The position numbers were made by a program, and so were the translations under genes. This document shows positions 1-35,818 of a stretch of 35,818 bases of DNA, piece after piece. Position 1 is the first letter of the stretch, and each line of letters starts with the position of its first letter. The stretch lies in NCBI GenBank assembly GCA_947467625.1, contig CANIJN010000021.1:1-35818 (forward strand), written 5' to 3'. Under the pieces are notes generated by a model. It did not search any database. It saw only the letters and a list, made by a program, of their open reading frames with translations, and was not told the DNA's origin. Source of the stretch: Opitutia bacterium. Its GTDB lineage: Bacteria > Verrucomicrobiota > Verrucomicrobiia > Opitutales > Opitutaceae.

Positions 1-1072
1 GGGCGTGGAAGAGGTCCTCGGCATCGATACTCGGACGGCGGAGTTTGGCGTCGAAGTTGAAACCGCCGGAGCCCAGTCCGCCGGCGCGCAGGATGGAGGT
101 CATGGCGAGGGTGAGCTCCTTGACGTCGGTGTTGAACTGATCGGTATCCCAGCCGAGGAGGAGGTCGCCCGCGTTGGCGTCGATGGAGCCCAGCATGTTT
201 TGCGCGGCGGCGACCTCGATCTCGTGTTGGAACGTGTGGCCGGCGAGGGTCGCGTGGTTGGTCTCGATGTTGAATTTAAAATGGCTTTCGAGTCCGTAGG
301 TGCGGAGGAAGGCGATGCCGCTAGCGACGTCGAAGTCGTATTGGTGCTTGGTGGGCTCCTTTGGCTTGGGCTCGATGAGGAACTGGCCCTTGAAACCGAT
401 GCTCTTGGCGTAATCGACCGCCATGTGGAGGAATGCGGCGAGGTGGTCCTGTTCGCGTTTGAGGTTGGTGTTGAGGAGGGTTTCGTAGCCCTCACGACCG
501 CCCCAGAAGACGTAGTTCTCGCCGCCGAGCAGTTTGGTCACGTCGATCGCTTGCTTCACCTGCGCCGCAGCGTAGGCGAAGACGTGGGCATCGGGATTCG
601 TCGAGGCGCCGCACATGAAGCGCGGATTAGAGAAGAGGTTGGCCGTGCCCCAGAGGAGCTTCACGCCGGTCGCCTTCTGGAGGTCTTTCGCGTGGGCGAC
701 GATGGCCTCCAAGTTCTTGTTGGATTGGGCGAGCGTGCTGCCTTCGGGGGCGATGTCCCGATCATGGAAGCACCAGAACGGCGCGCGGATTTTCTGGAAA
801 AATTCAAAGGCGGCGTCCATCCGGACTTTGGCGATGGAGACGGCGTCGGTGCCCTTTTCCCAAGGGCGAAGAATCGTGCCGGGGCCAAACGGATCGGAGC
901 CGGTGCCGCGGAAGGAGTGCCAATAGGCGATGGAGAAACGCATGTGCGCGGACATGGTTTTGCCATCGATGAGTTCGTCGGGATTGTAGTGCCGGAAGGC
1001 GAGCGCGTTGGTCGCGCCGGGACCTTCATAGGCGATGGTGGGAACAGACCAGTGGGAGCGGGTTTTTTTCAT
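1..1072 (-). CDS. xylA: xylose isomerase (5' part, runs off the left edge)
   Basis: Interconverts D-xylose and D-xylulose (also glucose/fructose) in the cytoplasm using two divalent metal ions. The frame is open from an ATG at 1072 down to base 1, giving about 357 of the roughly 435 residues usual for this family, so only the C-terminus is missing. Hallmarks are visible: [11 protein letters not shown] (about residues 101-111) carries the catalytic His and Asp, [15 protein letters not shown] (about 188-202) is the family signature, and LIEPKPKEP (about 232-240) carries the metal-binding Glu and the Lys. The N-terminal extension and WHSFRG motif fit the longer class II enzymes. There is no clear Shine-Dalgarno sequence ahead of the ATG. 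An A/T-rich palindrome lies about 80 bases upstream (1151-1171). The opposite strand is also open for about 360 codons, but that is a coding shadow. Confidence 0.95.
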
Positions 1073-1150
1073 GGAGAAATGGAGCGGGCGTGAGCGGGAC
1101 ACATTGGGCAAGAAGGCACAGCGTAGCGCAGCGGAACCGTCGAGCGGTAG

Positions 1151-1171
1151 CAAAAATCAATATTATTTTTG
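1151..1171. promoter_or_regulatory. A/T-rich inverted repeat upstream of xylA
   Basis: CAAAAAT and ATTTTTG form perfect 7-base arms around a 7-base spacer inside the only strongly A/T-rich stretch of this G/C-rich intergenic region. It lies about 80 bases upstream of the xylA start. Placement and symmetry suggest an operator or upstream promoter element for a xylose regulator (for example ROK/XylR or LacI type). No regulator gene is in the window and the identity of the binding protein is a guess. Confidence 0.35.
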
Positions 1172-1227
1172 GTTTCAAACACGGGGGCGCTGGCCGCAGC
1201 AAATGAAAACTAACGGTAGGCGGAGGG

Positions 1228-1260
1228 TTAACCACGGAAGGACACGAATGAACACGGATG
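1228..1260. repeat. dispersed 'ACACGAATGAACACGG' type repeat
   Basis: The stretch reads as degenerate direct units of about 9-10 bases (accacgg, gacacgaatg, aacacggatg). I recognise it as one of the short dispersed intergenic repeats seen in many Verrucomicrobia, Planctomycetes and Chloroflexi, which give spurious translations such as RTRMNTDE. Only one copy is in this window. Its function is unknown. Confidence 0.5.
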
Positions 1261-1392
1261 AGCAGTGCACGACCGGACCACAGGGAGAGTCCGTAGGCGT
1301 AGCGGGTGAAGCACCGCACCGATCTCGCTCCAGGGTCACCAAAATAGCGCGCCAACGAGCGGCGGCCCGCCGTTCGGCGTCATCGTTGCGCC

Positions 1393-1896
1393 TCAGCGAG
1401 TGGGTAAACGGCCGACGGGGGTGAGTTGAGCCCAGTCGAGCGGGTTGACTTCGAAGGCAGCACCGAAGCCGATGACGACCCGACCGCGGAGCGGGATCAG
1501 GCGCATAAACTGAAAATCGGGCAGCGCGGCGATGACTGCAATGGTCGCGCCGAACTTGGCGCGGAAGGCGGCGACGAGTGTGGCGTGGGCGACGGATTCT
1601 CGGGCGACGGGCTCCGCGGCGCAGGAGAACCCGAGGCGGCGGCGGGCGAGGGCATTGGTGGCGGCGGACTCCGGTTCCGCGAGGAGCACGCTGGCGCGGG
1701 GATTCTCGCGGAGGTTCCGCGTGTGGGCGGCGAGGCCGCTGACGAAGATCACGAACGCCCCGTTATTGTCTAAGAGTGTGGCGGCGACGGAGGCTTCGGG
1801 CAGGCCATCCGCCGAAGCGGTGCTGAGGCAAACGGTAGAGAGATTGGCGCGAAAATGGGCGACGACGTCGCGGGCCAGTGGCAAGGGATCGGACAT
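1393..1896 (-). CDS. HugZ / pyridoxamine 5'-phosphate oxidase-like split-barrel protein
   Basis: A 167-residue protein of the FMN-binding split-barrel superfamily, close in pattern to the N-terminal domain of HugZ-type heme-utilisation oxygenases. Visible family features are the CLSTASADGLPEASVAA strand pair, VSGLAAHTRNLRENPRAS (about residues 56-73), the ARRRLGF motif, FGATIAVIAALPDF, and GRVVIGFGAAFEV near the C-terminus. The start is set at the ATG at 1896 (MSDPLPLARD); an upstream in-frame ATG at 1989 would add a low-quality extension overlapping the region that holds the next gene's promoter. It may bind FMN or heme; the C-terminal DUF2470 domain found in many HugZ proteins is absent. 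It stands alone, divergent from the operon beginning at 2015. Confidence 0.8.
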   Translation of the reverse strand: MSDPLPLARDVVAHFRANLSTVCLSTASADGLPEASVAATLLDNNGAFVIFVSGLAAHTRNLRENPRASVLLAEPESAATNALARRRLGFSCAAEPVARESVAHATLVAAFRAKFGATIAVIAALPDFQFMRLIPLRGRVVIGFGAAFEVNPLDWAQLTPVGRLPTR

Positions 1897-1970
1897 GAGG
1901 AAGAGCGTGCTCCGAGGGTGGGACGCGGGACAAGGGTGTTCCGGTGCCCCGAGATATTTTGAGAACGCGA

Positions 1971-2001
1971 TTGACGGTGGGGAGCCCAAGGCATCTATAT
2001 G
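1971..2001 (+). promoter_or_regulatory. candidate promoter of the GntR-led operon
   Basis: TTGACG (1971-1976) matches a sigma-70 -35 box at five of six positions. TATATG (1996-2001) gives a four-of-six -10 box, with a longer than ideal 19-base spacer. It sits just before the regulator gene and the divergent HugZ-like gene. GAGGAG at 2006-2011 serves as the ribosome binding site of the next gene. No clear GntR operator could be assigned by eye. Confidence 0.35.
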
Positions 2002-2014
2002 ACTAGAGGAGCGT

Positions 2015-2758
2015 ATGTCACCCCAACCCTTGGCCCCCGAATTCGATCAACGTTTGCCGCGCTATCATCGCGTGAGGGAAGCGCTGAGCGCGGAGATTGC
2101 CGCGCGCCGCTGGAAACCAGAGGAGGCGATCCCGAGCGAAGCGGAGATCGCGGAGACGCATCAGGTGTCGATCGGCACGGTACGGAAGGCGATCGATTCG
2201 TTGGTGGCGGACGGCGTATTGGAGCGTTTTCAAGGCAAAGGTACGTTTGTGCGGCGGCCGGATTTTCAGTCGTCGTTCTTTCGCTTTTTTCGATTTGCGA
2301 GTGCGGGCGGGGCGGCGCGTGTGCCGGTGAGTCGAATCTTGAAACGTGAAGAGACGACGATGACCGTTGTCGTGGCCGAGGCGCTGGGGTTGAAGGCTGG
2401 GGCTCCGGCGATTCGGTTTTCCCGGCTCCGGTTGATCGAGGACCGGCCGCTCGTGTTGGAAGATATTTGGCTGCCGCACGACCGATTTAAGGCGCTCCTC
2501 ACGATCGATACCCGGGAGTTCGGCGATTTGTTGTATCCGCTCTATGAGCAATATTGCGGCGTGATGGTGGCGTCGGCTCAGGAGACCTTGAGTGCCGAAG
2601 CGGTGTCGGCGAAGAATGCCCGACTGCTCGAACTCGAGGCCGGTGAACCGGTGATCGTGATCGAACGGGTGGCGCTGAGTGCGGATCGCCAGCCGCTGGA
2701 GTGGCGGCAGTCACGGGGGCCGGCGAGTGAGTTCCGCTACCAAGTCGAAATCCGCTAG
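2015..2758 (+). CDS. GntR family transcriptional regulator, HutC subfamily
   Basis: A 247-residue regulator with an N-terminal winged helix (about residues 15-78), including PSEAEIAETHQVSIGTVRKA and the wing GVLERFQGKGTFVRRP. A UTRA effector domain follows (about 95-245), showing the usual FSRLRLIEDRPLVLEDIWLP and LELEAGEPVIVIERVAL strands. HutC-type regulators normally sense small carboxylates, amino acids or sugars. The gene is preceded by GAGGAG three bases from the ATG and heads the plus-strand cluster, so it probably controls it, most likely as a repressor released by the substrate or an intermediate. GntR proteins (MatR) also control matABC malonate operons, which fits the MatB and MatC genes downstream, although MatR itself is of the FadR type, so the resemblance is in context only. 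Confidence 0.92.
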   Translation: MSPQPLAPEFDQRLPRYHRVREALSAEIAARRWKPEEAIPSEAEIAETHQVSIGTVRKAIDSLVADGVLERFQGKGTFVRRPDFQSSFFRFFRFASAGGAARVPVSRILKREETTMTVVVAEALGLKAGAPAIRFSRLRLIEDRPLVLEDIWLPHDRFKALLTIDTREFGDLLYPLYEQYCGVMVASAQETLSAEAVSAKNARLLELEAGEPVIVIERVALSADRQPLEWRQSRGPASEFRYQVEIR

Positions 2759-2853
2759 ACGCACCGAGCGGCGCGCAGGACAATCCGGGCAAAGGCTCGT
2801 TGACTGTCGTCCTGTTTTTGCAACCGCGAGCTCTTAATTTTAACCATCACCTC

Positions 2854-4152
2854 ATGTTTCGCTGGTATCGTGAAATCAACCCGACTGAGCGCAGGACCTT
2901 TTGGTCTTGTTTTGGGGGTTGGGGGCTGGATGCGATGGATGTGCAGATGCTCAGCATTGCCTTGCCCGCGCTGATCGTGGCCTTCGGTTTGGATAATGCT
3001 GAGGCCGGTGCGATCGGCAGTGTCACGCTGGTGACGTCGGCCCTGGGCGGATGGGTCGCCGGCGCGCTGTCGGACCGTTACGGTCGCGTGCGCATTTTGC
3101 AGGCGACGATTGTCTGGTTTTCTGTGTGCACGTTGCTGTGTGCCTTCGCGCAAAATGGGACGCAGCTTTTTGTGCTGCGGGCGCTGCAAGGATTCGGTTT
3201 CGGTGGGGAATGGGCGGCCGGCGCGGTGTTGATGGCGGAGACGATCCGGCCGGAGCATCGCGGTAAAGTTCTGGCGACGGTGCAGAGCGCGTGGGCGGTC
3301 GGGTGGGGCGGGGCGGTGCTGATTTATTCTTTGCTCGTCTGGGGGCTGCCGGGGGAGGCCTCCTGGCGCGTGATGTTTGGGGTCGGTCTGGTGCCCGCGC
3401 TGTTCATTGTCTATGTGCGGCGGGCGGTTCCCGAGACCCGAGCGCGGGGAGTTTTCGCGCCAACGTCGAATCAGTGGGCGGGAGGTCTGTTCGGAATTTT
3501 TTCCTCGGGCTTGTGGCGGGTGACGCTCGTGGGAGCGCTCCTCGGCGTCGGTGCCCACGGTGGCTACTACGCGCTGATGACATGGCTGCCGACGTTTCTA
3601 AAAACCGAGCGACAACTCTCCGTATTGAGCACGGGTGGTTATCTCGCGGTGATCATCGTGGCGTTTTGGTGCGGCTGTATGGTGAGCGCCCAGTTGCTTG
3701 ATCGGATTGGCCGGAGGCGAAATATTCTGCTGTTTGCGGTCTGCTGTGTCGCCACGGTGATCGTCTATCTGCTCTTGCCGCTGACGAACGGGCAGATGCT
3801 GGTCCTGGGGTTTCCGCTCGGCTTTTTTGCGGCCGGAATTCCCGCGAGCTTGGGCGCATTGTTTAATGAACTCTATCCCGCCGGGATTCGCGGCACCGGC
3901 GTGGGCTTCTGCTATAATTTCGGGCGCATCGCTTCGGCCGGGTTTCCGTGGCTCGTCGGGCACATGAGCGAATCCATGCCGCTGGGGCGCGCGATCGGCA
4001 TCGACGCGGCGCTGGCGTATTCGCTCGTGATCGTGGCCGTGTGTTTGTTGCCCGAGACCACGGGCCGGCGACTCGACGTCGACTCAGGCGGGGCGGTGAA
4101 GGTTGCAGCCACCGGGTATCCTACCGCGCCGCTCCGGTGCGCCTGCGCATGA
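2854..4152 (+). CDS. MFS transporter, organic/aromatic acid:H+ symporter type (AAHS/SHS)
   Basis: A 432-residue polytopic membrane protein with about 12 hydrophobic segments. GGWGLDAMDVQMLS in TM1 carries the acidic residues typical of the aromatic-acid (AAHS) and sialate/lactate (SHS) symporters. GALSDRYGRVRIL is the canonical MFS loop 2-3 motif and LDRIGRRRN is its second-half counterpart. LQGFGFGGEWAAGAVLMAE matches the TM4 signature of the SHS branch. The ATG at 2854 is preferred over an upstream GTG because the N-terminus MFRWYREINPTERR matches family starts. It ends in an ATGA overlap with the amidohydrolase gene, implying coupled translation. The substrate is unknown; a monocarboxylate or aromatic acid linked to the hydrolase next door is the best guess. 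Confidence 0.88.
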   Translation: MFRWYREINPTERRTFWSCFGGWGLDAMDVQMLSIALPALIVAFGLDNAEAGAIGSVTLVTSALGGWVAGALSDRYGRVRILQATIVWFSVCTLLCAFAQNGTQLFVLRALQGFGFGGEWAAGAVLMAETIRPEHRGKVLATVQSAWAVGWGGAVLIYSLLVWGLPGEASWRVMFGVGLVPALFIVYVRRAVPETRARGVFAPTSNQWAGGLFGIFSSGLWRVTLVGALLGVGAHGGYYALMTWLPTFLKTERQLSVLSTGGYLAVIIVAFWCGCMVSAQLLDRIGRRRNILLFAVCCVATVIVYLLLPLTNGQMLVLGFPLGFFAAGIPASLGALFNELYPAGIRGTGVGFCYNFGRIASAGFPWLVGHMSESMPLGRAIGIDAALAYSLVIVAVCLLPETTGRRLDVDSGGAVKVAATGYPTAPLRCACA

Positions 4153-5093
4153 TTTCGCGCGCGGCAATTTCTGTTCGAATTTTGGCTGCGGCTCTCCTGC
4201 TTGCTGCCAGCGGGCGCGGCGGAGACCGCGTGACGGTGCTCTCTCCCTCCTCCCTCATCGCCGTGGATACACACGCTCATATTTTCCAACGCGCTTCCGC
4301 CCCGGTGGCAGGTGCCCGTTACGTCCCCAACTACGACGCGACGCTGGCCGAGCTTTTACAACAGTTCGCCACGCACGGTATTTCCCACGGGGTCCTGGTG
4401 CAGCCGAGCTTTCTGGGGACCGACAACACGCTGCTGCTGGCCGCACTCCGTGCCCACCCGGGTCGGTTGCGCGGGGTCGTGGTGGTGGATCCGGGTATCG
4501 GGTCGGCGCAACTCGCGGAGTGGGCCGAAGCGGGTGTCATGGGTATTAGGCTCAATCTCGTCGGACAACCACTGCCGAACTTTCGGCTGGAACCTTGGCC
4601 GGCGTTTTTCGTGCAATTGAAGAAGCTTGGCTGGCTCGTCGAGGTGCAGCGCGAGGCTCGCGACTTGCCCAGCTTGGTCGAACCGCTGCTGGTCGCCGGC
4701 CTCAACGTCGTGGTCGATCACTTTGGCCGCCCCGATCCGAAACTCGGCGTCGAAGATCCGGGCTTCAAGTATTTGCTGGCGCAGGCCCCGACGCGGCGGC
4801 TCTGGGTGAAACTCTCCGGTGCGTATCGCAACGGCCCCGACGGCATTGGCGATGCGATTGCCGATGCGGCGGCGCCGCAGCTGCTGCGGGCGTTTGGCCC
4901 CGAGCGGCTGTTGTGGGGCAGCGACTGGCCCCACACGCAGTTCGAACACGCCGAGGAGTATGCTGATGCGCGCGGGCAACTCGACCGCTGGATCACAGAT
5001 CCCGCCGCTCGTCGGACGGTGCTCGAGACGACGCCCGCCGCCCTTTTTCGTTTTCCACCCGCGGCTACGGTCGTGCGCGGCACCCTTCCCTGA
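4149..5093 (+). CDS. amidohydrolase 2 family lactonase/hydrolase (LigI-like, COG3618)
   Basis: A 314-residue TIM-barrel metal-dependent hydrolase of the amidohydrolase-2 family, which includes 2-pyrone-4,6-dicarboxylate hydrolase (LigI), 4-sulfomuconolactonase and sugar lactonases. The HxH motif is in VDTHAHIFQ (about residues 39-47). VVVDHFGRPDP and LLWGSDWPHTQF match the later metal/substrate strands of LigI. It overlaps the MFS gene by ATGA. The residues before the barrel (ISVRILAAALLLAASGRGG) look like a signal peptide, which would place the enzyme in the periplasm and would be unusual for LigI; a shorter cytoplasmic form starting at a GTG near 4230 cannot be excluded. It probably opens a lactone or hydrolyses a ring-derived carboxylate within the operon's pathway. 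Confidence 0.85.
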   Translation: MISRAAISVRILAAALLLAASGRGGDRVTVLSPSSLIAVDTHAHIFQRASAPVAGARYVPNYDATLAELLQQFATHGISHGVLVQPSFLGTDNTLLLAALRAHPGRLRGVVVVDPGIGSAQLAEWAEAGVMGIRLNLVGQPLPNFRLEPWPAFFVQLKKLGWLVEVQREARDLPSLVEPLLVAGLNVVVDHFGRPDPKLGVEDPGFKYLLAQAPTRRLWVKLSGAYRNGPDGIGDAIADAAAPQLLRAFGPERLLWGSDWPHTQFEHAEEYADARGQLDRWITDPAARRTVLETTPAALFRFPPAATVVRGTLP

Positions 5094-5118
5094 AATAGCA
5101 ACCCAGCCAGAATAACCT

Positions 5119-7995
5119 ATGAAACTAACTCCCGAAACCCTGCTCGATTTCACCTGCCGCCACGCCCGCTTCGGGCTGGCGGCGCTCTGCGCCGGCCTGT
5201 CGGCGTCTGCCGACGCCCAGACTGCAGCCACTCCGACCCCCGCGCCGGCAGCCTCCGGCGAAGTCCTCAAGCTCGAGGCCTTCAGCGTCTCCGGATCGCA
5301 CATCAAGGGGGCGAGCACGTTTACTGCGCCGACGCCCGTCTTGGTCATCGACCAGGGTGCGCTCTTGGCCGTGGCGCCGATCAATCTGGCGGAGGGTCTG
5401 AAACAGCTTCCTGCGATCGCGCCGGGTGGCGGGCAGACGAATGGCGGTGGCACGGGGAACAGCAGCGCCAATTTCCTCAATCTCCGCGCACTGGGGGTAA
5501 CCCGTACGCTGACGCTGCTCGATGGACGGCGCTTTACGCCCAGTGGCCCAACCGGCCAGATCGACGCGAATCTCATTCCGCAAGGACTCGTTGATCGCGT
5601 GGACGTCGTGAACGGCGGCGCGTCCGCCGCCTATGGCTCGGATGCCGTCGGTGGGGTCGTGAATTTTGTGCTCAACAAAGAGTTCACTGGTTTCAAATCC
5701 GATGTGGTCGTGGGCCAGTCCCAGAAAGGTGACAACAAGGAATACAAAGGATCGGTCACGTTCGGCACCGACTATCTGAAGGGCCGTGGCCATCTTATCT
5801 TCAATGCGGAATATGCGGTCAGCAAAGGCGTGAACGGCGACGGGCGAGCCTCCCGCCGGGAAGAAACCAACCAGATCCCTGATCCGACCAACACGACCAA
5901 GGCGGTTCTCGCGACGGACATCCGATCGCCGTTTACGACGGGCGGTCACATTATCAATGGGGCCGGCGGCACGGCGGCGAATAACGCGCTCATTCGCGGC
6001 ATCAAGTTTGGTCCTGGTGGCGTGCAGAGTCCTTACGACTACGGCAAACTCTCGACCACGGTCGGCACGACCAACGGATTCCAGAGTGGGGGCGACGGCT
6101 TCCGCATCGGCACGTCGCAAGAGATCGTCCGGCCACTTACGCGGAAGAACCTGTTTCTGCGGTCCGATTTCAAGCTGCTCGATCACCTCACCGTTTTCGC
6201 GGAGGGATCCTATAGCGAAACCATGGCGGATCAGCAAAACAGCCCGACGACTCACCTGCTCACGATCCAGCGGGGCAACGCGTTTCTCGCGCAGGTCGCG
6301 CCCGATTTAGTGGCGCGGATGACTGCGCTCGGCGTGACCTCGTTTACCATGAACCGCCTCACGCTGGAGCGCGGGCTGACCGAGTCCCACGTCAACGATA
6401 AGAACCGCCGTCTCTTGGTCGGCTTCAACGCCAAGCTCGGCGAATGGAATTGGGAAACGTCCTATCAATGGGGCACGAACGATATCAGTATCCCGATCAC
6501 CAATAACTTGATCCTCGCCCGCATGACAGTGGCTGCTGATGCGGTCTTGGTGGGCGGTCAGATTGTCCCGCGGGCCTTGGCGGCCAATCCTGGGGCCGTC
6601 GCCTTCAATCCTTTTGGCGCGGGTTCGCCGTCTCAGGCGGCGCTGGACTACGTGATGGGCACGACGAGTTTTGACGAGACCACCACGCAGGACGTGGCGG
6701 ACACCAAGATCACCGGCAATCTGTTCACATTGCCCGCCGGACCTCTCGCGGTGGCCGTTGGGGCGCAATGGCGGAGTCTCAAATCCACGACGCGGTCAGA
6801 TGCGACCTCGGCGGCTGCGGGCTATCGTTTGGCCAACACCCAACCCTTCTCCGGTGACTATACCATCATCGAAGAGTTCGCCGAATTCCAGATTCCGATC
6901 ATCAAGGATGTCCTCTTCGCCAAACAGGTGACGGCCAATCTGGCGGCCCGGCATGCGAACTACTCCACGAGCGGCGATGCCGAGAGCTGGAAAGCGGGGA
7001 TGGTGTGGCAGCTCCAATCCGATCTTCGCCTTCGCGCGTCGCGCTCCCGCGACATCCGCGCACCCAACATCAGCGAGCTGTTTACCGCCGGGACCCAGCA
7101 GAACTCGAATATCGACGATACCTTTCCCGGTGGCACCGGCCTGACGTTTCAAGGCGTGCCGAGAGTCACGAGCGGCAACCCCAATCTAAAGCCCGAGGTG
7201 GCTAATTCTGCGGTCGTGGGCTTCGTCTATCAACCGTCGTGGCTCAAGGGCGCAAATTTCGCGGTGGATTTTTATACCACGAAGATCAGCGACGCCATTT
7301 TCCTCGCCGGAGGGCAAGACGCGGTGCGCGAGTGTTCGCTCAATCCAGCCTCGCCGCTCTGCTCCTTCGTGACGCGCGGCCCCACTTCCGCCAGCCCGCG
7401 GGCCGTCATTCGTACGCAGATTTCGTCGGTCAACCTCAACTCCGAGTTTTCCCGCGGGGTGGATTTTGAAGCGAGCTACCGTTTGCCGCTCAACACCTGG
7501 TTTGCCAACGCCCAGCCCGGCGATTTGACGGTACGGGCGGTCGCGGGCTACATCGACGAGTATTCTCGTGTTTCGCCGCTCGCCCCGACGATCAATTTCG
7601 CCGGCAACGGTCTGGCGAATGCCGGGAGCGGCTCCTCGGCGATGCCGCACGTGCGAGGCACGCTCTCGTTGAACCATTCGCGCAGGGCGATCTCGAGTTT
7701 CCTTCAGATGCGCTACATTGGCCGGATGACGTGGGACAAGACGCGCGTCCTAGGTGTGACGACTGACTACAACGACGTGCCCTCGACCGCCTATTTCGAC
7801 GGCCAAGTCGCCTATCGCCTCCCCACGATGCGCCAGCGCTGGCAGACGGAGATCTATCTGAACATCGCCAACCTCCTCGACCGCGATCCGACGTATGCAC
7901 CGCGCAGCGGCGGGGCGACGCCGATGCCCACGGATCCGGGCCTGTTTGACCAGGTCGGCCGGATGTTCCGCGTGGGCGTGCGCACGCGGTTCTAA
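5119..7995 (+). CDS. TonB-dependent outer membrane receptor
   Basis: A 958-residue outer-membrane active transporter. It begins with a signal peptide (cleavage likely after SADAQ) and a Pro/Ala-rich linker. A plug domain follows: LEAFSVSGSHIKG as the TonB-box-like entry, VLVIDQGAL, LRALGVTRTLTLLDGRR, and LIPQGLVDRVDVVNGGASA then AYGSDAVGGVVNFVLNKEF (about residues 155-193). The remainder is a beta-barrel ending in the usual C-terminal aromatic residue (VGVRTRF). A cysteine pair (RECSLNPASPLCSF) suggests an extracellular loop disulfide. There is no carboxypeptidase-like N-terminal domain, unlike the second receptor at 22705. It lies 25 bases after the amidohydrolase and in the same orientation, so it probably brings the operon's substrate across the outer membrane. 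Confidence 0.93.
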   Translation: MKLTPETLLDFTCRHARFGLAALCAGLSASADAQTAATPTPAPAASGEVLKLEAFSVSGSHIKGASTFTAPTPVLVIDQGALLAVAPINLAEGLKQLPAIAPGGGQTNGGGTGNSSANFLNLRALGVTRTLTLLDGRRFTPSGPTGQIDANLIPQGLVDRVDVVNGGASAAYGSDAVGGVVNFVLNKEFTGFKSDVVVGQSQKGDNKEYKGSVTFGTDYLKGRGHLIFNAEYAVSKGVNGDGRASRREETNQIPDPTNTTKAVLATDIRSPFTTGGHIINGAGGTAANNALIRGIKFGPGGVQSPYDYGKLSTTVGTTNGFQSGGDGFRIGTSQEIVRPLTRKNLFLRSDFKLLDHLTVFAEGSYSETMADQQNSPTTHLLTIQRGNAFLAQVAPDLVARMTALGVTSFTMNRLTLERGLTESHVNDKNRRLLVGFNAKLGEWNWETSYQWGTNDISIPITNNLILARMTVAADAVLVGGQIVPRALAANPGAVAFNPFGAGSPSQAALDYVMGTTSFDETTTQDVADTKITGNLFTLPAGPLAVAVGAQWRSLKSTTRSDATSAAAGYRLANTQPFSGDYTIIEEFAEFQIPIIKDVLFAKQVTANLAARHANYSTSGDAESWKAGMVWQLQSDLRLRASRSRDIRAPNISELFTAGTQQNSNIDDTFPGGTGLTFQGVPRVTSGNPNLKPEVANSAVVGFVYQPSWLKGANFAVDFYTTKISDAIFLAGGQDAVRECSLNPASPLCSFVTRGPTSASPRAVIRTQISSVNLNSEFSRGVDFEASYRLPLNTWFANAQPGDLTVRAVAGYIDEYSRVSPLAPTINFAGNGLANAGSGSSAMPHVRGTLSLNHSRRAISSFLQMRYIGRMTWDKTRVLGVTTDYNDVPSTAYFDGQVAYRLPTMRQRWQTEIYLNIANLLDRDPTYAPRSGGATPMPTDPGLFDQVGRMFRVGVRTRF

Positions 7996-8041
7996 CGTGC
8001 CGTTGGTCGCTCACATCCCGGTGGTGTGGGCGGCCGCGTTT

Positions 8042-8698
8042 ATGCGTCGTCTCGTCTCCAACGTCGTCCGTTTCTTCGCCGCGGCGGTCCTGCTTGGGCT
8101 GGGTCATGGCGCGGCCCCGTCGTGGGCGGCGGAGACGCGCGTTGGACTGCCGGTCGAGCTGACGGGCCGCCCTGTGCTCGGTGTGAATACGGCGCCGGTG
8201 TTGGTGGTAGAGATCTCTAATTTTAAATGCGCCCAGTGCCGAAAGTTCCACGAGAACGTGTTTCCGACGTTGCGTAAGGATTATATTGAGACGGGCAAAA
8301 TCCAATGGGTCGTGGTCAACGCTTCGGACGATGAGTCCGAGCAGTATGGCAAGATTTTCTCGATCGCGCGCTGTGCGCAGCGGCAGGGGAAGTATTGGGA
8401 ATTGCTAGACGGTCTGTTCTCCGTGGCTCACCGCGCGCCGAGCGTGCTTGAGGCGCTGGTGGCGAAGAGCCCGCTGCTCGACCGGAGCGAGTTGGAGATT
8501 TGCCTGCAAGACCGCGGAGTGCGCTCTGCTGTGGCGAAGGATTTTGAGCTGGCGGCGCGCTTGAGAATCAGGGGCACGCCGACCTTTGTGATTTCGAAAT
8601 GGAGCGCCGACGGAAAACGAACTGAATCGACGATCGCGGGTGCCCAGCCGCTGGCGTATTTCCAACGCGCCTTTGACGACCTGCTCAAGAAACCATGA
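8042..8698 (+). CDS. DsbA-like thioredoxin-fold protein, exported
   Basis: A 218-residue protein with a signal peptide (RRLVSNVVRFFAAAVLLGLG, cleavage near AAPSWAA) and a DSBA/thioredoxin_4 fold. The active site is FKCAQCRKFH (Cys63 and Cys66), and IRGTPTFVIS supplies the cis-proline loop. The start at the ATG at 8042 is chosen because it directly begins the signal peptide; an upstream in-frame GTG at 7997 is possible. Its likely role is disulfide formation or exchange in the periplasm, perhaps for the cysteine-bearing receptor or esterase encoded in the same cluster. It overlaps the next gene by ATGA. The link to a specific partner is inference. Confidence 0.85.
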   Translation: MRRLVSNVVRFFAAAVLLGLGHGAAPSWAAETRVGLPVELTGRPVLGVNTAPVLVVEISNFKCAQCRKFHENVFPTLRKDYIETGKIQWVVVNASDDESEQYGKIFSIARCAQRQGKYWELLDGLFSVAHRAPSVLEALVAKSPLLDRSELEICLQDRGVRSAVAKDFELAARLRIRGTPTFVISKWSADGKRTESTIAGAQPLAYFQRAFDDLLKKP

Positions 8699-9981
8699 CC
8701 CTTATGCCCTCGCCTGCTCATCGTTCCGACACTCTTGGCTTGTGGGAGCGCGCGTGGCGCGCGTGGCGCGGGATCTCGCTCGCGCAGTGGATGCTGGTCG
8801 CGGCCGTGGGCGGAATCGTGTTCGGGCTGGCCGCGCCCGGCCTCGCGCCGCACCTGAAGTTTATCAGCGATATTTTTCTGCGGCTCATTCGCGCAATCAT
8901 TGCGCCCGTGCTTTTCGGGGTGTTGGTGCGCGCGGTCGGCGGCGTAAGTGGCATGAAGGATCTGGGCCGGCTCGGATGGAAGGCGCTCCTCTACTTCGAG
9001 GTGGCGACGACGCTGGCGCTGCTGCTCGGCTGGTTTGCCGCGGTGATCGTGCGGCCCGGGGATGGCGTCGCGTTGGTCGCCAAGGCGACGGTGGGCGCGC
9101 CAGCGATGTCGTTCATGGACGTGCTCGTGAATGCGTTTCCCACGAGCATCGTGGATGCGATGTCGCGGGGCGACGTGCTGCAGATTGTCGTCTTTTGTTT
9201 TCTCTTCGGCGTCGCGTGTTTGTCGGTCGGGGAGAAGGCGCGGCCGGTGCTCGAACTGGCGGATGCCGTGGTGACGATCGCGTTTCGTTTTACGCACTTC
9301 ATCATGTATCTGGCGCCGGCGGCGGTGTTCGCCGCGATGGCCGGCACGGTGGCGTCGGGAGGGGTGGACGTGCTGACCGGCTTGGCCCGCCTGTTCGCGG
9401 CGGCGTGGGGCGCGGAGCTGCTTTTTCTGGTGGCGGTGTTGGGTGGTTCGCTCGTCGCGTTTCGTGTGCCGCTGCGGCGTTTCGTCCATTTTGTGCGCGA
9501 GCCCTTTCTCATCGCGTTTGCGACCACGTCGAGCGCGGCGGCGCTCCCGCAGACGTTGGCAAACATGGAGCGCTTCGGCGTGCCTAATCGCATTCTCGGC
9601 GTGGTGGCGCCGCTCAGCATCAGTCTGAATCTCTGCGGCAGCACGCTGTTCCTCGGGCTGGCGACGCTGTTCGTCGCGCAGGCGGCGAATGTCCCGCTGT
9701 CGTTCGATCAACAGTTGCTGATTTTGCTCACGCTGAAACTGACGAGTAAAGGCGTGGCGGGAATTCCCCGCGCGAACTTCGTCGTGCTCACCGCGCTGTT
9801 TCAGAGCTTCGGTCTGCCGTTGGAGGGGCTGGGGTTACTTCTCGGCATCGACGCGTTGATCGATCCGATTCGCACGAGCGTGAACGTCATCGGCCACTGC
9901 GCTGCGCCGGCAGTCGTGGCGCGGTGGGAGGGTGTGGAGTTTCCCCGTCACCTCGAACCTGTTCAGAGTCCGGCGGAGTAA
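8695..9981 (+). CDS. dicarboxylate/amino acid:cation symporter (DAACS, SLC1 fold)
   Basis: A 428-residue membrane transporter of the GltP/DctA family for dicarboxylates or acidic amino acids driven by H+ or Na+. Visible landmarks are the N-terminal scaffold helices (LRLIRAIIAPVLFGVLV), the serine-rich hairpin 1 AFATTSSAAALPQTL, the TM7 motif SLNLCGSTLFLGL, the hairpin 2 region TSKGVAGIPRANFVVL, and the TM8 motif DALIDPIRTSVNVIGH, whose Asp and Arg contact the substrate carboxylates. The start may be ATG 8695 (overlapping the previous stop) or ATG 8704. Together with MatC it gives the cluster two different dicarboxylate carriers. The exact substrate cannot be read from the sequence. Confidence 0.9.
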   Translation: MTLMPSPAHRSDTLGLWERAWRAWRGISLAQWMLVAAVGGIVFGLAAPGLAPHLKFISDIFLRLIRAIIAPVLFGVLVRAVGGVSGMKDLGRLGWKALLYFEVATTLALLLGWFAAVIVRPGDGVALVAKATVGAPAMSFMDVLVNAFPTSIVDAMSRGDVLQIVVFCFLFGVACLSVGEKARPVLELADAVVTIAFRFTHFIMYLAPAAVFAAMAGTVASGGVDVLTGLARLFAAAWGAELLFLVAVLGGSLVAFRVPLRRFVHFVREPFLIAFATTSSAAALPQTLANMERFGVPNRILGVVAPLSISLNLCGSTLFLGLATLFVAQAANVPLSFDQQLLILLTLKLTSKGVAGIPRANFVVLTALFQSFGLPLEGLGLLLGIDALIDPIRTSVNVIGHCAAPAVVARWEGVEFPRHLEPVQSPAE

Positions 9982-10022
9982 TCGTGCTCGAAGTCTTCGG
10001 TCTGTTGGCTAAACCCACGTTT

Positions 10023-11507
10023 ATGTCCCTCCTGCCCCTCTTTGACCTTTCGTTAATTGCTCGAGCCACGCGGCCGGCACTGGAGTTTGTGGGAGGGGAC
10101 GGACGGCGGAGTGCGTTTACTTTTGGTGATTTGGAAAACCGCAGCAATCGGCTCGCGCACCTGCTCCGAGCCCGCGGAACCAAGGCGGGTGATCGCGTCG
10201 CATTCTTTCTGCAAAATCGGGTTGAGGTGATCGATCTCTGGCTCGCGGGGGCCAAGCTCGGCCTGATCATCGTGCCGATCAATGTGCTCTACCGAGAGCG
10301 CGAGCTCACGCACATCCTGCGCGACGCCGAGCCGACGGCGGTCGTCACATCGTGCGATTTGGCGCCGTTGATCCCGACCGATGTCGTCGTGTGGGACGTG
10401 GATGCCTTGGTCGCGGAGGCGGCGGCTCAACCCGCCACGCGGAACGCGGTGCCCGCGGATGCGGATACCCCGATGGCGCTCATCTACACGTCGGGCACGA
10501 CGGGTGCGTCGAAAGGGGCGGTGCTGACGCAAGGCAACTTTGCGACCAATGCGCTGACGCTGGTGACGGCGTGGGATATCACGGCAGCGGATCGCTACCT
10601 CGCGACGTTACCGCTCTTTCACGTGCACGGCCTCGCGAATGGTCTGCACTGTTGGCTCTTTAGTGGCTGCCACATGCGCTTGCTCGAACGCTTCGAGCAC
10701 GCGAAGGCGGCCGAGTGGTTCGAAGATTACCGGCCCACGGTTTTCTTCGGTGTGCCCGCCATGTTCATCCGTCTGCTCGAACTCTCGCCGGTCGTCGCGC
10801 GGCAGATCGGTGCACGGTTGCGGCTCGCGGTTTCCGGCTCGGCTCCGTTGCCGGCGGAGGTGCACGAAAAATTTCGCCAGCTCTATGGCTCGGTTATTCT
10901 GGAGCGCTATGGGATGACGGAGACGTTGATGAACATTGGGAATCCGTACGCCGGCGAGCGACGCCCCGGCACGGTCGGACTGCCGTTGGCGCACGTCGCG
11001 GTACGGATTTGTGATGAAGCCAATGCCGCCGTGCCGGATGGGACGACGGGCGAAGTGTGGGTGAAAGGGCCGAATGTATGCTCGGGATACTGGCGGCGTC
11101 CCGAGGCGACGGCGGCGGCGTGGAGCGAAGGCTGGTTTCGTACGGGCGACATTGGGGTGCGCGCGGTGGACGGCTACATCACGCTCCAAGGCCGCCGGAG
11201 CGATCTTATCATCTCTGGCGGCTTCAATATTTATCCCCGAGAGATCGAGGAGTTGATTCTTGAGCAGCCTGGGGTGCGCGAAGCGACCGTCGTGGGCGTT
11301 GCCGATCCGGTGCGGGGCGAAGTGCCGGTGGCCTACGTGGTGGTGGATGCGGCGACCTTCGACGAGGCCGCCACCGTGGCGCGCCTGCGCACGCAGCTCG
11401 CGTCATTCAAACAACCGAGAGCGTTTGTGCGCGTGGCGGCGATTCCGCGCACGGCGTTGGGCAAGGTGCAGAAGCATTTGCTTAAGTCTACGCCACTCGC
11501 GCCATGA
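10023..11507 (+). CDS. matB: malonyl-CoA synthetase-like acyl-CoA ligase (MatB/ACSF3 type)
   Basis: A 494-residue ANL-superfamily adenylate-forming enzyme. It carries the phosphate loop YTSGTTGASKG (residues 155-165), the LPLFHVHGL motif, SGSAPLPAEVHEKF, ERYGMTETLMNIGNPYAGER (about 294-313), the hinge WFRTGDIG, GRRSDLIISGGFNIYPREIE, and the C-terminal catalytic lysine in PRTALGKVQKH (about residue 481). The stretch following GMTET, with NIGNPY and GERRPGTVG, is characteristic of malonyl-CoA synthetases rather than generic fatty-acyl-CoA ligases. The reaction is malonate (or methylmalonate) + CoA + ATP giving the acyl-CoA, AMP and PPi. The start at ATG 10023 begins the conserved fold. It overlaps the MatC-like gene by ATGA, and the matB-matC order recalls rhizobial matABC; no malonyl-CoA decarboxylase (matA) is nearby. 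Confidence 0.82.
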   Translation: MSLLPLFDLSLIARATRPALEFVGGDGRRSAFTFGDLENRSNRLAHLLRARGTKAGDRVAFFLQNRVEVIDLWLAGAKLGLIIVPINVLYRERELTHILRDAEPTAVVTSCDLAPLIPTDVVVWDVDALVAEAAAQPATRNAVPADADTPMALIYTSGTTGASKGAVLTQGNFATNALTLVTAWDITAADRYLATLPLFHVHGLANGLHCWLFSGCHMRLLERFEHAKAAEWFEDYRPTVFFGVPAMFIRLLELSPVVARQIGARLRLAVSGSAPLPAEVHEKFRQLYGSVILERYGMTETLMNIGNPYAGERRPGTVGLPLAHVAVRICDEANAAVPDGTTGEVWVKGPNVCSGYWRRPEATAAAWSEGWFRTGDIGVRAVDGYITLQGRRSDLIISGGFNIYPREIEELILEQPGVREATVVGVADPVRGEVPVAYVVVDAATFDEAATVARLRTQLASFKQPRAFVRVAAIPRTALGKVQKHLLKSTPLAP

Positions 11508-12751
11508 GCCCCGCCACGCTTTCCCTCCTCGCGCTGTTGGCCGTGATTTTCCTCAGCCTGACGTCGCGGATCAACGTCGGTATCCTCGCGGTAGCGTTGG
11601 CTTTTCCCTTGGGGATTTATTCCGCCGGATGGAAAGCCGATGCGGTGCTCGGGCTTTTCCCCTCGTCGCTATTTCTGACTCTCGCCGGCGTGACGCTGCT
11701 GTTTGGCATCGCCCAGATCAACGGCACGCTGGGGGTGCTCGCGCGACGCGGCGTGCGACTCTGCGGGGGCACGCCCGCGCTGCTGCCACCGTTGTTTTTT
11801 GGACTAGCTGGTGTGCTTTCAATGGTCGGACCGGGCGCGATTGCCGCCAGCGCTTTGGTCGCGCCGCTGGCGATGACGGCCGGGATTGCGGCGAGCGTTT
11901 CGCCGTTTCTGATGGCGCTGATGGTCGCCAATGGCGCGAATGCCGGCAACCTGTCGCCCTTTAGCGCGGTGGGGGTGATTGTGCAGGCGCAGATGCACAA
12001 GGCCGGATTGCCGCACAACGACTGGAGTATTTTTGCGGCGAACTTCGTCGCCCATGCGCTCGTGGCGGGAGCCGCTTATTTCATGTTCGGCGGACTTAAA
12101 CTCCTCCGGGCGCCGCGGGTGGCGGCAGTCACTGCGGATGATGCGATGCTCACGGCCCGGCAGTGGTTTACTTTGGGGGTATTGGCGCTGTGGATCGCGG
12201 GCGTCGTGGCGTTCAAGATCAACCCGGGTCTTTCAGCGTTTGCGGCGGCGGCGGTGCTGATCATGGCGCGCACAGTGGAAGACCAAGAGACGGTGGCGGC
12301 CGTCCCGTGGTCGGTGTTGCTCATGGTTTCGGGGGTGAGCGTGTTGGTCGGCGTTTTGGAGAAAACTGGCGGGATGGATCTGTTTTCATCGCTCCTCGCG
12401 CAGATTGCCACGCCTGGGACTGTCAACGGCGCGATGGCGTTTGTGACCGGCTTGATCTCCACCTACAGCTCCACGTCTGGCGTCGTCTATCCAGCGTTTC
12501 TGCCGATGGTCCCGGGATTGGTCGCGAAGCTCGGCGGCGGAAATCCGCTGGAGATTGCGCTCAGTATCAATGTCGGCGCGGCCATCGTGGATGTGTCGCC
12601 GCTGTCGACGATCGGTGCGCTCTGCATCGCCGGGTTGCCGGCCGGTGGCGATGCGAAGAAACTTTTCCGGCAGATGTTGCTGTGGGGGTTGGCAATGATT
12701 GTGGTCGGCGCGCTGTTCTGCCAATTTTTCATTCGTTTTTTTGCACTATGA
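11504..12751 (+). CDS. matC: MatC-type dicarboxylate carrier (malonate transporter family)
   Basis: A 415-residue membrane protein with about 11-12 hydrophobic segments, resembling the MatC/ion-transporter superfamily. The N-terminal half (NVGILAVALAFPLGIYSAGW, then FLTLAGVTLLFGIAQINGT) matches the MatC N-terminal domain. Both halves hold the re-entrant loop motifs of this fold: ANGANAGNLSPFSAVG (about 145-160) and VDVSPLSTIGALCIAG (about 366-381). MatC family members move malonate or other dicarboxylates across the inner membrane. Its start overlaps the MatB gene by ATGA and its own stop overlaps the SGNH gene the same way, tying transport directly to CoA activation. The assignment to malonate rests on the family and neighbour, not on a recognised specificity residue. 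Confidence 0.8.
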   Translation: MSPATLSLLALLAVIFLSLTSRINVGILAVALAFPLGIYSAGWKADAVLGLFPSSLFLTLAGVTLLFGIAQINGTLGVLARRGVRLCGGTPALLPPLFFGLAGVLSMVGPGAIAASALVAPLAMTAGIAASVSPFLMALMVANGANAGNLSPFSAVGVIVQAQMHKAGLPHNDWSIFAANFVAHALVAGAAYFMFGGLKLLRAPRVAAVTADDAMLTARQWFTLGVLALWIAGVVAFKINPGLSAFAAAAVLIMARTVEDQETVAAVPWSVLLMVSGVSVLVGVLEKTGGMDLFSSLLAQIATPGTVNGAMAFVTGLISTYSSTSGVVYPAFLPMVPGLVAKLGGGNPLEIALSINVGAAIVDVSPLSTIGALCIAGLPAGGDAKKLFRQMLLWGLAMIVVGALFCQFFIRFFAL

Positions 12752-13455
12752 AATCCCACTCCCTGCGCCTGCTGATCCTGTTCTTGATCTTGCCGTGCCT
12801 CGTCCGCGCGGCCGACGATGCGGATAAACGGTGGACGCAATATGAGCCTTCGTTCAAAGCGTTTGCCGAGGCAGATCGTGCGCAGCCCCCGGTCAAAGGC
12901 GGCATCCTCTTCGTCGGCAGCAGCATTTTTCGCAAATGGGAAGCCGTGGCCGAACACATGGCACCGCTGCCCGTGTTGAATCGCGCGTTTGGCGGTTCGC
13001 GCACCGGTGACCAGCTTGCGCGTTTCGAGCAAGTCGTGCCGCCCTATGCGCCGAAAGTCATCGTCTACTATTGCGGGAGCAACGACCTCAAAGCCAAGCC
13101 AGCCGATGCGCCGGAGATGATCTTCGCGCGCTTCCGAGAATTCTCCGAGCGCGTGCGTACCCGGTATCCTGCGACGCGTCTGATCTACGTCTCGGCCACG
13201 CGGTCGCCGGATCGCGTCCCGCTGTGGGTGGAGGTGGATCACTACAATGCTCTGGCGCGCGCCTATTGCGCAGCCACGCCCGGCCGCACGTTTGTGGACA
13301 TCAATCCGGCGTTGGTGGACGCCAATGGGCACCCGCGGCTCGATCTTTACGTCGCCGACAAACTTCATTTTCACCCGCCGGCCTACGTTGCCTTTACGGC
13401 GATCCTCAAGCCGGTGTTGGCGCGCGTGTGGGCCGAGGCGAACGGTGTTCCGTAA
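12748..13455 (+). CDS. SGNH/GDSL-family hydrolase, exported
   Basis: A 235-residue esterase-like protein with a signal peptide (HSLRLLILFLILPCLVRAAD). The four SGNH blocks are visible: VGSSIFRKW with the nucleophile serine (about residues 56-64), FGGSRTGD supplying the block II glycine (about 81-88), YYCGSNDLK with the Asn (about 107-115), and the block V Asp-His pair in ADKLHFHPP. Such enzymes remove acyl or acetyl groups from carbohydrates, lipids or phenolic esters in the periplasm. It overlaps matC by ATGA and is the last gene of the cluster. Downstream, ACCCG-CGA-CGGGT near 13459 is only a weak hairpin with no T-run, so no confident terminator can be named. It may release the acid that the carriers import. 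Confidence 0.85.
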   Translation: MKSHSLRLLILFLILPCLVRAADDADKRWTQYEPSFKAFAEADRAQPPVKGGILFVGSSIFRKWEAVAEHMAPLPVLNRAFGGSRTGDQLARFEQVVPPYAPKVIVYYCGSNDLKAKPADAPEMIFARFREFSERVRTRYPATRLIYVSATRSPDRVPLWVEVDHYNALARAYCAATPGRTFVDINPALVDANGHPRLDLYVADKLHFHPPAYVAFTAILKPVLARVWAEANGVP

Positions 13456-13535
13456 ACCCGCGACGGGTGAAGGGGCGACGGTGTGGCGTGGGGGGCGGGG
13501 GGGCGGAATCCGTCGCTTGGAAAACCGCCGTTCTG

Positions 13536-15050
13536 TTAAGCCAAGATGTCTTTCACGACTTTGCCGAAGACGTCGGTGAGGCGGTAGCGGCGGCCTTGGA
13601 ATTTGTAGGTGAGGCGCTCGTGATCGACGCCGAAGAGGTGGAGAATCGTCGCGTGCAGGTCGTGGATGTGCACGGGGTCCTTCGCGATGTTGTAGCCGTA
13701 GTCGTCGGTCTCACCGTAAGTCACGCCGGGTTTCACGCCACCGCCGGCCATCCAAAGTGAGAAGCAGCGCGGATGGTGATCGCGGCCAAAGTTGTTCGCG
13801 GTCATCGGCCCTTGGCAGTAGTTGGTACGGCCGAATTCGCCGCCCCAGATGACGAGGGTGTCGTCGAGCATGCCGCGGGCCTTGAGGTCGGCGACGAGCG
13901 CGGCGGCGGGTTGATCAGTCTGCTGGCACTCGCGTTTGATACCGCCGGGGAGGCCGCCGTGGTGGTCCCAGTCCTGATGATACAGTTGGATGAATTTCAC
14001 GCCGCGTTCGGCGAGCCGCCGGGCGAGGAGACAGTTGGCGGCGAAGGAGCCGGGTTTGCGCGCGTCGGGGCCGTAGGTATCGACTACGTGTGCGGGCTCG
14101 TCTTTGAGGTCGGTGACCTCGGGTACGCTGGTCTGGAGGTTGAACGCCATCTCGTAGTTGGCGATGCGCGCGGAGATCTCGGCGTCGGGCGTGCCGGCAA
14201 ACTGGTGTTCGTGCAACTCGCGGAGGCGGTCGAGCGCGAGGCGGCGGTTCTCTGGAGAAACGCCGGCGGGGTTGTTAAGATAGAGGACCGGATCGGCACC
14301 GGAGCGGAAGCGCACGCCCTGATGTTTCGCGGGGAGAAAACCGGCGCCCCACAGATGGGACATGAGGGGCTGGCCTTTTTTATCCTTCGTAATGAGCACG
14401 ACGAAGGAAGGGAGATTGGCGTTGGCGCTGCCGAGACCGTAGTCGAGCCACGAGCCGAAACTCGGGCGGCCGGGAATTTGCGAACCCGTTTGCATGAAGG
14501 TCACGCCCGGGCCGTGGTTGATCGATTCGGTGTGCATCGAGCGAATGATGCAGAGGTCGTCGGCGATTTTTGCGGTGTGCGGGAGGAGTTCGCTGTACCA
14601 CGCGCCGCTCCGGCCGTGCTGGGAAAACTTGAATGGTGAACCCGCGATGGGGATCGAACTCTGATTGCCCGACATGCCGGTGAGGCGCTGGCCGCCGCGT
14701 ACGCTGTCAGGGAGTTGCTCGCCGTGGCGCTGGTTGAGGAGCGGTTTGTAGTCGTAGAGATCGAGCTGCGAGGGGCCGCCGGATTGGAAGAGGTAAATGA
14801 TGCGCTTGGCCTTTGGGGTGAAGTGCGGAAGGGAAGGGAGGGCGGCGGCGGAAGATGGGGAGAGAGGGAGAGAGGGAGAGGGGGAGACGGAGGCAGCGGT
14901 GGCGTCGCGGCCGAGCAGATCGGCGAGGGCGATGCCGCCGAGTCCGAGGGCGAGGCGATTGAGGCACTCGCGGCGGCTCAGGGAGAGCCACGGGGCGTGA
15001 CCGGTGCAGGGGGGTGAGTCGTGGGGTGACGGCGGAGGACGGGGATTCAT
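13536..15050 (-). CDS. DUF1501 domain protein, Tat-exported
   Basis: A 504-residue member of the DUF1501 family (sulfatase/alkaline-phosphatase-like fold), greatly expanded in Planctomycetes and Verrucomicrobia. The N-terminus has a twin-arginine type signal (LSRRECLNRLALGLGG, then IALADLL), followed by a Ser/Pro-rich linker encoded by a GGGAGA repeat. Family landmarks include AKRIIYLFQSGGPSQLDLYD, LCIIRSMHTESINHGPG, YHQDWDHHGGLPGG, LVIWGGEFGRTNYCQG, GRDHHPRCFSLWMAGGGVKPG and VHIHDLHATILHLFGVDHERL. The His/Asp-rich motifs imply a metal site. Its start overlaps the stop of the PSCyt gene by one base (TAATG), the standard pairing for these two families. The biochemical function is not established; roles in polysaccharide catabolism have been suggested for the pair. 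Confidence 0.9.
   Translation of the reverse strand: MNPRPPPSPHDSPPCTGHAPWLSLSRRECLNRLALGLGGIALADLLGRDATAASVSPSPSLPLSPSSAAALPSLPHFTPKAKRIIYLFQSGGPSQLDLYDYKPLLNQRHGEQLPDSVRGGQRLTGMSGNQSSIPIAGSPFKFSQHGRSGAWYSELLPHTAKIADDLCIIRSMHTESINHGPGVTFMQTGSQIPGRPSFGSWLDYGLGSANANLPSFVVLITKDKKGQPLMSHLWGAGFLPAKHQGVRFRSGADPVLYLNNPAGVSPENRRLALDRLRELHEHQFAGTPDAEISARIANYEMAFNLQTSVPEVTDLKDEPAHVVDTYGPDARKPGSFAANCLLARRLAERGVKFIQLYHQDWDHHGGLPGGIKRECQQTDQPAAALVADLKARGMLDDTLVIWGGEFGRTNYCQGPMTANNFGRDHHPRCFSLWMAGGGVKPGVTYGETDDYGYNIAKDPVHIHDLHATILHLFGVDHERLTYKFQGRRYRLTDVFGKVVKDILA
14857..14890. repeat. GGGAGA-type purine tract inside the DUF1501 gene
   Basis: About five tandem units of GGGAGA/GGGAGAGA form a pure purine strand. 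On the coding strand they give SPSPSLPLSPSS, a linker between the Tat signal and the mature domain. Units of six bases keep the frame. A longer tract of the same kind lies at 22076-22155 in an unrelated gene. Confidence 0.7.
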
Positions 15051-18000
15051 TATCGTTTCACGACGAAGGTGTCGTGGTTCATGAGGGTGTTTACGAGCGT
15101 GGCAGTGGCGGCGATTTCGGGGGCGGGCAACGTGGCGTTGCGCGGGGTTGCGCCGACCGCAAGACTGGCGGCGGCGGACTCGGGGTGGGCGCGGAAGTGG
15201 GCGAGTTGTTCGTCGTAGAGCCGGGCGAGGATTTTTTGCTCGGCGACGTCGGGCGGGCGCGAGAGGAGTTGGTGGAAGGCGGCGGTGACGAGTGCGTCGC
15301 GCTGGCCGGGGTAGGCGAGGTGGAGCTTTTCGGCGAGGACGCGGGAGGCTTCGACGAATTGAGGGCCGTTGAGAAGCACGAGGGCTTGGAGCGAGGTGTT
15401 CGTGGTGTCGCGGCGGGCGACGCAGACCACGCGCTTGGGGACGTCGAAGGCTTCGAGCATGGGCGCGGGGCCGGTGCGTCTCCAGAACGTGTAGACACTG
15501 CGACGATAGAGTGCTTCGCCTGTGCCGGCGGGCGCGGGTTTGAAGGATTCAGGGATGTCGTAAGTGTAGACGGGCGGTCCGCCGATTTTTTCCACGAGGA
15601 GCCCGCTGGTGGCGAGGGCTTGGTCGCGGATCATCTCGGCGGGGAGGCGGTGACGCGGACCGCGGGCGAGCCAGACGTTTTCTGGATCGTCGGCCATGAT
15701 CTCGGGAGTGGCGAAGCTGCGTTGGCGGTAGGTTTGCGAGAGGACGATGGTTTTATGCAGGGCTTTCACGTCCCAGCCGGAGCGGATGAATTCGCCGGCG
15801 AGCCAGTCGAGGAGTTCGGGATATTCGGCGCGGTCGCCTTGGCTGCCGAAGTCGTCGGAGGTCTTCACGAGGCCGCGACCGAAGAGGGATTGCCAGAAGC
15901 GATTCACCGTCACGCGCGCGAGCAGCGGATGGCGCGGGTCGGTGAGCCAGCGGGCGAGGCCGAGGCGGTTGCGCGGTTGATCGGATGGAAAAGCGGGGAG
16001 GGCGGCCGGGGTGTCGGGGCGAACGGTGGAGCCGCGCTGATCGTATTCGCCGCGCTTGAGGATGTAGGCCGTCTTGGGCTGCGGCAATTCGCGCATGACC
16101 ATGATTTCCTTCGCCTCGTCGGCGAGTTTGGTTTGCGCCGCGCGGGCGGTGGCGAGTGCGGCGAGTTGGGTGCGGTAGGGCTCGTCGTGATTCGCGAGGT
16201 AGGTGTCGAAGTCGGGTGGCGTCGAAAGCGGAGACTCAGAGGGAGCGGAATAGATGCCGCGGATCTCGAAGGAGGTGAGTTCGCGGGAGAAGACCCGGAG
16301 GTCGTCGACGAGGCCGCCTTTGAAACCGCGGTCGCGGAAGCGTTCGCCGAGGGCGATGTTGTCACCGCCGCCGCCGGTGATGTCTTTCGTGAGGTGATCG
16401 CGGATAATCTCAGTGCGTGCAGGTTGGCCGTTAATGAACAGGCGAAGGCCGGCGGCGCGGCTCGCACCGTCATTCGAGACGGTGACGTGGACCCATTCGT
16501 TGACGGGGAGCGGATCGGTGGCGCGGATAGAAATCGCGTCGCCGGGCCAGAAATGGATGAGCGACCATTTGGCGCGGCCGTCTTCGATGAGGAGTTCGTA
16601 GCCGCGGCTGCCGGCGTCGGTCCAGGCGCGCGAGCGGTGGAGGACGACGGCGCGCTCTTTGACGTCGGGCGTCTTGATCCAGAGTGAAATCGTGAAGGGG
16701 TCGTGACGGTGGAAATTGCCCAGCTTCGTCTGAATGGCGTGGTCGCCCGAGAGACGGACCGCAGACCCGGCACCCGGGCGACCGGGGACGGACTCGTTTT
16801 CCTTCGCAGTGGAGGCGTAGTCGTCGGCGCGGACAGGGTTGGGGAAGCGGGCGAGGTTGGTCGGTTTCTCCTCGGAGGGGACTGTCTCGACGGCATCGGG
16901 CGCGGTGGCGGTGGGAGCGACTTTTGGTTTCGCGGGAGGTTTGGGCTTGGGAGGAAGCGGGGTGGTGTCGCGGACGTTGAAATCGAAATGCGCGACTTCG
17001 CCGCGAATCGTCGCCGTGGGTGAGGCCGTCGCCGGTTGCGCGAGCCATGCGGTGAAGGCGTCGCGTCGGGAATCGCGGAGTGCGGTGAGCGCGGCTTCGG
17101 CGGATTGTACCGCGGCGGTGGCGGCGGTGAATTTTTCTTGGTGCGCGGCATTGGGCACCCACATGGCGGGCGTGGGCGCTGATGGGGTGAAGAAGGAATA
17201 GAGACCAGCCTCGTCGATGTTTTGGAAAAACGCGGCGAGCGCGTAGAAATCTTTCTGCGGAATAGGGTCGAACTTGTGATCGTGGCAGCGACAGCACTCG
17301 AGGGTGAGGCCGAGGAAGGCGGTGCCGAAGGTGGTCACGCGGTCGTTGACGTAATTGATGCGGTATTCCTCCTCGACGGAGCCGCCCTCGGTTTCCTGTG
17401 GGTGGAGGCGGTTGAAAGCGGTGGCGAGGATTTGATCGTCGGTCGCGTTAGGCAGGAGATCGCCGGCGAGTTGGTCGGTGACGAATTGGTCCCAGCGGAG
17501 ATTTTGGTTGAAGGCTTTGATGACCCAGTCGCGCCACGGCCACATCTCGCGCTCGCGGTCGACTTGGAAGCCGTAGCTATCGGCGTAGCGGGCGATATCG
17601 AGCCAGTCGGTGGCCATGCGTTCGCCGTAGCGAGGGGAGGCGAGGAGGCGATCGACGACCTTGGGCAAGGCGTCGGGCGAGCGGTCAGCGAGAAACGCGT
17701 CGAGTTCCGCGAGTGAAGGTGGGAGGCCGGTGAGGTCGAAGGAAAGCCGGCGAATAAGGGTGGCGCGGTCGGCTGCGGGTTGGGGTGCGAGTTTGCGGCG
17801 GGCGAGTCCGTCGAACGTGAGCCGGTCGATGGGCGACAGAGAGAGTGGCGGGAAATTGGCGGGCGGGGTTTTGGGGTTTGGGATCTGGGTGGCTGGAGTG
17901 GGGACGGGTGAGAGCGGCTCGAAGGCCCAGTGGTTTTGAAAAGGTGCGCCCTCGTCGATCCAGCGCTTGAGGATGGCGACTTCGGCCGGGGTGAGGCGGC

Positions 18001-18331
18001 CGATTTTTGCGTCGGGCGGCGGCATCATTTCCTCTGGGTCGGTGCTGGTGATGCGGAAGATGATTTCGCTCTCCGCGCTTTTGCCGGGGATGATTACGGC
18101 CGAGTCATTTTTCACGCGGAACGCACCGTCCTTAGTGTCGAAGCGGAGTTTGGCTTTGCGTCCGCTCTCATCGGGGCCGTGGCAGTGGTAGCACTTGTCC
18201 GACAAGATCGGACGGACGTCGCGGCCGTAGTCGACCGGCGGAGTGGTGGCGGAAGCGCTGGCGACGGTCGCACCCAATGCGAGCACGATGAATCGAAACA
18301 GGGAGCCGAAAAGGGTGCGGAGGCGGGGCAT
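15050..18331 (-). CDS. PSCyt1-DUF1549-LamG-DUF1553 cytochrome-like protein
   Basis: A 1093-residue exported multidomain protein. After a signal peptide (ending near ASASA) comes a Planctomycete cytochrome C domain with a heme motif CYHCH (Cys47, Cys50, His51) and the usual MMPPPDAKIGRL-like loop, in which methionine can be the distal ligand. DUF1549/PSCyt2 follows (about 180-390: DRLTFDGLARRKLAP, PRYGERMATDWLDIARYADS, CCRCHDHKFDPI). Then comes a LamG/concanavalin-like domain (about 530-690: GDHAIQTKLGNFHRHDPFTI, NEWVHVTVSNDG). DUF1553/PSD1 closes it (about 770-1050: RLGLARWLTDPRHPLLARV, FGRGLVKTSDDFGSQG). CCRCH may be a second heme-like site. It precedes and overlaps DUF1501, so the two are co-expressed, and the LamG insert suggests glycan binding. 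Confidence 0.9.
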   Translation of the reverse strand: MPRLRTLFGSLFRFIVLALGATVASASATTPPVDYGRDVRPILSDKCYHCHGPDESGRKAKLRFDTKDGAFRVKNDSAVIIPGKSAESEIIFRITSTDPEEMMPPPDAKIGRLTPAEVAILKRWIDEGAPFQNHWAFEPLSPVPTPATQIPNPKTPPANFPPLSLSPIDRLTFDGLARRKLAPQPAADRATLIRRLSFDLTGLPPSLAELDAFLADRSPDALPKVVDRLLASPRYGERMATDWLDIARYADSYGFQVDREREMWPWRDWVIKAFNQNLRWDQFVTDQLAGDLLPNATDDQILATAFNRLHPQETEGGSVEEEYRINYVNDRVTTFGTAFLGLTLECCRCHDHKFDPIPQKDFYALAAFFQNIDEAGLYSFFTPSAPTPAMWVPNAAHQEKFTAATAAVQSAEAALTALRDSRRDAFTAWLAQPATASPTATIRGEVAHFDFNVRDTTPLPPKPKPPAKPKVAPTATAPDAVETVPSEEKPTNLARFPNPVRADDYASTAKENESVPGRPGAGSAVRLSGDHAIQTKLGNFHRHDPFTISLWIKTPDVKERAVVLHRSRAWTDAGSRGYELLIEDGRAKWSLIHFWPGDAISIRATDPLPVNEWVHVTVSNDGASRAAGLRLFINGQPARTEIIRDHLTKDITGGGGDNIALGERFRDRGFKGGLVDDLRVFSRELTSFEIRGIYSAPSESPLSTPPDFDTYLANHDEPYRTQLAALATARAAQTKLADEAKEIMVMRELPQPKTAYILKRGEYDQRGSTVRPDTPAALPAFPSDQPRNRLGLARWLTDPRHPLLARVTVNRFWQSLFGRGLVKTSDDFGSQGDRAEYPELLDWLAGEFIRSGWDVKALHKTIVLSQTYRQRSFATPEIMADDPENVWLARGPRHRLPAEMIRDQALATSGLLVEKIGGPPVYTYDIPESFKPAPAGTGEALYRRSVYTFWRRTGPAPMLEAFDVPKRVVCVARRDTTNTSLQALVLLNGPQFVEASRVLAEKLHLAYPGQRDALVTAAFHQLLSRPPDVAEQKILARLYDEQLAHFRAHPESAAASLAVGATPRNATLPAPEIAATATLVNTLMNHDTFVVKR

Positions 18332-18650
18332 CGGGGGGGCGAGAGAGTGAGGAGCTCAGGAAATGGACTCAGCGGGTGAGGGGATGGCAATCTTTGACGC
18401 GACGCGGGCGTGACGCGCGGAGGGGTCTGGCGGCGTTGAGCTGCGGGGCTGTGCTAGCGATTGAGTGTGCGCTGGGCCTGTCTTTTGTGGCCTGCTCGCG
18501 GGGGGGTAGGACGTTACCGTTGCCAGCCAAGCAGGCACCGACCGCCGAGCCGGTTAAGCTTGCTTGAAGCAGCTTGGGATAAGCCGTCCACTGGCGTGAC
18601 GTGGGCGGACTTGCGTTAGGGGGTGCGAGTCGCATCGTCGTGGTCACCCC
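18332..18650. other. intergenic region between divergent PSCyt and ligase genes
   Basis: These 319 bases must hold the promoters for both divergent genes, but no convincing -35/-10 pair stands out. There is an imperfect palindrome around 18556-18575 (AAGCTTGCTTGAAGCAGCTT). A 63-codon plus-strand frame (18376-18567) has a lipobox-like SFVAC but an arginine-rich start and no ribosome binding site, and is not called as a gene. Confidence 0.5.
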
Positions 18651-20789
18651 ATGGCTGTTCGTTTTTTTTCGGTAGCTGAGAATTTTTCTCGTCATCTTCG
18701 GGCGGGGCTTTGGGTGATCGGATTGGTCTTGGCCGGGGTCGAGGCTCAAGTCGTGCCGGCGGTGACGACACCGTCGGCGGCGCGTGCGGAGATTGCTGCG
18801 CTACGCATCGAGATTGCGCGGCATGATGCGCTCTACCATCGGCAGGCAGCGCCGGAGATCAGCGATGGGGACTACGATGGGTTGAAGCGGAAACTGAGAG
18901 TGTGGGAGCAAACCTATCCAGAGATTGCCCTCGAAGTGCCGGCAGTGGCGGAAGTGGGCGACGACCGCAGCGGGTTGTTTAAAACCTATCGGCATCGCGA
19001 GCGGATGATGAGTTTGGAGAAGGCCTACACGGAGGCGGAGTTGCGGGCGTTTTCCGCGCGGGTGGAAAAGGCGGTGGGCAAGCGTGAGCTCGCGTTTGTG
19101 ATCGAACCGAAGTTCGACGGGCTCGCAGTGAGTGTAACGTTTGAGCGGGGGCGGCTCGTGCGAGCGGTCACGCGGGGGAACGGGATCGAAGGCGACGAGG
19201 TGACGGCGCATGTGCTGGCGATTGTGGGACTGCCGCAGACACTACGGGTGCTGGGCCAGGGTGTGGGCGCGGGAGAGCTTCCGGTGGTGATTGAGTTGCG
19301 CGGTGAGGTGTATGTGCCGTTTGCGGAATTTCAGCGGGTGAACGCGGAGCGGGAGGCGGCGGGCGAGACGCGGTTTGCGAATCCGCGCAATCTCGCGGCG
19401 GGTACGCTGCGTCAGCTCGATGCATCGGAGGTGACGCGCCGGGGGCTCGCGGTGGTGTTTTATGGCATCGGTGCGTGCGAGCCGCTCACGGCGTATCCGA
19501 CGACACAGCACGGGCTGCATGAAAAAATCCGAGCGTGGGGATTGCCGGGGGTGGGCGAGGTATGGCGGGCGATGGGAACGGATGCGTTGTGGCGCGCGGT
19601 GCAGACGGTGGAAACGGCGCGGGCGAGTTTCACGTTTCCGACGGACGGTGCGGTGGTGAAGTTGGATGAGATGGCGTGGCAGCGCGAAGTCGGTGTCGGG
19701 GAAAGTGCGCCGCGGTGGGCAGTGGCCTACAAGTTCGCAACGGAGCGGGCGGAGACGCTGCTGCGCGGGATCACGATTCAAGTGGGACGCACGGGAGTGC
19801 TGACGCCGGTAGCGGAGTTGGAACCGGTGGTGCTCGCGGGTTCGAAAGTGGCGCGGGCGACGTTGCATAATCGCGACGAGATCGCGCGACGGGATCTTCG
19901 CGTGGGGGATTTTGTGTATGTGGAGAAGGCAGGGGAGATCATTCCCGCGCTCGTGGGAGTGAACCGCGCGCGGAGGCCGGCGGAGGCGGTGCCGTTTGTA
20001 TTTCCGACGGTGTGTCCGGCGTGTCAAACGCCGGTGGTGCAGCGGGCAGGCGAGGTGGCGGTGCGTTGTCCGGGGGCGGCCTGTCCGGCGCAACTGCGGC
20101 GGCGGATCGAACATTTTGCCTCGAAGGCGGGCGTCGATATCGAGGGGCTCGGTCCAGTGACAATTGAGGCCCTGGTGGAGCGCGGGGTCGTGAAGGAGTT
20201 GGCTGATCTCTATCGGTTGCGACGTGAGGACGTGGCGGCGCTGGGGAAAAATGTCAGCAAGTCGGGCGAGCGATTGCTCGGAGCGATCGAGGCGAGTAAG
20301 CGGGTTGAGCTGGTGCGGGTCATTTACGGACTCGGGATTCCGCAGATTGGGGCGGTGGCCGCGAAGGAGTTGGCGCGCGAGTGCGGGAGTTTGGAAGCGG
20401 TGGCGGCGCTCGGAAACGCGGCGGCACCGGCGGGCGCCTCGGCAGCAGTGCGCGCGGCGGCGGCGTATTTCGCGGAGCCGAGAAACCGGACGGTGGCGCT
20501 CGAGCTGATTGCAGTGGGCGTGCGGCCGACGGTGGTCGCCGCGGGCGCAGGGGGCCGCGCGTTGCTGGGAAAGATTTTTGTGCTGACGGGGACGTTGCCC
20601 ACCCTGTCACGCGCGCAGGCGACGGGGAAGATCGAGGCGGCGGGCGGGAAAGTGAGCGGCAGCGTGAGTGCGCGGACGGACTACGTCGTCGCAGGGACGG
20701 AGCCGGGTGTGAAACGGGAGCAGGCGCGGACGCTCAAGGTGCCGGTGATCGATGAGGCGGAGTTGCTGCGGATGATTGCGGGGAAGTGA
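18651..20789 (+). CDS. ligA: NAD+-dependent DNA ligase with putative export signal
   Basis: A 712-residue complete NAD+-dependent ligase that seals nicks through a ligase-AMP intermediate. Domain Ia (about 43-125, with ALYHRQAAPEISDGDYD) binds NMN. The adenylation domain has the AMP-accepting lysine in EPKFDG (Lys154), ELRGEVYVP, FPTDGAVVKLDE and WAVAYKF. The OB fold has QVGRTGVLTPVAELEPV. Four zinc-finger cysteines lie at about 455, 458, 473 and 478. Helix-hairpin-helix repeats and a C-terminal BRCT domain (about 636-710) follow. All catalytic motifs appear intact. The oddity is the first ~35 residues: FSRHLRAGLWVIGLVLAGVE followed by AQ resembles a signal peptide with an AxA-like cleavage site, absent from housekeeping LigA (about 670 residues). 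A GTG at 18753 would give a normal cytoplasmic enzyme. The gene stands alone. Confidence 0.93.
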   Translation: MAVRFFSVAENFSRHLRAGLWVIGLVLAGVEAQVVPAVTTPSAARAEIAALRIEIARHDALYHRQAAPEISDGDYDGLKRKLRVWEQTYPEIALEVPAVAEVGDDRSGLFKTYRHRERMMSLEKAYTEAELRAFSARVEKAVGKRELAFVIEPKFDGLAVSVTFERGRLVRAVTRGNGIEGDEVTAHVLAIVGLPQTLRVLGQGVGAGELPVVIELRGEVYVPFAEFQRVNAEREAAGETRFANPRNLAAGTLRQLDASEVTRRGLAVVFYGIGACEPLTAYPTTQHGLHEKIRAWGLPGVGEVWRAMGTDALWRAVQTVETARASFTFPTDGAVVKLDEMAWQREVGVGESAPRWAVAYKFATERAETLLRGITIQVGRTGVLTPVAELEPVVLAGSKVARATLHNRDEIARRDLRVGDFVYVEKAGEIIPALVGVNRARRPAEAVPFVFPTVCPACQTPVVQRAGEVAVRCPGAACPAQLRRRIEHFASKAGVDIEGLGPVTIEALVERGVVKELADLYRLRREDVAALGKNVSKSGERLLGAIEASKRVELVRVIYGLGIPQIGAVAAKELARECGSLEAVAALGNAAAPAGASAAVRAAAAYFAEPRNRTVALELIAVGVRPTVVAAGAGGRALLGKIFVLTGTLPTLSRAQATGKIEAAGGKVSGSVSARTDYVVAGTEPGVKREQARTLKVPVIDEAELLRMIAGK

Positions 20790-20998
20790 CGGGGGAGGGG
20801 CGTCGTGGCGGCTTCGAAAATGGACTCATCGGCCCGCGCACGATTCGCTGGGGCGGTGTTGGTCGAGACCTTCGGCCGCCCGGCGGCAACCTAGCCGAGG
20901 CGCCGAGCGACGAGGGACGCGTCACGCTGCTTCCGGAGCGTGGTAGTCATGGCCGCGATGGGTAGGTGCGCGGACGAATAGTGCAGTGAAGGCGTTGA

Positions 20999-21029
20999 GA
21001 AAAATGGACGCCGCCGAAGTCGCCGGCGG
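20999..21029 (-). terminator. possible Rho-independent terminator of the amidase gene
   Basis: Read on the minus strand, a six-base CCGCCG/CGGCGG stem with a seven-base loop (21011-21029) lies about 35 bases past the amidase stop. A run of five T's follows six bases later. The gap between stem and T-run is longer than ideal, so the call is tentative. Confidence 0.4.
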
Positions 21030-21064
21030 AAGGTGCCGTGCGGGCGCGCAGTGAGCTCGGGCGG

Positions 21065-22171
21065 TTAACGCGGGGAAAGGGGCGGCAGGCGGAGATCGGC
21101 GCGGGCGCCATTGATGATGCGATCCCAGTCGAAGGCGGGGCCGGGGTCGGTCTTGTTCGTCTGAATATGGTAGTGGCCCAAGATGCCGCCGTAGGTTTTC
21201 AGCGCTTCGTCGGAGAGTTTTTTCGGGATGAGTTTTCCGGTGGAATCGCGCGGGTAGTCGCAGGTGATTTTCGGGAACACCTTGCAGAGCGCGGCGGTGA
21301 GCTTGGTGAGGGCGGCGTATTGCTGCGGGGTGAGATCGTATTGGACGAGGTCGGTGTTTTGGATGGTGCCGCGCACGGGCGTGGGGCGGGCAGGATGGCC
21401 GACGAAGTTTTTCGTGTAGATCATCGGGTCTTTGATCGCGGCCGGAATCGTGATCGTGGGCCGACCGGCGGCATCGGGTTGATACCACGTATCGAGCACC
21501 TTCATGTTGCCGGGCGGGTAGGCGCCCATGTTGGCGATTTCGACGCCGACTGAGCGGGTGTTGGACGTCGTGGCGTGGAACGCGCGTTCCTTGAGATCGA
21601 GCGTTTGGTAGATGGTGCCGTCGATATCCAACATGAAATGGATGCTGAGACCGCGGTGATCGTGGAGGACGTTGAAGCAGGTCTTGCTGATACCGCAGAC
21701 GTCGTAGTGCATGACGAATTGATCGACGACGTTGCGCAGGGTGGGCAGATCCCAGCCGCCGCCGCGAATGCGTTCGAGGTCAGCGGGAGTGAGCGAGGGA
21801 TCGCGGCGGAGGCCGTAGCGCGCGGGAGACTTGAGGTCTTTGACGGTCTCTTGGGATTTTTCGAAACTGCTGTCGTCGAGCGGGGAGAACCGGCGCTCGG
21901 TGCGGTAGGCATCGTAGCCCTGCGGATCGAGCCATGTGATCACACGCGTGCCGGTGTGGAAGAACTGGCCGGCGACGATGATTTCGTCGCCGATGCGGGT
22001 GGCAGGAGCGCCGGGGCGGTGGAGGCAACTCGTGGTGAGGAGGAGGGCGAGGGTTCCAAAGAGAAGGCGGCAGAGGGGAGGAGAGTGGGAGAAAGGGAGA
22101 CTGGGAGAAGGGGAGACTGGGAGAGGGGGAGAGGGGGAGAGGGGGAGAAAGGGAACGTGGAAGCGCGACAT
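21065..22171 (-). CDS. N-acetylmuramoyl-L-alanine amidase (Amidase_2/PGRP), lipoprotein
   Basis: A 368-residue predicted lipoprotein that cleaves the lactyl-amide bond between MurNAc and the peptide. The zinc/catalytic residues of the Amidase_2 fold are visible: the first His in FVMHYDVCG, the strand IHFMLDIDGTIYQTLD, the second His in RAFHATTSNTRSVGVEIAN, and GHYHIQTNKTDPGPAFDWDR, which matches the His/Lys/Asp C-terminal motif of AmiD-type enzymes. The lipobox is LLTTSC (Cys49). The signal is abnormally long because about 30 Pro/Ser/Leu residues before the hydrophobic core are encoded by a GGGAGA repeat (22076-22155); the true start could differ. It is divergent from a broken DUF1343/NamZ gene, a family that also acts on peptidoglycan, which suggests a former wall-recycling pair. 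Confidence 0.88.
   Translation of the reverse strand: MSRFHVPFLPLSPSPPLPVSPSPSLPFSHSPPLCRLLFGTLALLLTTSCLHRPGAPATRIGDEIIVAGQFFHTGTRVITWLDPQGYDAYRTERRFSPLDDSSFEKSQETVKDLKSPARYGLRRDPSLTPADLERIRGGGWDLPTLRNVVDQFVMHYDVCGISKTCFNVLHDHRGLSIHFMLDIDGTIYQTLDLKERAFHATTSNTRSVGVEIANMGAYPPGNMKVLDTWYQPDAAGRPTITIPAAIKDPMIYTKNFVGHPARPTPVRGTIQNTDLVQYDLTPQQYAALTKLTAALCKVFPKITCDYPRDSTGKLIPKKLSDEALKTYGGILGHYHIQTNKTDPGPAFDWDRIINGARADLRLPPLSPR
22076..22155. repeat. long GGGAGA purine tract at the amidase N-terminus
   Basis: About 80 bases are almost pure purine, built from GGGAGA, GGGAGAAA and two copies of GGGAGACTGGGAGA. The tract encodes the Ser/Pro/Leu-rich beginning of the amidase signal region on the minus strand. 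It is of the same type as 14857-14890. Changes of one six-base unit would keep frame, while other lengths would switch the start off. Confidence 0.75.
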
Positions 22172-22288
22172 AGGGGGACGGGTGAAGAGGCAGCGTGGGG
22201 AACAGGGGGGCGTGGGCTCAATGGTGAAAGAGCGGGTGGCTCTGGGGTTTTGGCCGTGTGCAGGGGAAAGCAGGCGTTTGAAAAAAGG

Positions 22289-22542
22289 ATGAACGGTTTC
22301 TCCAGAGCCGCGGTGACGATCGGGTTGATTTTCGGGCTGACGATGGGGCGGTCGTCGGACGAGCGGCGGAGGCGAAAAGGGATGTCCTGCTCGGCAACGC
22401 GGTGCGCGCGGCGGAGGGATTCAAGGTGCGCGCGGAGAAACGCGTGGAGCTCATCACCAATCCCTCGGGTGTGATCCGGAAGTTGGATACGCCGCTCGCT
22501 GTCCTGCGCGTTGCCCCGGGGGTGAAGCACGTGGCGTTGTTG
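22289..22542 (+). pseudogene. DUF1343 (NamZ-like exo-muramidase) N-terminal remnant
   Basis: A start ATG at 22289, preceded by AAAAAAGG, opens a signal peptide (NGFSRAAVTIGLIFGLTMG). The homologous frame then continues one frame over: AAEAKRDVLLGNAVRAAEGF, then KVRAEKRVELITNPSGVIRK and APGVKHVAL. The KRVxLITNPSGV pattern is the N-terminal hallmark of DUF1343 proteins, which include the exo-beta-N-acetylmuramidase NamZ. Restoring one G in the four-G run at 22345-22348 would join the two frames. Only about 80 of some 400 residues remain; homology stops where the palindromic repeat at 22543 begins. It is divergent from the amidase gene, consistent with a former peptidoglycan-degrading pair. The gene is clearly dead here. 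Confidence 0.7.
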
Positions 22543-22605
22543 GTTCGTACTCCCGCCATTAGGCGGAATCGGGCAAACCTTCCGTCTGAAGGCGGGGCTA
22601 CGAAC
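22543..22605. repeat. REP-like palindromic element
   Basis: Arms GTTCGTACTCCCGCC (22543-22557) and GGCGGGGCTACGAAC (22591-22605) are inverted repeats matching at 13 of 15 positions. Inner arms TTAGGCGGAA and TTCCGTCTGAA pair imperfectly around a GGGCAAACC loop. The whole 63-base unit can fold into one long hairpin. The form resembles REP/MITE-like elements that I recall being scattered in Opitutaceae-type genomes. It abuts the break in the DUF1343 pseudogene. Confidence 0.65.
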
Positions 22606-22704
22606 GCGAGCAATCGATGTTTCTTGCCGTCGCAACCGACATCGCCTGCCTGCAGGCTCCTAGATCCCGACCGCTTATGTTCGTCTTGAAAAATTAAATT
22701 AGAA

Positions 22705-25700
22705 TCAGAAAGACCCCTTGACGCCGACCGTCCAGAGTTGCGCGTAGTCGTAACGCGAATAAATTTTCGCATAGTCGGGGGTGTTGGGGCCACGGCGCTC
22801 GACGTCCTCATAGGCGTTGCCCAGATTCCGGATACTGAGGAAGACGCCGAAGCGATCGCTGAGATTGTATTCGCCCTTGAGGTCGATGTAGAGGGCTTGC
22901 CCGATCCAGTTGAAGGAGCCCGGCTCGATGCTGCGTGCAGACGTCGCGATGGGAGCGGTGCGGCGCGGTCCGCGGTAATTCCAGTTCATGCGGACATTGT
23001 ATTTAGGGCGCGTGAGGCTGGCACCCCAGTTGTAAATACGCGGCTGGTAGTTGGAGAAACTCGCCGTTACGTCGCCGACCGCGCGCTGCGCCGTCATGTT
23101 GGCGAAGACTTGCACGCCGCGCGCCCACTGCGGCAGAAACGTCAGCACCTGCTTGTAGTCAAACTCCGTGCCCTCCATGCGGACCAATCCTGGGACGTTG
23201 TAGTTGGTGGCTACGTAGTAAGGTTCGTAGGTTTCCCGATCCAGGCTGTAGAGGGACAGAAATTCCGGGGTGACCTGGAAGGTGAGCGAACCAAACATAT
23301 TTCGGTAATCGCGCCGATACCCGCCGATCGAGATCTGCCCGACTTTTTCGAAATAATACTCGAAGCGAATCTTGGACGTGCGGGCAGTCCAAGCCTTGAT
23401 GCCGGCGTTGTTCACGCTGATCCGGTTGCTGGATGCGTTGGACGGCAGTTCGGTGTCGGGGAGGGTCAGGCCGCCGGCATATTGATCCACGCCAGGTCGC
23501 CCGACCGACTGGTAAGCGGAACCGCGCACGATCAGGTTTTCCAGGAGGTTGTAGCTCACGTTGAGGCTCGGGAAAAAGCGCAGATATTCCTTCTGCACGT
23601 GCCCGCCGCGCTGGAGATAAGTCAGCTTGGAAATCGCGAGCGCATTAGAGAGCGGGGCTCCGCCCGCAGGATCGGGAATCGTAAGCGGCTCAATCAACGT
23701 GGGCGCGGGGATGCGGTTCACGCCGGAGCCGGTGAAGATGATCGCTCCGGTGGCATCGCGCTGCGGAATCACCTCGCCGCTGGCGTCGCGCCGGTAGTTT
23801 TTCGTCGGATCGCTGATGAAGCCATAGGCGTTCACATTGGTCTGCTCGGCGCGGACGCCGCCGACGAGTTTTAGCCGACCGCCGAGGAGGGCCGTGTCGC
23901 CGCGGATGTAGGCGGAGGAGATGACCTCCGACGCATACTTCGAGCGCATGGCCGCATTGCGGTATTCGGCGTTTAAGTCGCGGGTGAAATACGCGGGGTG
24001 CTGCTTGTAGAGTTCCCACAACGCGTAGCCATCGGGCCATTGCACACGGGGGAATGCCCACGGGGCGAAACGCTTCGAGAAGATTGTATCGAGGATAATG
24101 GCCGCGCCGTCATCGACCACGGGTGCCGAGGGCGTGGTCGCGCGGATCTTGTCGGCGCCGACGAAGGTGTAGGTGTCGCTCCGGCCTTCCATGTCGCGCT
24201 GCCAGTGCTGCAGTCCGGCGCCGACCTTGAGTGTGAAGGGCACGCCGCGCACTTGGAAATCGCGGGCGAGATTGCCCTTGAGGCCCCGCTGGAGGTCGGC
24301 GCCCTCGGTCGGCGTGCTCGTCCCCGAATTGATCACGTAGTCCGTGAGGCTGTACGGATCAACGAGGCGACCGCTGGCGCCATCCCTGACGGTGATGATA
24401 CCCGGGCGCGTGGCCGTGATCTCGTTGAACGCCACGGTGACATCAGTCCGCTGCGCGCTGGTCGTCCGAAAATACCCCTTGTCGATGTCGCGATAGTGGT
24501 TGGTCGCATGGGAATAGCTGCCTCCGAAATCCGCTTTCCAAGTCGGGCCATTGTGCCGCCAGATCAGCGAGGGAGTGTAAGTGGTGCCGGACTTTTCGGC
24601 GGCGCCGGCGTTGCTAAGTATGCTACCCTGGCCGACGTCGCCATTGACCGTGCGAGCGTCGAAATGGCCAGGCAGCACCCGCGCGATATTAAATGTCAGG
24701 GTGCGGTTATTAAAATCCGAATAGAACTGTGCGTACTGAAACGAGAAGGAAATCATGTCGTTCCGCGTGAGTTTGAAATCCGCGGTCGTGCCCAGAGAAT
24801 TGCGGATCGAGGGAAAGTTGCCGTCGCTGATATTGAAGTTGGAGAGGTAGGGCTTGTCCGGTGACGTGTCGGGGAGGGCTCCGGGTACCGTTATGCCGGC
24901 GACGACGACGGGAGTGTTCGTCGTGTTGCCCGCGCCGCGCCACGTGTTCGAGAAGTAGTCCTGCAACGTGTACTGCGACGAATTGGCAGCGGAGACCGTG
25001 AAACCAAAACGCTTATTCACCGGCACGACGTAGGAGAAATCGAAGCCGGGGCGAATTTTGTAAGTCTCATCGCGGGTCGGTCCGGGCGTCTTGTGCAGTT
25101 GTTTCTCGGCATCGCGGAACATGAGAAACGCACTCCAGTTAAATTGTGGCTTGGAGCGTTCAAATGCGCCGCGCGGCACCATGTTGACGCCGCCGGCGAG
25201 CGCCGAGCCTGGGGACTCCGGGGTGGGCGAGTGAAAGATTTCGATGCGCGAGATGTTGTTGATCGAAATCTGTTCGAGCTCGACGCGACGACCCGCATTG
25301 CCGGAGGTCGCGCTGGCCACGCTGAATCCGCCGATCGAGACCGGCACGTTGTCCGGAGGAGCCCCGCCGATCGAAATCGAACGCGATACTCCGCCGCCGG
25401 TGTCCATCGCCATGCCGGGCACGAATTTCAAAAACTCGCCCACGTTGCCCTCGGCGACGTGACCGAATTCGTCCGCCGAGACGACGTTGATCATGTTGCT
25501 CGCGAACCGCTGCTCGTTGATCGCGATGGCGGCGCCGTCCATTTCCTTGGAGGCGCCCACGACAAACTGGGCGAGCTTCACCGTGCCGCTATCCTTGCCG
25601 GTGGCGGACGTTTTTCCTGTGTCGCCGAGATTGAAGTCGCGCTGCACGACCGAGCCGCCGGTGACGACGACCGTTGCGGTGAGCACCTCGAGGCCGGTGA

Positions 25701-25977
25701 AAAAAGCGCGGACCTTGGCCACGCCGACGGGGACGTTGAGAAGACGATATTGGCCGGTCGAGTCGGTGAGGACCACGAGCGCTGTACCCTCGATGGTGAT
25801 ACGCGCGTTTTCCAGAAACTCGCCATTGCGAGTGTTGAGGACGCGACCCTCGATAGTGCCGTTGGCGGTGGTTTGGGCTGAGGCGGCCGAAGGCAGGGCG
25901 AGGCTCGCGATCAGCAGGACGATGCGGATGAACAGGCGGAGTGGGGCAGGGTGGGGGCAAGCGGCAGGGGTATCCAT
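22705..25977 (-). CDS. TonB-dependent receptor with carboxypeptidase-regulatory-like N-domain
   Basis: A 1090-residue outer-membrane receptor. A signal peptide (LFIRIVLLIASLALPSAASA) is followed by a CarboxypepD_reg-like beta-sandwich (about residues 38-110: GTIEGRVLNTRNGEFLENAR, STGQYRLLNVPVG). The plug runs about 130-260 (NMINVVSADEFGHVAEGNVG, EFLKFVPGM, RIEIFHSPTPESPGSALAGG). A large barrel ends in VGVKGSF. This architecture is typical of SusC-like receptors in Verrucomicrobia and Bacteroidota that import glycan fragments or other large nutrients. The ATG at 25977 is preferred over one 57 bases upstream because it directly precedes the signal peptide. No SusD-like partner or sugar hydrolase sits beside it, so the ligand cannot be inferred. 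No clear promoter was found between it and the IS remnant at 26229. Confidence 0.92.
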   Translation of the reverse strand: MDTPAACPHPAPLRLFIRIVLLIASLALPSAASAQTTANGTIEGRVLNTRNGEFLENARITIEGTALVVLTDSTGQYRLLNVPVGVAKVRAFFTGLEVLTATVVVTGGSVVQRDFNLGDTGKTSATGKDSGTVKLAQFVVGASKEMDGAAIAINEQRFASNMINVVSADEFGHVAEGNVGEFLKFVPGMAMDTGGGVSRSISIGGAPPDNVPVSIGGFSVASATSGNAGRRVELEQISINNISRIEIFHSPTPESPGSALAGGVNMVPRGAFERSKPQFNWSAFLMFRDAEKQLHKTPGPTRDETYKIRPGFDFSYVVPVNKRFGFTVSAANSSQYTLQDYFSNTWRGAGNTTNTPVVVAGITVPGALPDTSPDKPYLSNFNISDGNFPSIRNSLGTTADFKLTRNDMISFSFQYAQFYSDFNNRTLTFNIARVLPGHFDARTVNGDVGQGSILSNAGAAEKSGTTYTPSLIWRHNGPTWKADFGGSYSHATNHYRDIDKGYFRTTSAQRTDVTVAFNEITATRPGIITVRDGASGRLVDPYSLTDYVINSGTSTPTEGADLQRGLKGNLARDFQVRGVPFTLKVGAGLQHWQRDMEGRSDTYTFVGADKIRATTPSAPVVDDGAAIILDTIFSKRFAPWAFPRVQWPDGYALWELYKQHPAYFTRDLNAEYRNAAMRSKYASEVISSAYIRGDTALLGGRLKLVGGVRAEQTNVNAYGFISDPTKNYRRDASGEVIPQRDATGAIIFTGSGVNRIPAPTLIEPLTIPDPAGGAPLSNALAISKLTYLQRGGHVQKEYLRFFPSLNVSYNLLENLIVRGSAYQSVGRPGVDQYAGGLTLPDTELPSNASSNRISVNNAGIKAWTARTSKIRFEYYFEKVGQISIGGYRRDYRNMFGSLTFQVTPEFLSLYSLDRETYEPYYVATNYNVPGLVRMEGTEFDYKQVLTFLPQWARGVQVFANMTAQRAVGDVTASFSNYQPRIYNWGASLTRPKYNVRMNWNYRGPRRTAPIATSARSIEPGSFNWIGQALYIDLKGEYNLSDRFGVFLSIRNLGNAYEDVERRGPNTPDYAKIYSRYDYAQLWTVGVKGSF

Positions 25978-26228
25978 AAAACGGAGTGGTTCGGGGTTGC
26001 TTCGGCGGGGGCTGCAGGGTGGGGGTGGGAACACCCTTCACTGCGCCGTGGAAGGCGCTGGTCTAAACAGGAGCGGGGTAGGGATGGTATTGCTCCGGCC
26101 AATTTGGGACTCAAGCAAAGATTCGGCGAGATGGGGGAGTTTTCGCGTGGCGACGCGCGATTGACTTCTCAACGAGCCCTGGGGCGCGCAACTTTTCCTC
26201 GGTGGTCAGCTGCTCGAGCGGAAGGACG

Positions 26229-26543
26229 TGATCCGTGAGCGGACGCAGCGAGTATGTCGCCGACGACTACATCGCGGCGCGCCGCTTCGGCGGTATTGAA
26301 CGCAGTATGAGCCGCGCTGGCAATTGCTACGACAACGCCGCCATGGAATCGTTCTGGAGCACCCTGAAGTCCGATACCGGACTGGATGAGGCGATTCCAG
26401 TCAGCCGCAACCACACCAAGCTTGCCGTCTTTGATTACATCGAGACCTTTTAAAACGCGAAGAGGCGCCACACCTCGCTCGGTAACATATCCCCCGTGGT
26501 ATTCGAAAAACAACATACACTAAACAAAAGCAAAACTGCCTAA
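26229..26543 (+). pseudogene. IS3-family transposase OrfB, C-terminal fragment with internal stop
   Basis: The translation contains the unmistakable end of the IS3/IS150-type integrase core: RSEYVADDYIAARRF (degenerate form of the DRGSQYAS region), MSRAGNCYDNAAMESFWSTL with the catalytic Glu, VFDYIETF, then a TAA stop (26451-26453) where the family has Tyr. Reading on in frame gives NAKRRHTSLGNISPVVFEKQ and finally a second stop at 26541-26543. Thus TAC to TAA inactivated what remained, and the 5' part is deleted. The coding remnant is probably old. Confidence 0.85.
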
Positions 26544-26575
26544 GTTAGTGTCCATTTTTTCGAGGCAAGCCCAGT
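26229..26575 (+). mobile_element. IS3-family insertion sequence remnant (right part)
   Basis: The 3' third of an IS3-type element is left: the end of the OrfB transposase and a probable right terminal region (GTGTCCATTTTTTCGAGGCA, about 26548-26567) before unrelated DNA begins. The left end, OrfA and most of OrfB are missing, so the element cannot move by itself. It marks the left boundary of the helicase island. Confidence 0.7.
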
Positions 26576-26784
26576 CTGCATAACTCAACCGACTCCAAGC
26601 GATGTCCCTTTCTGGCCAAAACAACCCTGCCCCCGAAGCCTCCGGACATCCTGTTGGCTGGAGAAGTCGCGGGATTCCGTGGCCTGCAGTTATCCGCTTT
26701 CACAAGGAAATAGCGGCCCGAGCAGAGCAGAGCTTCTTTTCATAGTACGCGAAGGACGACCAAGCGGAACGCTGGTCCAGCCTT

Positions 26785-27870
26785 TTGGACTATGCGCCTG
26801 AGGAAATCTCTGGGCCTTGGCGTATCCCGCGTGAGTCAATCGCAAGCTACCCCTTCCGTCTCGCACTCGACCAAGGTGGCCAGGAAAGCGTTTTTCTCGG
26901 AGGACCGTGCTTCGTTGGTTGGGAAAAAGGCGAGCGTGGCGTTTGGATCGCCAGTTGGCGGCCGCTGTTCTACCGCGAGGTCGAGGTTCGTGCTGCCAAC
27001 GGAGCCTACGAAATTTCACCCAAACAGGGAGCATGGTCCCTGACTCCGCTGATTTACGGCCTGCTGAATCAGGTTCAGGTCGACACGGGTGCGCCACTAG
27101 ATGTGCTTGCGAATCGAATAATGGCGAAGGCCGCAGCGTACAGGAATGACGCAGCAACGCCCTGGAATGTTGCCCTTGCAAAGGCTACCGCCAGCATCGT
27201 CCCGGAATTGGAAAGCGTCATCAGTCGCGAGCTACGCACGGGGGATGTACCAGTTCAGCCAACCCCCTGGTTGCTTTTTGCGCCGACGACCAAGTTCTCA
27301 GCGCTGACTCGCTATCTCATGCAGGATTATGAGAAACTGGAAGCGCGTCTGACGAAATCGCCGAGCGCTATCGGCGGACTACGGCTGCTCGATGCAGAAA
27401 TACCTCCTGCGCCAATCGCCGCCACCGATTTACTGCCAGTTGTTCCGCTGAACAACCTCCAGCTTGAAGCAGTGCAATCCGTTCTCGGCAACCAGCCGTT
27501 GACGGTCATCAGCGGCCCGCCCGGATGCGGGAAAAGTCAGGTTGTGGTCTCCGTCCTACTGAATGCATGGGCGAGAGGCACGTCAGTGCTCTTTGCGAGC
27601 AACAACAATAAGGCCGTCGATGTCGTTCGCGAGCGGCTTGAGAAATTTGAAGCCGAATTCCCAATCGCCGTGAGGGCAGGTAATCGGGAAAAAATAACAT
27701 CATCGAGGTGCTTCGCCGTACGCTCAACATGGCGGCAGGGTCATTCGCCGCGAATACAGTTACTGACCCAACCCAGCTACGGCAGCGGCGCGACGAACTC
27801 CTCTTCGAAAGGGCTCGATTGCAGCAGCATCTGGAGTCGCATTTGCCTCAACGAACTTCGGAAGCACTGA
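26785..27870 (+). CDS. helicase N-terminal segment with Walker A (open frame before the frameshift)
   Basis: A 361-codon open frame, with a TTG as the first possible start after the amber codon. Homologous sequence runs to about 27688; the last 60 codons are out of frame and meaningless. The first ~230 residues (containing SVFLGGPCFVGWEKGERGVW, and EISPKQGAWSLTPLIYGLL) match no domain I can name. NLQLEAVQSVLGNQPLTVIS leads into the Walker A loop GPPGCGKSQ (about residues 244-252), and VLFASNNNKAVDVVRERLE is helicase motif Ia. Without the C-terminal half this product would bind but not productively hydrolyse ATP. It is best treated as the 5' part of the interrupted gene. Confidence 0.6.
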   Translation: MDYAPEEISGPWRIPRESIASYPFRLALDQGGQESVFLGGPCFVGWEKGERGVWIASWRPLFYREVEVRAANGAYEISPKQGAWSLTPLIYGLLNQVQVDTGAPLDVLANRIMAKAAAYRNDAATPWNVALAKATASIVPELESVISRELRTGDVPVQPTPWLLFAPTTKFSALTRYLMQDYEKLEARLTKSPSAIGGLRLLDAEIPPAPIAATDLLPVVPLNNLQLEAVQSVLGNQPLTVISGPPGCGKSQVVVSVLLNAWARGTSVLFASNNNKAVDVVRERLEKFEAEFPIAVRAGNREKITSSRCFAVRSTWRQGHSPRIQLLTQPSYGSGATNSSSKGLDCSSIWSRICLNELRKH

Positions 27871-30800
27871 AGACCGCGCTGCGTGGGTACGGCGCATGCA
27901 AAATGAAGCGGGCTGAGCTCGCCCAGCAAGAGACCGCACTGCTTGACGCTACCGCAAAGCTTGGCCTGCCAGGCTTCTCTTCGGCTCAAATTGAATCACT
28001 GCTCGATGCCTCCCAGCGATGGCTGCGCTCTGTGGCAAAGCATCGGCAACAGGTTCAAACCGAATCGGTCGAGCGGGACCAGCTGCGGTCTGAGGCGTCT
28101 TTGCGTGGCCGGGTCCGTGACCAAGCAGTTTCCGCGGTTGGGCTCGAAGCGTCCCAACTTGAAGATTGGACTTGGCTCACCGATGGACCGCAAACAAGCC
28201 AGCTCGACGCCTGGGAAACCCAACTCAAGGCGTTGCTCGAAGAGCCGCTGGAGGTCGCTCTGGAGCCCTACCACTGGCAGGAGGAATTCAACCGCTGGGT
28301 CAGCAATGAAGATGCCGCAAAGTCCGCGCAACTCGCGCGGGCCTTCAGTGAGGAAATCAGACGTGCCACTGCGGAGTTGGCGCCGAAGGTAAACAAAATC
28401 TCATCCGGTGAAAAGGCGCTGCGGGAGCATGCCAGCAAGCTGGCCGAGCTAGGCCTGGAGGAACGAGACGATTTACGTTTGGAAGTGCTGCAAGCATGGA
28501 GCAGCGGCTACGCGGAATTATCCACGCGGCAAAAGTCGTTCTGGGATTTTCTACCTTGGACGCCTGCGGGAAAATTGAGTCGTCACTTGGAAACGCAGGA
28601 GCGTCTGATGCGAGACTGGGTACCACTCGGTAAGTGGCAGCAAGTAGGTACGCTGAATGACGAGGGCCGCTCTCGTCTTGCAACCACCGTTGAATCTCTT
28701 CGGCGGTACGTGCAAAACCGAATGGCGTGGCAGAACCTCGAACCGGAGCGGAGCGAGGTTGAGTCAATACTGCAGCGCCTACGGGCCACGGCAGGTTTGC
28801 TAAACTTAGAAAACATTCCGGCTGAGGCAGACCCTGATTTGTGGCGAGGCGTTATCAAATCGTGCGATGTCCTCAGCGTCAAAGGGACCGCAGCCTCCGA
28901 AGCTTGGCGTCGGCGCACCGCAGCAGAAAGTGCCACCAAGCGTCTTGCCAATCTGGCGCGCGAGTGGACGACATTCGCCAGTGGCCAGCCGCTCAAAATT
29001 TCTTGGGCAACCCACATCGGACGGAAGCTGGACCTAGACGTCGCCGCTGTTCTTGAGGAGCCCACGCCAGCGAAGGTTGTCGCTCTCAGGTCATCCTATT
29101 ACTCTGGAGCACTGAGTCGATTGCGCGCGGCTTGGGTCGAAGCATTCAACGAAGAAGCGAGTCGTCGAAGCCTGCTGACCAAAGCAGCCAAACTGCCATC
29201 CGAGAGCGATCACATTGCGACCGTATGGAGCCAGGCACCGCAGGCGAATCCCAATACGGCAACCGCCAATGAATCTGAATGGCCCGACACCGGTGCATGG
29301 GAGAACTGTCTAAACGGCCTCAGAGAGTTGCACGGTCAGTGGCAGACGTTCCACGACAAGACTAAGCCCACGGCATTGAGAGAGGCGGAGGAAGAAGCCA
29401 AGTGGTCGGTCACGCAGCTCGCAAAGGCGGTAGAATTGCTTCCTGAGCAAGGGCGCTCTGCTGACCTTAGCGCACAACTTTCGGCAATTGAGAATAACCC
29501 ATCCGTAGACTGGCCAGTGGAGGCGCTGAACGCGGCATTCGCAGAGGTAAGCCCCGACCGATTTCGGGCGCGCATCGAGCAAATCAACGCGCAGCTTCAA
29601 AAACGTTCCTTCGAAGATGCGAAGGCCGAATGGCTGGAACGTCTCCAGAAGGAGAAAGAAGGGATTCAGGCAGTTGACTCACTTGAAAAGACCTTGCGGA
29701 GAAATCACGGCGAACTGCCCGAGGGCGACCTGCCGCTTTTTCAGAAGGCACTCCCTCTGGTTCCGATTTGGATTACGACTGCGCAGGCAGCTCAGGCAAT
29801 CCCCCTTCACCCGGAATTGTTTGACCTCGTGATAATTGACGAGGCTTCCCAATGCACGCTGACCAACTTGCTCCCGCTGCTCTACCGCGGCAAGCGCTTG
29901 GCAATCATTGGCGACGCCGAACAACTGCCCGCCATTCCAACGATCCAAGGGCTAGAGGAGAAGGCTTTGGCAACAAAGCATAACATCCTCGAACACCTGA
30001 ACCTTGTCGGCCACGCGGGGAACGACGTTTACAAGACTGCGACGGAATCGCTTCCAAGGCGGCGAGCGGATGTCCTCCAGCTCAATGAGCACTTCCGAAG
30101 TAACCCGCAGATTATTGGGTTCTCCAATCGTCACATTTACCTTCAGCGGCTCATTCTGAAAAAAGACCCGACAAGAACGGCGGCATTGCCTGTCGGGAGC
30201 GGCGTCCACCGCATCCACGTCACTGGAGCAGCGGAACAGGGACCTCGGGGACGCAGTTGGGTGAATCAAGCGGAGGGAAATGCCGTTCTGGACCTTATCA
30301 CGAAGCTGCGCTCCACGCCTGTCGCCAAAGACCGCAGCTTGGGTGTTGTGACGTCCTTCGCCGCGCACAAGGACTGGTTGCGGGAAAAGATTCAAGAACG
30401 TGGCTTAAGCTCAGAAGTTCTGGTTGATTCAGCATACGGTTTTCAGGGCGATGAGCGCGACATCATGATTTTCAGCCCCGTTGTCGCCCGCGGGATCACG
30501 AGTAGCGCCAGTCGTTGGGTCGAAAGCCCCCCAAATTTAGTCAACGTCGCCCTAACCCGCGCGAAGGAAGCGTTGTATGTCGTGGCGGACTTCGACTACT
30601 GCCTGCAGCAGGAGGGAATCCTAAGAAAGCTGGCCCTTTATTGCCGCGACATTCAGTTACTGCGGGATACGAGTCCGGCTAAGCTCGAGCTTTACAGCTG
30701 GATGATAGTTCAAGGCTGGACCCCGAAGATTCATCCCCGAATTGGCGATGTTGAAGCTGACTTTGAACTTACGGCAGACAGCGGCCAGAAACTCGCCATC

Positions 30801-30968
30801 GAAGTGGACGGTGGCGGTGAAGACCACTGGGGTCGGAAGGAGCAGGACAAGGCAAGAGATGCATTCCTCCACGCACAGGGATACGTCGTGCTTCGGTTCC
30901 CCGCGCGGGCAGTCTTGGAAACACCCTTCGAAGTTGTGACTGTAATCGGGAAGAACCTGAAGTCCTGA
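27708..30968 (+). CDS. helicase C-terminal segment with Vsr/PD-(D/E)XK-like nuclease
   Basis: A 1086-codon open frame; the GTG at 27708 is only a formal start because homology begins a few codons before, at the frameshift. Residues about 20-680 form a long, charged, helix-rich insert likely to contain coiled coils. Then come Walker B/motif II LVIIDEASQC (Asp711-Ser714), motif III GDAEQLP (735-741), motif IV LNEHFRSNPQIIGFSNRHIY, motif V SAYGFQGDERDI, and motif VI NVALTRAKEALYVV (about 946). The C-terminus (about 985-1086) has GDVEADFEL, LAIEVDGGGEDHW (Glu1032, Asp1034), KEQDKARDAFLHAQGYVVLR and FPARAV. That pattern fits the Vsr-like REase_MTES_1575/DUF559 group. It would act on nucleic acid, but lacks the ATP-binding P-loop unless joined to the upstream segment. 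Confidence 0.8.
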   Translation: MLRRTLNMAAGSFAANTVTDPTQLRQRRDELLFERARLQQHLESHLPQRTSEALKTALRGYGACKMKRAELAQQETALLDATAKLGLPGFSSAQIESLLDASQRWLRSVAKHRQQVQTESVERDQLRSEASLRGRVRDQAVSAVGLEASQLEDWTWLTDGPQTSQLDAWETQLKALLEEPLEVALEPYHWQEEFNRWVSNEDAAKSAQLARAFSEEIRRATAELAPKVNKISSGEKALREHASKLAELGLEERDDLRLEVLQAWSSGYAELSTRQKSFWDFLPWTPAGKLSRHLETQERLMRDWVPLGKWQQVGTLNDEGRSRLATTVESLRRYVQNRMAWQNLEPERSEVESILQRLRATAGLLNLENIPAEADPDLWRGVIKSCDVLSVKGTAASEAWRRRTAAESATKRLANLAREWTTFASGQPLKISWATHIGRKLDLDVAAVLEEPTPAKVVALRSSYYSGALSRLRAAWVEAFNEEASRRSLLTKAAKLPSESDHIATVWSQAPQANPNTATANESEWPDTGAWENCLNGLRELHGQWQTFHDKTKPTALREAEEEAKWSVTQLAKAVELLPEQGRSADLSAQLSAIENNPSVDWPVEALNAAFAEVSPDRFRARIEQINAQLQKRSFEDAKAEWLERLQKEKEGIQAVDSLEKTLRRNHGELPEGDLPLFQKALPLVPIWITTAQAAQAIPLHPELFDLVIIDEASQCTLTNLLPLLYRGKRLAIIGDAEQLPAIPTIQGLEEKALATKHNILEHLNLVGHAGNDVYKTATESLPRRRADVLQLNEHFRSNPQIIGFSNRHIYLQRLILKKDPTRTAALPVGSGVHRIHVTGAAEQGPRGRSWVNQAEGNAVLDLITKLRSTPVAKDRSLGVVTSFAAHKDWLREKIQERGLSSEVLVDSAYGFQGDERDIMIFSPVVARGITSSASRWVESPPNLVNVALTRAKEALYVVADFDYCLQQEGILRKLALYCRDIQLLRDTSPAKLELYSWMIVQGWTPKIHPRIGDVEADFELTADSGQKLAIEVDGGGEDHWGRKEQDKARDAFLHAQGYVVLRFPARAVLETPFEVVTVIGKNLKS

Positions 30969-30969
30969 G

Positions 30970-30993
30970 CTCGTATTGATGGCCTCGTATTGA
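30970..30993. repeat. short direct repeat at the helicase 3' junction
   Basis: CTCGTATTGA occurs twice, at 30970-30979 and 30984-30993, separated by four bases, immediately after the helicase stop and running into the exonuclease stub. It may mark a duplication or deletion junction. Confidence 0.6.
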
Positions 30994-31160
30994 GCGACCT
31001 CTTCATCGACACCGAGACGACCGGGCTGCCAATGCGGCGGGGGCATCTCACACTGAGCTCCACGTCTAGCCTCACATCGTGGCCGGTACGATGCTCCAGG
31101 GCAACTCCCTGTGTGGAACGTCAGTACGTGAAAAGTGCAAAGGTTGACCCTTTTTGCTGA
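30990..31160 (+). pseudogene. DnaQ-like (DEDD) 3'-5' exonuclease N-terminal stub
   Basis: The frame LSDLFIDTETTGLP (30990-31031) is the ExoI motif of DEDD exonucleases (Asp and Glu of DTETTG bind the two catalytic metals), placed as usual at the very N-terminus. After it the frame (PMRRGHLTLSSTSSLTSWP, then VRCSRATP) degenerates and stops at 31158-31160. Motifs ExoII and ExoIII are absent. It is most simply the beginning of a gene that followed the helicase and was deleted. The motif is short, so chance similarity cannot be fully excluded. Confidence 0.45.
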
Positions 31161-31340
31161 CTCTGAGAAATCCAAAATTTAAGCTCGCATGAAAGACCGT
31201 CGCCGATCCCGTTTCCTTGCCAGCTGGGCCCCTGTTTTTCAGCCGCGCCCCTTCGCTGTTGGCGATTCGCACAAAAAGAGCATCGTTCAGATTCCGTCTG
31301 CGTCTTTTCATTTCCCCAGCCCCCTAAGTCTTCTCCACCC

Positions 31341-32795
31341 ATGACTATGTTCACACGGCGTTCCTTCCTCCAGACCTCCGCCCTCGCCACCGGCGCAGCC
31401 CTGCTCGCTCGCAGCACCCCTTCCTATGCCAGAACGATCGGCGCGAACGATCGCCTCCGCATCGCTGTCGTCGGCCTGAACGGCCGGGGCAAGAGTCACA
31501 TCAGCGGCTGGTCCGAGCAAAAGAACGTCGAGATCGCCTACCTCATCGATCCTGACCAGCATGTGCTGGAGAAGTCGCTGGCAGATCTGAAAACGAAGGC
31601 CGGCCAAAAGTTTGCCGCCAAGGGCCTTTCTGACGTGCGGCGCGCCCTCGAAGACCCGACTCTCGATGCGATCTCAATCGCGACGCCCAACCATTGGCAC
31701 TCGCTCATGACGATCTGGGGCGCGCAGGCGGGTAAACACGTCTACGTCGAGAAACCGATGAGCCACGACGTGGCTGAGGGCCGCGCGGCCGTCGAAGCGC
31801 AGAAGCGCTACGGCATCGTGATCCAGCACGGCACGCAGCGTCGCAGCGACGAGAAGATCGCGGGCCTGCACGAGGCGATTCAAGCGGGCAAGTTTGGCAA
31901 GTTGAAGATTTCCTACGGCTATTGCTGCAAGCCGCGCGATACGATCGGCATGAAGGCCCCGTCCGCGTCGCCAAGCCATCTCGACTGGAATCTCTGGCGC
32001 GGCCCCGCGGTGACCAATTACCACCCGAATCTCGTCCACTATAACTGGCACTGGTTCTGGAAAACCGGTAACGGCGACATGAACAACCAGGGCACGCACC
32101 AGCTCGACGTCGCGCGCTGGGCGCTTGACCCGAAGCTCACCAGCCCGACGCGTGTGATGGCGCTCGGCGGCCGCTTTAAGTGGAACGACCAGGGCGAGAC
32201 GCCGAACACGATGTTCGCGCTCGCGGAGTATCCCAATGGGCAATACGCGTTCTTCAACGTCCGCAATGTGAACTACCAAGGCTACCTCCATCAGGTGGAG
32301 AACGAGTATTACTTCGAGGACGGCGGTAAGATTATCCGCAACCTGTATTTCGCGAAGGGCAGCACGACCGGGGAAAAACTGACGATCAAGCCCGGTAAGG
32401 TGACGCCCGGCGGCAACTGGGGTGCGTTCATCGCGGCCTGCCGCGCTGGCAAACCCGAAATGGCCAATGGCAATGTGGAGGAAGCCCACTACGGCTCGGT
32501 GCTTGGTCACCTCATGAACAACTCCTACCGGCTCGGCACGAAGGTGCCGTTCAACGCCAAGGCCGGCCGCTTCGGCGACAACAAGGACGCGTATGAGCAC
32601 TTCATGAAGCTGCACGCGATCATGCGCGACGGCGTCGGCGTGCCGGAAGACGGCACCGATTATGTAGTCGGGCCGTGGCTCACCTTCGACCCGAAGACCG
32701 AGCGCCACACCGGCGCGTTCGCGAACGAAGCTAACGCGCTCCTCGCCGATCCGCGCAGCCCTGGCTTCGAGTTGCCGAAGCGGATGGGTGCCTAA
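31341..32795 (+). CDS. Gfo/Idh/MocA family oxidoreductase, Tat-exported
   Basis: A 484-residue NAD(P)-dependent oxidoreductase of the type expanded in Planctomycetes and Verrucomicrobia. The N-terminus is a twin-arginine signal (FTRRSFLQTSALATGAALLA). The Rossmann fold follows with RIAVVGLNGRGKSHI, and the family's EKP motif is in HVYVEKPMSHDVAEG. The C-terminal domain includes HLDWNLWRGPA, NLVHYNWHWFWKTGNGDMNN and QGTHQLDVARWALD, in which the HQLDVARW His is the usual catalytic-region residue. Because Tat exports folded proteins, it would carry its cofactor to the periplasm. It stands alone with a strong hairpin downstream. The substrate is unknown, probably a sugar or inositol derivative. 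Confidence 0.92.
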   Translation: MTMFTRRSFLQTSALATGAALLARSTPSYARTIGANDRLRIAVVGLNGRGKSHISGWSEQKNVEIAYLIDPDQHVLEKSLADLKTKAGQKFAAKGLSDVRRALEDPTLDAISIATPNHWHSLMTIWGAQAGKHVYVEKPMSHDVAEGRAAVEAQKRYGIVIQHGTQRRSDEKIAGLHEAIQAGKFGKLKISYGYCCKPRDTIGMKAPSASPSHLDWNLWRGPAVTNYHPNLVHYNWHWFWKTGNGDMNNQGTHQLDVARWALDPKLTSPTRVMALGGRFKWNDQGETPNTMFALAEYPNGQYAFFNVRNVNYQGYLHQVENEYYFEDGGKIIRNLYFAKGSTTGEKLTIKPGKVTPGGNWGAFIAACRAGKPEMANGNVEEAHYGSVLGHLMNNSYRLGTKVPFNAKAGRFGDNKDAYEHFMKLHAIMRDGVGVPEDGTDYVVGPWLTFDPKTERHTGAFANEANALLADPRSPGFELPKRMGA

Positions 32796-32861
32796 GCGCG
32801 GGCGCGCGGGCACCGGACGCAGGACCTGAAAAAGCGGGCACGTTGGGAATCGGGACGTGCA

Positions 32862-32899
32862 CGGTCGGACGTACGGTCCGACCGGTGCGGTCGCACCGG
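32862..32899. terminator. tandem perfect hairpins after the oxidoreductase
   Basis: GGTCGGAC-GTACG-GTCCGACC (32863-32883) is a perfect 8-base-pair stem, extendable by one C-G pair. Overlapping it by two bases, CCGGTGCG-GT-CGCACCGG (32882-32899) is a second perfect 8-base-pair stem. A short T-run (GGTTTTGC) follows about five bases later. Lying 67 bases after the Gfo/Idh/MocA stop, it probably ends that transcript. The two stems are mutually exclusive, and a repeat element is an alternative. Confidence 0.5.
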
Positions 32900-32928
32900 G
32901 TCCGGTTTTGCGGTTTGGGGTAGGTACC

Positions 32929-32991
32929 GTGGTCGACGGCGATGTGGCGGACAATCGCCTCCACGTCTTCAATCGCGCGGCGCGGAAGCAT
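32929..32991 (-). pseudogene. ParE/RelE-type toxin N-terminal fragment
   Basis: MLPRRAIEDVEAIVRHIA, then VDH, matches the first helix of ParE/RelE plasmid-stabilisation toxins (TPRAxxDxExIxxxIA). After about 21 codons the similarity ends and the frame runs meaninglessly into the hairpins. The start lies 11 bases after the antitoxin-like stop, the normal order of such pairs. It is truncated and certainly inactive if the assignment is right. The fragment is short. Confidence 0.4.
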
Positions 32992-33002
32992 TACTTCCCT
33001 GC

Positions 33003-33215
33003 CTATTTTGGGATCGGCGTTTCGATTTCCTCGATCGGCCTGCCTTCTCTTGGTTCGAGCTGGGCGCAGCCTGCGCGGATACCCGCGATGAATGCGATCT
33101 CGCGGGTGACCTCGTGAAGCGAGACGTCGGGTCGAAGCGGTTTGAGCATCGTCTGAACGGCGTCGGTTTCGCTCATGACGCGAACGTGGATTTGGCGCGA
33201 ATCGCGCGTGAGCAC
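33003..33215 (-). CDS. possible ParD-like antitoxin remnant
   Basis: A 70-codon frame whose C-terminal half (FIAGIRAGCAQLEPREGRPI, then EEIETP) resembles the toxin-binding tail of ParD-type antitoxins (AxIxxGLAQxERGEGxPxEEV). The N-terminal half shows no clear ribbon-helix-helix, and the start could be 33215, 33176 or lower. It is followed by a ParE-like fragment. With its toxin gone it may be a relic; expression is not evident from the sequence. Confidence 0.4.
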   Translation of the reverse strand: MLTRDSRQIHVRVMSETDAVQTMLKPLRPDVSLHEVTREIAFIAGIRAGCAQLEPREGRPIEEIETPIPK

Positions 33216-33247
33216 GCTCCGCTAGGGCGTCTTCAGACTGTCCTGGA

Positions 33248-33302
33248 GGAGCGGTTTTATGCCGCGTGGTGCTGATCGCGGATCGCGGGGTAAACCCGCT
33301 CC
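33248..33302. repeat. second REP-like palindromic element
   Basis: Arms GGAGCGGTTTTATGCCGCG (33248-33266) and CGCGGGGTAAACCCGCTCC (33284-33302) are inverted repeats matching at 16 of 19 positions around a 17-base loop. It lies 42 bases past the 3' end of ilvD, between ilvD and the antitoxin-like frame. Its sequence differs from the element at 22543, so at least two families are present. It could also act as a transcription barrier for ilvD. Confidence 0.65.
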
Positions 33303-33344
33303 TGCCGTCGAGCGTGAAGGCAGTACGGAATGTGGCGACGCGAC

Positions 33345-35063
33345 CTACAGGTTCTTGTCCGTGACGGCACCTTCCGAGGCGCTGCTGACGAGTTTCGCGT
33401 ATTTGGCGAGGACGCCGCGGGTTTCTTTCGGGGGAAGCGGCGTGTAGGCGGCCATGCGGGCGGCGTAGTCGGCGTCCGGGATGAGGAGGCTGATCGTGTT
33501 TTTCACGGCGTCGATTTCGATGAGGTCGCCGTTCTTGACGATGGCGAGGGGCCCGCCTTTGGCAGCCTCTGGCGTGATGTGGCCCACATCGAAACCGTGT
33601 GAGCCGCCGGAGAAGCGTCCATCGGTGATGAGCGCCACATCCTTGATGAGGCCGCGCCCGGCGATGGCGCTAGTGGGTGAAAGCATCTCTCTCATTCCTG
33701 GGCCGCCGACGGGACCTTCATTGCGGATTACCACGACGTTGCCTTTGACGACGTCGCCACGGAGGACGCCTTGGAGCGCGTCTTCCTCGCCTTCGTAGAC
33801 TTTGGCGGTCCCTTTGAAGTAGAGGCCTTCCTTGCCGGTGATTTTGCCCACGGCGCCGCCGGGGGCGAGGTTGCCGTGGAGAACGCGGAGGTGGGTATCG
33901 GCCTTGATCGGTTTGTCCCAGGGACGGATAACGTCCTGCTGGTCGGGGTAAGACGGGTAAGGCTGCACATCCTTGAGGGATTCGGCGATGGTCTCGCCGG
34001 TGACAGTGAGGCAATCGCCGTGGAGGAGGCCGCGGTCGAGGAGCATCTTCATCATCGGGCGGATGCCGCCGATGCGGATAAGGTGAGCCATGCCGTATTT
34101 GCCGAATGGTTTCACGTCGGCGAGGAGGGGGACGCGGTCGCCGATGGTCTTGAAGTCTTCGAGGGTGAGCGGGACCTCGGCGGAGTGGGCGATGGCGAGG
34201 AGGTGGAGAATGAGATTGGTGGAACCTCCGAGCGCGAGGCAGACGGTGATAGAGTTTTCGAAGGCCTTGCGCGTGAGAATATCGCGGGGCTTGATGCCTT
34301 TTTTCAGCATGGCCATGACGGCGGCGCCGGCGCGCTCGCAGTCCTCGCGTTTCTCTTTGCCGACGGCGAGCTGGGCGCTGCTGTTGGGCAGGCTCATGCC
34401 GAGGGCCTCGATGGCGGTGGCCATGGTGTTGGCAGTATACATCCCACCGCAGGAGCCGGGGCCGGGGATGGCGGTGGCCTCGACGTCGCGGAGGCCGGCG
34501 TCGGTGAGCTCGCCCTTGGCGTGTTTGCCGACGGCCTCGAAGACGGAGACGATGTCGAGCGGCTTCTGTTTATCGCAGTCGGCGGCGGCGAAACCGGGGA
34601 GAATACTCCCGCCGTAGATGAAGACGGCGGGGCGGTTGAGGCGGGCGATGGCCATCATGCAACCCGGCATATTTTTGTCGCAGCCACCGATGGCGACGAG
34701 GCCGTCGAAGCCCTCGGCGGCTACAGCGGTCTCGATGGAGTCGGCGATGACGTCGCGGGAGACGAGGGAGTAGCGCATACCCTGCGTGCCCATGCTGATG
34801 CCGTCGGTGACGGTGATTGTGTTGAAATAAACGGCCTTGCCGCCGGCGGCGTTGATGCCCTTTTGCGCGTGCTCGCTGAGTTCGCCGAGGTGGACGTTGC
34901 AAGGCGTCATGTTGCTGGCGGACGAGGCGACGGCGATCTGGGGTTTTTTGAAATCTTCGTCGGTGAAGCCGACGGCGCGCAGCATGGAGCGGGCGGGGGC
35001 GCGGTCATGGCCGTCGACGACGACGGAGGAGTGCGGGCGGAGGGAGTGGGCGGTTTGGCACAT
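33345..35063 (-). CDS. ilvD: dihydroxy-acid dehydratase
   Basis: A 572-residue iron-sulfur dehydratase that converts 2,3-dihydroxy-isovalerate and its homologue to the 2-keto acids of valine and isoleucine synthesis in the cytosol. The cluster-ligand cysteines lie in TPCNVHLG, GGCDKNMPGCMM and PGSCGGMYTANTM. DGRFSGGSHGFDVGHITPEA near the C-terminus holds the catalytic serine region, and VRNEGPVGGPGMREM-like sequence (IRNEGPVGGPGMREM here) is also present. Length and spacing match the family. The start is the ATG at 35063 (MCQTAHSLRPHSSVVVDG), although family members often start nearer RPHSS. No other ilv gene is adjacent. Upstream lies a degenerate TGAGCGT repeat (35071-35153) that must contain or neighbour the promoter. 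Confidence 0.96.
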   Translation of the reverse strand: MCQTAHSLRPHSSVVVDGHDRAPARSMLRAVGFTDEDFKKPQIAVASSASNMTPCNVHLGELSEHAQKGINAAGGKAVYFNTITVTDGISMGTQGMRYSLVSRDVIADSIETAVAAEGFDGLVAIGGCDKNMPGCMMAIARLNRPAVFIYGGSILPGFAAADCDKQKPLDIVSVFEAVGKHAKGELTDAGLRDVEATAIPGPGSCGGMYTANTMATAIEALGMSLPNSSAQLAVGKEKREDCERAGAAVMAMLKKGIKPRDILTRKAFENSITVCLALGGSTNLILHLLAIAHSAEVPLTLEDFKTIGDRVPLLADVKPFGKYGMAHLIRIGGIRPMMKMLLDRGLLHGDCLTVTGETIAESLKDVQPYPSYPDQQDVIRPWDKPIKADTHLRVLHGNLAPGGAVGKITGKEGLYFKGTAKVYEGEEDALQGVLRGDVVKGNVVVIRNEGPVGGPGMREMLSPTSAIAGRGLIKDVALITDGRFSGGSHGFDVGHITPEAAKGGPLAIVKNGDLIEIDAVKNTISLLIPDADYAARMAAYTPLPPKETRGVLAKYAKLVSSASEGAVTDKNL

Positions 35064-35070
35064 GGGAGCG

Positions 35071-35153
35071 GAACGTTGAGCGTTGAGGGATGAGCGTTGA
35101 GCGGTGGGGCGGAGAGCTGAGGGTTAAGCGTTGAGCGTTCAGAGCTGAGTGTT
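35071..35153. repeat. degenerate GAGCGTTGAG direct repeats upstream of ilvD
   Basis: Units of AACGTTGAGCG, TGAGCGTTGAG, AAGCGTTGAGCG and AGAGCTGAG recur with about 8-17-base spacing. It belongs to a dispersed repeat type whose shadow translations read STLNPQLS or STLNVP and that I recall from several Verrucomicrobia and Bacteroidota genomes. The other bases to 35360, before scpB, show nothing recognisable; no ribosome binding site precedes scpB. Confidence 0.6.
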
Positions 35154-35360
35154 CGGAGGCGAGGCGGCAAGGACGTTTCGGCGAGGATGTTTCCGGGGAT
35201 CGGCGGACCCTGGCGGAGTGAAGGAAGGAGCGTGCAGTGAGGGAGTGGGTTGCCCTGCGGGCGCAGGGGAAAGTGCCCTACCGTTCGGTGGCGGAGGCGA
35301 TTCGTTTTCGTGGTTGCGTGGGGGAATGCGCGCCGCATTCACTCGTGGGACTCTACCCGC

Positions 35361-35818
35361 ATGGCGTTCAATCTGAAAAAAGTGCTGAAGGCATTGCTGC
35401 TTTCGACCAATCAACCGCTGTCGATCAAGGACGTGCAGGCGGCTTTTACGCGCTTTCACGACCAAGCGGCGGCATTGCCGATGGCGCCAGCGGCGGGCGA
35501 GGCCCCGGCGACAGCGGCGGACGCCAGCGCGACGTCGGGTGATCGTCCGGAGGCCGGTGCCGATGGGGAGGCGGGAATTTCCGGTGGTCCCCTGGCGGAG
35601 GTCCTCGAGGTGCCGGTTGAAGCCTCAGTTGAAAAAGATCCGGAGCTTTACTCGGAGGTGTCGTCGCTGGTGACGGCGACACAAATTCGTGAAGCGATGG
35701 ACCTGATTTCGGCGGAATTGCAAGCGGCGGACGAAGGTCTGGTCTTGGTGGAGGGGAGCTCCGGTTACCGGTTGATGACGCATCCGCGTTTTGGGCGTTG
35801 GCTGAGGATTTTGCGCCA
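35361..35818 (+). CDS. scpB: segregation and condensation protein B (5' part, runs off the right edge)
   Basis: ScpB joins ScpA and SMC in the bacterial condensin that compacts and segregates the chromosome. The 152 codons present begin MAFNLKKVLKALLLSTNQ, then PLSIKDVQAAF, matching the first winged-helix of ScpB (LxALLFxxxxPLxxxxL). They end with DEGLVLVEGSSGYRLMTHP, then RFGRWLRIL, matching the conserved GxxLxExxGGYxLxT segment. Between them, about residues 37-95 are rich in Ala, Gly, Glu and Pro, an insert not found in the compact family and probably a disordered loop. The frame stays open to the last base. The remaining second winged-helix lies outside the window. Confidence 0.85.
   Translation, partial: MAFNLKKVLKALLLSTNQPLSIKDVQAAFTRFHDQAAALPMAPAAGEAPATAADASATSGDRPEAGADGEAGISGGPLAEVLEVPVEASVEKDPELYSEVSSLVTATQIREAMDLISAELQAADEGLVLVEGSSGYRLMTHPRFGRWLRILR

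Follow-up and report, generated by a model that had tools for sequence, protein, structure and literature searches.

An NAD+-dependent DNA ligase paralogue with a predicted export signal in the family Opitutaceae

A stretch of 35,818 nt from an Opitutia bacterium (family Opitutaceae), referred to here as the window, contains an uninterrupted ORF at positions 18651-20789 of the plus strand that starts with ATG and encodes a LigA of 712 amino acids with a signal-peptide-like N-terminus. The comparisons reported below make it quite probable that LigA was duplicated in Opitutaceae and that one of the two copies is exported and acts as an NAD+-dependent, nick-sealing ligase outside the inner membrane. 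The predicted export of this type of LigA is well supported by sequence comparison. As to its role, we infer that it would seal nicked DNA beyond the inner membrane.

The window protein was assigned to LigA by NCBIfam (NF005932, TIGR00575) with 690.1 bits against a cut-off of 369, the LigA alignment beginning at residue 47. The closest solved structure was 2owo, a DNA ligase of 671 residues. The adenylation, OB, zinc-finger, HHH_2 and BRCT matches exceeded their Pfam cut-offs, and the matches of Ia (Table 1) and HHH_5 (21 against 27 bits) fell below them. Three of the 28 positions compared with E. coli LigA differed, namely R379 (K), G489 (V) and G553 (A); K at the R379 position was also found in 100 of the 109 signal-free copies described below. 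All Ia, nucleotidyltransferase and zinc positions were the same as in E. coli LigA. Y62, D72, Y75 and D76 of the window protein correspond to Y22, D32, Y35 and D36 of E. coli LigA, which we take to be the NAD+-specific residues of domain Ia. The KxDG lysine, motifs III to V, OB fold, C4 zinc finger, HhH and BRCT were all present. The catalytic, zinc-finger, HhH and BRCT motifs described as intact in the initial annotation of the window were confirmed by Pfam and residue alignment.

Table 1. Features of the ligase gene in the window and the evidence for each.
Feature	Position (nt)	Strand	Evidence and remarks
Exported-type LigA paralogue, whole gene	18651..20789	+	ORF, Pfam, NCBIfam
Signal-peptide-like N-terminus, residues 1-32, predicted cleavage VEA↓Q	18651..18746	+	Signal rule and relatives; cleavage inferred
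GTG codon 35, rival short-form start	18753..18755	+	GAGG 8 nt upstream
Ia NAD+-binding domain	18792..18947	+	Pfam 26.1 bits, just below the 27-bit cut-off; residue alignment
Adenylation domain; nucleophile lysine K154 at 19110-19112	18978..19742	+	Pfam, residue alignment
OB-fold domain	19752..19985	+	Pfam
C4 zinc finger, C455/C458/C473/C478	20013..20090	+	Pfam, residue alignment
Helix-hairpin-helix region	20136..20405	+	Pfam, HHH_2 over and HHH_5 under cut-off
BRCT domain	20562..20777	+	Pfam; absent from 22/44 exported-type copies

The assembly comprises 5,591,317 bases in 362 contigs, of which contig C21 is the window. A search for a second, signal-free ligA in the genome had been proposed, and one was found on contig C210. 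It encodes a LigA of 745 residues without a signal-like N-terminus, which is 46-48% identical to the window protein over residues 40-577. Because the genome has this signal-free LigA on another contig, the window LigA is a paralogue; with a second ligA in its genome and a signal-like N-terminus, it departs from the description of LigA as the sole or housekeeping cytoplasmic ligase. Contig C320 carries a near-identical C-terminal piece of the signal-free ligA adjoining an ORF that reads as DnaA; this piece looks like a strain variant of the C210 gene.

Two sorts of LigA were already seen in an initial sample of 38 related genomes and 80 contig loci, the organisms of which partly overlap: in one the start lies a few residues ahead of the core, and the other has a hydrophobic N-terminal extension. 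The main search covered 110 Opitutaceae genomes that were 90% or more complete, of which 108 gave a match, and 119 further listed matches were added. The LigA core was located by HMM in each locus. The signal rule described below was passed by 36 of the 168 whole-genome loci, and eight more loci were signal-like by eye (L087, L154, L204, L205, L209, L184, L210 and L111), the weakest of these being L184, L205 and L210. The set used for analysis consisted of 44 exported-type, 109 signal-free and 13 outgroup rows; L117 (duplicate), L236 (broken), L131 (385 residues from the core) and L132 (fragment) were left out before tree construction, and L001 was added. An exported-type copy was present in at least 43 of the 110 genomes among the matches listed; a further carrier, G004, is less complete and lies outside the 110. 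A repeat search for weaker matches in 12 genomes out of the 110 gave six further carriers (G123, G301, G372, G385, G326 and G361), all passing the signal rule, with the copies in G326 and G361 split or frame-broken. Exported-type LigA thus occurs in at least 49 of the 110 genomes (41 by rule, 8 by eye). A signal-free copy was present in all 49 carriers, and ligase fragments in G339 and G370 were left unclassified in the carrier count. G337 carries, in addition to its exported-type copy, two that are signal-free. In one genome of the window's genus, in which otherwise only a signal-free ligA was found, a degraded BRCT-like ligase piece with stops lies at G007:C26:29693-30112. The second copy, the distribution in at least 49 of 110 genomes and the catalytic residues support the proposal, made from the window alone, of a putatively exported NAD+-type paralogue distinct from the housekeeping enzyme.

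The residues ahead of the LigA alignment of the window protein read MAVRFFSVAENFSRHLRAGLWVIGLVLAGVEA↓QVVPAVTTPSAARA, and the N-terminus MAVRFFSVAENFSRHLRAGLWVIGLVLAGVEA↓Q passes the signal-peptide rule, which requires a basic n-region, an uncharged 9-residue core with a mean hydropathy of at least 2 and an AxA-like site. The basic stretch, hydrophobic core and plausible cleavage site first noted in the window are therefore present, with about 40 extra residues and an AxA-type site, VEA↓Q. The rule is crude: it was passed by 7 of 20 E. coli CDS, including two soluble cytoplasmic and three inner-membrane proteins. Shuffled residues of the window stretch passed 17% of the time, and shuffles of all passing loci passed in 22% of cases on average. 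Taken by itself, the result of the rule for the window protein is weak. Across the family, the rule was passed by 36 of the 44 exported-type copies and by none of the 109 signal-free copies, among them 35 in which an in-frame start is available 18-95 codons upstream. The recurrence of signal character in this group contrast indicates that it goes beyond chance, and a chance extension is ruled out by the contrast together with the absence of short-form starts described below. Conservation of the N-terminus among relatives, which had been named as a check, held for the property, which recurs, and failed for the letters, which are hardly conserved; among five same-genus genomes the letters of the first 45 codons are under loose constraint. 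Signal peptides are generally loose in letters. Tat export was rejected, as a Tat-like RR motif was found in one of the 44 copies (L111), where it precedes what is by eye the likely signal. A lipoprotein was also rejected: a lipobox-like string occurred in 4 of the 44, and the window protein has none.

The hydrophobic stretch may instead be an uncleaved anchor, tethering the ligase to the inner membrane with its bulk facing the periplasm, perhaps near a DNA-uptake channel; we regard this as unlikely. Basic residues precede the core, an orientation that would place the remainder of the protein outside, and the signal rule cannot separate signals from membrane helices, as the three E. coli inner-membrane proteins show. 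ComEC was found in 98 of the 110 genomes: 48 of the 49 carriers have it, compared with 50 of the 61 non-carriers (Fisher p 0.011, kinship uncorrected), and four of the 12 genomes without it belong to one genus. Since ComEC occurs almost throughout the family, its co-occurrence says little on the role of the ligase, and a competence link was not relied on. Against an anchor, AxA-type sites directly follow the core, and by inspection those within the window's genus read VEA↓Q, AEA↓Q or AAA↓Q. The wider count of AxA sites would be circular as evidence for cleavage because the rule demanded a site.

Less likely again is an internal true start, at GTG 18753 or near it, which would make the protein an ordinary cytoplasmic second LigA and the upstream part untranslated or a minor form. 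GTG 18753 is preceded by GAGG, no Shine-Dalgarno-like motif was seen at ATG 18651, and all five same-genus orthologues have a start codon 7-11 residues ahead of the core. However, no ATG, GTG or TTG lies 4-13 residues ahead of the core in 26 of the 44 exported-type copies, and 20 of these 26 (20/44 overall) have none within 17 residues, so that a short cytoplasmic LigA looks impossible in those. Shine-Dalgarno-like motifs are rare in any case, occurring at 12 of the 109 signal-free copies and 5 of 32 exported-type ATG starts. Most signal-free copies begin 7 residues ahead of the core, with M and then a few residues such as TPAEA, and the window protein lacks such a beginning. Signal character also recurs in unrelated letters. 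Given GTG 18753 with GAGG upstream, the window protein may have a second, cytoplasmic form besides the predicted exported one.

Key catalytic residues are conserved in the exported-type copies. K115, D117, G118, E173, K290, K314, D32, Y35 and D36 (E. coli LigA numbering) were kept in 44 of 44, Y22 in 43 of 44 and all four zinc cysteines in 42 of 44; H23 varied in exported-type and signal-free groups alike. The G553 position was G in 17 of 44 exported-type copies, compared with 105 of 109 signal-free copies. BRCT was absent from 22 of 44 exported-type copies (L205 being cut by a contig end) and from one of 109 signal-free copies (L232, likewise cut). The mature parts had a mean pI of 8.0 in the exported type and 6.2 in the signal-free type, and lysine contents of 3.2% and 5.0%, respectively, both comparisons being uncorrected for kinship. 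Among five same-genus genomes (10 pairs for each copy), dN/dS was 0.15-0.28 for the mature part of the exported copy, and the housekeeping copy gave 0.09-0.17. The barely conserved N-terminal letters, the dN/dS above that of the housekeeping copy and the relaxed G553 position are points against export of an active ligase. It is about as improbable as an internal start, though, that the protein is exported but no longer a ligase, binding DNA or NAD+ or simply decaying. The missing BRCT domains, the faster evolution, the incomplete or broken copies of G339, G361 and G326 and the degraded BRCT-like piece in G007 would fit such a loss, but the key catalytic residues are retained in 44 of 44 copies and dN/dS stays at 0.15-0.28.

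The tree of the 44, 109 and 13 rows was built only from the part after the signal, with the exported and signal-free labels fixed beforehand. On that tree the label changed twice, compared with a mean of 39 changes after shuffling. A 54-row tree took in 23 of the 44 exported-type rows, picked by hand; 20 of them formed one clade (support 100/100) inside Opitutaceae LigA and three formed a second (100/100). A single exported-type clade appeared in 0 of 200 bootstrap trees of this set. The AU test did not reject one clade (p 0.376). As between two origins in Opitutaceae and one, a single origin was thus not rejected. In an earlier 122-row tree, 17 of the 20 rows then labelled signal-bearing fell in one clade, with L119 plus L121 and L073 elsewhere; L121 joined the main exported-type group in the tree of the 44, 109 and 13 rows, and the signal of L073 (Verrucomicrobiales) is doubtful. 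The position of the exported-type clades within Opitutaceae LigA indicates that the gene stems from an old duplication of LigA within the family and is not LigB.

Genes for a PSD1/PSCyt2 protein and a DUF1501 protein lie upstream of the window gene and an amidase gene downstream, all on the opposite strand. No DNA-uptake or nuclease gene was recognised among the ten neighbours scanned, and the context gives no functional hint. The isolated position remarked on initially holds for the window but not for some other genera, in which a neighbourhood recurs. By inspection, GroEL-like genes were found beside 10 of the 44 exported-type copies, MBL-fold-like beside 13, Rrf2-like beside 12 and porin-like beside 7; the flanks spanned 3.5-14 kb, so these counts are lower bounds. 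The set was seen beside none of the 109 signal-free copies and none of 10 further contig loci. It is absent from the window's genus and suggests no function. L147, L202, L217 and L220 are among the loci in which an exported-type ligA lies by GroEL-like, MBL-fold-like and Rrf2-like genes. Elsewhere in the window, ORFs at 26785-27870 and 27708-30968 overlap in different frames and carry AAA_11 and AAA_12 plus DUF559 helicase-like parts; they are possibly one gene with a frame break.

We propose the following course for the exported copy. A full-length LigA would have been duplicated within Opitutaceae, one copy gaining a Sec-type signal peptide. This copy would be exported unfolded by Sec and cut at the AxA site by signal peptidase I, and its ligase and zinc finger parts would fold in the periplasm or outside. 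The ligase lysine could then be charged with AMP from trace NAD+, as the conserved Ia and nucleotidyltransferase residues suggest. The enzyme would seal nicks in double-stranded DNA outside the inner membrane, which might be DNA of lysed neighbours, incoming DNA or matrix DNA, and the signal-free copy would handle replication and repair. By analogy with LigE, the role could lie in DNA uptake, extracellular DNA or both. NAD+ is scarce outside the cytoplasm, which counts against an exported NAD+ ligase; if the proposal is true, usable NAD+ must exist outside the inner membrane and may serve as an energy source there. A signal-bearing, catalytically conserved LigA in close to half of the genomes examined in the family would imply that DNA outside is worth repairing.

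Second NAD+ ligases were also surveyed in 288 genomes of the phylum. Sixteen genomes with two matches were taken, Opitutaceae and apparent split-domain weak pairs being omitted. In G150, of another family in the same order, a full-length second LigA (L273) passed the signal rule. Nine genomes of two further families carried an NAD+ ligase of about 400 residues (L274-L282) that was signal-like by eye. Together with L131 (G027), 8 of these 10 minimal ligases passed the rule, L280 and L131 failing. They sit beside a LigA as a second NAD+-type ligase. With L280 as query against the 288 genomes, the nine stood apart at E 7e-118 or better, the next being 7e-73. Second copies without a signal-like N-terminus were L283 (G224) and L285 (G121); these, and the two signal-free copies of G337, count against a general rule that second ligases are exported. 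The remaining four of the 16 genomes had a single gene each. In many genomes of the phylum (family code f28 and others), PF01653 matched twice with a best E no better than about 1e-20, as though an insert divided the adenylation domain of LigA. L273 and the minimal forms are presumably independent in origin of the Opitutaceae exported type. We consider it about evenly balanced whether exported NAD+ ligases form a recurrent class with several origins: once or twice in Opitutaceae, in the family of L273, among minimal Ia-adenylation-OB enzymes and as enterobacterial LigB. If so, second NAD+ ligases of Gram-negatives would often be extracytoplasmic DNA joiners, an NAD+ counterpart of LigE, and a new reading would be offered for E. 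coli LigB.

Judged by sequence, the predicted exported LigA is a real and conserved variant of a known enzyme. No exported or periplasmic NAD+ ligase was found among the open-access literature matches listed, and in the literature found extracytoplasmic DNA joining is proposed only for the ATP-dependent LigE. The window protein shares its domains and its catalytic and NAD+-binding residues with LigA. Unlike ordinary LigA, it has an added signal-like N-terminus and occurs as a paralogue beside a signal-free LigA, and its relatives often lack BRCT. The minimal ligases of Verrucomicrobiota resemble it in having a signal-like N-terminus and in being second NAD+-type ligases, but they are about 400 amino acids long and 32-37% identical to it, and the three that were scanned gave no Pfam zinc finger, HhH or BRCT match. 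LigB (NF005987; E. coli b3647; loci L133:5489-7171, L342 and L343) is likewise a second NAD+-type ligase with a signal-like N-terminus, a trait outside the definition of that family; the signal rule was passed by the E. coli (site before VCP) and Enterobacter proteins and failed by that of Klebsiella, which is signal-like by eye (2/3 passing). In contrast to the window protein, E. coli LigB has no BRCT match, only two zinc cysteines out of the four are present, and its motif IV position is occupied by R. Membership of the window protein in LigB was rejected on its score (166 bits against a cut-off of 498), its BRCT and its complete zinc finger. In the available part of an array study, deletion of cpxR raised ligB 3.6-fold and endA 2.4-fold (PMC2731931), which is a lead only. 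A term search of the available text of a LigB paper (PMC5507437) gave no mention of periplasm, signal, localization, secretion or export, and the available text of a review (PMC5052709) does not mention the periplasm. LigE of Proteobacteria, predicted to be periplasmic or extracellular and discussed for biofilm DNA and competence in the available part of PMC10799422, is like the window protein an accessory ligase with predicted export, which here rests on the signal rule and relatives. LigE is an ATP-dependent minimal ligase, whereas the window protein is of the NAD+ type with appended domains, which rules out its membership in LigE.
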